Source: a virus
DNA length: 41,691 nucleotides
Reading direction: 5' to 3' (one strand)
IMG/VR virus record: IMGVR_UViG_3300047095_000520
Location: 1-41,691 of that record
Shown here piece by piece: positions 1-41,691 of the stretch (position 1 is its first letter; each line of letters begins with the position of its first letter). The translations under genes were made by a program, and so were the position numbers. Under the pieces are notes generated by a model. The model did no database searches. It had not been told where the DNA came from and saw only the letters and a list, made by a program, of their open reading frames with translations.

Positions 1-48
1 CAGTTATATAAAATAATTTGTATATCCAACGGGTAGATATATTGGGGA

Positions 49-906
49 ATGGTTTACGGAAAAGATAAAAACGGAGATAAAAAGACATACTTAGACAGGT
101 TTATCGAGCATAAAACAGGGAAAGGTGGTGTGTATTTATATGATGCGATATCCAAATTCGGAGAAACCGACTTTTATATAGAATTAGTTGAGGAAGGCCC
201 GTTTGAATATATTAAGAGGCGCGAGGCAGAAGAGTCAAAAAATACTTTATTCTCTAACAACGCGGGATGGAATGGAAATACTGGGAACGCTATATATAAT
301 AGCCCGGAGAAAATAGTAGAAATTACTAAAAAAAGAATGTTAGTCGAAGACCAACGCGTTTTAAAATTTAAAAAGTCGTTTGGTAAACTAGATAAAACAC
401 GCATTTTAAATAAACGACGAGACACAATATCTAAAAAAACCGACGAAGAAATATACAATTGGAGATCAAAAATCGTTAAAAGTATTAAAGGGGAAACCAA
501 GTATTCAAACGAGAGAATAGAGAGACAGTCAAAAACTCTTAAAGAAAAATGGAAAAATCCGACAGATAAAATGTTAATTGGTAATAAAAAATCTGCGGAC
601 TGGAAAAGGGGCAAAACTAAGGAAAACTGGAAGGTCATGGAGACCCATTCTAAATACATGGAGCTTAAAGTTAAAGGTAAAAACAACCCGATGTTTAAGC
701 ATTATTATATAACTCCGTTAGGAAAATTTGAAACATTTGAACAAGCTAGTATTTTTTTCAACGCCCCGAAAATGTCTGGGATTCGTAAATTGTGTAAATG
801 CCCCGATAAAGTTATCACAAAAACGATAGCCAAATTTTCAAACCTTCCGTCATCCTTTATAGGGATGACCGCTAAAGAAGCGGGTTTTGGCTTGGAATGG
901 GTTTAA
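49..906 (+). CDS. GIY-YIG homing endonuclease, 5' end interrupted by an amber codon and cut by the window
   Basis: Seg-like homing endonuclease. From the ATG at 49 there is an intact 285-codon frame, but the same frame is also open from base 1 to 33 (LYKIICISNG), followed by TAG at 34-36 and then IYWGMVYGK. Together these read as the start of a GIY-YIG nuclease domain (YKI...NG-x-IYxG), so the stop falls where family members usually have Lys. Arg and His follow (DRFIEHKTGKGG), then AISKFG. The C-terminal half is Lys-rich and contains a NUMOD3-like GKNNPMF at about residue 206 followed by a helix-turn-helix-like segment, which would bind DNA. If translation begins at 49, the first catalytic Tyr is lost. 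It is either a decaying mobile gene or carries a base error. It is convergent with the next gene and overlaps it by 4 bp. Confidence 0.72.
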   Translation: MVYGKDKNGDKKTYLDRFIEHKTGKGGVYLYDAISKFGETDFYIELVEEGPFEYIKRREAEESKNTLFSNNAGWNGNTGNAIYNSPEKIVEITKKRMLVEDQRVLKFKKSFGKLDKTRILNKRRDTISKKTDEEIYNWRSKIVKSIKGETKYSNERIERQSKTLKEKWKNPTDKMLIGNKKSADWKRGKTKENWKVMETHSKYMELKVKGKNNPMFKHYYITPLGKFETFEQASIFFNAPKMSGIRKLCKCPDKVITKTIAKFSNLPSSFIGMTAKEAGFGLEWV

Positions 907-1100
907 TTTTCTCGTTGTGTATCATCGTCTTGTTTATCGTAGTAGTTCTCACACTCAGGTTGAATGCATTTCGTTGTTGGAAAGATCCAATATTTTCGTT
1001 TCATGCTGCTGTCACACAGTGTACACTTATCATAAAAGTCCCCACAATACACTAGGGAACTTATAGGAAACTTCGGTTTTGGAGGGGTGTACGGGGCCAT
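903..1100 (-). CDS. Small cysteine-rich (zinc-ribbon-like) protein
   Basis: 65-residue protein with four spaced cysteines in two pairs (CTLC at about residues 27-30, then C-x4-C at about 45-50) that could bind one zinc ion. The N-terminus is Pro/Lys-rich and the C-terminus acidic. The ATG lies 1 nt after the stop of the kinase gene upstream on the same strand, so the two are probably co-transcribed from the kinase promoter. No family recognised and no function assigned. Confidence 0.6.
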   Translation of the reverse strand: MAPYTPPKPKFPISSLVYCGDFYDKCTLCDSSMKRKYWIFPTTKCIQPECENYYDKQDDDTQREN

Positions 1101-1101
1101 A

Positions 1102-1830
1102 TTACTGTTTTCTAACTTGCTTCATCAGCTTCTTGATTTGGAGATCGTTGGCTATTTCCTTTTGCTGATCCCCAATCAACTGTTCCAGAAGCTCCGTATT
1201 GGAGGGGTCTAGAATGCTGTTCTGAGTTTGAATCAGGTCTCCTTTATAGTCCAGAAACTCCCCGATGAACTGTATACGGTCATCAACGGTCTTTCCGTCA
1301 AGTTGAATAATGGCAGGGCAGTCATCCTTCGGATAAAAGATATCTGATTCCAGATTCTCACAGTATTGGTAATACAAATCTTCGAATATCTTATCAGTCG
1401 CTTTGATAAAGTCAACATTGGTGTCTCGTAACCCGTCTTTAACCACTCGAATGGACGGGTCATACTTAAACCAGAAAATGATGTCTATCTGCTTCAAAGC
1501 TTCTCTCACTAGTGAAATGGAAGCGGCGGTAATTTCATCGTTGATCAGGTCATCCTGATTACCTTGTAGAGTATAGGCGATGTTATCCCATGGACACCTA
1601 TCATAAACAACCTTCGCGTCTTTGGTATACTTATCCTGCTCCCGCATCATGTAATCCAGAATCAACAGTTGGGTCTCACCGCTGGTTTTGGAAGAATGTT
1701 CCAAATTATTTTCGGTTATTACATCCCGATAACTTTTGAGAGGCGTGATATACATGGGCCATCTTTTAAGAAATGCGGAGATTAGGGTGGTTTTTCCGGT
1801 ACAACTTGTTCCTGAGAATGATATCTTCAT
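1102..1830 (-). CDS. P-loop nucleotide or nucleoside kinase-like protein (AAA_28/NadR-like)
   Basis: 242 residues. A Walker A loop sits at the extreme N-terminus (G7-TSCT-GKTT), followed by a TSGETQ segment and the motif VVYDRCPWDNIAYT at about residue 74, which resembles the DR-x(4)-D nucleoside/nucleotide kinase signature. This is the layout of small kinases of the NadR/AAA_28 and deoxynucleoside kinase type, which phosphorylate a small substrate with ATP. The substrate cannot be told from sequence. It does not resemble T4 gene 1 dNMP kinase. It is the first gene of a leftward transcript with a near-consensus promoter whose predicted +1 is the A of the ATG. Confidence 0.7.
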   Translation of the reverse strand: MKISFSGTSCTGKTTLISAFLKRWPMYITPLKSYRDVITENNLEHSSKTSGETQLLILDYMMREQDKYTKDAKVVYDRCPWDNIAYTLQGNQDDLINDEITAASISLVREALKQIDIIFWFKYDPSIRVVKDGLRDTNVDFIKATDKIFEDLYYQYCENLESDIFYPKDDCPAIIQLDGKTVDDRIQFIGEFLDYKGDLIQTQNSILDPSNTELLEQLIGDQQKEIANDLQIKKLMKQVRKQ

Positions 1831-1836
1831 ACGGTG

Positions 1837-1864
1837 ATTATGGCATATTTAATTCGAATGTCAA
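1837..1864 (-). promoter_or_regulatory. Early sigma70-type promoter of the kinase gene
   Basis: Reading leftward: TTGACA (1859-1864), a 16-nt spacer, CATAAT (1837-1842), then 6 nt to the ATG at 1830. The predicted +1 coincides with the start codon, so the mRNA would be leaderless. Confidence 0.7.
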
Positions 1865-1888
1865 GTATTTACAAGTGGATTTTTTGAA

Positions 1889-1902
1889 TTAAATAATAAG
1901 GA
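1889..1902 (+). promoter_or_regulatory. Late promoter motif and ribosome-binding site of phoH
   Basis: TTAAATA (1889-1895) is followed by ATAAGGA and the ATG at 1903. The gap is 7 nt instead of the usual 5, and AAGGA could act as a Shine-Dalgarno sequence, which is rare in this window. Confidence 0.5.
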
Positions 1903-2646
1903 ATGGCCGCAAAACGCGCACCTCGGAAGAGGCAGGAGTCGGGTAAGGATATTACAACAGAATTCAGTGAATCATACAAAAAGAACTTTGATTGTTCCAG
2001 TATACAAATAAAGAGGATGTTTCCGATTACGGATAACCAAACCGCTTTCTACTATTTGACACAGAATGACAAGACCAACATGGTATTCCTAGACGGACCA
2101 GCAGGTAGCAGCAAGTCATATATATCGGTCTATTCCGCTCTGGAGCTTCTAAAGGCTCGAAAGGTAGACCATATAATCTATATCAGGACCGTTATTGAGA
2201 GTGCGTCCCGCTCCATGGGAGCTATTCCCGGGGAGATAACGGATAAGTTCGCCGCCTATGCGGTAGTTCTAATGGACAAGCTTAAAGAGTCCACGGATAC
2301 CTTTACGGTTCACTCTCTGGTTGAACAAGAGTACGTCAAAGCGATACCAGTCAACTTTGTCAGGGGTCTAACGTTCAACAATGCGATAGTAATCGTGGAC
2401 GAAGCTCAGAATGCAACCAGATCGGAACTGACCACCATTTTAACAAGGTTTGGTAGAAACTCCAAATACATCGTTTGTGGAGACACCAAACAGTCGGACA
2501 TCAGTAATTCAGGATTTAACCATATATACGAGCTATTCGATACCGAGTTTTCCCGCAAGAACCATATTCACTGTATGCGTTTTGACAATTCCGATATCAA
2601 TCGGTCACATATACTGAAACACATCACGCAGGTACTTTCCGTGTAA
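1903..2646 (+). CDS. phoH: PhoH family ATPase
   Basis: 247 residues. PhoH-type P-loop ATPase related to the N-terminal half of superfamily 1 helicases. Visible motifs are Walker A GPAGSSKS (residues 65-72), Walker B with the PhoH-typical sequence IVDEAQN (164-170), then TRFG and CGDTKQSD, the sensor-like motifs of this family. phoH is widespread in marine phages, where its role is unresolved; links to RNA metabolism or phosphate stress have been proposed. The N-terminal 20 residues are basic. The gene stands alone on the plus strand between leftward genes, with its own TTAAATA element and AAGGA just before the ATG. Confidence 0.9.
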   Translation: MAAKRAPRKRQESGKDITTEFSESYKKNFDCSSIQIKRMFPITDNQTAFYYLTQNDKTNMVFLDGPAGSSKSYISVYSALELLKARKVDHIIYIRTVIESASRSMGAIPGEITDKFAAYAVVLMDKLKESTDTFTVHSLVEQEYVKAIPVNFVRGLTFNNAIVIVDEAQNATRSELTTILTRFGRNSKYIVCGDTKQSDISNSGFNHIYELFDTEFSRKNHIHCMRFDNSDINRSHILKHITQVLSV

Positions 2647-2656
2647 AAATCGGCTT

Positions 2657-3139
2657 CTAGTCTACGGTTTTGGGTCCATTGGGGCCACATACATACATAT
2701 CAGGATTATCAAACATATTACCAATAACCTCCGGGGCTTTGGTAATATGGTTTCCTACAGTCTGTCCTACAGTGGTGTTTAGAGGATAAGTCCTGTATGA
2801 CACAGGGTATGCGTCGAAAAAAGAACTGACGAAAGATGAATGAGGGTGTATTTCTGGAAGATACACTACTCCTATATACTCATACTCATATAGGTCTCCC
2901 TGTTTATAAGGGATTAGCCAAGTACCCTTACAATCGTAGTGGGTCTCTTTTAAAATATCCCCCTCGTAAATCTCTTTACCGTTGATATCTAATATTCCGG
3001 TCCATTGTTGAATAACGGTGGTTTCCCCTCTAGGATCTTCTAAATGAAACAACTCGTTATCGCCGTTGACTTCCAACAATGCGGTATGGTCCCATCGACC
3101 ATACTCTTTATTCCAAACCCTGAACTTGTATTTGTGCAT
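2657..3139 (-). CDS. YopX family protein
   Basis: 160 residues. The N-terminus YKFRVWNKEYGRW and the central QQWTGILDINGKEIYEGDIL are the two signatures of the YopX family, beta-rich small proteins common in phages of Firmicutes and others and of unknown biochemical role. The last 40 residues are poorly conserved. The ATG at 3139 is preceded by a weak promoter-like arrangement (TTGGTC, 17 nt, CATAAC, 8 nt). The gene ends 10 bp from the convergent phoH stop. Confidence 0.85.
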   Translation of the reverse strand: MHKYKFRVWNKEYGRWDHTALLEVNGDNELFHLEDPRGETTVIQQWTGILDINGKEIYEGDILKETHYDCKGTWLIPYKQGDLYEYEYIGVVYLPEIHPHSSFVSSFFDAYPVSYRTYPLNTTVGQTVGNHITKAPEVIGNMFDNPDMYVCGPNGPKTVD

Positions 3140-3148
3140 ACTAAATCG

Positions 3149-3397
3149 TTATGGAACTTGACGCTTTGTGGACCAAGAAGTACCTCCAAACCATTCTCCG
3201 GGGACTGTCGTACGATAGTTCTCCAAGGGGGCCGCTCTAGGGTTATGTGGAGGCGCTACTGGTTCCGGGGTAGGTTCTGGAAGGATCTCTACCACTTCCG
3301 GGGGAGATTCAACAACCGCGTCTGAGGACACGACGTCTTCCTTACTGTTTTTCAAGACGAAGGACTCGTCCGCGTTTGCCTGAATAGTGTAATTCAT
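3149..3397 (-). CDS. Small proline-rich acidic protein
   Basis: 82 residues starting MNYTIQANADESF. A longer frame to 3415 would need a TTG start, but the ATG at 3397 lies exactly 6 nt after a TTATAT -10 box, so it is preferred. The middle is rich in Glu and Pro (PPEVVEILPEPTPEPVAPP), suggesting a disordered linker. No family recognised. Its -35 box lies inside the 3' end of the upstream gene. Confidence 0.55.
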   Translation of the reverse strand: MNYTIQANADESFVLKNSKEDVVSSDAVVESPPEVVEILPEPTPEPVAPPHNPRAAPLENYRTTVPGEWFGGTSWSTKRQVP

Positions 3398-3403
3398 AAC
3401 ACT

Positions 3404-3431
3404 ATATAACCACAAGGAACCTAAATGTCAA
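3404..3431 (-). promoter_or_regulatory. Early sigma70-type promoter
   Basis: Reading leftward: TTGACA (3426-3431), a 16-nt spacer, TTATAT (3404-3409), then 6 nt to the ATG at 3397. Predicted leaderless mRNA. Confidence 0.65.
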
Positions 3432-3678
3432 GACTCGTTCTCAAATGATCGGCAAACTTTTGGACTGTTTTTGCCAATAGTTCCATTTTCTCCGCATATT
3501 CGATTTTAGTGTCATAATCTGCCATGTGTAATCTTATTTTTCCCCGGCAATCCGCAAGTTCTAAAAAAGAATATGTTTTTTCATCACCTTGCTCCACCCC
3601 GTCGAAGGTTACGACACTTCCAGTAGAGGGAGAACCTTTAGGGTTGAGCCACACGCGAACACAATAATTTTCACTCAT
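3421..3678 (-). CDS. Hypothetical protein
   Basis: 85 residues starting MSENYCVRVWLNPKG; the frame runs to a TTG at 3711, but the ATG at 3678 is the better start. It follows TTAAATG-GGGGT, a near match to the late element spaced 5 nt from the ATG. A TTGACA at 3706-3711 gives an alternative early promoter (15-16 nt spacer). The sequence is mixed beta then helical (a C-terminal helix with KMELLAKTVQKFADHL). Not recognised. Confidence 0.55.
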   Translation of the reverse strand: MSENYCVRVWLNPKGSPSTGSVVTFDGVEQGDEKTYSFLELADCRGKIRLHMADYDTKIEYAEKMELLAKTVQKFADHLRTSLDI

Positions 3679-3714
3679 ACCCCCATTTAACCATATATCA
3701 TAAAATGTCAAGGA

Positions 3715-4119
3715 TTACATTACTTTATATATCGCGCCGTGGGTGTCGATCCACATAGTGTGGGGGGTATAACTCGTTTTTGTTCCAGTGTTTTTATCCA
3801 CTTCCCAAACTTTTATTTCCGTTCCAGCGGGTTTTTTAACTACCGGACTATTTAAATCCTGTTTATAATACTTTCCCTTGTATTCATATACCGCGTATTT
3901 TGAAGAGTGAGGAGAGTAAGTATTTTCTTTGGGAGTTTTATGACTGACTTTGGTTCCTCTCCATCCTGCCGCCACTGCTCGTCCAACGTTTTTGAGACCG
4001 GAGTCCAGTTGATTGATGGGTCTGGTCAGTTCGGGAAGGGCGCTGTTCAACGCTTGGGCGGTTCCTTTTACGAAAGCGTTCCAAAATCCTTCCGAACAAA
4101 GGGTCCGTTGTGTTATCAT
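3715..4119 (-). CDS. Late protein, probable virion or internal head component
   Basis: 134 residues starting MITQRTLCSEGFWNAF. The frame can be extended to an ATG at 4143, but a late element (TTAAATA, 4125-4131) lies exactly 5 nt before the ATG at 4119, so the shorter start is preferred. The N-terminal third is helical (FVKGTAQALNSALPEL); the C-terminal half is beta-like (YAVYEYKGKYYKQDL, a repeated Tyr/Lys pattern). Function unknown. Late expression and neighbours suggest a structural or prohead protein. The endonuclease gene immediately upstream ends inside its promoter. Confidence 0.6.
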   Translation of the reverse strand: MITQRTLCSEGFWNAFVKGTAQALNSALPELTRPINQLDSGLKNVGRAVAAGWRGTKVSHKTPKENTYSPHSSKYAVYEYKGKYYKQDLNSPVVKKPAGTEIKVWEVDKNTGTKTSYTPHTMWIDTHGAIYKVM

Positions 4120-4131
4120 AACATTATTTAA
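4120..4131 (-). promoter_or_regulatory. Late promoter (TTAAATA-N5-ATG)
   Basis: TTAAATA on the minus strand at 4125-4131, with 5 nt to the ATG at 4119. The TAA stop of the upstream endonuclease (4124-4126) lies within this element. Confidence 0.65.
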
Positions 4132-4822
4132 GGCAGCGCCCATTTCGTAATCTGGCTTGTTTTAACTTTTCTTTAGTTTTTTCAGAATGTTTGAATCCTA
4201 GAGCATTAGTATTTCCGTGTTTAACTATACTCATTTTCAATTTAGTTTCTTCTGAATGTTTTGTTCCAAGCCTAACCTTCCTTAATTTTTCTTTTGTCTC
4301 TTCGGATATTTTTTTTCCTATATTCAATGATCTCAACTTTTCTTTAGTTTCTTCTGAATGAGGATGTCCCGGCTTTCCAAGTTTAGCCTGTCTCAATTTT
4401 TCTTTAGTTTCTTCTGAGTGTACTCTCCCTAATTGGCCTCGGCTTATGTTTTTTCTCGCTTCTTCAGAGCTTTTCACTCCCGTCCTATCGGTTGAGTAAC
4501 TACAGATGTTATATCCTATATCAGTATTAGTAGAGTTGTACAATTTTATATAATAAGATTCTCTTTCAAATAATAAATCCTTATCTCTTACTTTATCAAA
4601 GTTTTTGAAGGTTTCTAATATCTCAACTGTAAATGAATCCCACCCATACTTTATTATGGCGTTTTCGAAATAATACCTTCCTTTGGGCTTCTTTTCATAC
4701 CTTCTATAGTTTCCAAGCCTACTAAATATATTAAACGATTTTCCTATATATATTTTTCCGTTATCGGTACAAGTTAGTTTATAAACTCCTGCGTCTTTTG
4801 GATACTTGGAAAGTGTTTTCAT
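4124..4822 (-). CDS. GIY-YIG homing endonuclease with NUMOD3 repeats
   Basis: 232 residues. The N-terminal nuclease domain is complete: GVYKLTC at residues 12-18, GKIYIGKS at about 22-29, a catalytic-type Arg (FSRLGNYRRY) and AIIKYGWDSFTVEILE. The C-terminal half is a tandem array of NUMOD3 DNA-binding motifs, at least six copies of a unit like HSEETKEKLRxAxLG. This is a free-standing mobile endonuclease that cuts DNA at a homing site. The start is well supported by GGAGG about 6 nt upstream and by ATGA overlap with the protease gene. The stop codon lies in the late promoter of the next gene, so it looks inserted exactly at a gene junction. Confidence 0.9.
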   Translation of the reverse strand: MKTLSKYPKDAGVYKLTCTDNGKIYIGKSFNIFSRLGNYRRYEKKPKGRYYFENAIIKYGWDSFTVEILETFKNFDKVRDKDLLFERESYYIKLYNSTNTDIGYNICSYSTDRTGVKSSEEARKNISRGQLGRVHSEETKEKLRQAKLGKPGHPHSEETKEKLRSLNIGKKISEETKEKLRKVRLGTKHSEETKLKMSIVKHGNTNALGFKHSEKTKEKLKQARLRNGRCLK

Positions 4823-5259
4823 ATATCAACCTCCAAATGTTTATCCGAGACATACGATAAGGAAACATCAACAAGAGCGTTAAGATTTTGCTGAATGAAA
4901 TTTTTTCCAATCAATACCTTGTGGGTGTTTTCCGCCCGATTTCCAATAGAAAAAGGCACTCCTTTAAACTTTTTATGTCCGAATACAACGTCAAACAATA
5001 CCACCGGACGATTCTCCTTGTTTCCCGCTCCCACATTGATGGTAATCGTATCGTGGACGGGCTTTTCTATAGCGATTCCCTTATCTGTGACGAATCTGGC
5101 TACATTTCCATTGATCTCCACGTCGGTACCGTGCAGAACGTTGAACGCCCCGTTTCCGGTATCCAGTTTGGCCTTTAATAACCCCACACCGTCCAGTTGG
5201 ATAGGTTCTTCCAGCCCAAAGACGTTCTTTTCAATGAAAAAGTGGGTAAAGGTGTTCAT
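4819..5259 (-). CDS. Retropepsin-like aspartic protease (clan AA, RimK-associated type)
   Basis: 146 residues. The sequence LLKAKLDTGNGAFNVLHG gives the catalytic D33-T-G of single-domain aspartic proteases, and the C-terminal VLIGKNFI...LVDVS matches the conserved end of the family often linked to RimK-type ATP-grasp ligases (ATP-dependent zinc protease family, retropepsin fold). Such enzymes act as homodimers that cleave peptide bonds. In this phage it sits among late, probably virion-associated proteins. It could process a structural protein or remove a peptide tag. Cotranscribed with the gene upstream (stop 3 nt before its ATG) and overlapped by the endonuclease start. Confidence 0.75.
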   Translation of the reverse strand: MNTFTHFFIEKNVFGLEEPIQLDGVGLLKAKLDTGNGAFNVLHGTDVEINGNVARFVTDKGIAIEKPVHDTITINVGAGNKENRPVVLFDVVFGHKKFKGVPFSIGNRAENTHKVLIGKNFIQQNLNALVDVSLSYVSDKHLEVDI

Positions 5260-5261
5260 TA

Positions 5262-5639
5262 TTACAGAGATATATTATCAGAGTCTTCAAAACCGTCGTT
5301 GGCAAAGTCCGCTTTGTCATCCAACTGTTCCCAAACATCAGATACATAGTCTTCCGCTTTGATGATTTTGGCAACCATCCACGTTTCCAGCTTTTCGGAA
5401 GCACATAGCTCCAACAGCTCTCCACTGCGTTTTACCAGTTTTCTAAGGGAATGAAGGACAATCTCATTATCGTCTTCGTCTCCTAGAACGTCATCTAAAT
5501 CACCATCGGGTTCCAGTTCGACTTCCGGTTCAACTTCCATTTCACCCATGGGTTCCATGTTCATTACAACTTCCGCGTCTTCGGCGTAGTCATACATTTC
5601 CCAGATTAAATCGTTTTCCTGTCTTTTCATTTTCATCAT
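5262..5639 (-). CDS. Acidic late protein, possible internal head or scaffold-like protein
   Basis: 125 residues. Residues 20-65 are extremely acidic (repeats such as EVEPEVELEPDGDLDD). The C-terminal half carries LRKLVKRSGELLELC...LETWMVAKIIKAEDYVSDVWEQL, a two-helix segment like one I recall in many T4-like marine phage proteins (W-x3-KI-x2-AxDY-x2-V). The N-terminal IWE at residues 12-14 fits an (L/I)-x-E prohead protease site. Acidic composition and late promoter suggest a prohead core or internal head protein. Two adjacent ATGs (5639 and 5636) are possible; the first is 5 nt from the late element. Confidence 0.6.
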   Translation of the reverse strand: MMKMKRQENDLIWEMYDYAEDAEVVMNMEPMGEMEVEPEVELEPDGDLDDVLGDEDDNEIVLHSLRKLVKRSGELLELCASEKLETWMVAKIIKAEDYVSDVWEQLDDKADFANDGFEDSDNISL

Positions 5640-5651
5640 GATAGTATTTAA
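5640..5651 (-). promoter_or_regulatory. Late promoter (TTAAATA-N5-ATG)
   Basis: TTAAATA on the minus strand at 5645-5651, then CTATC and the ATG at 5639. It matches the T4 late core TATAAATACTATT over TAAATACTAT. Confidence 0.7.
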
Positions 5652-6037
5652 CTTATTTGGTTCATAAGAGGTTTTAACTCTTCTCCTTGGGTCATGGGTT
5701 CCATCATAGATAGAACTGGCATAAGAACTTCTTCCCGGGCGTTTTTAAATCGGGACGGGTTGGACTTCAAGACATATTGGAAGTTCCGAAGTTGTTCCAT
5801 CTGTTGTGCGTCTGGTTGGAAGATGGCGGCATCCACGACACGGGAAATCAGCTCATTCTCCCCTTCTGAAGTCAAAGGCATTACATCCTTGTCATCCACT
5901 TGAGGATTTTCAATTACGTCCTGTTCAGGACTCGGACCTTGTTGTTCCGGGCTTGGAGGTTGTTGTTGTAGGTCTTCCCCTTGCTCGTTTATCATCTTAT
6001 GATAATACGCCATTAGGCTTAAAGTTTTCGATTTCAT
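5648..6037 (-). CDS. Late protein, possible internal head protein
   Basis: 129 residues starting MKSKTLSLMAYYHKMINEQGED. The first 18 residues form a short helix ending I16-N-E18, matching the (L/I)-x-E cleavage pattern. Then comes a Gln/Pro/Glu-rich linker (residues 19-45) and a helical C-terminal domain. No family recognised. The start lies 1 nt after the stop of the preceding gene, so it is translated from the same late transcript. Confidence 0.6.
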   Translation of the reverse strand: MKSKTLSLMAYYHKMINEQGEDLQQQPPSPEQQGPSPEQDVIENPQVDDKDVMPLTSEGENELISRVVDAAIFQPDAQQMEQLRNFQYVLKSNPSRFKNAREEVLMPVLSMMEPMTQGEELKPLMNQIS

Positions 6038-6038
6038 A

Positions 6039-6494
6039 TTAGTAAGAGCGGTCCATGGTGGATTGTTTCACTTTGGCCAATCCCTTTTGGATTCGCTGCG
6101 TGCCTTTTCTATAAGCGTCAACTGCTTGGGCGTTCAATCTACCGCGTTCTTTAACGGCGGATTTGGCTTGTTGTGGGGCGGTTCCGAACATCTTTCCTAC
6201 TAATCCTGCTGGTCCTTTAGATGCGGTGTTGGCAAGATTTTTAACCTCATTATCAACCTCATACGTTCCGGTAGACGCGTCTATGGATTCCGCTTCTTCC
6301 TCGGGTTCCATGACAGTGAGATAAACCACCTTATCCCCAATATCAATGGTAAGCTGGTTGCTTTTCGCTCCTAATTGTCCTCCAGAGACTAGGCTAGCGT
6401 TGATATTATGTCTTTTTAGGAAGGATATAAGATCGTGGATATCCCCAGAACGAGTTGGGTCGAATTGTTCGCAAAGTTTTAGAAAGCGGGTCAT
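6039..6494 (-). CDS. Late protein, possible virion component
   Basis: 151 residues starting MTRFLKLCEQFDPTRSG. Residues 20-70 look like a small alpha/beta domain (DLISFLKRHNI...NQLTIDIGDKVVYLTVM), followed by an acidic linker and an Ala/Gly/Lys-rich basic C-terminus that could bind DNA or pack against it. L7-C-E9 near the N-terminus fits the putative processing site seen in the other late proteins. It opens a late operon (with 5648 and probably 5262) at a late promoter 5 nt upstream of the ATG. Confidence 0.6.
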   Translation of the reverse strand: MTRFLKLCEQFDPTRSGDIHDLISFLKRHNINASLVSGGQLGAKSNQLTIDIGDKVVYLTVMEPEEEAESIDASTGTYEVDNEVKNLANTASKGPAGLVGKMFGTAPQQAKSAVKERGRLNAQAVDAYRKGTQRIQKGLAKVKQSTMDRSY

Positions 6495-6506
6495 GCATAT
6501 ATTTAA
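6495..6506 (-). promoter_or_regulatory. Late promoter (TTAAATA-N5-ATG)
   Basis: TTAAATA on the minus strand at 6500-6506, TATGC, then the ATG at 6494. Confidence 0.7.
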
Positions 6507-6532
6507 CCTTTTACTCCAGAATTGATTGTAAA

Positions 6533-7078
6533 TTATGTGAAGAGAACCATTTTATTGGCTATGTCCTTGAAATATTCGTCTTTCAGGGTTTTCAAACCAT
6601 GTTGTTTTGTATACCGTTTGATATATTTGAAAGTCTTTGGCTTGGTAGTTTGAGCAAAGAACACTTCCAAGTCTGGTATTATAGTAGCGTCTAGGTTTTC
6701 TATTTTTTCAACCAATTCAAAGAAAGCAACGTCTCCTTCTAATATTTTAAACCCGAATATCTTTTTGACTTTGGATATAAGTTTATTACGAAATGTGTCT
6801 TTAGTTCTATTATAGGAGTAAAAACATATTTTATATGGAGAAGAATTATTCTTTATATACTCACATACGGTTATTATGAATGCGTGTGTATATAGGCTTT
6901 TATCCCAAGCACAGGAGAAATCATACTCCGGTGTCAAATACATGGACGTTAAAATGTTACTGTAATAAGAATTGGCGTCCTTAAAAAGGAAGTCGATGTC
7001 TATGAGTAGGGTCTGATGGTCGTGAAATGCCACCATGGACATGTCTACCGCATCGTTCATTACTACTTCTATATTCAT
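6533..7078 (-). CDS. Hypothetical protein
   Basis: 181 residues, start ATG overlapping the stop of the GIY-YIG gene (ATGA), so the two are translationally coupled. The N-terminal part HDHQTLLIDIDFLFKDAN, the mid-region YTHAFIITVCEYIKNN and KICFYSYNRTKD suggest an alternating alpha/beta fold, possibly with an acidic site (DIDF). The C-terminus is Lys-rich and helical. Richer in A/T than neighbouring late genes. No family recognised. Confidence 0.55.
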   Translation of the reverse strand: MNIEVVMNDAVDMSMVAFHDHQTLLIDIDFLFKDANSYYSNILTSMYLTPEYDFSCAWDKSLYTHAFIITVCEYIKNNSSPYKICFYSYNRTKDTFRNKLISKVKKIFGFKILEGDVAFFELVEKIENLDATIIPDLEVFFAQTTKPKTFKYIKRYTKQHGLKTLKDEYFKDIANKMVLFT

Positions 7079-7536
7079 AGATTGAGTATAGCAGGGTCTC
7101 GCTCCTTGTCAACAAAGTTTTTTGGTACCACTCCCAATCGGACATTGATTATACCATTGTAGAATCTAGAATCCATTAAAGCATTACATTTAAGTTGCCA
7201 TAATAACTCGCTATATTTCATATGAAACTTGGAATTACAGACTTCTATAACTTCTTTTGTAAAATTATCAGGTCCGTATTTTAGAATGTCTGCCAATAGT
7301 TCCTTGGAAGACCCCCAATAATTCTCTACATCGTTATCTCTCCAAACTATTTTGTCTCTTTTTCTAGTTTTATTAGCTTTTAGTCTTGTTTTCTTTAGAA
7401 GTTGTTTACATCCGATATAATAGCGAGGGGAGGATTGATTATTACCATTTTTCAAATCCGGGTGATTATTCCTTATTAAGTATACTATTCCGAAAACGTT
7501 TTCTATATCATCTGGCAGTCCTATCCATTGGCTCAT
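7075..7536 (-). CDS. GIY-YIG endonuclease-like protein
   Basis: 153 residues starting MSQWIGLPDDIENVFGIVYLI. The longer frame to 7569 needs a TTG start, so the ATG at 7536 is preferred. GIVYLIRN (about 16-23) and RYYIGCKQ (about 37-44) are the GIY and YIG strands; between them lies an 11-residue insertion. The following NYWGSSKELLADILKYGPDNFTKEVIEVC matches the helical core of phage GIY-YIG endonucleases, including the Lys-Tyr-Gly turn. There is no NUMOD array, so this is a short stand-alone nuclease domain, probably a homing endonuclease. Confidence 0.75.
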   Translation of the reverse strand: MSQWIGLPDDIENVFGIVYLIRNNHPDLKNGNNQSSPRYYIGCKQLLKKTRLKANKTRKRDKIVWRDNDVENYWGSSKELLADILKYGPDNFTKEVIEVCNSKFHMKYSELLWQLKCNALMDSRFYNGIINVRLGVVPKNFVDKERDPAILNL

Positions 7537-7773
7537 GTTAGTAATTACTATTAAAAACACTTTTTTCAAGTTTTTTTCAAAGTACCTATTGACATTGACT
7601 ATTTTTTAAATAGGTATAGGGAGGAGCGGGTGGGTAAGAATTATTATACTTAATAAGAATAAATTATAATTAAATATAAATAATGTACTAATGATTAAGT
7701 ACCATTATAAGAATCTTAAGGACTTCTTAAGAAGGGAAATTCTACCCCAAAAATAGCACACCCGGCGAGAATG
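7537..7773. other. AT-rich intergenic region with opposed promoters and inverted repeats
   Basis: 237 bp without a convincing gene. It contains a rightward TTGACA (7589-7594)/TAGGTA (7611-7616) pair at 16-nt spacing, a leftward TTGACA (7772-7777)/TATTTT (7750-7755) pair at 16-nt spacing with the GTGC extension, an inverted repeat TACCTATT/AATAGGTA (7583-7590 and 7609-7616), a purine/G-rich stretch (7618-7638) and a 12-bp palindrome CTTCTTAAGAAG (7723-7734). It could produce a short regulatory RNA or act as a control region or origin; none of this is proven. Confidence 0.45.
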
Positions 7774-7777
7774 TCAA
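7750..7777 (-). promoter_or_regulatory. Early promoter pointing into the intergenic region
   Basis: Reading leftward: TTGACA (7772-7777), a 16-nt spacer ending GTGC, TATTTT (7750-7755). The TGA stop of the late gene 7774-8022 is embedded in the TTGACA. Predicted +1 is near 7743, about 200 nt upstream of the next ATG at 7536. Confidence 0.55.
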
Positions 7778-8022
7778 GCCTTTTTTATCCGTTTTCTGTT
7801 TTTCCGCTTAATTGCGCCTTTTCGGGTCTGTACAACTCCCCTACCCAATACTTTAGGAATCCTTGTATCTCCGGGTGCGTAGTTGTCTTTGTTGTCCAGA
7901 GAAGTTATAGCATCCGCAGGCGCAAGTCCCCCCAACAATCCACCCGAATCCATATCCTCCTCTAGAATCTCTTGATAAATATCTGCGATTTTCTGCTGTT
8001 CTTGTATTGACAAACGGTTCAT
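7774..8022 (-). CDS. Small late protein with putative capsid-targeting N-terminus
   Basis: 82 residues starting MNRLSIQEQQKIADIYQEILEED. The helix IADIYQEIL with L20-E-E22 closely resembles the N-termini of the proteins at 13890 (IGRLYELITES) and 34319 (IAELYESVL). The rest is a Gly/Asp-rich linker and a very basic C-terminus (about one third Lys/Arg in the last 20 residues), which suits DNA binding inside the head. A CTAAATA late element lies 9 nt before the ATG. No family assigned. Confidence 0.6.
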   Translation of the reverse strand: MNRLSIQEQQKIADIYQEILEEDMDSGGLLGGLAPADAITSLDNKDNYAPGDTRIPKVLGRGVVQTRKGAIKRKNRKRIKKA

Positions 8023-8034
8023 GTGTGTTATTAT
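8007..8034 (+). promoter_or_regulatory. Early promoter of the uvsY-uvsW operon
   Basis: TTGACA (8007-8012), a 16-nt spacer, TATTAT (8029-8034), then 7 nt to the ATG at 8042. It overlaps the 5' end and late promoter of the divergent gene. Confidence 0.7.
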
Positions 8035-8038
8035 TTAG
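8032..8038 (-). promoter_or_regulatory. Late promoter element of the 7774-8022 gene
   Basis: CTAAATA on the minus strand at 8032-8038, 9 nt from the ATG at 8022. It overlaps the -10 region of the divergent early uvsY promoter. Confidence 0.5.
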
Positions 8039-8041
8039 TCA

Positions 8042-8464
8042 ATGGAAGATGGCAACGACGCGAACGTGTATTATACTCGTTTCGAAAAATATAAGGCTCA
8101 TTATGAGGAATGGTGTAAGTTCTCCGCGTTCAACATTAAGGAGAAAGCGACACAAGCCGTCCATGAAAAGCAGTGGATTACCGCCCGATTAAACGATGCT
8201 AGAAGAGATAAGCTTTTCCTGACTCGTCGTAAAAACAAGATCAAGAACATTGAATGGGATAAAGTAAGGCAACTAAGTCCGGTGGATCTTGACAAAACCA
8301 TGATTGGTAAAATAAATAAACTTCCATCCGTTCAAGAAGTTGAAGAACAAATCGAGGACTTGGACATCCTGATAACCTATTTGGCGGAAATGTCAAAGAT
8401 GTTGATGTATGTGTCGCAGGACGTCAAGAATGTTCTGGATGCGGTGAAGATAGACGAGATATAA
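8042..8464 (+). CDS. uvsY: UvsY-like recombination mediator
   Basis: 140 residues, close to T4 UvsY (137). The whole protein is predicted helical with many Lys/Arg: WCKFSAFNIKEKATQAVHEKQW, ARRDKLFLTRRKNKIKNIEW, then VEEQIEDLDILITYLAEMSKML. The layout (helix, Lys/Arg-rich middle, C-terminal helix that in T4 forms the heptamer) and position next to uvsW, as in T4, support the call; identity is low by eye. UvsY loads UvsX recombinase onto gp32-coated single-stranded DNA. First gene of an early operon with a predicted leaderless mRNA. Confidence 0.68.
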   Translation: MEDGNDANVYYTRFEKYKAHYEEWCKFSAFNIKEKATQAVHEKQWITARLNDARRDKLFLTRRKNKIKNIEWDKVRQLSPVDLDKTMIGKINKLPSVQEVEEQIEDLDILITYLAEMSKMLMYVSQDVKNVLDAVKIDEI

Positions 8465-8466
8465 TT

Positions 8467-8781
8467 ATGAAAAGGCGTAGTATGGACGAATGGGAGGATT
8501 CCATGGGAGAGTTATCTCCGGTGGGGAAGTTTATTTACAACTATAAGGACGATGCCATCATTGCCGCTATAATGGCACAGATGGATAGAAAACCTGTCGA
8601 GTTGTTATCGGATTACGAGAAACTTGGAATAGTGTTCGGGGTGAATGTGCCACTATACGAGAATGATCGCGTGTTTACAACTTACACGGATATTGGGATC
8701 GCTCTGATAGATAATCAATATCATGTGTTTCTAGCACCTATTCCGGAAAGACTTATTGTTGATGGTAACATTAGATTATAG
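8467..8781 (+). CDS. Hypothetical protein in the uvsY-uvsW operon
   Basis: 104 residues starting MKRRSMDEWEDSMGEL, 2 nt after the uvsY stop. Acidic and helical N-terminus, then a beta-like C-terminal half (VFTTYTDIGIALIDNQYHVFLAPI). Ends in TAG, evidence that TAG is a normal stop here. No family recognised; the position suggests a recombination or repair role but nothing in the sequence proves it. Confidence 0.6.
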   Translation: MKRRSMDEWEDSMGELSPVGKFIYNYKDDAIIAAIMAQMDRKPVELLSDYEKLGIVFGVNVPLYENDRVFTTYTDIGIALIDNQYHVFLAPIPERLIVDGNIRL

Positions 8782-8806
8782 CCAGAAATATCGAAGAGGG
8801 AGGTTG

Positions 8807-10171
8807 ATGACCGATGATGAAACTCTCGGGTATATACGCAATCATTTTTCGGAGAGAATAGAAGGTATAGAGCATTTGAAGAAAGCTCTTGATAACCCGA
8901 ACCTTCCCGAGCGGGCATACGCGGTACAGGCAACCGGAATGTTTGAGTTTGGATTATATCAGGAAATCGAGAACTTTTTAATCGACCAGCAGATAACTGA
9001 AGTAGAACGTACCGCCGAATTCGAGACCCGTCTTAACTGCGGGTATGACGTCCCAGAGGTATTTGACGGGCTTGTGTATGAGAATAGATACTACGGGCTG
9101 GAAACAGTCAGGAACGCCCTTGACGTTGGGTATGGGACCGTGGTGATAGCAACTGGTGGCGGGAAGAGTTTCATCATAGCGTCCCTGTTGGAGAACATCT
9201 GGCGGAACCGTAAAAAAGACTTCAAATGTCTGATCATTGTTCCGGGTTTATCATTGGTAGACCAGTTATCGAAGAACTTTGAGGAATACGGAGTAGGGTT
9301 TTCCTATTCCGGGTGGTCCGGTAAGACTCCTTTACAGGAAACGGAAGTAGTCATATGCAATACGGAGAATCTATGCGCTCAGTTTGATAAAAACCCGTGG
9401 TTGAGGGATGTTGACGTGGTTATAACCGACGAAGTTCACAAATCCAAGAATAGTACTAAACTATCCGGGTATATTTCAAAGATAAGGACACCCCATAAGT
9501 TCGGGTTTACTGGAACACTGCCTCCTATGAAGATAGACGCTTGGAAGGTTATAGGGCAGTTTGGTCCGGTTATCTACGAAAAGAGTAGTAAGAACTTACG
9601 TGATGAGGAGTTCTTATCAAACGTGACAGTAAGGATGGTACGAATCAACCACGCCTACCATTATAGACGTCCATATAAAAAGGAACTGGAGTTCATATAT
9701 AATTGTGTTCCGAGAAACAAGGTTATACTGGATATAGTATCAAAGCTGAATAAAAACATATTGATTCTAGTCAATCATCTGGAACATGGAGAAAACCTAT
9801 TGGAGATGTTGCAACTACCCGGAAAGGATACGTTTTTTGTCAAAGGTGAGATGGTGGTTCCCGACAGAAAAAAGGTGGTTGAACACATGGAAGAATCAGA
9901 TAACGTGGTATGTGTCGCCATGTCTTCTATCTTTTCAACCGGAATAGATATCAAGAACCTACATTTTATCATATTCGTGTCAGGAGGTAAAAGCTTTATT
10001 CGAACCGTGCAATCCGTAGGAAGAGGGTTGCGGCTTCATGACACGAAAAAGAAACTGGTCATATTGGACATCTATGACAATTTGGAGTTTTCAGAACGAC
10101 ATGCCTTACATCGTAAGGAGTTTTATGACAAGGAAAAGATTCAATGGAAGGAAACGGAGATTAGCATATGA
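8807..10171 (+). CDS. uvsW: UvsW-like superfamily 2 DNA helicase
   Basis: 454 residues from the ATG at 8807, which follows GGGAGG by 3 nt; an in-frame ATG at 8762 would add 15 residues and overlap the previous gene. Motifs: Walker A ATGGGKS (115-121), motif Ia IIVPGLSLVDQ, motif II DEVH, motif III GFTGTL, then FSTGID and the arginine-finger motif QSVGRGLR. The order and spacing match T4 UvsW, an ATP-driven helicase that unwinds R-loops and branched recombination intermediates and moves replication from origin-dependent to recombination-dependent mode. The N-terminal 100 residues differ from the T4 DNA-binding domain. Confidence 0.85.
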   Translation: MTDDETLGYIRNHFSERIEGIEHLKKALDNPNLPERAYAVQATGMFEFGLYQEIENFLIDQQITEVERTAEFETRLNCGYDVPEVFDGLVYENRYYGLETVRNALDVGYGTVVIATGGGKSFIIASLLENIWRNRKKDFKCLIIVPGLSLVDQLSKNFEEYGVGFSYSGWSGKTPLQETEVVICNTENLCAQFDKNPWLRDVDVVITDEVHKSKNSTKLSGYISKIRTPHKFGFTGTLPPMKIDAWKVIGQFGPVIYEKSSKNLRDEEFLSNVTVRMVRINHAYHYRRPYKKELEFIYNCVPRNKVILDIVSKLNKNILILVNHLEHGENLLEMLQLPGKDTFFVKGEMVVPDRKKVVEHMEESDNVVCVAMSSIFSTGIDIKNLHFIIFVSGGKSFIRTVQSVGRGLRLHDTKKKLVILDIYDNLEFSERHALHRKEFYDKEKIQWKETEISI

Positions 10172-10635
10172 AGGAAATAGGCACCACTAAAGAAATAAAA
10201 GAGAATTTTTATGTCAACTCCAAGGTATTTCGGACGCAGTTGGCCGAATACTACTACGATGATATAATGACGGATGAATTGGCGATGAATATCGTCAAAA
10301 TAGCGGAGGGATTGAGTTACAATTATAGGTTTTTATCCTATACCAAGTCTTGGAAGGAAGATATGATAGGAGACGCCACTGTGAAGATGTACGCGGCGTT
10401 GGAATCGAAGAAGTTCGATCTTAATTCGGATTTCAATCCGTTCTCATACTTTAACAAGATCGCATGGAACGCTTTTTCCAATCGGATCAAGCGGGAGAAG
10501 AAACAACATGACGGGTTAAAGAAGTATAAGCAGATGATGTACGAAGAGGGAATGAACGAAGGGTCTTCCCACGGGCATGTGTACGTCAAACCGATAACGG
10601 ATTACGAGGGGGACGACAACTGTTACGACGAATGA
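10168..10635 (+). CDS. 55: gp55-like late sigma factor
   Basis: 155 residues. NIVKIAEGLSYNYRFLSYTKSWKEDMIGDA and FNPFSYFNKIAWNAFSNRIKREKKQ match sigma region 2 of T4 gp55, which recognises the TATAAATA late promoter and melts DNA. T4 gp55 is 185 residues and ends in a hydrophobic clamp-binding motif; here the C-terminus is a short acidic tail (YEGDDNCYDE) without an obvious equivalent. The gene overlaps the uvsW stop (ATGA). It explains the TAAATA elements found before many genes in the window. Confidence 0.88.
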   Translation: MKEIGTTKEIKENFYVNSKVFRTQLAEYYYDDIMTDELAMNIVKIAEGLSYNYRFLSYTKSWKEDMIGDATVKMYAALESKKFDLNSDFNPFSYFNKIAWNAFSNRIKREKKQHDGLKKYKQMMYEEGMNEGSSHGHVYVKPITDYEGDDNCYDE

Positions 10636-10781
10636 GTTTTGATAATATTGTTATTGGAATAGCGGGGATTCTCTATCTCGCTGTGGCGGTTAGTTACGCT
10701 TTGAAGGGAAATTGGGGTTGGTTTTTCATATGGTTATGTTACAGTGGAGCTAACTTAGGTTTAATTATAGTAAAAAAATGA
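10632..10781 (+). CDS. Small two-helix membrane protein
   Basis: 49 residues starting MSFDNIVIGIAGILYLAVAV. Two hydrophobic segments (residues 6-24 and 30-47) separated by KGNWG form a membrane hairpin; it ends in Lys-Lys. The ATG overlaps the gp55 stop (ATGA) and its own TGA overlaps the next ATG, so it fits the operon perfectly with no spare bases, strong evidence that it is translated. Function unknown; similar small hydrophobic proteins in phages can affect the host membrane. Confidence 0.7.
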   Translation: MSFDNIVIGIAGILYLAVAVSYALKGNWGWFFIWLCYSGANLGLIIVKK

Positions 10782-11083
10782 ATTTAGAAGATTTAAAGAA
10801 AGGTGCCACCACTTCGGAGTGGGGGCTTATATACGCGGTAGAAAAACTGGTCAGATCGGAGTATGATGTTGATGTGATTAGGAAGATGGTGCATAAAGAC
10901 TTGATCAACGAGATACAAAAAGAAGTTACCAATGTGTTGATGAAGCATGGAGCAATGGGCAAGGTCGCCGGGATCTCATGTATGTCTTATGGTGACAGGC
11001 ACTATATACAAGGAATACTCTACGAGATCGGAGACGCGATTCGTTTAACCTTAACAGAACCTTCAAATGATAGTAAAATCTAA
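10778..11083 (+). CDS. Hypothetical protein in the 55-47-46 operon
   Basis: 101 residues starting MNLEDLKKGATTSEWGL. Mostly helical (DVIRKMVHKDLINEIQKEVTNVLMK), with a Gly/Ser/Tyr turn region near the C-terminus (GISCMSYGDRHYIQG). It overlaps gene 47 by 17 bp. No family recognised. Confidence 0.6.
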   Translation: MNLEDLKKGATTSEWGLIYAVEKLVRSEYDVDVIRKMVHKDLINEIQKEVTNVLMKHGAMGKVAGISCMSYGDRHYIQGILYEIGDAIRLTLTEPSNDSKI

Positions 11084-12089
11084 AGTAGCAATTTTCTCAG
11101 ATCTACACCTTGGAGTCCATGGTAATTCCGAGGATTGGCATAAGATCGCCTTACAATGGGCGGATTGGATCGCGCAGGAACTACAGAAGCAGGGGATAAA
11201 GGATATATTCTTCCTTGGAGACTTCTTCGACAACCGTTCGGAGATATCAGTCCAGACTCTTCACGTTGCGTCCGAGATACTAAACAAACTCAAGGCGTTT
11301 AGTATAATACTGATTGTCGGAAACCACGATGCGTTTTACAAGAACCGTTCGGATATACATAGTCTGGGCCTTATCAACGGGTATCAAAACTGCACCATTG
11401 TTGACAAAAACCTGACCATTGATGCGTTTGGGAAGACCATGCTGTTCGTTCCATGGAACAACGAGCTACCAGACGGTAAATTCGACTACACTTTTGGCCA
11501 CTTTGAAATTCAGAGTTTTCGGATGAATAATTATAAGGTCTGTGATAAGGGATTAAACGTCATGGATTTATTAGGGGGGAAAACAGATACCGTTTTCTCC
11601 GGTCACTTTCATCGTAGAGATCATAAGAAATACAATGAAGGGGTGGTTTATTACGTTGGCAACACGTTTCCCATTGATTTCTCCGATGTTGAGAACGTGA
11701 AAGGGTACTATATTCTGGACGTGGAGACAGGCGACTTGGAGTTTTTCGAGAATCCGGTATCTCCCAAGTATAAGAAGGTGTTTCTTTCCAAGATCAAGAC
11801 CGTAACGAGTCAGGACGTCGCGGGCAACATAGTGAAACTTGTGGTTGACGTCGAGTTGGAGGAATCCAAGCTGGATAAGGTCAAGGTGTATTTGGGCAAG
11901 TTTTTACCCAAGTCCTTACAGGTTGAGTATAATGTGGTGACAAACACACTGGATTCTGTGGAGCAGGTTGATTCCATCAACATACTGGATATGTTCAACG
12001 AGTTCATAGAACAGATGAAGCTGGAGGATGATGTGGAGGAGAGGATAGACGGCATAATAGCATATTTGTATGAAAAAAATAACTTATAA
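11067..12089 (+). CDS. 47: gp47-like recombination nuclease subunit (SbcD/Mre11 family)
   Basis: 340 residues, like T4 gp47 (339). Metallophosphoesterase motifs in order: D12-LHLG, GDFFDNR (51-57), GNHD (85-88), GHF and GHFHRR near residue 180. These bind two metal ions and carry out the endo/exonuclease reaction. With gp46 it forms the Mre11-Rad50-type complex that resects DNA ends for recombination-dependent replication and degrades host DNA. Overlaps gene 46 by 20 bp, which suggests coupled translation of the two subunits. Confidence 0.93.
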   Translation: MIVKSKVAIFSDLHLGVHGNSEDWHKIALQWADWIAQELQKQGIKDIFFLGDFFDNRSEISVQTLHVASEILNKLKAFSIILIVGNHDAFYKNRSDIHSLGLINGYQNCTIVDKNLTIDAFGKTMLFVPWNNELPDGKFDYTFGHFEIQSFRMNNYKVCDKGLNVMDLLGGKTDTVFSGHFHRRDHKKYNEGVVYYVGNTFPIDFSDVENVKGYYILDVETGDLEFFENPVSPKYKKVFLSKIKTVTSQDVAGNIVKLVVDVELEESKLDKVKVYLGKFLPKSLQVEYNVVTNTLDSVEQVDSINILDMFNEFIEQMKLEDDVEERIDGIIAYLYEKNNL

Positions 12090-13881
12090 GACCCTGAAGG
12101 TCCAGAATTTTCTGAGTGTTGGTAATAACACCATAACCATAGACCTTACGAGTGGTATCCACCAGATAGAAGGGATCAACAAGGACGAACCGGAACGGAG
12201 GAACGCGGTAGGTAAATCGGTGGTGGCGAACTCACACTTCTTCGCACTGTTCGGGGAGACTGTAAATAAGATCAAAAGTGAGTTTGTAGTCAACAACATC
12301 ACCAAAGGCAAGGGGTTGGTCGAGCTGGAGTTTGACGTGGAGACGCGGGAAGGGATCAATTCCTATGTAATCAAGCGGCAGATAAAGCCGTCCAAGGTCG
12401 AGTTATGGAAAAACGGGGTGGATATAACTCTGGATTCCATCGCCAACACCAACAAATACATATGTGATCTGCTCAATACCAATCCCACGATATACAAGTG
12501 CTGTGATATCATGACCATTCGGGAGACGGTCCCGTTCATGTCCATGGAAGCGGCGGAAAAGCGCAAGTTCATTGAGGATATTTTCGCGATTGACGTTTTC
12601 GGGCGAATGTTGAAGGATCTGAAAAAGATGGTGTCGGATAACAAGAGTGACACTGGGATATCCATTGCCAAGCTAGGAGAACAGGAAAAGAGTCTGAAGT
12701 CCTTGAAGGATCAGAAAGAACTGGTTCGGAAGGAAATCGAGAACCGGGAACTGATACTGGAGAAGCGCAAGGAAGAGATTATCAAGAGTCGTGATGGAGT
12801 TATTGAGCAGTTGGCCGGATTGTCGGCCATAAGTACGGACGACATAGATAATAATATACAAAAACTAAAAGCTGCCCGAGTGGTTGTGATTAGTCGAATA
12901 AAGGATTGTAACGACGCTTGTAATACGATAACTCTTAACATAAGAGGGGTTAAGAATGACATTGACAAGTATACCAATATCGAGGGAGGAATTCGCTGCC
13001 CGAAATGTCTACAGGAGATAACCGCAGAACATATAGGTCATTTAGGAACCCTTGTGGCCGAGAACCAAGCTAAACTTGAGGATTTTCAGACCAATTTAGA
13101 CGACGGGTTGGCCGAAACCAAAACATGGTCCGATAAGCAGGTTGCTATCGATGATAAGATTTCAGAGCTTGGTAATGATTTGGAACGCGCTCGCGCCAAC
13201 AACCAGAGAATCACAAGTCTAACCGAGTCCTTGTCACAATATAATAAGTCTTTCAAGGAGTTGGAGCTGGATATTTCCAACGTGTCGAACTCTCTAGAGT
13301 CGTTTGATACCACAATATCCGAGTGGGAGGATTTGATAGTCCAAGAAACGGAAAACTTAAGACTTTTACGCCAAACCACAAAGGATTTGGATATATGTAA
13401 GTTCATTTTAGGGGAAGAAGGAGTCAAGAGTTTGGTAGTCAAGAAGCTTCTAGACTTGCTCAACAACACAATTGACAAGTATTTGAATCTTTTGGGAATG
13501 AACGTCCGTTGTAAGTTTGACGAGTATTTCGAAGAAGTTGTGACAAACACCAAAGGAAAGCTGTTTTCATATAAAAACGCGTCCGGCGCGGAGAAAAAGT
13601 CTCTGGACTTCGCATGTGCCTTTAGTTTTGCGGACATGCGTAGGAAAATACACCAAGTCTACTCCAACACGCAGTTTTTCGACGAGGTTTTGGATACCGC
13701 TCTGGATGAAAAGGGTCTGGATCTGATTATGACGCAGTTGAAAGAGAAGGTGGACGTCAACGGGGCGTGTGTTTATATAATATCCCATAAAAAGGAAATG
13801 AAGAAACATATTACCGGAGAAACCATTATGCTAGCCAAGGAGAACGGGGTAACATCGAGAATTAGTCAAATAGATAGTTAA
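12070..13881 (+). CDS. 46: gp46-like recombination nuclease ATPase subunit (SbcC/Rad50 family)
   Basis: 603 residues, somewhat longer than T4 gp46 (560). Walker A NAVGKS (45-50), a long coiled coil, a zinc hook C310-P-K-C313, a second coiled coil, the ABC signature region SGAEKKSLDFACAF, Walker B-like FFDEVLDTALD and a His switch ISHK. It dimerises through the hook and uses ATP to gate the gp47 nuclease. It closes the uvsY to 46 early operon. Confidence 0.94.
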   Translation: MKKITYKTLKVQNFLSVGNNTITIDLTSGIHQIEGINKDEPERRNAVGKSVVANSHFFALFGETVNKIKSEFVVNNITKGKGLVELEFDVETREGINSYVIKRQIKPSKVELWKNGVDITLDSIANTNKYICDLLNTNPTIYKCCDIMTIRETVPFMSMEAAEKRKFIEDIFAIDVFGRMLKDLKKMVSDNKSDTGISIAKLGEQEKSLKSLKDQKELVRKEIENRELILEKRKEEIIKSRDGVIEQLAGLSAISTDDIDNNIQKLKAARVVVISRIKDCNDACNTITLNIRGVKNDIDKYTNIEGGIRCPKCLQEITAEHIGHLGTLVAENQAKLEDFQTNLDDGLAETKTWSDKQVAIDDKISELGNDLERARANNQRITSLTESLSQYNKSFKELELDISNVSNSLESFDTTISEWEDLIVQETENLRLLRQTTKDLDICKFILGEEGVKSLVVKKLLDLLNNTIDKYLNLLGMNVRCKFDEYFEEVVTNTKGKLFSYKNASGAEKKSLDFACAFSFADMRRKIHQVYSNTQFFDEVLDTALDEKGLDLIMTQLKEKVDVNGACVYIISHKKEMKKHITGETIMLAKENGVTSRISQIDS

Positions 13882-13889
13882 ATATAGAC
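13878..13889 (+). promoter_or_regulatory. Late promoter (TTAAATA-N5-ATG)
   Basis: TTAAATA (13878-13884), TAGAC, then the ATG at 13890. It overlaps the end of gene 46 (stop 13879-13881). Confidence 0.7.
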
Positions 13890-14516
13890 ATGATTCTGTC
13901 TAACGACGCCTACGTTATAGGAAGATTATATGAATTGATAACCGAAAGCCCGGATAATATCCGGGTAAATGGGAGGGTATACGCGTATGATGACCCTTCT
14001 TTGGGAAATATAACAGGACTGTTTAGTGATAACGGCAACTTTGTCATGTCAAAGGATGTTCGCGGGCATTATGAGTTAGGAAGCCTAATAACGAAGAGGA
14101 GACTACACACAGTGAACGCGATTTCTAATTTTAACGATATCGAGCATATATACCAAGACCCGACATTTACTCAATATACTTCCAAACATGAGTTTCGGAT
14201 ATGGCCCAAGTTTGAGATCTTTAGCATGTATGGGTATTATGTGCCAGAGTATAAGAAGGTTATACTGGAGGTAGTCTCGAAGGTGGGACAACCGGAGGCG
14301 TATTTGTATGATGCCAAGACCGCCAGTTATAACCATGGAGATTCAACAATGTTTAAAACTTACGACGAGTTTTTCGTTGATGATTTAGGTGATTCGGAGG
14401 ATAAGGCGGCTCAGGAATACGCGGAACGGGCTAAAAACGAGAGAGCGATGGGTAATTACATGGCGGGTCTTAACAATAAAAAACAAATGGAGTATTATCC
14501 CCGTGGGGGGGATTGA
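13890..14516 (+). CDS. Late protein with putative capsid-targeting N-terminus
   Basis: 208 residues starting MILSNDAYVIGRLYELITES. The N-terminal helix ends I17-T-E19/S20, an excellent match to the (L/I)-x-E site of T4-type prohead proteases. The rest is Tyr-rich and probably beta-rich up to residue 160, with a helical, charged C-terminus (KAAQEYAERAKNERAMGNYM). A late promoter sits inside the 3' end of gene 46, so this late gene interrupts the early replication block. Function unknown; likely packaged in the head. Confidence 0.62.
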   Translation: MILSNDAYVIGRLYELITESPDNIRVNGRVYAYDDPSLGNITGLFSDNGNFVMSKDVRGHYELGSLITKRRLHTVNAISNFNDIEHIYQDPTFTQYTSKHEFRIWPKFEIFSMYGYYVPEYKKVILEVVSKVGQPEAYLYDAKTASYNHGDSTMFKTYDEFFVDDLGDSEDKAAQEYAERAKNERAMGNYMAGLNNKKQMEYYPRGGD

Positions 14517-14540
14517 CATTTCAACATTGCTGGATTAATT
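14513..14540 (+). promoter_or_regulatory. Early promoter of the glycosyltransferase gene
   Basis: TTGACA (14513-14518) with the preceding gene's TGA stop embedded in it, a 16-nt spacer, TTAATT (14535-14540), then 9 nt to the ATG at 14550. Confidence 0.5.
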
Positions 14541-14549
14541 AGAGAAGAT

Positions 14550-15752
14550 ATGTTATTAGCTGCTTCTCCGTTTGTCCGTCCGTTTCCTACATCACCATTT
14601 GCGGTTATCCCACAATTGGTTAAGTCTGCTGCCCCCGCGCCTCCAGAAAACCGATACCTCAATTTTAACGCGGGGAATGATGGGTGTATGGCGTATAGGC
14701 GGGGATTCATTTCCAACCATATCATACTGACAGGGATTGGGGATGTGGTGTCTGCCACTAAAATGATCCTCGACGAGAATTTTTACCATGGTATACGGAC
14801 GGTTACGGTCCAAAGACAGGCTTCCACCCCTCAGAAACAATTCCTTGAGTTTCTTAAGAGTATCCAATCGAAGTTTGGGTTTAAGATAATCTACGAAGTC
14901 GATGACGTGGTGTTTCGGGAAGAAATACCGGACTACAACGCCTCTAAGAGCGGTTTTGATAACGACGAGGTTCGGCAAAACTGTGTTGACATGATCCGCA
15001 TGGTGGATGAGGTTACTCTTCCGTGCAAGTTCATGCGGGACTTGTACATTGAGAAGACCGGAAAACAGGAAATTACCGCTGTTCCTAACTTCATGCCTTA
15101 CTGGTGGACCGGACACCAGTTCAACTATAAGCGTATTTGTGATTCTCTAGACAAGTATAAGAAACGTCCCCGGATTGTTTATGCTGGATCGGGCGCACAC
15201 TTTGATATGAAGCATCTTGCAGGTCAGAAAGATGACTTCGAACACGTCTTGAAGTTCGTGATCGACAATAGGTTTAAGTATCAGTTTGTCTTTATCGGTG
15301 CGTATCCTCCTCCGCTGCAACCGTACGTGGTGGCGCGGGAGATAGAGTTCCACCCATGGAAAAACTTGCTGGAATACCCAACGTTCTTATCCAATCTGAA
15401 TGCCCAATTATTCATTGCTCCTTTACAGGATAACAATTTCAACAAGAGTAAGTCGGATATCAAGTTCATTGAAGCCGCTCAATTAGGAATCCCGTGTCTA
15501 TGTCAGGATTTGGTCACATATGCGTCCGCTCCCGAGTTCATGCGCTTTAAAACCGCAGACGAGTTGGCGGATAAAACGGAGTTCCTTCTAAACTGGAAGA
15601 ACCGTTCCAAGTATTATAAGCTTGTTCCAGAGTTACGTAATATGGGGGCGTCCCGTTTCTTGGAATTACCCGACAACTGTGGCGCGGTCCTTGAGTCTTT
15701 AAATACCCCGTATGGTTCTCCCGACAGAAAATACATTTCGAGATGGAATTGA
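14550..15752 (+). CDS. Glycosyltransferase (GT-B fold, GT4-like)
   Basis: 400 residues. The N-terminal half shows the phage GT4-like pattern RTVTVQRQASTPQKQFLEF followed by IIYEVDDVVF; the C-terminal half has RIVYAGSGAHFDM, a Rossmann-type start (RFKYQFVFIGAYPP), FIAPLQDNNFNKSKSDIKFIEAAQLGIPCL (the sugar-nucleotide binding E-x7-E region) and a helical tail. It would transfer a sugar from a nucleotide-sugar donor. The target could be phage DNA bases, virion proteins or host surface sugars. Placed between gene 46 and gene 43 with its own early promoter. The first 40 residues are Pro-rich and unconserved. Confidence 0.78.
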   Translation: MLLAASPFVRPFPTSPFAVIPQLVKSAAPAPPENRYLNFNAGNDGCMAYRRGFISNHIILTGIGDVVSATKMILDENFYHGIRTVTVQRQASTPQKQFLEFLKSIQSKFGFKIIYEVDDVVFREEIPDYNASKSGFDNDEVRQNCVDMIRMVDEVTLPCKFMRDLYIEKTGKQEITAVPNFMPYWWTGHQFNYKRICDSLDKYKKRPRIVYAGSGAHFDMKHLAGQKDDFEHVLKFVIDNRFKYQFVFIGAYPPPLQPYVVAREIEFHPWKNLLEYPTFLSNLNAQLFIAPLQDNNFNKSKSDIKFIEAAQLGIPCLCQDLVTYASAPEFMRFKTADELADKTEFLLNWKNRSKYYKLVPELRNMGASRFLELPDNCGAVLESLNTPYGSPDRKYISRWN

Positions 15753-15776
15753 CAATCGGGAACGGGGTGATACCAT
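15749..15776 (+). promoter_or_regulatory. Early promoter of gene 43
   Basis: TTGACA (15749-15754, containing the previous gene's TGA stop), a 16-nt spacer, TACCAT (15771-15776), 6 nt, then the ATG at 15783. Predicted leaderless mRNA. Confidence 0.6.
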
Positions 15777-15782
15777 GGCTCT

Positions 15783-18374
15783 ATGAGTTATAGAAACTGC
15801 GTTTACAACAACCGTACCAAGTCCATTCACCTGTTTACTTGGGATGCGGCGGGAAATAGGGTTTTCCAAGAGTTGCCTTATAAACCATACCTATACTTGG
15901 AGAGTAAGGATGGTGATGAAAAAAGTATTTTCGGAACAGCGGTTAAGAAAAAAGAGTTTTCCACGCTTTGGGATCGGAACAAGTTTGTCAAGGAATCCGG
16001 AATTAAGAGGATCTTTGAAAACCTTCCACCGTATCAGCATTTTCTAATCGACAACTATTACCATTTATGTGAGAATGATGACTTCGCGCAATATCCTTTA
16101 AAGCTTATGGTGCTGGACATCGAGTGTCCTTCCGATCCTGAGATCAATGGGGGGATATTCGCGGAACCGGAAAAGGCGGAACAGGTTATAAATCTGTTGA
16201 CATGTTATGATTCCTTCTCCAAGGTTTATACGATGTTCGGGCTGAAGGAGTATACACATGATAGATCCGACGTGGACTACCATCATTGTAAATCCGAGAA
16301 GCAGTTGTTGAAAAAGTTTATAGGATTCTTCACGTCCGATTATCCTGATACGGTTGTAACTTACAACGGTTCATCTTTCGATATTCCATACCTTATCAAT
16401 AGGATAACTATGATTCTGGACGAGGACTGGGCCAAAGAGCTGTCTCCGATTGGAAGAATCTATGAGAAGATAAATCAAGAGGGTAAGTTCGGGCAACCAT
16501 CGAAAGAATATGTGATTGAGGGCATATCATGTTTGGATTATTACGTGATGTATAAGAAGTTCGCGATGGAACCCTTGGAGTCCTATAAGCTGGATTATGT
16601 AGCGGAAAAGGAACTAGGGGAGAATAAGGTGGAGTATGATGGTTCCCTGTGGGAATTGGCTGAGACGGATTGGAATAAGTTTTGTGAATACAACTTGGTT
16701 GACGTTGAACTTCTGGTTAAACTGGACCAGAAGTTAAAGTACGTGGACTTGTTGAGGTTTATAGCGTATCTTGGGTTGTGTAATATGGAGAACGCCGTCA
16801 AAACTCTTCCAGTTGTCAACGGCGCGGTTGCGATTCGTGCGAGGTTTCGTAACGAAAGGATTCCAACGTTTGTTAAGAGTCAAGGAGGGGAGCGTATCCC
16901 CGGGGGATACGTAGCGGACCCGAAATTAGGATTTTCAGAAAGTGTCGTTAGTTTCGACGCCAACTCACTGTATCCTAGCGTGATGATTTCTCTAAATCTA
17001 TCACCAGAAACGAAAATAGGAAGGCTGGAGAAGGTCAATGATATATATCATATCCACCACGTATCTGGTAGGACATTCGAATTGTCGGCGGAAAATTTCA
17101 AGAAGTTCCTTCTGGAGGAAGAAGCTTGCTTGTCAAAGTCGGGATTCTTGTTCTCACAGAAGAAGAAAGGAATCATGCCTGAGTTCTTGGATAGTTTGTA
17201 TACCAAACGGAAAAAGATGAAGTCTAAGATGTTCGAATTGGAGACCAATTATCGAGCAAATGAGAGTGTTTTAACGGATGAAGCCAAGGCTTATCTGAAA
17301 TACGACATTCAGAAGTGTAATACGGTTCAACATGCGTATAAGATCACGCTTAATTCCACATACGGGTATTGTGCTAACAAGTATGCTCCGTTAGGAGACC
17401 TTGATATAGGTACATCCGTGACGTTGACTGGTCAGGCGGTAATCAAGAAGAGTAACGATGCGTTTGTCGCTTATATCAACGAGTTTTATCCGGATATTCC
17501 AGAACTGACGATTCAGAACGCTCTGATATATAACGATACGGACTCTAATTTCATATCTCTAAAGCTTTTGGAAGACTGTGGCATAGTATTAAAGAACGAG
17601 ACTGGTAAGATATCAGTAGAGTTCTATGAGGAATGTGAGAAGATAGAGAACTATATCAACGATTACATGAATCGGTGGGCCAGATCCGCCCTCTTATCAA
17701 AAGACCCCCGGTTTATCTTCAAACGGGAGACTATCAACGATTCGGTTGTGTTCCTAGGTAAGAAGTATTATGTATCCCACGTCATGGATAATGAAGGATT
17801 CGTAGTGGACAAGTTCAAATATAAGGGGGTTGATGTTGTGAAGACTACGATCCCCAAGGCGTTAAAGCCGTATATTAAGAAGATTATCGAGACGATGGTT
17901 CTAACACAGGACAAAGTTCAAGCTAACAAAGCTTATATGGAAGCGTATGAAGCTATTAAGGAGTTGGGCGTGGAATCAATTTATAAAAACAGCGGAATCA
18001 ATAACTACGAGAAGTATGCTAGACAATGTTCCAAGTTTCAGACTGTTAAAGGAATGCCGAACCATGTCAAGGCGGCGTATTTTCATGATTTGATAATCGA
18101 TTCGTTAAAATTGGACTCAAAGTATCCAAAGTTCAAATCGGGGGATAAGGTGAAGATAGTCCATGTCAAGGTTCCCAATAGGTATGGCATTGAGTTCATA
18201 GGGTTCAAGTCCACCTACCCACCTGAGTTCGCGGAGATTTTTACCATTGACTATGAGAAGATGTTTGATAAGATAGTCCATGCGGCGATCCAGAGGTTCT
18301 ATGATTCGGTTGATTGGACCCTTCGCAAGCCAAACGAGAACGTAAAAATCGATTTGGAGGATCTTTTAAGTTAA
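15783..18374 (+). CDS. 43: gp43-like family B DNA polymerase
   Basis: 863 residues (T4 gp43: 898), intact and without an intein. The 3'-5' exonuclease has D112-I-E114, VTYNGSSFDIPYL and YNLVDVELL (Exo I-III). The polymerase has motif A SFDANSLYPSVM, motif B KITLNSTYGYCANKY and motif C DTDS (585-588). The C-terminal thumb lacks an obvious clamp-binding tail beyond IDLEDLLS. It replicates the phage genome with gp45, gp41/61 and gp32. Its stop lies 14 nt before the next gene. Confidence 0.96.
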   Translation: MSYRNCVYNNRTKSIHLFTWDAAGNRVFQELPYKPYLYLESKDGDEKSIFGTAVKKKEFSTLWDRNKFVKESGIKRIFENLPPYQHFLIDNYYHLCENDDFAQYPLKLMVLDIECPSDPEINGGIFAEPEKAEQVINLLTCYDSFSKVYTMFGLKEYTHDRSDVDYHHCKSEKQLLKKFIGFFTSDYPDTVVTYNGSSFDIPYLINRITMILDEDWAKELSPIGRIYEKINQEGKFGQPSKEYVIEGISCLDYYVMYKKFAMEPLESYKLDYVAEKELGENKVEYDGSLWELAETDWNKFCEYNLVDVELLVKLDQKLKYVDLLRFIAYLGLCNMENAVKTLPVVNGAVAIRARFRNERIPTFVKSQGGERIPGGYVADPKLGFSESVVSFDANSLYPSVMISLNLSPETKIGRLEKVNDIYHIHHVSGRTFELSAENFKKFLLEEEACLSKSGFLFSQKKKGIMPEFLDSLYTKRKKMKSKMFELETNYRANESVLTDEAKAYLKYDIQKCNTVQHAYKITLNSTYGYCANKYAPLGDLDIGTSVTLTGQAVIKKSNDAFVAYINEFYPDIPELTIQNALIYNDTDSNFISLKLLEDCGIVLKNETGKISVEFYEECEKIENYINDYMNRWARSALLSKDPRFIFKRETINDSVVFLGKKYYVSHVMDNEGFVVDKFKYKGVDVVKTTIPKALKPYIKKIIETMVLTQDKVQANKAYMEAYEAIKELGVESIYKNSGINNYEKYARQCSKFQTVKGMPNHVKAAYFHDLIIDSLKLDSKYPKFKSGDKVKIVHVKVPNRYGIEFIGFKSTYPPEFAEIFTIDYEKMFDKIVHAAIQRFYDSVDWTLRKPNENVKIDLEDLLS

Positions 18375-18388
18375 GAAAAAATAATACG

Positions 18389-18799
18389 ATGAATATACAG
18401 GAGGCTTATAATAAGGGACTCGATGATGCGGAAGCGGTGGTGATTGATAAAATATGTTCGATGCTTAACGAGCATCCCACTACCCCGTTCGTCAATCCGA
18501 AGTTGGAGGAAGTAAGGCAGAGACTTATAAAAGTAGTAACCGCTAAACCTGCTCCTGTTGATACTATGATGGAACCAAACCCTTTCGATAATTTCCGGGG
18601 GGTGGTTCGTCTCATTTTAATGGGGGAGGAAGACGCGATCACCCTTGCGGTAGATACTAAGGATGTTCCAATGTTGAAAGTTATACAGGCTAGATCAGAT
18701 CATTATCGGTCAATCGCGGGTGGAAAGTCTAGGATCGGAAAACAGTTTAAAAAATCGGTGGAAGACCAGTTGACATTACTCAATAGTGTGCTAAATTAG
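18389..18799 (+). CDS. Hypothetical protein between 43 and uvsX
   Basis: 136 residues starting MNIQEAYNKGLDDAEAVVIDKI. A longer frame overlapping gene 43 is unlikely; the ATG at 18389 follows AAAAATA by 5 nt. Mostly helical, with an N-terminal acidic region and a basic C-terminus (GGKSRIGKQFKKSVEDQL). Ends in TAG. No family recognised. Confidence 0.6.
   Translation: MNIQEAYNKGLDDAEAVVIDKICSMLNEHPTTPFVNPKLEEVRQRLIKVVTAKPAPVDTMMEPNPFDNFRGVVRLILMGEEDAITLAVDTKDVPMLKVIQARSDHYRSIAGGKSRIGKQFKKSVEDQLTLLNSVLN
18770..18797 (+). promoter_or_regulatory. Early promoter with extended -10
   Basis: TTGACA (18770-18775), a 16-nt spacer ending GTGTGC, TAAATT (18792-18797), 7 nt, then the ATG at 18805. It lies within the 3' end of the upstream gene. 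Confidence 0.65.
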
Positions 18800-18804
18800 A
18801 GTGT

Positions 18805-19161
18805 ATGCAAGAAAAACACGTAGTAATCATTGATCATGTCGGAAGAACCATTTTAGGGAAAGTGGTGACTGAGGGCGAAACTGTTCTATCTCTCCGCAAT
18901 CCGGTTATCCTTCATGTCCAGCCAAAAGATGGTGGACAGTTGGAGATCCAAACATTCCCCCTGTTCTTCTTCGAGTTTATTGATAAGACCGAGCGGAACA
19001 CCAATGTATGGCACTTCAATCGGGCCAATATCGTGGAGAGTGATGTGGTTTTGGATGAACGCATTCTGGCGCAATATGGAAGAATCAATACTCCTCCAGT
19101 AGAGGTTCCGGTTCCCGAACCGGGAACCAGTCCGAAGATCATTTCCATTAGCGATTTATAA
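18805..19161 (+). CDS. Conserved phage hypothetical protein, beta-rich
   Basis: 118 residues starting MQEKHVVIIDHVGRTILGKV. Strand-rich: VIIDHVGRTILGKVV, VLSLRNPVILHVQP, LEIQTFPLFFFEFI. The arrangement recalls a small Sm-like barrel, and I recall similar proteins in T4-like marine phages, but I cannot name the family. The C-terminus is a Pro/Val linker (PPVEVPVPEPGTSP). It may act with UvsX, two genes downstream. Confidence 0.6.
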   Translation: MQEKHVVIIDHVGRTILGKVVTEGETVLSLRNPVILHVQPKDGGQLEIQTFPLFFFEFIDKTERNTNVWHFNRANIVESDVVLDERILAQYGRINTPPVEVPVPEPGTSPKIISISDL

Positions 19162-19174
19162 CTTTATTAAATTT

Positions 19175-19477
19175 ATGTCAGAACAAGAAAAAGCACTAGA
19201 CGTGCAATCAGTTGAAGATGCGAAGGCGAAAGTCTCCGATATCAAGGTAGTAGGCAACGGTGATATGTTCGCGTTGCTCTGTAAGGCATCATCCAAGGCT
19301 CAGGGATGGATGAAATCCGCGAAAGCGATGGAGGTAGTTGGTGGGTGTGTGGTGCAAGTTACAACTCAACAAGGTGCTAATGTTGCGGAGGCTTTAACGT
19401 ATGTACCCGGAGTGAAAATCGGGGAGGATGTAAATGGTGGGCGTAAGCTTGTCCCTCTAACTCCCGAGGATCTATGA
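19175..19477 (+). CDS. Conserved phage hypothetical protein upstream of uvsX
   Basis: 100 residues starting MSEQEKALDVQSVEDAKAKV. Contains GWMKSAKAMEVVGGCVVQVTTQQG, a pattern I recall in small proteins of marine T4-like phages; function unknown. It precedes uvsX and is separated from it by a hairpin. Confidence 0.6.
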   Translation: MSEQEKALDVQSVEDAKAKVSDIKVVGNGDMFALLCKASSKAQGWMKSAKAMEVVGGCVVQVTTQQGANVAEALTYVPGVKIGEDVNGGRKLVPLTPEDL

Positions 19478-19481
19478 ATAA

Positions 19482-19511
19482 TTTGTCCAGCGCGTCAAAC
19501 CGCTGGACAAA
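19482..19511 (+). terminator. Strong hairpin before uvsX (terminator or attenuator)
   Basis: A perfect 11-bp inverted repeat TTTGTCCAGCG/CGCTGGACAAA (19482-19492 and 19501-19511) with an 8-nt loop. There is no immediate T-run (a T-rich stretch starts at 19522), so it may be a processing or attenuation site rather than a simple terminator. TGGACA in its right arm and TATATAAT at 19526-19533 could together form the uvsX promoter. Confidence 0.5.
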
Positions 19512-19536
19512 CCTTACCTAGTTTTTATATAATTTT

Positions 19537-20793
19537 ATGGCAAACGCACGTTTTAGCGCAGAAGTACAGGAAGCATTGGATCAGATTGACGAGATCTGTC
19601 CGATGGCGACATATCTAAGTGAATCAATTTTAACCAAGGACGACTGGATCGATACCGGGAATATGGGGCTTAACGCCATCATCTCCGGTTCCTTATATGG
19701 AGGAATTCCAAAGGGTAGAATTGTACAATTCGTCGGTGAGTCTCAAACTTATAAAAGTGGCTTCATGTTACAGATTTTAGCGAACGCACAGAAGAAAGGG
19801 ATGACGGTTGTTATCTTTGATACGGAAGGTGCTATTGACGGGGATGCCGCTTCCCGTATGGGGCTGGACGTGACCAAGGTGAAGTATATCAATCCGATAA
19901 CCATCGAAGCCACTCGCAATGCTATCTTCAAGTTTCTTACATGGGTCCATGAGAAGAACCTTAAGGGCAAGTTTTTAATCGCCATCGACTCGGTTGCCAA
20001 TCTTATTCCAGAGATGGAAGTCTCCCGAATGACGAAGGATAAAACATCAGCGGACGTGGGTACTTTCGCGAAGGCGGTAAAGAGTCTTCTTCGTGTTTGT
20101 AATGCTTTAGGTACTGCCACGCAGACTCCGATTGTTCTAACCAATTGGGTTTATGATGATCCTATGGCGATGTATACATCAGCGGAGAAAAACATTTCTG
20201 GTGGAAAGTCCGCGAAGTATCTCCCGTCTGTTACAGTCCAGTTGCGTAGAAAACTCATTAAAGATGAGGATATGAAGACCGCTGACACCAAGCTAGCTCC
20301 TTCACAGAAGAGTTATTCAGGAGTAAGTATATGCGCGTATACCACTAAGAATCGGTTTATGCGGCAATACTTGGAAGTGGAGTTGTATTTATCTCATTCT
20401 ACCGGGATGGACCGATATTACGGGTTGATCGAAATCATGGAAGGCATGAAGGTGATTTCCAAAAAGGGTGCGATCTATTATGACTGGAATGAAGAAAAGC
20501 TTGGTTATGCCAAGAATTTTATCAGAGACGTCGATGTAATGGAGAACAAACTTCTTCCAGAGCTGGAAACTCGGATAAAGAAAGAATGGTCTTACGGTAG
20601 TGTCGTAGAAGAGGAAGTCGAAATGATCAACTCTTTAGACGAAGTGTTGGAAGACGACGAGGACGAGGATATAGTAGTCGAAGAAGCTCCTTTAACTGCT
20701 TTAGACAAGCTGAAACTCCGTAAAAAGAAAGTCTCTGACACGTTGGACCGAATGGAAGAGGAAGAAAAGGCGGATGTTACGCCAGAGGAGTAA
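19537..20793 (+). CDS. uvsX: UvsX recombinase (RecA/Rad51 family)
   Basis: 418 residues (T4 UvsX: 391). Walker A GESQTYKS (67-74), the DTEGAIDGDAASRMG segment, Walker B FLIAIDSVANLIPE, loop regions MYTSAEKNISGGKS and a C-terminal acidic tail (EVLEDDEDEDIVVEE) that in T4 relatives interacts with the mediator. It forms filaments on single-stranded DNA and catalyses strand exchange for repair and replication restart. Its stop is 8 bp from a convergent late gene. Confidence 0.94.
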   Translation: MANARFSAEVQEALDQIDEICPMATYLSESILTKDDWIDTGNMGLNAIISGSLYGGIPKGRIVQFVGESQTYKSGFMLQILANAQKKGMTVVIFDTEGAIDGDAASRMGLDVTKVKYINPITIEATRNAIFKFLTWVHEKNLKGKFLIAIDSVANLIPEMEVSRMTKDKTSADVGTFAKAVKSLLRVCNALGTATQTPIVLTNWVYDDPMAMYTSAEKNISGGKSAKYLPSVTVQLRRKLIKDEDMKTADTKLAPSQKSYSGVSICAYTTKNRFMRQYLEVELYLSHSTGMDRYYGLIEIMEGMKVISKKGAIYYDWNEEKLGYAKNFIRDVDVMENKLLPELETRIKKEWSYGSVVEEEVEMINSLDEVLEDDEDEDIVVEEAPLTALDKLKLRKKKVSDTLDRMEEEEKADVTPEE

Positions 20794-20801
20794 CATAAGA
20801 C

Positions 20802-22214
20802 TCATTCATTCGCGGTTATCCAGTGGTTATAATTTTTAAAGCGTTTGTACCCTTTATCCAATAGCTTTAGATTAGGCGGGCCGAACTTGGAATCTCTTTG
20901 GATTTGTTCTTCCATATAGCTCTCCACACTCTCCTTGACTGGCGGTTTTGGAGGGGGTGGTCCTTTTTTAAGGAGTAGGTTCTGATGTCTTTTACGTAAG
21001 ACTTCCATGGCGTTTTCTTTATCTTCGGGGGGTTGACCTCCAGAAGCCCCCTTTAAGAGAGACGCAAGGTTGGATATGTTATCCTCATACCGTCTAATCG
21101 CGATGTTGTCTAGTTCTTCTCTCCATTTCCTTTTAGTCTGTACCCAGTTTTTAAAGGTTTCTTTATCTTCGGGGGTGTCTAATACTTTTTCCAGAATATC
21201 CGGGTCGTACCCTTCGATGCTAAAATCCTGTTCAAGTTCTTCGATGGTTTTGGACTCCTCGTCGGCTAGACGGTCTACTATATAATCAAACAAAGCGACC
21301 AGTGCGGGAGGTGTACTCGGGGATTGTTTTAGGCGGTCAACCAGCTTTAAAAATCCTTCCGCTGATTGTCCTGTCCCGGCATCTATCTTTGCTTCTATAA
21401 GATTTGATAACGTTTCAATGGTGGCGTCAAATACCTTATCCGGTATGCGCTTTATAATACTATTCAGGTCATTTTGAGGAGTCTTGGCAGCCCAAACACT
21501 CTTAGGTTCGACATCATATAGGTCTTCATTAGCCCGAAGTTTGGATCTGGCGGAAGATACGGCCCCTAAAATGTCCAAGATGTCTTTAGCTATTTGAAGA
21601 TTGGGATTGGACGGTTCTGATTCTTGCTGTGGTTGAGCGGAGACTCCCTGTGGTGGTCTTTTTTGGTGTTTTCTAATTCCCTGTAGACGGTTCAGTTCCG
21701 CTAAGAGGGGGGCGATACCAACGGCGGTCTTTACATACTCTTTTTTCGGGACTTCAGTGACCCGTTCAAACGCTTTATCTCCCCCAAGAGAACGGTTTCC
21801 TTTATTAGTGTCCTTAACAACCAAGAAGTTATCAAGTTTTTCCGGGTCTTGTGCTAATTCAGCAACTTTTTGCTGTTTTTGTTCATCGAAGGTTCCGTTG
21901 TCCAATGATTGGTTTATCAGGGTTACAATAAGTGGAACTATTAGCATCCGTCCAGTTTTAGAACTCATATATAGTTCTTGTTGTACCTCGTCAAAAGCTC
22001 CTACCTCGTCTGATAGTTTGTATAAATATAGAAACGCTTTTAATTGAATGGGGGTGGGAAGGAGAGTAGGGTCGCGAGACTTGATTTCAGTTCGTAATCT
22101 ACCATATACCCCAACCAATGTCGGGGATTTTATTCCTAAACCTTTGGCAGGCCGCGCCATTTCGTTTAAAATGGTTCCTCGACTTACAAAATAATCAAAA
22201 TTAGTGGAATACAT
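20802..22214 (-). CDS. Large late protein, possible internal head protein
   Basis: 470 residues starting MYSTNFDYFVSRGTILNEMARP. L16-N-E18 near the N-terminus fits the putative processing site. Mostly helical, rich in Glu/Lys/Gln, with Pro-rich linkers (GVSAQPQQESEPSNP; KKGPPPPKPPVKES) separating segments; it looks like a multidomain scaffold or injected head protein. No enzyme motif seen. Transcribed from a late promoter exactly 5 nt before the ATG. No family recognised. Confidence 0.6.
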   Translation of the reverse strand: MYSTNFDYFVSRGTILNEMARPAKGLGIKSPTLVGVYGRLRTEIKSRDPTLLPTPIQLKAFLYLYKLSDEVGAFDEVQQELYMSSKTGRMLIVPLIVTLINQSLDNGTFDEQKQQKVAELAQDPEKLDNFLVVKDTNKGNRSLGGDKAFERVTEVPKKEYVKTAVGIAPLLAELNRLQGIRKHQKRPPQGVSAQPQQESEPSNPNLQIAKDILDILGAVSSARSKLRANEDLYDVEPKSVWAAKTPQNDLNSIIKRIPDKVFDATIETLSNLIEAKIDAGTGQSAEGFLKLVDRLKQSPSTPPALVALFDYIVDRLADEESKTIEELEQDFSIEGYDPDILEKVLDTPEDKETFKNWVQTKRKWREELDNIAIRRYEDNISNLASLLKGASGGQPPEDKENAMEVLRKRHQNLLLKKGPPPPKPPVKESVESYMEEQIQRDSKFGPPNLKLLDKGYKRFKNYNHWITANE

Positions 22215-22226
22215 ATGGATATTTAA
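22215..22226 (-). promoter_or_regulatory. Late promoter (TTAAATA-N5-ATG)
   Basis: TTAAATA on the minus strand at 22220-22226, TCCAT, then the ATG at 22214. It lies inside the 3' end of the methyltransferase gene. Confidence 0.7.
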
Positions 22227-22945
22227 TCATTTGCGACCCAAATAACTTCTGTTGAACGTTTTCTACCTTTGCCGATGCCCTTCATTTCACATAATTCTAC
22301 AAATGGAAGCCAATCCGCTCCCAAACTCTCACATACGATGGTCTGTCCGGGTCGGGTTTTACACCAACTACCTAGGTTTTCGAAATCTATATCCTTATTA
22401 CTCTTTCTATAATACTTTCCTTCCTTCTGGTAGGGCGGATCTACGAACCAAGTGGCGGGGGAGGTGTGTCTTTCCGAGTTTTCCCACGACTCGTTGAAGA
22501 CTTTCCAGTGGTTTATACGGGAAACGGTATCCGCCAACCGTTTTCTACACGCTGTACCCCAAAAATTGGTGGCAAGATCGGGCCAAACCTTCTTTTCCGT
22601 CGCCCATTTGCTCAAACGCTTGTTCGGGTTCTGTTTGGCACTGGCCATCCAGTATCCAATCATCCATTTCGCCTCTTGAGAGAGGGGATAATCGTCAACA
22701 TTCTTATCTGGAGGTATTAGAGGAAGGTTCATTATGTCTTCCGGGGTGGATTTTATGAGATAATCCAGAACTCCCGCGATTATTTCATCCTTTTCGTATA
22801 GAATTACGTTTTTATCCGGGTATCTACAGGAATACCCTGCCGCGCCTGCGAATGGTTCTATGATAGTGTCGTATACAGGGGCGGGATATTCGCCGGATAT
22901 TCGTATTTTCGAACCATAGTAGGAGAAAAGTGGAGAGTGCTTCAC
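22223..22945 (-). CDS. dam: D12-class DNA adenine-N6 methyltransferase (Dam-like)
   Basis: 241 residues from a GTG at 22945; the frame continues to a TTG at 22978, but a late element (TTAAATA, 22951-22957) lies 5 nt before the GTG, so the shorter form (VKHSPLFSYYGSKIRIS) is preferred. FSYYGSK is the usual start of D12 enzymes, EPFAGAAGYS is the SAM-binding motif I and WFVDPPY is the catalytic DPPY motif. It would methylate adenine, possibly at GATC-like sites, protecting phage DNA or marking it. Late expression is unusual for a T4-type dam and suggests modification of DNA just before packaging. Confidence 0.82.
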   Translation of the reverse strand: MKHSPLFSYYGSKIRISGEYPAPVYDTIIEPFAGAAGYSCRYPDKNVILYEKDEIIAGVLDYLIKSTPEDIMNLPLIPPDKNVDDYPLSQEAKWMIGYWMASAKQNPNKRLSKWATEKKVWPDLATNFWGTACRKRLADTVSRINHWKVFNESWENSERHTSPATWFVDPPYQKEGKYYRKSNKDIDFENLGSWCKTRPGQTIVCESLGADWLPFVELCEMKGIGKGRKRSTEVIWVAND

Positions 22946-22957
22946 TTGGGTATTTAA
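22946..22957 (-). promoter_or_regulatory. Late promoter (TTAAATA-N5-GTG)
   Basis: TTAAATA on the minus strand at 22951-22957, CCCAA, then the GTG at 22945. It is back-to-back with an early rightward promoter whose -35 starts at 22962. Confidence 0.6.
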
Positions 22958-22961
22958 TAGG

Positions 22962-22990
22962 TTGACTTTAAAAGCCAAGTGTGCTAGGAT
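22962..22990 (+). promoter_or_regulatory. Early promoter with extended -10
   Basis: TTGACT (22962-22967), a 17-nt spacer ending GTGTGC, TAGGAT (22985-22990), 6 nt, then the ATG at 22997. Predicted leaderless mRNA for the operon that runs into gene 41. Confidence 0.72.
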
Positions 22991-22996
22991 GTGGTC

Positions 22997-23671
22997 ATGA
23001 AGATAACTCAGCCGAAAATCGTGGCGGTGTCTGCCAAAGAGAACACAGGGGATACCTTGTTATATGGGAGCACCGATGTAATTGACCGACCATTTAACTT
23101 AAGCATGGTATTGGGGAACTCCCGGGCGTTATGGGATGTTTATAACGTGGAGTGTCATATAGCCGAGTTCGACGAAACCGATTGTTTGATATTCGTTCAT
23201 GATGATGTGATACTAGAGGAAGACCCTTTCCCTAAGTTAGAGGTATTATTTGATACCTACGACTTGGTAGGGGTGGCGGGCGCATCTAAAATAGAAATGG
23301 CACCTCCTGCGCTATGGCATATCATGGGTGGCGGGTTCTATAGCAAGAATCTTCATGGTTGTGTTCAGCATATTCATGAAGGTAGGAAATTGCCTACTAA
23401 TTTTGGGTCATATCCACATAGAGTGGTTATGATTGATGGAGTTTTCATGGCGTTGAATAGAAAAGCCATCGAAACGATGGTTTTTGACACAGAGAACCCG
23501 TGTAATTTCCATTTCTATGACCTTGCGGCATCTATGGTCGCAATTGAGCGTGGATTGTCCATCGGAGTGGGTGATATATTGATAACACACGCGTCTCCGG
23601 GTCTTAAGGAGTATACCCCGGAATGGATAGCGGGAAACAACTGGTTTTTAAACAAATATGGAAACAAATAA
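22997..23671 (+). CDS. Glycosyltransferase family 2-like (GT-A)
   Basis: 224 residues from the ATG at 22997; a GTG at 22991 would place two extra codons before the predicted +1 and is less likely. LIFVHDDVIL (DxD-like metal site), LVGVAGASKIE, VVMIDGVFMALNRKAI and FHFYDLAASMVAIERGLSI match small GT2-like transferases that act on polysaccharides or proteins. Acceptor unknown; one of three glycosyltransferases in the window. First gene of the operon leading into gene 41. Confidence 0.78.
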   Translation: MKITQPKIVAVSAKENTGDTLLYGSTDVIDRPFNLSMVLGNSRALWDVYNVECHIAEFDETDCLIFVHDDVILEEDPFPKLEVLFDTYDLVGVAGASKIEMAPPALWHIMGGGFYSKNLHGCVQHIHEGRKLPTNFGSYPHRVVMIDGVFMALNRKAIETMVFDTENPCNFHFYDLAASMVAIERGLSIGVGDILITHASPGLKEYTPEWIAGNNWFLNKYGNK

Positions 23672-24164
23672 TATAACGAAAGTAGGGTGGGATAAGGAAG
23701 AAGTGGACGAGAACCAACAAAAGGTAGACGTACAGCGTATACGGATGGTTTCTACTCTAACACTGGAAGACCAACTGAAGTTTGCTCTTGTTGAAAGAAT
23801 ATTGGGGGAACTGGCGACCGCTGGAATTCCCGCCTATATATACGCGGGTCTTCCTAGGCCGGGAGTAGAGGATTCGTGGAGATGCATATACCAGTACAAC
23901 ACTTTACCTGCGCTAGTAAAATACGCGGAGGACGGTACGCTTGATGAAGAATGTGCTAATAAAGTGTCGGAGTTTAATGCCGCACTGTGGCACTCTCTAT
24001 TTACGACTATAACGGTCCAGTCTACCCGTGCAAGGCAGTTTGGACTGGATAAGCTACATTGGTCTGACCGAGACAGCTTTAAGCAAGTATTAGACTTTTT
24101 CGTAGGGTCGATTATAAACGCCTTACAGGTTCACAGTAAGAATGTATCAACCGATCCGTATTGA
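23658..24164 (+). CDS. Hypothetical protein before gene 41
   Basis: 168 residues starting METNNITKVGWDKEEVDENQ, overlapping the previous gene by 14 bp and ending TGATG with gene 41. The N-terminus is charged, then helical (LEDQLKFALVERILGELATAG) with a Trp/Tyr-containing middle (SWRCIYQYNTLP) and a helical end. No family recognised. Confidence 0.6.
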   Translation: METNNITKVGWDKEEVDENQQKVDVQRIRMVSTLTLEDQLKFALVERILGELATAGIPAYIYAGLPRPGVEDSWRCIYQYNTLPALVKYAEDGTLDEECANKVSEFNAALWHSLFTTITVQSTRARQFGLDKLHWSDRDSFKQVLDFFVGSIINALQVHSKNVSTDPY

Positions 24165-25474
24165 TGGTCCTAGATCTAGACGAATATGAAAAGATTATCG
24201 CCTATAAAGCGATAACGGATTCCGCGTATCTGAATGCTATTGCAGATTACGTGAAACCGGAGTATTTTGTCAATCAGAACATTGCTACATACTTCAAAAT
24301 CGTAAACGATTTTTACGATAAGCGTAAGATCCTACCAACATTTGCAGAAGTCAAGACGTATCTGGATACGGACGCCCTTCGAAACAACTTCAAGACGATG
24401 TTACAGTCGTTTAAGGAGATTGAAGGGGACTTCAATGTTGAAGAGTTGTATGAAAACACGGAGACTTTCCTCAAAGAGAGGGCGACATGGGTAACTCTGG
24501 TTGATATCTACGAGAACGCGGAGAAGAAAACCAAGAATCCCCAAGAGGTACTGGATGCGTTTGATGAGATATGTAAGATAAACCTCATTTGTGACGCCGG
24601 GATTGAGTTGTATAAGGATATCAACCTTATCATCGACAATATCCTCAACGTGGAATCTCATATCTCCACAAAATGGCCATGGCTTGATGAAGCATTGGAT
24701 GGTGGGTGGTCGGAGACCGGGAAAGCGTTGTATATGTTCGCAGGACAAGCGAACATTGGCAAGAGTATCTTCCTTGGGAACGTCGCGGCGAACATAGCGG
24801 AGCAGGGTAAGAGTGTGCTGGTCATTTCCTTGGAAATGTCGGAGATGGTCTATGCGAAACGCATAGCATCCAACATAACCAAGGTTCCCATGAAGGAGTT
24901 TCGGCTTAACACTCCTATATTGAAGCGTAAGATTCTAGAAGAACATGAAAGAAACCCGAAAGGGAAGATATTCATTAAAGAGTTTCCTCCGTCTCTCATA
25001 ACTCCCAAGCAAATCGAGTCGTTTATCAAGAAATTGATAGATTCGGGCGAACGAATTGATGCGGTAGTCATAGACTACGTTTCTCTGTTGACAACAACCT
25101 TTGGAAGCAACTCATATGAGCGGATAAAACACATATGCGAGCAGGTTCGGGCCATGTCGTACATCTTCAATTGTCCTTTTATTTCTGCTGTTCAACTAAC
25201 GAGGTGTCTAGACACTAATACACTAGTAGAGAGGGTAGATGGCCCAATCAGGATTGGGGATATTAGAGTCGGAGATAGTATAAAGGGAACAACTGGGTGG
25301 GTAGAAGTTAAACATGTCTACCCGTCTGAACGTAAAAAGGTATTTAGAGTGAAAACTAAATCAGGAAAGATTATTATATGTTCAGATAATCATGTTTTTC
25401 CAACGGTTAAAGGGAACATGTCGATTAGTAGTGGATTATCGGTTGGGTGTTCATTATTTTCAGCGGTTCAATAA
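24164..25474 (+). CDS. 41: gp41-like replicative helicase, N-terminal part fused to N-intein
   Basis: 436 residues. Residues 1-347 are the N-terminal domain and most of the RecA-like core of a DnaB-type helicase: GQANIGKS (194-201, Walker A), VVIDYVSLL (Walker B) and FISAVQLTR. The sequence then switches to C348-LDTNTLV, the first residue of a split intein, with block B-like IIICSDNHVFPT; the N-intein is 89 residues and ends at a TAA. The partner half is at 26503-26907. Protein splicing would join residue R347 to Ser42 of the second gene and give a helicase of about 440 residues. The start overlaps the upstream stop as TGATG. Confidence 0.92.
   Translation: MVLDLDEYEKIIAYKAITDSAYLNAIADYVKPEYFVNQNIATYFKIVNDFYDKRKILPTFAEVKTYLDTDALRNNFKTMLQSFKEIEGDFNVEELYENTETFLKERATWVTLVDIYENAEKKTKNPQEVLDAFDEICKINLICDAGIELYKDINLIIDNILNVESHISTKWPWLDEALDGGWSETGKALYMFAGQANIGKSIFLGNVAANIAEQGKSVLVISLEMSEMVYAKRIASNITKVPMKEFRLNTPILKRKILEEHERNPKGKIFIKEFPPSLITPKQIESFIKKLIDSGERIDAVVIDYVSLLTTTFGSNSYERIKHICEQVRAMSYIFNCPFISAVQLTRCLDTNTLVERVDGPIRIGDIRVGDSIKGTTGWVEVKHVYPSERKKVFRVKTKSGKIIICSDNHVFPTVKGNMSISSGLSVGCSLFSAVQ
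25205..25471 (+). other. N-terminal half of a split intein (gp41 family)
   Basis: Codes for 89 residues beginning Cys-Leu-Asp and ending SLFSAVQ. Length and motifs (C1, VGDSI, CSDNH-x-FPT) resemble the N halves of the gp41-1/gp41-8 split inteins known from marine metagenomes. Confidence 0.88.
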
Positions 25475-25492
25475 AAAGAATCTTGAGATGGA

Positions 25493-25504
25493 GTAAATAA
25501 AGGT
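25493..25504 (+). promoter_or_regulatory. Late-type element before the intein-associated endonuclease
   Basis: GTAAATA (25493-25499), AAGGT, then the ATG at 25505. It gives the endonuclease gene its own late-type promoter; AAGG could also act as a ribosome-binding site. Confidence 0.5.
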
Positions 25505-26530
25505 ATGCGATTTATTAAACGAGGTATAGCAGATAGAAAAGAATGGTTATCTATAACTAAAAAGATGCCTACGGAAGAGGTTTGTGTCTTATGGGATACG
25601 ACTAAGACAATGAAACCTTGTGATATAAAGTTTCTAGCTAATCTTGTGGAGTTTGATGTTCCAGACATTACACAACGATATAATTATTATAAAGCACTGC
25701 CTGCTAATATGGCAAAGGGAAATACCTTAGAACTTTATAAATTAAAATATGGGGATGTTATCGGACCACAAAGGTATGTACGCAAGTGTGACAGTAGTAT
25801 CAATACAAAAAAACGTTTTATTGAGCGTCATGGGGAGATAGACGGAAGGGTTAAGTATGATAATTATATTGATGGTATGAAAAACCCCAAAACCCGCATG
25901 GTAAACAAATACGGACAAACTGAGGGGGTTAAACGGTATGAAAAGTTCTGTACCCGGAACAAAGGCAACTTTTCATTAGAACGCCAAATCGAGATTCATG
26001 GGGAAAAAGAGGGCATGAAAAAGTTTAAAGCCATTAGACAGAGATTGTCATCTATTCATTCGCTTGAATCGTATAAGAAACGACATGGAGACATATTAGG
26101 AACAGACTTATACATGTCAAAAATGGCTAAGATGTGGAAGTCTTCTAAGTTAGGATACTCGTCGATATCACAAGTGTTATTTAAAAAAGTATCTGAACAG
26201 GTTCCAGATAGATTGTTATTATATAATGATAATAATGGGGAGTATATAGTTGGAAAATATAGTTTAGATTTTTATGATGTTAGTACAAAACGGGCAATAG
26301 AGTTTAACGGAGATCGGTTCCACGCTAATCCTAGCATTTATTCTCCAGAAGATACTCCAAACCCATTTAATACGGATTTGACATCTTTGATGATTTGGGA
26401 GTATGATAAAGCCAGATTACGATATCTCAACGATGCCGGTATTAGTGTTTTAGTAATTTGGGAAAAAGATTTCAGAAATGACGAACAACGTATAATAGAC
26501 CAATGTATAACTTTTTTAAAGATGAAATAA
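25505..26530 (+). CDS. Vsr-like homing endonuclease inside the fractured gene 41
   Basis: 341 residues. The C-terminal domain has YSLDFYDVSTKRAIEFNGDRFH, then LTSLMIWEYDKARLRYLNDAG and VLVIWEKDF, the layout of Vsr/EDxHD nucleases found with fractured genes. The N-terminal two thirds contain repeated units with RHGE-x-DG/KYGQ-x-EG patterns (for example KRFIERHGEIDGRVKYD, NKYGQTEGVKRYEKF, QIEIHGEKEGMKKFK), likely DNA-binding repeats. It is a free-standing endonuclease encoded between the two intein halves, which it presumably mobilises. It overlaps the start of the second helicase gene by 28 bp. Confidence 0.85.
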   Translation: MRFIKRGIADRKEWLSITKKMPTEEVCVLWDTTKTMKPCDIKFLANLVEFDVPDITQRYNYYKALPANMAKGNTLELYKLKYGDVIGPQRYVRKCDSSINTKKRFIERHGEIDGRVKYDNYIDGMKNPKTRMVNKYGQTEGVKRYEKFCTRNKGNFSLERQIEIHGEKEGMKKFKAIRQRLSSIHSLESYKKRHGDILGTDLYMSKMAKMWKSSKLGYSSISQVLFKKVSEQVPDRLLLYNDNNGEYIVGKYSLDFYDVSTKRAIEFNGDRFHANPSIYSPEDTPNPFNTDLTSLMIWEYDKARLRYLNDAGISVLVIWEKDFRNDEQRIIDQCITFLKMK

Positions 26531-26625
26531 TAGAAATTGAGGAGTTGGATGATTTTCACGACACTGTAGATATAGCAGTGTCTAAAGATAATTTATTTTT
26601 GGCCAATGGTATACTGACTCATAAC
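26503..26625 (+). other. C-terminal half of a split intein
   Basis: Codes for 41 residues ending THN before Ser. It pairs with the N half at 25205-25471; the two are separated by the endonuclease gene. Confidence 0.87.
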
Positions 26626-26907
26626 AGCTCATATCAAAAGGACAACCCGGGGATGGATGGTATAGCGGAGTCAATCGGCGTTGCCGCCACCGCAGACGTT
26701 ATCTTATCAATCTTCCAGTCTGAAGAGGATCAGGAGATGAGCTTGATCAAGCTGGGGATGATGAAAAACCGATACGGACCTAGAGGAATGGTACAAGCGA
26801 TGATGATCGACTATTTGACGTTGAGTATTTTACAAGCGAACGAAGGGGAGGAACTGATGGGTGAGGAAGACTTGAATATACTGGAAAGATTGGAAAGAGA
26901 GAATTGA
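26503..26907 (+). CDS. 41: gp41-like replicative helicase, C-intein plus C-terminal part
   Basis: 134 residues. Residues 1-41 are the C-intein, including DIAVSKDNLFLANGILTHN with the His-Asn terminus; N41 is encoded at 26623-26625 and the +1 extein residue is Ser42. Residues 42-134 (SSYQKDNPGMDGIAESIG, LIKLGMMKNRYGPRG) are the end of the helicase core with the Arg-finger region. It needs trans-splicing with 24164-25474. The downstream part ends in an acidic tail (EGEELMGEEDLN). Confidence 0.9.
   Translation: MYNFFKDEIIEIEELDDFHDTVDIAVSKDNLFLANGILTHNSSYQKDNPGMDGIAESIGVAATADVILSIFQSEEDQEMSLIKLGMMKNRYGPRGMVQAMMIDYLTLSILQANEGEELMGEEDLNILERLEREN
26874..26893 (+). repeat. Direct repeat R1, first copy
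   Basis: GAATATACTGGAAAGATTGG, a 20-bp perfect repeat of 27145-27164. This copy is the 3' end of the gene 41 C-half; similarity continues weakly to the ATG of the following gene. Confidence 0.85.
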
Positions 26908-26908
26908 T

Positions 26909-27115
26909 ATGATAACTGAGAAAGAAATGAAAATCGTAGGGTTTGTTAGAAAGGATGGAGAGGCTGGAAATGATTGGTGGAAGTCCGGTCTTTGTATATG
27001 GGAGTTTCCGGACGGAAAAACATGGTGTAATAAAGGAGAAACGGTATATTTTGAAACTTTAGATGAAATTGACGCCTATTTCATAGGATGTAAAAGGGAC
27101 AGTATATACAAATAA
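26909..27115 (+). CDS. Small ORFan in a repeat-flanked cassette
   Basis: 68 residues starting MITEKEMKIVGFVRKDGE. Two Trp-rich beta segments (NDWWKSGLCIWEFPDGKTWC, KGETVYFETLDEIDAYF). It starts 1 nt after the helicase stop and lies between two copies of repeat R1. No family recognised. Confidence 0.55.
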   Translation: MITEKEMKIVGFVRKDGEAGNDWWKSGLCIWEFPDGKTWCNKGETVYFETLDEIDAYFIGCKRDSIYK

Positions 27116-27127
27116 ACAATTTAACCC

Positions 27128-27144
27128 CTTGACTTATATGAATA
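27128..27144 (+). repeat. Direct repeat R2, first copy
   Basis: CTTGACTTATATGAATA, a 17-bp perfect repeat of 27450-27466, directly abutting the second copy of R1 (27145). Confidence 0.85.
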
Positions 27145-27164
27145 GAATATACTGGAAAGATTGG
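27145..27164 (+). repeat. Direct repeat R1, second copy
   Basis: Identical to 26874-26893 and followed 13 nt later by the ATG of the zinc-ribbon gene, as the first copy is followed by the ATG of the 68-residue gene. Confidence 0.85.
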
Positions 27165-27177
27165 CAAACGAATAATT

Positions 27178-27426
27178 ATGAGTATTAGATGTAAAAATGA
27201 AGGAGAACGGAAATGGCGTAAGTGGTTAGTGCCGTTGGGTGAATATAATTCCGACTACTTAGACCGGTTACGGTCTAAGCAAGAAAATGGAGGTACCGGA
27301 ATAGCGTGTCCGAACTGTGGTCAAGAACTGTTGGACCATACGGAGAGAGGAGTGTTGATGTGTAATCCTCCAAAAATGGAAGTCATGTGCCTTGAGTGTG
27401 GGTTTAGCGGGTATAGATATGTTTAG
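27178..27426 (+). CDS. Small zinc-ribbon protein
   Basis: 82 residues. C-terminal zinc ribbon formed by CPNCGQEL and CLECGFSG (two CxxC knuckles about 25 residues apart); the N-terminus is basic (RCKNEGERKWRKWLVPLG). Probably binds nucleic acid or protein. Flanked by repeats R1/R2 and by R2. Regulatory role possible, not shown. Confidence 0.62.
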   Translation: MSIRCKNEGERKWRKWLVPLGEYNSDYLDRLRSKQENGGTGIACPNCGQELLDHTERGVLMCNPPKMEVMCLECGFSGYRYV

Positions 27427-27449
27427 TAGACCAAATCGAGAAATTAAGA

Positions 27450-27466
27450 CTTGACTTATATGAATA
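27450..27466 (+). repeat. Direct repeat R2, second copy
   Basis: Identical to 27128-27144. This copy covers the upstream region and first ATG (27460) of the DHH gene, and includes TTGACT, the -35 of a possible promoter with TAAATA at 27473-27478. Confidence 0.85.
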
Positions 27467-28341
27467 CGATGGTAAATATCCCAGTGACTAGTAAAATCTT
27501 TATCTGGGCGAACGCGGACCTTGACGGGGCTGCGTCTGTTATCCTCCTAGGTAATATTTTCAAGGAGTTGGAGTATCAATCCGTGTTTTTCGGGGAGTTT
27601 GATACTACTTATACCGCTTGGGCCAAGAAAAACCTTGAAGACTACGATAAGGTGTTCGTAATCGGGATGGCGCTGGACCAGAGTTTAATCAACAAGCTTG
27701 ACGATCCTCGTCTGGTCTTCATTTCCGATAGAGGGGAGTCCTTACACGCCTTCGATTCAATGTTGGTGGTGGAAGAATGCTCTTCCTGTTGTAAATTGCT
27801 ATATAAGAAGTTTAAGGATAAGATAGACTTTTCAGTAGAGCATAAAAAGCTGTTCGGATATGTGGATGACTACAACAAACACGAACTTAAGTATGAGGAA
27901 TCGAAATATTTGAACGCGGTTTATAGGAAATCAGGATATAAGAAGTTCGCCACGTTCGTAAGTAGCTTCTGGGACGGGTTTAACGGGTTCACAGACGCGG
28001 AAGTTTCGTTGGCACGGTCCTTCTTTGAAGAAATAGACTTGGAAGTGGCTAGACTGGAGATTTTCGAGGGTAAAGTCAAGGACTGGACCGTTCTGGCTAC
28101 GTTTTCCCTTCGTTCGGTCAACGAAATCGCCAAGGCACTCATTGACAAATACCCGCATGATGTTATCATAGTTGTGAACCCGGCGAACAAGTTCGTTTCC
28201 TTTAGAAAACCAGTGGGATCTACCGCCGACATCAAGTATCTGGCGGAAAATCTTTGTGGTGGAGGGGGCGGGGAATGGGCATCGGGAGGACCGATGACGG
28301 AAAAGTTTATGAATCTGATGACAACTTTAGAACAAGTATGA
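27460..28341 (+). CDS. DHH superfamily phosphoesterase
   Basis: About 293 residues. KIFIWANADLDGAASVIL is motif I of DHH enzymes (D-x-D-G-x-x-S), FISDRGE matches the motif II/III region, and the C-terminal GGGGGEWASGG corresponds to the DHHA1 glycine-rich motif. Relatives include RecJ exonuclease, oligoribonuclease and cyclic-nucleotide phosphodiesterases; the substrate here is unknown. Start uncertain: ATGs at 27460 and 27469 are in frame, but a GTG at 27484 lies exactly 5 nt after GTAAATA and would fit the leaderless pattern of this genome. Its 3' end is duplicated downstream (28547-28573). Confidence 0.75.
   Translation: MNTMVNIPVTSKIFIWANADLDGAASVILLGNIFKELEYQSVFFGEFDTTYTAWAKKNLEDYDKVFVIGMALDQSLINKLDDPRLVFISDRGESLHAFDSMLVVEECSSCCKLLYKKFKDKIDFSVEHKKLFGYVDDYNKHELKYEESKYLNAVYRKSGYKKFATFVSSFWDGFNGFTDAEVSLARSFFEEIDLEVARLEIFEGKVKDWTVLATFSLRSVNEIAKALIDKYPHDVIIVVNPANKFVSFRKPVGSTADIKYLAENLCGGGGGEWASGGPMTEKFMNLMTTLEQV
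28315..28341 (+). repeat. Direct repeat R3, first copy
   Basis: 27-bp segment covering the DHH stop and the next ATG. It matches 28547-28573 at 23 of 27 positions (core GATGACAACT and AAGTATGA). Confidence 0.8.
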
Positions 28342-28550
28342 AAGAGAAATATACAGTACAACAAGTTATTGATCCTTTAACGTTTCAACCAAAAATAGGA
28401 GTAACGTATAATGGTAAACCGTTTCTAGTTATGTTTATCGAAATGAGCGAACAGGAGTCAATCGAGTCTATTCCCTTTTCTAAAAAAGAAAATTTTGAAA
28501 AGGATTGGAGAGAATTGGGGGCGGTGATAAAAAAACACTGTGGTATATGA
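28338..28550 (+). CDS. Small ORFan in a repeat-flanked cassette
   Basis: 70 residues starting MKEKYTVQQVIDPLTFQPKI. The ATG overlaps the DHH stop (ATGA). Beta-rich N-terminus (KIGVTYNGKPFLVMFIEM) and a charged helical C-terminus. Flanked by the two copies of R3. No family recognised. Confidence 0.55.
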   Translation: MKEKYTVQQVIDPLTFQPKIGVTYNGKPFLVMFIEMSEQESIESIPFSKKENFEKDWRELGAVIKKHCGI

Positions 28551-28573
28551 TGACAACTCTAGTAGAAGTATGA
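28547..28573 (+). repeat. Direct repeat R3, second copy
   Basis: Imperfect copy (23/27) of 28315-28341. It ends with the ATG of the protease-like gene, as the first copy ends with the ATG of the 70-residue gene. Confidence 0.8.
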
Positions 28574-28932
28574 CTAAAAAGCTATTACAATTAAACGTCC
28601 TTAATGGGAATGGTAGGATGTACACCTCTAATGTTGTACAGGAGGCGTTGGGGGAGTATAAAGATTCCCCTGCTTATATAGAAAGCGAGATGAACGGTAC
28701 CGGGAGCGTAAATGTGGAGCATATTATAGGGACGGTCTCCCATATGAGACAAGAGGAAGGATACTTGGTCGGGGACGTTGTTCTTATTAGTAGGTGTCCA
28801 GAGGAGATAAAGACGATGGTTGAAAATGATGAACTATCAATACGCCCGTTCGGGATGGGAACGATAGATGAACATAGGGCAGTACAGGATTACAAACTGG
28901 TAGGATTTGCCGTAACTGATGACCCGTCATAA
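28570..28932 (+). CDS. Prohead protease-like protein (tentative)
   Basis: 120 residues starting MTKKLLQLNVLNGNGRMYTS. LNVLNGNGRMYTSNVVQEAL resembles the N-RLYPKxVLEKA segment of T4 gp21-type prohead proteases, VNVEHIIGTVSHM could hold the catalytic His (GELNHP in T4), and LSIRPFGMGTI would correspond to the region of the catalytic Ser. At 120 residues it is shorter than T4 gp21 (212). If correct, it may be the enzyme that trims the late proteins with (L/I)-x-E sites; position next to 59 and 32 is unusual. An unrelated phage protein of the same fold is possible. Confidence 0.42.
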   Translation: MTKKLLQLNVLNGNGRMYTSNVVQEALGEYKDSPAYIESEMNGTGSVNVEHIIGTVSHMRQEEGYLVGDVVLISRCPEEIKTMVENDELSIRPFGMGTIDEHRAVQDYKLVGFAVTDDPS

Positions 28933-28935
28933 GCT

Positions 28936-29226
28936 ATGAGCTACGACCCATCCAATAATCTTATAGAAGAGGAGTCTACACACCTTTTCCTTTGTTTTTG
29001 TACTTTCGTCATGAATTTGAAGGGAAAAAAGCTCTCAATACAGAACGTATTTGTTCAGACCTTACAAGATGAGAAGTTGAAGAATGTTATGAAGACGATT
29101 CTCAATCTGGAGAACGATTACGAGCTTGTGCGGGCGTTTCTAGATTTTGACCCCAGCGTGGCCAAAAGTAAATATGTTACCAAGTTTTTAAACAGTCGGA
29201 AAAAGGTAAAATCGAAGGGTAAATGA
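28936..29226 (+). CDS. Hypothetical protein in the gp33 position
   Basis: 96 residues starting MSYDPSNNLIEEESTHLF; a second ATG at residue 26 (MNLKGKKLSIQNVFV) could start a 71-residue form. The C-terminus is basic (KYVTKFLNSRKKVKSKGK). In T4 the order is 33-59-32, so by synteny this could be the late co-activator gp33, but no sequence resemblance to gp33 is visible to me. It overlaps gene 59 by 4 bp. Confidence 0.55.
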   Translation: MSYDPSNNLIEEESTHLFLCFCTFVMNLKGKKLSIQNVFVQTLQDEKLKNVMKTILNLENDYELVRAFLDFDPSVAKSKYVTKFLNSRKKVKSKGK

Positions 29227-29858
29227 TAACGGACGTGGAGAAACAGATCTACAACAACCACCTTGTGGTGTCTAGAAGGGGAGAACCCTTCCAGTTGAAG
29301 AAGAACTTTACCGATTTAGACTCTGGTAAAGAGACCATACTAAAAAAGCTGTCGTCGTTCTTCATAAGTTATCCAGAGATCAACCAAACCAATTTTTTTA
29401 CCGCTCCTTATTCCATATACGAAGACTTCTGTTACTATCCTCTAGAATTCTTTGTCACACGCAAGGCGGTTTCAGCGTATACTCAATACATGAAGAAAAT
29501 GGAGCTGGAGAATCCCGATTCTGATTCATCTATGGAGAGACTGTGGAATAGTTTGGCTTTTGTATACCATTTCTGCAAGGAAAAGAACATCTCGTTCAAG
29601 GAATACCAGACCTACACCGAAGACTCCCTGCCGTTCTTCCTTGACCACCTGAAGAAGCATAAGATCAATTTTTACACCCTTCACGCCTTGACATTCGCGA
29701 ATCCTGTGGTAGAGTCGTCCTTGTTGGAGTTCGTGATACCAAACTTCTTCCTGACCTTCCAAAAGACCAAGACCAAGTTTTATACCTCTTCTAAAATGAG
29801 ATTATTTTCACAAATAGCGAAGGAAAAACTGGAAACGAAGCTAAATATTTCTGTATGA
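29223..29858 (+). CDS. 59: gp59-like helicase loader
   Basis: 211 residues (T4 gp59: 217). All-helical, with Phe/Tyr-rich helices (LSSFFISYPEI, SIYEDFCYYPLEFFVTRK) and a C-terminal part FKEYQTYTEDSLPFFLDHLKKHKINFYTL that follows the T4 pattern of the second gp59 domain. gp59 loads gp41 onto gp32-covered forks. Position directly before gene 32 matches T4. Identity is low, so part of the support is synteny. Confidence 0.72.
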   Translation: MITDVEKQIYNNHLVVSRRGEPFQLKKNFTDLDSGKETILKKLSSFFISYPEINQTNFFTAPYSIYEDFCYYPLEFFVTRKAVSAYTQYMKKMELENPDSDSSMERLWNSLAFVYHFCKEKNISFKEYQTYTEDSLPFFLDHLKKHKINFYTLHALTFANPVVESSLLEFVIPNFFLTFQKTKTKFYTSSKMRLFSQIAKEKLETKLNISV

Positions 29859-29892
29859 TTGATATAATTTAACGATATAGAGGTTATACACG

Positions 29893-29933
29893 ACAAACAA
29901 ACAAATAACACAAACAAACAAATAACACAAACA
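29893..29933 (+). promoter_or_regulatory. G-free tandem-repeat leader of gene 32 (putative autoregulatory operator)
   Basis: 41 nt just before the gene 32 ATG consisting of ACAAACAAACAAATAAC twice plus ACAAACA. It contains no G and only two T, so the RNA cannot fold. T4 gp32 represses its own translation by binding an unstructured leader; this leader would be an ideal target. No Shine-Dalgarno is present. A TATAAT at 29863-29868 could start this transcript near 29875. Confidence 0.68.
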
Positions 29934-30899
29934 ATGGCTAAAAACAAATTCACTGCGTCGATGTTCGACAAACTCAAAGACGCGTTCAAAAAAGGCGATA
30001 CTGGCAACGGATCATACGTAAACATCATGAAATTCCCGGCAGGGCATACATATACGTTACGCTTGATTCCAAACGTAGAAAATGTTGATGACACCTTCTA
30101 TTACCACGTTGTCCACTCATGGAAGAGTAATGCGACGGGTACGTTTACATCCGCGCTATCTCTTCAACCCTTACAACAAAAAGATCCCATCGCAGAAGTG
30201 CGGTGGAAGCTGTATAAGGAATGGAAGGATGCGAATCCCAACCCCGGGAAAGATGATAAGGGAAATGATATCAAATTCAGAAACCCCATCGATCAAAAGG
30301 AACAGTGGTTCGTCAATGTATATGTCGTCGATGATCCAGCATGTCCTGAAAACAACGGGACTGTCAAGGTTCTGAAGATGGGTCCGCAACTCAAGAAAAT
30401 CGTGGATACCCACATGTCTGGAGATCGGGCCGAAGAGTTCGGAATGCTTATTTTCGATTTGGGTGAAGGGGGAGCGGACTTCAAGATCGTTGCTCAGGAA
30501 CAAGGAGAGTTTACTACGTTTATTACGTCGTATTTCACCACCAAGTCCAAACTTAAACTATCCGACGATGAAATCGACGCGATATATGAAGCCGTCCATG
30601 ATCTAAAGGCGATCATTCCGGTTAAAACCGCAACAGAATTGGAAGAGCTATTAGCTACCCACTTCTATTGTGGAAAGGAAAAGGTTTCTGAATCTAGAAA
30701 ACCTCTTGCTAAACAATCTCCTAATGTTGTTGAGGAAGATGATGATCAGATCCCTATGGATTGGCCGGAACAAAAAGAACCGGAAAAACCAGTGGTCAAC
30801 GAGGTAAAACCCAAAACCACTAAAGCACCAGCATCGAAAAAGGCTTCGAATATTGAGCAGGACATTGATGATCTTATCGCTGGGGTGGATAACGACTAA
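29934..30899 (+). CDS. 32: gp32-like single-stranded DNA-binding protein
   Basis: 321 residues (T4: 301). Basic N-terminal LAST-like region (FDKLKDAFKKG), core with YVNIMKFPAGHTYTLRLIPN, WFVNVYVVDDPACPENNGTVKVLKMG and KLKIVDTH-like segments typical of gp32, and an acidic C-terminal tail (EQDIDDLIAGVDND) that recruits partners. The zinc site of T4 gp32 (His64, Cys77, Cys87, Cys90) is not recognisable: the corresponding loop HSWKSNATGTFTSALS has no Cys. Coats single-stranded DNA in replication and recombination. Confidence 0.92.
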   Translation: MAKNKFTASMFDKLKDAFKKGDTGNGSYVNIMKFPAGHTYTLRLIPNVENVDDTFYYHVVHSWKSNATGTFTSALSLQPLQQKDPIAEVRWKLYKEWKDANPNPGKDDKGNDIKFRNPIDQKEQWFVNVYVVDDPACPENNGTVKVLKMGPQLKKIVDTHMSGDRAEEFGMLIFDLGEGGADFKIVAQEQGEFTTFITSYFTTKSKLKLSDDEIDAIYEAVHDLKAIIPVKTATELEELLATHFYCGKEKVSESRKPLAKQSPNVVEEDDDQIPMDWPEQKEPEKPVVNEVKPKTTKAPASKKASNIEQDIDDLIAGVDND

Positions 30900-30901
30900 T
30901 T

Positions 30902-31336
30902 ATGAACGACAACTATCAACAAGAACCACTGACACCTGAAGATTTGAGGTTGTTGGTGGAGTTGGGCAAACCGATGTTTGCGGAATCGAGGATGATCGAG
31001 AGTTACACTTCCGAGAATCCTGTTCACAATGGAAGGCCGAATGATGGTAGTTTAAAGATTCAAATGGGGCTTGAAGAAATGGAACGTCAAGTTCGTCAAG
31101 CCTCATTTGTTCCTCCCCCTCCCCCACCACCTTATTACCCGCCTGTACCTGTTACTCCTACGTATTATCAGGAACCAGTAATGGCTACACCAGTAGCGGT
31201 ACCTGACCATGGGCAGTTGGAGTTCAACTTCAACATTGAGGAACAGAAAAAGACCAACGTTCTATTGGAAACGATATCAGGCAAGCTCACGAAGATGATA
31301 AAGCTGTTAGAAAAGATACACGCGGATGGTACCTGA
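30902..31336 (+). CDS. Proline-rich protein between 32 and 45
   Basis: 144 residues starting MNDNYQQEPLTPEDLRLL. Helical N-terminus, a poly-Pro segment (FVPPPPPPPYYPPVP) at about residues 69-83, then a C-terminal helix (NVLLETISGKLTKMIKLLEK) that could dimerise or bind gp32/gp45. 3' end overlaps gene 45 by 11 bp. No family recognised. Confidence 0.6.
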   Translation: MNDNYQQEPLTPEDLRLLVELGKPMFAESRMIESYTSENPVHNGRPNDGSLKIQMGLEEMERQVRQASFVPPPPPPPYYPPVPVTPTYYQEPVMATPVAVPDHGQLEFNFNIEEQKKTNVLLETISGKLTKMIKLLEKIHADGT

Positions 31337-32045
31337 ATTATTAAATCTTAAGTCGAAAGACTTCGTTCATTTCCTAAAGTGTTTATCCCGCATAAGTGAC
31401 AAAGCCATATTAGAGGTATCTGATAAAGAGGTATATTCCATCGTCAATTCCGATGATAGGAGTTTGTTCCTATGGGCCAAGATGGATGGGGTGTTTGGAG
31501 TCGATGCGACTCTGAACCTTCCGTCAGTCACCAAGCTGTCCGATGTCATAGAGATGGCGGGATCGCCAGATGTGTCTCTGGGGATTTTGTCGAACAAACT
31601 ACAATATTTGGGGAAAAGTATAAAGTTTGACTACCATCTTCACGATGATGGTATTATAACCAAACCAAAGATTACTTTAGCTAAGATAAAGACGCTGAAG
31701 TATGACTACGAGTTTTACGTCGCCAAGGATTTCCTTAAAACACTGTTGAAAAACAGTTCGGTCTTCAAAGACACCAACAAGTTATACATTTATACAGAGG
31801 ATGATCATCTAGTGTGGAGTCTGTGTGATAAAATGACCCAAAACACCGATAGTCTTACTGTTGAAGGCGGAGAGGTGGATTTTGAAATGGCTCCATTCAT
31901 AATGAAGCTGGATAATTTCCGGTTGATCAACTTTGATAACTGTCTGGATTTCAAATTTGAGATAAACGACACGGGAATTGGGTGTATCACCTTGCGTTTT
32001 CCCGGGTTCGTGTTAAATTATATAGTAACTAGCCTCACAAACTGA
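31326..32045 (+). CDS. 45: gp45-like sliding clamp
   Basis: 239 residues (T4: 228). Alternating beta strands and helices without enzymatic motifs; KAILEVSDKEVYSIVNSDDRSLFLWAKM, TLNLPSVTKLSDVIEM and the C-terminal ITLRFPGFVLNYIVTS follow the gp45 pattern. It forms a trimeric ring that tethers gp43 and, with gp55 and gp33, activates late promoters. No gp44/gp62 loader is present in the window. It overlaps the next start by 1 nt. Confidence 0.85.
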   Translation: MVPELLNLKSKDFVHFLKCLSRISDKAILEVSDKEVYSIVNSDDRSLFLWAKMDGVFGVDATLNLPSVTKLSDVIEMAGSPDVSLGILSNKLQYLGKSIKFDYHLHDDGIITKPKITLAKIKTLKYDYEFYVAKDFLKTLLKNSSVFKDTNKLYIYTEDDHLVWSLCDKMTQNTDSLTVEGGEVDFEMAPFIMKLDNFRLINFDNCLDFKFEINDTGIGCITLRFPGFVLNYIVTSLTN

Positions 32046-32392
32046 TGACTCCTAAACACAAAAACAAAATCACAACTGGTGGATACTTCTTATCACGTCT
32101 TAGAGACAGCGGGTTTATCGCGATCCGGGTATTTGCGAACTATTCTCTGGCAGACCCTCGCAAATGGACCATTATGGTTGACCCCGGAGGGTACTCCTTG
32201 TTTATAACATGTTATACGAACAAGGAGTTCGCGGGAGACGTGGTGTTCGAGTTTAATGACGGAGGGAACAAGTTTCCAAAGAATTATAACTTGAAAACCA
32301 ATTCCATGGAGATTGTAATGACTACTTTGATTGAGCGGGGGGTTTCCCAGAAAACAGAGGGGGACGCTTTCATAAAAGCCAAGGAAGATTAA
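32045..32392 (+). CDS. Hypothetical protein after gene 45
   Basis: 115 residues starting MTPKHKNKITTGGYFLSRLRD. Beta-rich middle (FIAIRVFANYSLADPRKWTIMVDPGGYSLFITCY), charged N-terminus. In T4-like phages small proteins near 45 include RpbA and RegA; I see no convincing match to either. Coupled to gene 45 (start overlaps its stop). Confidence 0.58.
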   Translation: MTPKHKNKITTGGYFLSRLRDSGFIAIRVFANYSLADPRKWTIMVDPGGYSLFITCYTNKEFAGDVVFEFNDGGNKFPKNYNLKTNSMEIVMTTLIERGVSQKTEGDAFIKAKED

Positions 32393-32400
32393 ATATATGT
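32389..32400 (+). promoter_or_regulatory. Late promoter (TTAAATA-N5-ATG)
   Basis: TTAAATA (32389-32395), TATGT, then the ATG at 32401. It overlaps the TAA stop of the previous gene (32390-32392). Confidence 0.68.
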
Positions 32401-32685
32401 ATGGACCCGATTACCAATTTCAGCGAAGAAGAGATCGAACGAGTTATTCGGGACGCTTTGAAGTTGGAGATAGCTGAAAAGCGCAAAATGCCTAACAAGG
32501 TTCAGTTGAATCGGGCGCTGATTGGGACAATCGGGGAGTTTCTCTCTTGTTTCAAGCTTATGGGGTATGATTTAGACGGAAACCCGTTGAGCTTGACAGT
32601 ATACAAGGAGAAAATACAGAAGTCGGCCATAGATAACATGTTTCTCGAAGAAATGGGGCGCTTTTTAGCGTCAAAGTCGCAATAA
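32401..32685 (+). CDS. Hypothetical protein with late promoter
   Basis: 94 residues starting MDPITNFSEEEIERVIRDALK. Helical throughout (LNRALIGTIGEFLSCFKLMGYDLDG; FLEEMGRFLASKSQ). A late element lies 5 nt before the ATG although the gene is in the replication block, so it may supply late transcription to gene 61 as well. No family recognised. Confidence 0.6.
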   Translation: MDPITNFSEEEIERVIRDALKLEIAEKRKMPNKVQLNRALIGTIGEFLSCFKLMGYDLDGNPLSLTVYKEKIQKSAIDNMFLEEMGRFLASKSQ

Positions 32686-32686
32686 T

Positions 32687-32953
32687 ATGTTTTGGAATAA
32701 GAAAAAGCTGCGGGTAGGTCGCTTATATGCGTGCTTGACAGGTATCTACGCTGGTGCGTTTCTAATATACATTAGAACTAGGAAAGACGAGCATGGTTTC
32801 TTGCGTTCTCCGGAGATGGTGAACCTCTGGGTTCCCAAAAAGGAGGTTGACTTTGCGATTGAGGGTGGTATTTTAGAATTTGTAACAGATGTCCCGGCCT
32901 TCGCTCAAAAAGTTGCCGCAGCTAAGTTCGAAGAGAACGAGCTTCGACTTTAA
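32687..32953 (+). CDS. Hypothetical protein overlapping the primase start
   Basis: 88 residues starting MFWNKKKLRVGRLYACLTGIYAGAFLIYIR. The beta-rich N-terminus resembles a small SH3-like barrel (VGRLYACLTGIYAGAFLIYI); the C-terminus has an amphipathic helix (AFAQKVAAAKFEENEL). It overlaps the gp61 start by 65 bp. No family recognised. Confidence 0.55.
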   Translation: MFWNKKKLRVGRLYACLTGIYAGAFLIYIRTRKDEHGFLRSPEMVNLWVPKKEVDFAIEGGILEFVTDVPAFAQKVAAAKFEENELRL

Positions 32954-33989
32954 CCTCCCCTTGGATTATATAATATCCAAGTTCTATGAATACGGCTACA
33001 AGGTAACATATAACAAGTACACGGGTACTTATAACTCCTGTTGCCCCATATGCCGTGAAGGGAAGTCATGGGGGCGTAAAAAGAGATGCTTTTTCATACC
33101 GGGGAACGATAATATATATTGTCACAACTGCGGAAGCAGTCTGAAGCCGTATCAGTGGATACGAGAGGTTTCAGGGATGTCCCATGACGAGCTTGAAGAG
33201 GACTTGGAAGGGGAAGTGTACGACGTCAGGAACGACGTGGTGCCTAACGAGACCCCGGTGGAGGTTCCCACCCTTCCCGAAGACAGTATCAACCTTTTTG
33301 ACCCGATTCAGGTCGATTTTTACCGGGAAAACCTTAAAATTAAGGCAGCGATCCAGTATATTCATAGTAGAAGGCTTGATACCGCTATAAACAGGCCGGA
33401 TGCATTATATATCAGTCTTAACGACAAGTTTCAAGGTAATCGTTTGGTCATTCCCTTTAAAAACGAGGAGGGAAAGATAGTTTTCTACCAAACTAGGAAG
33501 ATATTCGATTGGGATGATGGTCCTAGTTACCTATCCAAACCCAATTCCGATAAAACATTGTTCGGTATCGATAAGATCAATCCTGATAAGGATACGGTTT
33601 TCCTATTTGAGGGTCCATTGGACTCTTTCTTCGTGAAGAATGCGATAGGAGTTGCAGGAATCAACAAGGGAAACTTCCGATTCACCACTACTCAACAGGA
33701 ACAGCTTCAATCATTGATGATGTTTCGTAAGATATGGGTTCTGGACAACCAATGGGTCGATGAAACCGCCAGAGTGAAGACGTTCCAGCTATTAGACATG
33801 GGAGAATGTGTGTTTATCTGGCCAAAAGACAAGAAAGAGTATAAGGATTTCAATGAAATGTGTATTAGTTATGGTATCGATGGTATATCATCGTCCTATA
33901 TAACGCAAAACAGCCAATGTGGACCATCGGCTGTTTATAAGTGTAAGCTTTTGTTTGGGAAGTTATATTTAAGTATGGGGTCCACCTAA
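32889..33989 (+). CDS. 61: gp61-like DNA primase
   Basis: 366 residues (T4: 342). Zinc-binding domain C52-P-I-C55 and C78-H-N-C81, then a Toprim core with VFLFEGPLDSFFVKNAIG (E-G and D-x-D-type acidic residues) and KIWVLDNQ, RVKTFQLL. With gp41 it forms the primosome that synthesises RNA primers. The ATG at 32889 makes a long overlap with the previous gene; a TTG at 32962 is an alternative. Its last 21 bp overlap the convergent late gene. Confidence 0.86.
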   Translation: MSRPSLKKLPQLSSKRTSFDFNLPLDYIISKFYEYGYKVTYNKYTGTYNSCCPICREGKSWGRKKRCFFIPGNDNIYCHNCGSSLKPYQWIREVSGMSHDELEEDLEGEVYDVRNDVVPNETPVEVPTLPEDSINLFDPIQVDFYRENLKIKAAIQYIHSRRLDTAINRPDALYISLNDKFQGNRLVIPFKNEEGKIVFYQTRKIFDWDDGPSYLSKPNSDKTLFGIDKINPDKDTVFLFEGPLDSFFVKNAIGVAGINKGNFRFTTTQQEQLQSLMMFRKIWVLDNQWVDETARVKTFQLLDMGECVFIWPKDKKEYKDFNEMCISYGIDGISSSYITQNSQCGPSAVYKCKLLFGKLYLSMGST

Positions 33990-34304
33990 ATCCGTTTTAT
34001 GTTTAGTAGCAACCATATCTCGAATCTCATCGGCTTTTTTATAGTATGGTTCCATATATGCTAGAAATTCAGCATAATTCCAATTCGCATGGGTTTTGAG
34101 AAATTCATCGGAGCGGGCGGTTATTTCAGCATAAGCGTTGAAAATTAGTTGTAAATCTTTTTCATATGGAGTGGGATTCGGAGAAGGTTGTACGGCACCG
34201 AAGCCAGATGGCCAGCCCGGTCTACTATACTCCTTGTCGCGGTTTTTTTTTGCTCCTTCGGTTAGTAGCTCTCCGATTGCGATTATGTCTTGTTTAAAGC
34301 TCAT
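33969..34304 (-). CDS. Small late protein with putative capsid-targeting N-terminus
   Basis: 111 residues starting MSFKQDIIAIGELLTEGAKKN. The N-terminal helix ends L14-T-E16/G17, a very good prohead protease site. A Pro/Ser-rich linker (GFGAVQPSPNPTPYEKD) and a helical domain (LIFNAYAEITARSDEFLKTH) follow. Late promoter 5 nt before the ATG. Likely an internal head or virion protein; no family recognised. Confidence 0.6.
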   Translation of the reverse strand: MSFKQDIIAIGELLTEGAKKNRDKEYSRPGWPSGFGAVQPSPNPTPYEKDLQLIFNAYAEITARSDEFLKTHANWNYAEFLAYMEPYYKKADEIRDMVATKHKTDLGGPHT

Positions 34305-34316
34305 GGTATTATTTAT
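34305..34316 (-). promoter_or_regulatory. Late promoter (ATAAATA-N5-ATG)
   Basis: ATAAATA on the minus strand at 34310-34316, ATACC, then the ATG at 34304. Closest to the T4 TATAAATA core. Confidence 0.7.
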
Positions 34317-34318
34317 CG

Positions 34319-34846
34319 TTAAGCGAATACTTTAGGTCGGGTCTTTGCCTTTGGGGTTGGAGCGACGGGGGAAGTATCTTCGTCTGGAGAATCATCGTCG
34401 TTATCCAAGACCGCCCTAACATACTCAACACAGTCTTCAATTGTTCTAATCGGAGGGTCGGAATCGACCCATTTATACGGATTTCGCCTATCGGTGGGGT
34501 CATATCTCCGTAATACATTTGTGCCTAATATTCTTTTAGCTTTTCCGGCGTGGTCGTTTCCAAATATTAAAACTTCCATACCTATCAGGATACTTTCTGG
34601 AGGGTCAGTGAAATGAGACCTGATAGAGACGAGAACAAACCTTGTTCCTTTATATGTAAAGGTTATGGTTATAGCTTGATACTTAGGGCTGGGGTCAGCA
34701 ACTAGGTCTCCCCGTACTTCAAAATCATCACCGTTTTCTAGTAAGGATTTAAAACCGTAAAACAAGTTTTTGTTTACGTTTTGGTAAGTTAGCTGGAGGA
34801 CACTTTCATATAACTCCGCTATAGCCTGTTGATCATTCATGGGCAT
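34319..34846 (-). CDS. Late protein with putative capsid-targeting N-terminus
   Basis: 175 residues from the ATG at 34846 (MPMNDQQAIAELYESVL); the frame extends to a GTG at 34873, but that lies before the predicted +1 of the late element at 34877-34883. IAELYESVL is almost the same as the N-terminal helices at 7774 and 13890; L12-Y-E14/S15 is a candidate cleavage site. The core is beta-rich (YQAITITFTYKGTRFVLVSI); the C-terminus has an acidic stretch and a basic tail (PKAKTRPKVFA). Function unknown. Confidence 0.6.
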   Translation of the reverse strand: MPMNDQQAIAELYESVLQLTYQNVNKNLFYGFKSLLENGDDFEVRGDLVADPSPKYQAITITFTYKGTRFVLVSIRSHFTDPPESILIGMEVLIFGNDHAGKAKRILGTNVLRRYDPTDRRNPYKWVDSDPPIRTIEDCVEYVRAVLDNDDDSPDEDTSPVAPTPKAKTRPKVFA

Positions 34847-34869
34847 GGCTCGTTGAGTATCAACAAAAA

Positions 34870-35307
34870 TCACACATATTTAAATCTTGCATTTTGGGTC
34901 TGCGCCATGAAACCTAGGAAGTTCTGGTGTAGGGACGCCAAGTCGGAAGCCACCCGGGAAATCTTGGTTTGTTGGGATTGCTTCATTTTATCCATAACCG
35001 TGTCCGGTTCGGCGGCAGCTAGCTTGGATTGAACGCTATTAGGATCTTCACTGTTGAGAAAGCTTAAAAACTCTTCAATTTTGTCAATCCAACTTTGTAA
35101 TTCGGATACGATTTGCTGGTTTCGACGGCTCATGGCGTCTGCGACTTCGCTAGGAGGTCCGTCTTGTTCGGGAGGACTCATGTCCATGTCGAATTCACCG
35201 GGGTTGGTGCCATCTTCCAAAGAACCTTCCATTGCTCTACGTTCCAAGTCCGCATCCAAGTCATTTTCTCGTAAAATCCTAATGAAGGTATTCTTATACT
35301 TACTCAT
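34870..35307 (-). CDS. Late protein, possible internal head protein
   Basis: 145 residues starting MSKYKNTFIRILRENDLDADLE. L12-R-E14/N15 fits the processing pattern. Acidic Gly/Pro linker (residues 25-55), then helical segments (QQIVSELQSWIDKIEEFLSFL; VASDLASLHQNFLGFM). Its 3' end carries the TTTAAATA element of the next gene. Late promoter 5 nt before the ATG. No family recognised. Confidence 0.6.
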   Translation of the reverse strand: MSKYKNTFIRILRENDLDADLERRAMEGSLEDGTNPGEFDMDMSPPEQDGPPSEVADAMSRRNQQIVSELQSWIDKIEEFLSFLNSEDPNSVQSKLAAAEPDTVMDKMKQSQQTKISRVASDLASLHQNFLGFMAQTQNARFKYV

Positions 35308-35335
35308 GACATTATTTAGTCATATAAGGTAAATA
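35308..35335. promoter_or_regulatory. Divergent pair of late promoters
   Basis: Leftward CTAAATA (35313-35319) 5 nt before the ATG at 35307, and rightward GTAAATA (35329-35335) 5 nt before the ATG at 35341. The two cores are only 9 bp apart. Confidence 0.65.
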
Positions 35336-35340
35336 ATCTT

Positions 35341-35736
35341 ATGGCAATCAAAGGAGAATCCCCTTATTCGACAAAATTCGCGTCAGGTGATATCAATCAC
35401 ACGCTGGATACCGAAGGGGCGTTTAGACAATACAAGAAGGAAGAGAGGGAGACTCATACCGGACCAAACACCCTCCCATACGAGATGGGAAACCTGCCAC
35501 AGTACTTTGGTATGATGGTTGATGGGGGAATGCAAGCGGCAAAGCTAATTGAAGACCTATTGAAGACTAAAGACGTAGAACATAAAAAATCACTTCTAAA
35601 GTTGAAGAGGGATACTGAAAAAATGGTATTATATCTCCTTCAAAACGTAGATACGGTCTTGGAAAAATACACTATCGGGGCTAAACACGCGGCAGACGAC
35701 GTGGAGGACGCGAAATTGGATGACGAACTCTATTGA
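35341..35736 (+). CDS. Hypothetical late protein
   Basis: 131 residues starting MAIKGESPYSTKFASGDINH. Charged N-terminus, then helices (YFGMMVDGGMQAAKLIEDLLK; LLKLKRDTEKMVLYLLQNVDTVLEKY) and an acidic tail. Expressed from a late promoter. The TGA stop is embedded in the TTGACA of the next promoter. Possible virion or assembly protein. Confidence 0.6.
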   Translation: MAIKGESPYSTKFASGDINHTLDTEGAFRQYKKEERETHTGPNTLPYEMGNLPQYFGMMVDGGMQAAKLIEDLLKTKDVEHKKSLLKLKRDTEKMVLYLLQNVDTVLEKYTIGAKHAADDVEDAKLDDELY

Positions 35737-35760
35737 CAATCGGAAAAACCGTGCTAGAGT
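35733..35760 (+). promoter_or_regulatory. Early promoter with extended -10
   Basis: TTGACA (35733-35738, containing the previous TGA stop), a 16-nt spacer ending GTGC, TAGAGT (35755-35760), 6 nt, then the ATG at 35767. Predicted leaderless mRNA. Confidence 0.7.
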
Positions 35761-35766
35761 AGCGAT

Positions 35767-36243
35767 ATGACTGATGAGTGGAAGAAAGCAGCGAAGAAAC
35801 TAGTGTGGGTGGTCGTCGCCAGTGCCGTACTCGCGTATGGACTGTCTGAATTGACCAATACAGATGGGATTCCCATATTCGCGGTGATTCTCCCGTTCCC
35901 GGTGTTATATGTATTCTCAAACATGTTCTCCAAGAAGGAGGAATCCGAAGAAGTCAACAGTCTTCGGTTCGTTATAGAGGAATATAGTGCGGTTTTAGAT
36001 GAGCAAATAGAGGTTATTAAGGAGTACGAGGATATTTTTGACAGTCAGTTGGTGGAACTGCCATGTATTTGTGGTGGTAATACATTTAAAGGGTTATTCT
36101 CTCCCAATTTGGAGAACATGGTTGAGTGTGAGAAGTGTCACAATAAGTATAAGGTGACGGTTACATACGATTCCATATTACAAACCGATCCTATAGATAT
36201 AAATGCTCCCTTAATTCCACCTTCACCCGAAAATGTGTCGTAA
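35767..36243 (+). CDS. Membrane protein with C-terminal zinc ribbon
   Basis: 158 residues. Two membrane segments (about 10-28, LVWVVVASAVLAYGL; and about 35-52, IPIFAVILPFPVLYVF), a helical linker (RFVIEEYSAVLDEQIEVIKEY) and a zinc-ribbon-like C-terminal domain (CICGGN ... CEKCHNKY). The soluble part would face the cytoplasm. Function unknown; early expression and membrane location suit host takeover or exclusion. First gene of a small early operon with the ATP-grasp enzyme. Confidence 0.65.
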   Translation: MTDEWKKAAKKLVWVVVASAVLAYGLSELTNTDGIPIFAVILPFPVLYVFSNMFSKKEESEEVNSLRFVIEEYSAVLDEQIEVIKEYEDIFDSQLVELPCICGGNTFKGLFSPNLENMVECEKCHNKYKVTVTYDSILQTDPIDINAPLIPPSPENVS

Positions 36244-36272
36244 AACACTAGGATATCCTTTGGGAAAGTTTT

Positions 36273-36506
36273 ATGATAGTAAAAATAGGTAGGGCTGATG
36301 GTTCAGTCGAGGAGATGGGGGTTGATGAGTTTACGAAATGGATGTGTTTGGTTGAAGCATTTTATTTTATAGATCAAAAAGCCAAAGAACTGAAGGTGAA
36401 CGTGGATAATTTGGTAAAACCGATGATGATCGAACAATATATATTGACGAGATTCCCCGGGATGAGACATGACGTGGAATGTGAGGCACGGCTAGGACGC
36501 TTATGA
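36273..36506 (+). CDS. Hypothetical protein
   Basis: 77 residues starting MIVKIGRADGSVEEMGVDEF. N-terminal beta hairpin, then helices (WMCLVEAFYFIDQKAKELKV). Its TGA overlaps the ATG of the ATP-grasp gene, so they are coupled. Not recognised. Confidence 0.55.
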   Translation: MIVKIGRADGSVEEMGVDEFTKWMCLVEAFYFIDQKAKELKVNVDNLVKPMMIEQYILTRFPGMRHDVECEARLGRL

Positions 36507-37291
36507 ATGTTATATTTCAACAGGAGTATTTTGAGGAAGAACTTCCAATTTGGGAGAAAAAGGGAGCGATTATTGCCAGTGGTCTATATGATGCGGAGCA
36601 TGGACTGGATTTCGCCCCCATTATTGCTAGGGGAACCATCGCGTTTTACAAGGTGTTTCAAAGATCTCTCCTACAAAGAGGATGGCCGGATTTGACTTGG
36701 CCGTTTAATAACAACTGGAACAAGTATTCATATGATAGGTTGTTACTCTGTTCGGGTATACTAAACGACAGCACTACTACTGAGATATTTTACAATACGG
36801 AGCATAGTAATCTACCTATACATGACGTGGAGAGCTGTTTTAGCGAAGATGCCCCTAGAATATGGATACGAAGTGTGTCCGGGTCTAAAAACTTCTCCGG
36901 GGGCGTCTTTAGTAAGGAGGAATATGCAGCCGAACTACAATATTTGGAGCAAAAATGCCCGGATATCAGTTTAGTGATATCTACCCCTAAGATTCTGGGT
37001 TGTGAGTGGAGAGTTGTAATTATCAATGATGAGATTATAAGCGCATCTCAATATATGGATGCTGGAAATCCAGTTTATAACTCGGACGTTCCAACCGCAG
37101 TGTTAAAGTTCGCGGAAAGATGGAGAAAACAGAATATGTTCTCAATTTCCGGGTCGTATGTGCTGGATGTTTGTGAGTACAACGAGGATCTAAAGGTAGT
37201 AGAAGCCAATAACCTACTTACTAGCGGGTGGTATAGCTGCGATGTTGAAAAGATTGTGGATAAGCTATACGAGGTGGTTGGAGCGATATGA
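36503..37291 (+). CDS. ATP-grasp domain enzyme (R2K-like)
   Basis: 262 residues. IWIRSVSGSKNFSGGVFSKEEY, CEWRVVIINDEIISASQY and YVLDVCEYNEDLKVVEANNLLTSGWY form the ATP-grasp core with the paired Arg/Lys and metal-binding E-x-N residues of the R2K-type clade. These enzymes activate a carboxylate with ATP and join it to an amine, typically adding an amino acid or peptide. Substrate unknown. The last 71 bp are antisense to the glycosyltransferase gene. Confidence 0.75.
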   Translation: MNVIFQQEYFEEELPIWEKKGAIIASGLYDAEHGLDFAPIIARGTIAFYKVFQRSLLQRGWPDLTWPFNNNWNKYSYDRLLLCSGILNDSTTTEIFYNTEHSNLPIHDVESCFSEDAPRIWIRSVSGSKNFSGGVFSKEEYAAELQYLEQKCPDISLVISTPKILGCEWRVVIINDEIISASQYMDAGNPVYNSDVPTAVLKFAERWRKQNMFSISGSYVLDVCEYNEDLKVVEANNLLTSGWYSCDVEKIVDKLYEVVGAI

Positions 37292-38105
37292 TTTCGTCTT
37301 CGATCTCTTTCACCTTCTCTGGAGAAACAACATCTTTAAAATGATCTAATAGTTCCGTAGTGTTTAATCCTAGTTCTCGGAACCCGATAAGGTAATTTCG
37401 GAACCGATCTTCCAGATTATTAGGATAAGTAGTGCCGTTTGGACGGTCAAACCTATGCATCCATCGTAAAAAGGGCAGACAAAGGGCCATTTTACCATGT
37501 TTTTTATACTTTTCATGGATATAAACCTCTTCTCCTCCGAATCCTCGGAAGTTTTTGTTGTATCCCAACCACGAATCCTTCCTACAGGAGAATAATCCCA
37601 TGCCTTGTGAGGGTATTTCGAATGGTGGGGCGTCTGGATTGACTCCTCTATCATCGGTTTGCCACTGTCCCCACATATATTCGCTCCAAGTTCGGTCAAA
37701 ATGGGTGCTTATACTGGTTAAATCGTCGTAAATGAGGGGTCCATGTAGTAAATTACCCTCGTCCTGCCCATTATCGAAGAATGTTATGAGTTTTTTAAGA
37801 GCGCCGGGGGCTACCATTACGTGACTATCCATACATATCACATATGGAGTGTCCGCAAGGTCGAAAACCTTGTTTTTTATGGTAGTTGACTCGTATTTGG
37901 TGAACGGAAGGTATTGAAACGGTTCACCTAGCCAACTGGTGAAGTTTCGGACTGCGGTTCCATGGGAATCCCATGGGCTATTGTCCACAATTACAAACTC
38001 GATGTCATCGAGTATCTCTTTATGGTACATTCGGATACTTTGTATGGTAAAATACACCCCATCGTAGTCATTATGGGTGGCCATTCCAATTGTAAGCTTT
38101 CTCAT
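37221..38105 (-). CDS. Glycosyltransferase family 2 (GT-A)
   Basis: 294 residues. LTIGMATHNDYDGVYFTIQSI, IEFVIVDNSP, NKVFDLADTPYVICMDSHVMV (DxH in place of DxD), GLFSCRKDSWLGYNKNF and GGEEVYIHEKYKKHG are GT2 motifs including the acceptor-site Glu-Glu. Transfers a sugar, probably to protein or polysaccharide. Its position directly after two Thr/Pro-rich virion proteins makes it a candidate for glycosylating them. The start at 38105 has a weak promoter-like upstream (TTGTAA, then TAATTA). Confidence 0.82.
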   Translation of the reverse strand: MRKLTIGMATHNDYDGVYFTIQSIRMYHKEILDDIEFVIVDNSPWDSHGTAVRNFTSWLGEPFQYLPFTKYESTTIKNKVFDLADTPYVICMDSHVMVAPGALKKLITFFDNGQDEGNLLHGPLIYDDLTSISTHFDRTWSEYMWGQWQTDDRGVNPDAPPFEIPSQGMGLFSCRKDSWLGYNKNFRGFGGEEVYIHEKYKKHGKMALCLPFLRWMHRFDRPNGTTYPNNLEDRFRNYLIGFRELGLNTTELLDHFKDVVSPEKVKEIEDEIISLQPPRIAYPQSFQHRSYTTR

Positions 38106-38115
38106 ACTTTAATTA

Positions 38116-38886
38116 TCAAAAGTTCAACGATTTACAATACCCCGGTTTAGGACAAAGTACTCCTGATGGCGGTGGAGTTCCTATAAACGTTGTAATAGGT
38201 TTCCTAGTGGTCTTGGTAGGTCTAGGAGTAGTGGTATACGTAGTCGTAGTGACGCTGAAGACGGACGTGGGAGCGGCGGTAGTGGTGGATAGAGCTATCG
38301 GAGGGATTGTTACCGTTGGCCACCAAGACGTTGATCTGGCGGGCGTGGTGGGTATGGGAGAAGTTGGTTTCGCAGTGGTCTTGGTCGTCCGAGTGGTTGT
38401 CCGCGTGGTGGATGAGGTAGTTGTGGTAGTCCCGGGAGAAGGAGTAGTTGTAGTTGAAGTCGTTCCTGATGTATAGGATATATTGACGTTTATGGGAGTG
38501 TATACGATCAAGTCATCCGAAGTGGTAGATATTGTCATGGCTCCATACTGTAGGGTATTAAACCATACCGAAGCGGAAAGAACTGTCGCGTAAGTAGGTG
38601 CGAAGCTTACTAAATCAAGATAAAACTCTACATTCGCGGCAGTTGTTATCAACCCATCCTCTTTTAGTCTAGGAAGGTCGATGGAAAACATTATACTATC
38701 ATCTTCAAACGCGCTGAAGTAGTAGGTACTGAATATTTCTTGAGGTATCCCGCTCAAACCTACTTGAATTTGTGAATATTCGTTTTCCCGTTCAGACGTA
38801 GACGTACTATCGCTCAGGATAGACACGATTAGGTTTTTTTCAAACATCCTAGTGGATGTAGGGGAGTTCACATATACAATATCCAT
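38116..38886 (-). CDS. Virion adhesin with Thr/Pro-rich mucin-like stalk
   Basis: 256 residues. N-terminal beta-rich domain (residues 1-130; TSTRMFEKNLIVSILSD, EFYLDLVSFAP), then about 100 residues made almost only of Thr, Ser, Pro, Arg and Lys (for example TTTTTSSTTRTTTRTTKTT), ending in CPKPGYCKSLNF. The stalk is of the type that is O-glycosylated in mucins and could be modified by the neighbouring glycosyltransferase. The C-terminal peptide is shared with 38895-39623. Late promoter 5 nt before the ATG. Confidence 0.65.
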   Translation of the reverse strand: MDIVYVNSPTSTRMFEKNLIVSILSDSTSTSERENEYSQIQVGLSGIPQEIFSTYYFSAFEDDSIMFSIDLPRLKEDGLITTAANVEFYLDLVSFAPTYATVLSASVWFNTLQYGAMTISTTSDDLIVYTPINVNISYTSGTTSTTTTPSPGTTTTTSSTTRTTTRTTKTTAKPTSPIPTTPARSTSWWPTVTIPPIALSTTTAAPTSVFSVTTTTYTTTPRPTKTTRKPITTFIGTPPPSGVLCPKPGYCKSLNF

Positions 38887-38898
38887 AAGAATATTTAG
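38887..38898 (-). promoter_or_regulatory. Late promoter (CTAAATA-N5-ATG)
   Basis: CTAAATA on the minus strand at 38892-38898, TTCTT, then the ATG at 38886; it lies over the 3' end of the upstream gene. Confidence 0.65.
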
Positions 38899-39623
38899 AA
38901 GTTCAGTTTTTTACAATATCCTTTATAGCAATCCGCGACAACCCCATCATAGGGTTTTCTAGTTGGGACAGGGGTCGGGGTGGTGGTTGGTCTTCGTGTA
39001 GTCGTGGTTATTACAACTGGTGCGGGGGTTGTGGTAGGAGCAGGAGTTGTGGTAGTGGTGGTAGTCGTTTCACATGTCAATATGAAGTTATATACCGGGG
39101 GTATGAGGGTATTTGCTAGATTTCCGCTTACAGTTGTGGGTACTTGAAAGGGTTGTTTAAGAGTTATGATTTTTGGGATCGGATTTGTCTTAATACCATC
39201 GCCACTATATAGAAAAACACTGGCATCGCCTCTAACAGTTACATGACCGGACGGTGGTAGCTGGAATGCGCTTTCATTCCAACCTAACAGCACTTGAAAT
39301 GTATTATATCCCCATTGAGGAAGGTTGCTGGAGAACCTAGTTACCTTATAATCACTGGACCGATACTTTTGGGGCATCGTATAACCAGTATCCAGAGTGC
39401 CTATATACACAAAGGTCTTAGCTATGTCTGCACTACTGTTGACAGGCCATGTTTTTATGATAGAGCTTTGGGGAATGGACGTATTCGGCACTAATGCGAA
39501 TGGAACGGGCGATGGTCCGGTCTGATAGCTGCCTCCAACCGATACAAGATGCCGTACATCGGACGGATTCGCAAAATACACAGTAACTTCAATTACTACG
39601 AAGGTGTTTGGGCAAAAACTCAT
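38895..39623 (-). CDS. Virion adhesin with Thr/Pro-rich tail
   Basis: 242 residues. N-terminal beta domain of about 180 residues (FVVIEVTVYFANPSDVRHLV; HVTVRGDASVFLYSG), then a 45-residue Thr/Pro/Arg stalk (TTTTTTTPAPTTTPAPV) and the C-terminal CYKGYCKKLNF. Paralogous in architecture to 38116-38886. The ATG overlaps the upstream stop (ATGA), so it is co-translated with the lectin-like gene. Likely a late fibre or head-decoration protein. Confidence 0.65.
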   Translation of the reverse strand: MSFCPNTFVVIEVTVYFANPSDVRHLVSVGGSYQTGPSPVPFALVPNTSIPQSSIIKTWPVNSSADIAKTFVYIGTLDTGYTMPQKYRSSDYKVTRFSSNLPQWGYNTFQVLLGWNESAFQLPPSGHVTVRGDASVFLYSGDGIKTNPIPKIITLKQPFQVPTTVSGNLANTLIPPVYNFILTCETTTTTTTTPAPTTTPAPVVITTTTRRPTTTPTPVPTRKPYDGVVADCYKGYCKKLNF

Positions 39624-40351
39624 GATGAAATCAGCGTTGTGATCGTGGTGTAGGTCGGACTGGCGGTACTTAAAGCAGTAAAGTCCATTATTTCATAAGT
39701 CGGGGCGAGTATATTGCCTTGTGAATGGAATAACTGGAGGTAAAAGGTTGATGGATCAATGGAAACACTGGATATAGGTGAGCAGAACGTGATTCCGGGG
39801 TACACTACCATATTGTCGTTTATAGTAGACAACTCCAAAGCTACCGTTGCCAGATTTATATAGTCTTCAGATGGTCTCCTATAGTCCACGTATAATAATC
39901 GTCCAGAGTTGCAGTAGCGGAACCTTAATGTCTGATAAGTTTTTAAAGAAGACGCTAAAACGAAGCTGGTATCCAGTGAAGATAGAGGAGAGTTGAAAAC
40001 TACCGTGTTTTTATAGTCTCTGATAACCAAACTGTTAGGATTTGTTGAGGATAGGGGTACCCCGCCCGCGACTGTGTTGGATAAGGCGTAAAACCCGGTG
40101 GAATCAAACGCAATAGAGACAACCCCAGCAGATAACGGGGTATTGCCCAAGTATCCCATGTAATGTCCGGGTACTCCTCCTGTCGTGGTAGGAGTGGTGG
40201 TTAAAAACGTGCAGAAACCGTGTTCGGTACCTGTTAAAGCATAGGTAAAGCTCCACACCACGTCCCAATTCATGTTATATGCGTTCTTCTGGTCTATTAC
40301 ACCGAAGAATTTAGCGGAAGATAGAAGGGATACATCGGATGGATATGCCAT
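39620..40351 (-). CDS. L-type lectin-like virion protein
   Basis: 243 residues. HGFCTFLTTTPTTTGGVPGHYMGYLGN, VVSIAFDSTGFYAL and LRFRYCNSGRLLYVDYR follow the legume (L-type) lectin-like jelly roll seen in marine phages (GFCTFL, LGY, IAFD). Such a domain would bind host surface glycans. The C-terminus is Thr/Ser-rich. It lies in an adhesin operon, starting 1 nt after the preceding gene. Assignment by pattern only. Confidence 0.6.
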   Translation of the reverse strand: MAYPSDVSLLSSAKFFGVIDQKNAYNMNWDVVWSFTYALTGTEHGFCTFLTTTPTTTGGVPGHYMGYLGNTPLSAGVVSIAFDSTGFYALSNTVAGGVPLSSTNPNSLVIRDYKNTVVFNSPLSSLDTSFVLASSLKTYQTLRFRYCNSGRLLYVDYRRPSEDYINLATVALELSTINDNMVVYPGITFCSPISSVSIDPSTFYLQLFHSQGNILAPTYEIMDFTALSTASPTYTTITTLISS

Positions 40352-40352
40352 T

Positions 40353-41249
40353 TTAGTAGGTTATTAGTAAGGAGACGATCCCATCAGAGGCGGGATTATT
40401 TGTTCCGTCATATTTCAGAATCATAACATCACATGAAGAGTTGCTTATAGCCCGTGTTCTAGCGTGACAATCTCCTGCCACCGATTCATCATGTAGGCTC
40501 GCTATTGCTATGGGGTGATAGATGTCGGGAATCGTGTTATATATAAATTTGTAGTTTCCCGGGCTATTATATATTACCGACAACACGTCACGACTACATG
40601 ACGCGTCTATCGCGGATAAACTTCCATTATATCTGGCGAATATTTGGTTGGTCTTGAGAACCACGTTCGACGATAGAAGATTTACAGCGGTATTATCAGC
40701 GGATAACCCGTTTACTTTCACGTTTAACCCACTGGATATTGTGACTGTGTTTGTGGAGACAGTTGAAAAAGGAATTTTGGCAGATAATGTTATCTGGTTC
40801 GTGCCTCCGTCAAGAATTATCGGAGCTTTAACTATACTTGAGTGTAGAATACCCGCAGATAACGCATTGAGCGATAGGTTTCCAGTCGCGGTTGTGTTAT
40901 TTACGTCGATATAATCACTGCCCACGTATGTCAGACTTGGGAGGGCTTGCCAACTTGATATGGACGTTGATAGTCCTCCTTTATATACATATAAACCCTT
41001 TCTATCTGAGTCATATGCTATGTCTCCGCTAATAGGAGAGGTGAAAGAGGACTCCACGTTAGGAGCGATCCCTAAAAACTTGTTGCCCACGACAGTTCCC
41101 CCACTTAACCCATCAATAGTACCAATGAATAGGCGGGATATGTCGTTTGCGAACGCTAATTCACCGGAAGCAGGGACAACTTGTTGTCTTTCGACATTTG
41201 TACCCTGTCTGGTTATCAACTTGAGAATGGTGTTTTGGAGAATTTCCAT
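40353..41249 (-). CDS. Tail or head fibre-like protein
   Basis: 298 residues. The N-terminus RQGTNVERQQVVPASGELAF and GDIAYDSDRKGLYVYKG resemble the repeats that attach phage tropism-determinant and fibre proteins (xGELAYxxDxxRLFIG). The middle is beta-helix-like (repeated SAGILHSSIVKAPIIL, NLSLNAL patterns), and the C-terminus is a small beta domain. Probably a trimeric fibre. Two nucleotides separate it from the lectin-like gene. Membership by pattern only. Confidence 0.62.
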   Translation of the reverse strand: MEILQNTILKLITRQGTNVERQQVVPASGELAFANDISRLFIGTIDGLSGGTVVGNKFLGIAPNVESSFTSPISGDIAYDSDRKGLYVYKGGLSTSISSWQALPSLTYVGSDYIDVNNTTATGNLSLNALSAGILHSSIVKAPIILDGGTNQITLSAKIPFSTVSTNTVTISSGLNVKVNGLSADNTAVNLLSSNVVLKTNQIFARYNGSLSAIDASCSRDVLSVIYNSPGNYKFIYNTIPDIYHPIAIASLHDESVAGDCHARTRAISNSSCDVMILKYDGTNNPASDGIVSLLITY

Positions 41250-41252
41250 ATA

Positions 41253-41691
41253 TTAGTAGTTGTAAATTGGTATAGCGAATCTTGCTATTGGTTGTCCGGT
41301 TCTAGATGAGAATCCGCCTTCGAATGTTATAAATCCTGCGGAAGATAGAACTACTACCTCAACACTTCCTTCATAACCCGGGGTTTCGCTTACTGCGAAT
41401 GCAGATAGCGTAGAAATCGCAGTTGTGATCGTATATGAGTCAAATGCGGTGAGAGAGGGCGCGAAAGTTGAAAGAGAACTTAGAGTCTGGTTTGGCCATC
41501 CGTTTACTGTTACGTTGGGGGAAGCGTAATCAGTTATTCCCATCAAGGTTTTATAGATGGCGGGTTCTAAGCTTTGGACTCTCCCATATCTATCAGACGA
41601 AATCTTTGGTAGTAGTATCGTACTTGATAACCCTCCGTTATCTGTAGTACTATATAATTGTCTGTTGGAGATATACATCGAACTGTCTCCT
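41253..41691 (-). CDS. Fibre-like protein, 5' end beyond the window
   Basis: At least 145 codons; the frame is open to the right edge, and an internal ATG at 41678 would start MYISNRQLYSTTDNGGLSS. Upstream codons read GDSS, which matches the GD-x-AYDSDRKGLYVYKGG pattern of the neighbouring fibre protein, so the true start is probably outside the window. The end is beta-rich (SVEVVVLSSAGFITFEGGFSS). Late, probably part of the same adhesin operon. Confidence 0.55.
   Translation of the reverse strand, partial: GDSSMYISNRQLYSTTDNGGLSSTILLPKISSDRYGRVQSLEPAIYKTLMGITDYASPNVTVNGWPNQTLSSLSTFAPSLTAFDSYTITTAISTLSAFAVSETPGYEGSVEVVVLSSAGFITFEGGFSSRTGQPIARFAIPIYNY

What the first reader, a model, noticed from the sequence alone, without database searches (positions are those of the whole stretch)
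24164..26907. Replicative helicase gene 41 fractured by a split intein with a Vsr-like endonuclease gene inside
Seen: gp41 N-part ends ...QLTR followed by Cys-LDTNTLV and a stop; then a 341-residue endonuclease gene; then a gene starting with a C-intein ending THN-Ser and finishing the helicase. N-intein is 89 and C-intein 41 residues. Known: this arrangement was described by Dassa et al. (2009) from marine metagenomes (gp41-1, gp41-8). This is a new natural member in a contiguous genome. The extein junction R/S lies in a conserved helicase motif.
Basis: partly seen in the sequence, partly recalled or inferred. Interest (0 to 1): 0.75.

Follow-up and report, generated by a model that had tools for sequence, protein, structure and literature searches.

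The report
Phage helicase gene split by intein
A virus of bacteria carries its essential DNA-unwinding helicase as two separate genes with a selfish DNA-cutting gene between them, and the two protein halves carry the two ends of a self-splicing element that should join them; this is a clear new member of a known type, and its relatives suggest that the break can be undone in evolution.

Summary
gp41 is encoded as an N-half (24164-25471: 347 extein + 89 N-intein residues), a separate 341-aa endonuclease gene (25505-26530) and a C-half (26503-26907: 41 C-intein + 93 extein residues, junction R|S). Both intein halves match the solved gp41-1 intein and keep the splicing residues. The endonuclease model has a Vsr / I-Bth0305I-like catalytic domain. 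The insert is AT-rich against its exteins; the site is empty in close relatives; endonuclease and intein track the site, not the host gene.

The survey of relatives adds more than the window does. gp41 is fractured in dozens of viral contigs at two sites 15 residues apart, each with its own endonuclease clade. Some genes are broken twice (three pieces). Contiguous mini-inteins, 93-94% identical in DNA to fractured ones but lacking the endonuclease, lie inside fractured clades, so fracture looks reversible. One phage isolate record (Shigella phage ESh36, marked UNVERIFIED) has the arrangement and offers a laboratory test. Splicing and cleavage remain untested.

The parts
24164..25204 (+). gp41 replicative helicase, N-extein (347 aa, with Walker A GQANIGKS)
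   Evidence: Pfam DnaB_C E=1.1e-21, PHROG 19 DnaB-like replicative helicase E=2.7e-52; uninterrupted relatives up to 73% identical
25205..25474 (+). N-intein (89 aa, Cys1, block B SDNH) plus stop codon
   Evidence: gp41-1 intein 6QAZ E=1.5e-17; 56% identical to L002 N-intein
25475..25504 (+). 30-nt spacer between N-half stop and endonuclease start, with GGAG / AAAGG upstream of ATG
   Evidence: sequence
25505..26530 (+). free-standing 341-aa EDxHD/Vsr-like putative homing endonuclease gene
   Evidence: DUF559 E=2.8e-4; PHROG 22677 E=2.5e-32; AF2 model pLDDT 87.5; Vsr fold
25727..26149 (+). repeated helical units of the type HG/YG-x3-G-x2-[KR]-[YF] in the endonuclease, probably DNA-binding (inferred)
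   Evidence: read directly (IERHGEIDGRVKY, VNKYGQTEGVKRY, IEIHGEKEGMKKF, KKRHGDILGTDLY); helical in the model
26153..26527 (+). Vsr-like catalytic domain, residues 217-341 (D255, E266, H273, D301, W319)
   Evidence: 1cw0 Z 11.8, 3hrl Z 11.4, 3r3p Z 11.2; D255/E266/H273/W319 invariant and D301 at least 90% in 44 relatives
26503..26625 (+). C-intein (41 aa, VDIAV ... ILTHN); start overlaps endonuclease 3' end
   Evidence: 6QAZ E=7.3e-5; TIGR01443 intein_Cterm above its curated cut-off
26626..26907 (+). gp41 C-extein (93 aa from the +1 Ser, with KNRYGPRG), plus stop
   Evidence: 61-73% identical to the C-ends of close uninterrupted relatives

Best explanation
A T4-like phage replicative helicase (gp41) is fractured by a mobile module made of a canonically split, gp41-type class 1 intein and a free-standing EDxHD/Vsr-family homing endonuclease gene lying at the intein's split point. 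Inferred mechanism: the N- and C-precursors are translated separately, the intein halves associate, and trans-splicing (Cys1 acyl shift, transesterification to Ser+1, Asn cyclisation) joins R347 to Ser to give a 440-aa helicase. The C-half should be needed because it holds the conserved KNRYGPRG segment. The endonuclease probably cuts the empty helicase gene of co-infecting phages at or near this site, so that repair copies the whole module. Shown here: anatomy, homology, splicing residues, predicted endonuclease fold, empty and filled sites, site-tracking of intein and endonuclease. Inferred: splicing, cleavage, homing.
For: Anatomy and homology. Splicing residues C1, SxxH, D in VDIAV, THN, S+1; SxxH, block F Asp and THN are those reported for gp41-1 in PMC12245125, and this set is common among 86 homologous intein rows. 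Endonuclease fold Vsr / I-Bth0305I with conserved acidic/His residues. Foreign composition: GC3 0.28-0.31 in intein and endonuclease against 0.54/0.58 in the exteins; the insert is in the lowest 1.2% of same-size segments for GC. Empty sites in close relatives L005, L006, L007; L002 and empty L007 are 80% identical in DNA with alignments ending at the junction codon. Intein presence is sporadic on the helicase tree (site a needs 5 changes, all forced by well-supported branches), whereas endonuclease and intein trees each separate site a from site b with one change.
Against: No splicing or cleavage data. Intein divergence (56% to the nearest tree neighbour) leaves room for an inactive copy, though codon-position bias speaks against decay. 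No recognisable ribosome-binding site for the C-half. The record may be incomplete, so another gp41 elsewhere cannot be excluded. Pfam Intein_splicing matches each half only weakly (E 0.11 and 0.031).
Confidence: 0.9

Rival explanations
1. Two gp41 pieces work as a two-subunit helicase without splicing; the intein remnants are dead and serve only as docking domains.
For: The halves are separate ORFs and splicing was not tested.
Against: All splicing residues are kept in both halves, including the terminal Asn and +1 Ser; the exteins abut exactly as in uninterrupted genes with nothing lost or added; dead inteins would be expected to lose Cys1 or Asn, and 85 of 86 rows keep Cys1.
Confidence: 0.05
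2. The window holds a pseudogenised helicase, or an assembly chimera of an intact gp41 and an endonuclease locus.
For: Single contig; AT-rich insert.
Against: Same order at the same codon in an independent contig (L002) and in dozens of others; third-position bias in all five segments.
Confidence: 0.03
3. The endonuclease is a chance lodger or a repair/modification nuclease rather than the homing enzyme of this intein.
For: Its relatives also occur away from gp41; cleavage was not tested.
Against: Endonucleases separate perfectly by intein insertion site and stay with the intein in phages whose helicases differ widely, as expected for a target-specific homing enzyme.
Confidence: 0.07

Closest known systems
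gp41-1 split intein (PDB 6QAZ)
   Same: Helicase host, split position, SxxH, block F Asp, THN; both halves match by sequence
   Different: Clearly diverged in sequence (alignment); insertion site differs (gp41-1 native C-extein SSS, PMC7090010; TRSGY|SSS from memory)
gp41-8 split intein (half-life cited in PMC13014065; native junction QLNR|SAVE recalled from memory)
   Same: Same R|S insertion site, from memory; loci L056 and L121 show SAVE after the junction
   Different: Sequence not compared directly here; window C-extein is SSYQ
Fractured genes (Dassa et al. 2009)
   Same: Conserved replication enzyme in two ORFs, split intein, free-standing EDxHD/Vsr-like endonuclease gene between them
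   Different: New member, with a diverged endonuclease; the paper itself could not be read here
I-Bth0305I (homing endonuclease, 3r3p) and Vsr (1cw0, 1vsr)
   Same: Catalytic domain fold: Z 11.2 over 95 of 97 residues at 2.6 A; Z 11.8 over 131 residues at 3.1 A
   Different: Only 13-22% identity in the aligned part; a long helical repeat region precedes the catalytic domain

Membership tests
Class 1 split intein, gp41 type | N-terminal Cys, block B [S/T]xxH, block F Asp, C-terminal HN, +1 Ser/Thr/Cys | tested here: met
   C1, S60DNH63, D23 of the C-intein, T39H40N41, Ser+1
Class 1 split intein, gp41 type | Homology of both halves to a solved gp41 intein | tested here: met
   6QAZ E=1.5e-17 (N) and 7.3e-5 (C)
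Class 1 split intein, gp41 type | Trans-splicing activity | not testable with these tools
   needs protein expression
Fractured gene (Dassa et al. 2009) | Conserved enzyme in two ORFs split by an intein with a free-standing endonuclease gene between | tested here: met
   conserved in L002 and many further loci
EDxHD/Vsr-like homing endonuclease | Vsr-like catalytic fold | tested here: met
   AF2 model against 1cw0, 3hrl, 3r3p, 1vsr at Z 11.2-11.8, covering most of each of these domains; next rows are mitoribosomal chains at 8.1-10.4, then 7.2 and lower. Foldseek E-values alone are weak, 0.045-0.62
EDxHD/Vsr-like homing endonuclease | Conserved acidic/His active-site residues | tested here: inconclusive
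   D255, E266, H273 invariant and D301 at least 90% in 44 relatives, as expected; but they were not superposed on the Vsr or I-Bth0305I active site
EDxHD/Vsr-like homing endonuclease | Site-specific DNA cleavage and homing | not testable with these tools
   Indirect only: endonuclease clade follows insertion site
T4-like gp41 replicative helicase | DnaB-like ATPase in a T4-like replication module | tested here: met
   DnaB_C, PHROG 19; neighbours UvsW-like helicase, gp47, gp46, gp43, UvsX, gp32, primase

The most novel reading that the evidence does not exclude
Fracture of phage replication genes is a reversible stage in the life cycle of a homing intein: the endonuclease gene keeps the intein split while it is present, and when it is lost the two halves can be re-fused into a contiguous mini-intein. 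The same genes can also be fractured twice, so that the helicase must be assembled from three polypeptides by two trans-splicing events.
Probability: 0.55. Interest if true: 0.65.

Novelty: new member of a known kind. Interest (0 to 1): 0.45.

Why it matters
Split gp41 inteins are among the fastest protein-ligation tools (gp41-1 and gp41-8 half-lives of 5 s and 15 s at 37 C, PMC13014065), so each natural member is a candidate tool. For biology, the set of relatives gives fractured / contiguous pairs at 93-94% DNA identity and sites filled or empty in close kin, which makes the question of how genes become broken, and whether breaks are undone, directly testable. An isolated Tequatrovirus record (ESh36) with the same architecture would let splicing and homing be measured in infected cells.

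Tried and rejected
Dassa 2009 could not be read, so comparison with its loci rests on citing papers and memory. DNA-level search of phage records gave nothing useful. Single-sequence scan for the window endonuclease in viral contigs found no relative; the alignment-based scan did. A T4 late promoter (TATAAATA) upstream of the endonuclease: exact matches in only a few relatives, and in the window only a one-mismatch match inside the coding part; not claimed. Assembly chimera and pseudogene readings rejected. Second gp41 sought and not found in the record. The N- and C-intein were not folded together, since a joined sequence is not accepted by the fold tool. A literature search for natural genes broken by two split inteins listed only engineered or unrelated cases, which is weak evidence, as most papers are not held.

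Full report
What is there. The window is a 41,691-base virus record carrying a T4-like replication module: a UvsW-like helicase, gp47, gp46, gp43, UvsX, gp41, gp32 and a primase. gp41 is in two pieces. The N-half (24164-25474) is 347 helicase residues plus 89 residues beginning CLDTNTLV. The C-half (26503-26907) is 41 residues ending ILTHN, then 93 helicase residues beginning with Ser. Between them lies a 341-codon ORF (25505-26530) whose 3' end overlaps the C-half start by 28 nt.

Identity of the parts. The helicase matches DnaB_C and the PHROG for DnaB-like replicative helicases. The N- and C-intein both hit the solved gp41-1 intein, and the C-half passes the curated cut-off of TIGR01443, while the N-half falls just short of that of TIGR01445. 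The splicing residues C1, SxxH, block F Asp, THN and Ser+1 are kept; SxxH, the Asp and THN are the features described for gp41-1 in PMC12245125. The endonuclease was modelled with 44 relatives (pLDDT 87.5, pTM 0.53). Its last 125 residues superpose on Vsr (Z 11.8), 3hrl (11.4) and I-Bth0305I (11.2). D255, E266, H273 and W319 are invariant and D301 nearly so. The first two thirds are mostly helical, with repeated units such as IERHGEIDGRVKY, probably DNA-binding (inference).

Is the insert a mobile module? Composition: exteins GC3 0.54 and 0.58, N-intein 0.28, endonuclease 0.31, C-intein 0.29. Close relatives have the site empty (L005, L006, L007, L010, L011, L040), one has it filled at the same codon (L002), and two have an intein 15 residues further on (L003, L004). 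On the helicase tree intein presence is scattered. Across 86 intein rows from gp41 loci, N-intein identity to the window (35-57%) usually exceeds helicase identity (20-30% for most), while the helicase relatives at 73% that use the other site have only 39% intein identity. The endonuclease tree separates the two insertion sites with one change in all 200 bootstrap trees examined, and the intein tree does so in 78%. In L124 against L072 the N-extein is 40% identical but the C-extein 84% and the C-intein 94%, as expected if a homing event carried flanking DNA with it; this is an inference.

Mechanism. Most likely the halves are trans-spliced to a 440-residue helicase; the C-half carries the conserved KNRYGPRG segment (the position of the arginine-finger motif in DnaB-type helicases, from general knowledge), so splicing should be needed for replication. 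The endonuclease most likely spreads the module by cutting empty gp41 sites. Neither activity was tested.

What the relatives add. (1) Contiguous mini-inteins at the same site exist in a group of closely related phages (L070, L073-L075, L086, L088-L091, L111). L073 and fractured L072 are 93-94% identical in DNA on both sides, and differ by about 1.3 kb present or absent at the split point. L070 is likewise 98% identical in N-extein and N-intein to fractured L082. In the surrounding clade the endonuclease is inherited along with the intein (47-95% identity, tracking intein identity), so the contiguous forms are most simply read as endonuclease loss with re-fusion. The form label changes at least 15 times on the intein tree; for the endonuclease-bearing split form nine changes are forced by well-supported branches. 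Direction is not proven, because the tree is unrooted. (2) L056, L064-L066 and L153 have gp41 in three ORFs with two inteins, one at Walker A with a short N-piece and one at R|S. In L064-L066 the second endonuclease is itself broken into two ORFs. (3) L106 has two inteins 15 residues apart. (4) Shigella phage ESh36, a Tequatrovirus record marked UNVERIFIED, has a fractured gp41 at the downstream site.

Verdict. The finding is correct and correctly interpreted; the arrangement is published, so the window is a new member of a known kind. The survey gives it more value than the window alone.

Noticed in passing
L072:5001-6675 and L073:3324-3710: Fractured (with endonuclease) and contiguous forms of the same gp41 intein at 93-94% DNA identity, differing by about 1.3 kb at the split point.
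   Followed up: yes
L056:633-5875; L064-L066; L153:121-3912: gp41 broken twice: three ORFs, two split inteins, one at Walker A with a short N-piece and one at the R|S site.
   Followed up: partly
L056:1219-3021: 600-aa ORF in the first gap of the doubly broken gp41 with a DUF7487 match and weak Vsr and GNAT acetyltransferase matches.
   Followed up: partly
L208 (ON528746.1 Shigella phage ESh36) 2882-5862: Phage isolate record with gp41 fractured at the downstream E|S site, with a 332-aa ORF between; annotated only as primase/helicase pieces and hypothetical protein.
   Followed up: partly
L106:3930-6300: Two inteins in one gp41 only 15 extein residues apart, the first contiguous (N|C junction), the second split.
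   Followed up: no
L161, L166, L170, L178, L181-L188, L190, L198-L207: EDxHD-like endonuclease ORFs directly upstream of ORFs of about 660 aa (cut short at contig ends in some) that begin inside an intein and continue into a Walker A-like TTIINALS; L161 matches Rad50-type ATPase models, so probably short-N split inteins in gp46.
   Followed up: partly
window:22223-22978 (-) and 22991-23671 (+): A DNA-adenine-methylase-like ORF (FAGAAG...DPPY, read by eye) and a glycosyltransferase-like gene (Pfam Glyco_tranf_2_5) sit between uvsX and gp41.
   Followed up: no
spacers after the N-half stop in site-a relatives, e.g. L103, L132, L145, L072: A recurring TTGTGT[CT]GC-like motif and, in L072/L082/L085, a CCCCCATCTAA...TTAGATGGGGG hairpin precede the endonuclease start; not seen in the window.
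   Followed up: no
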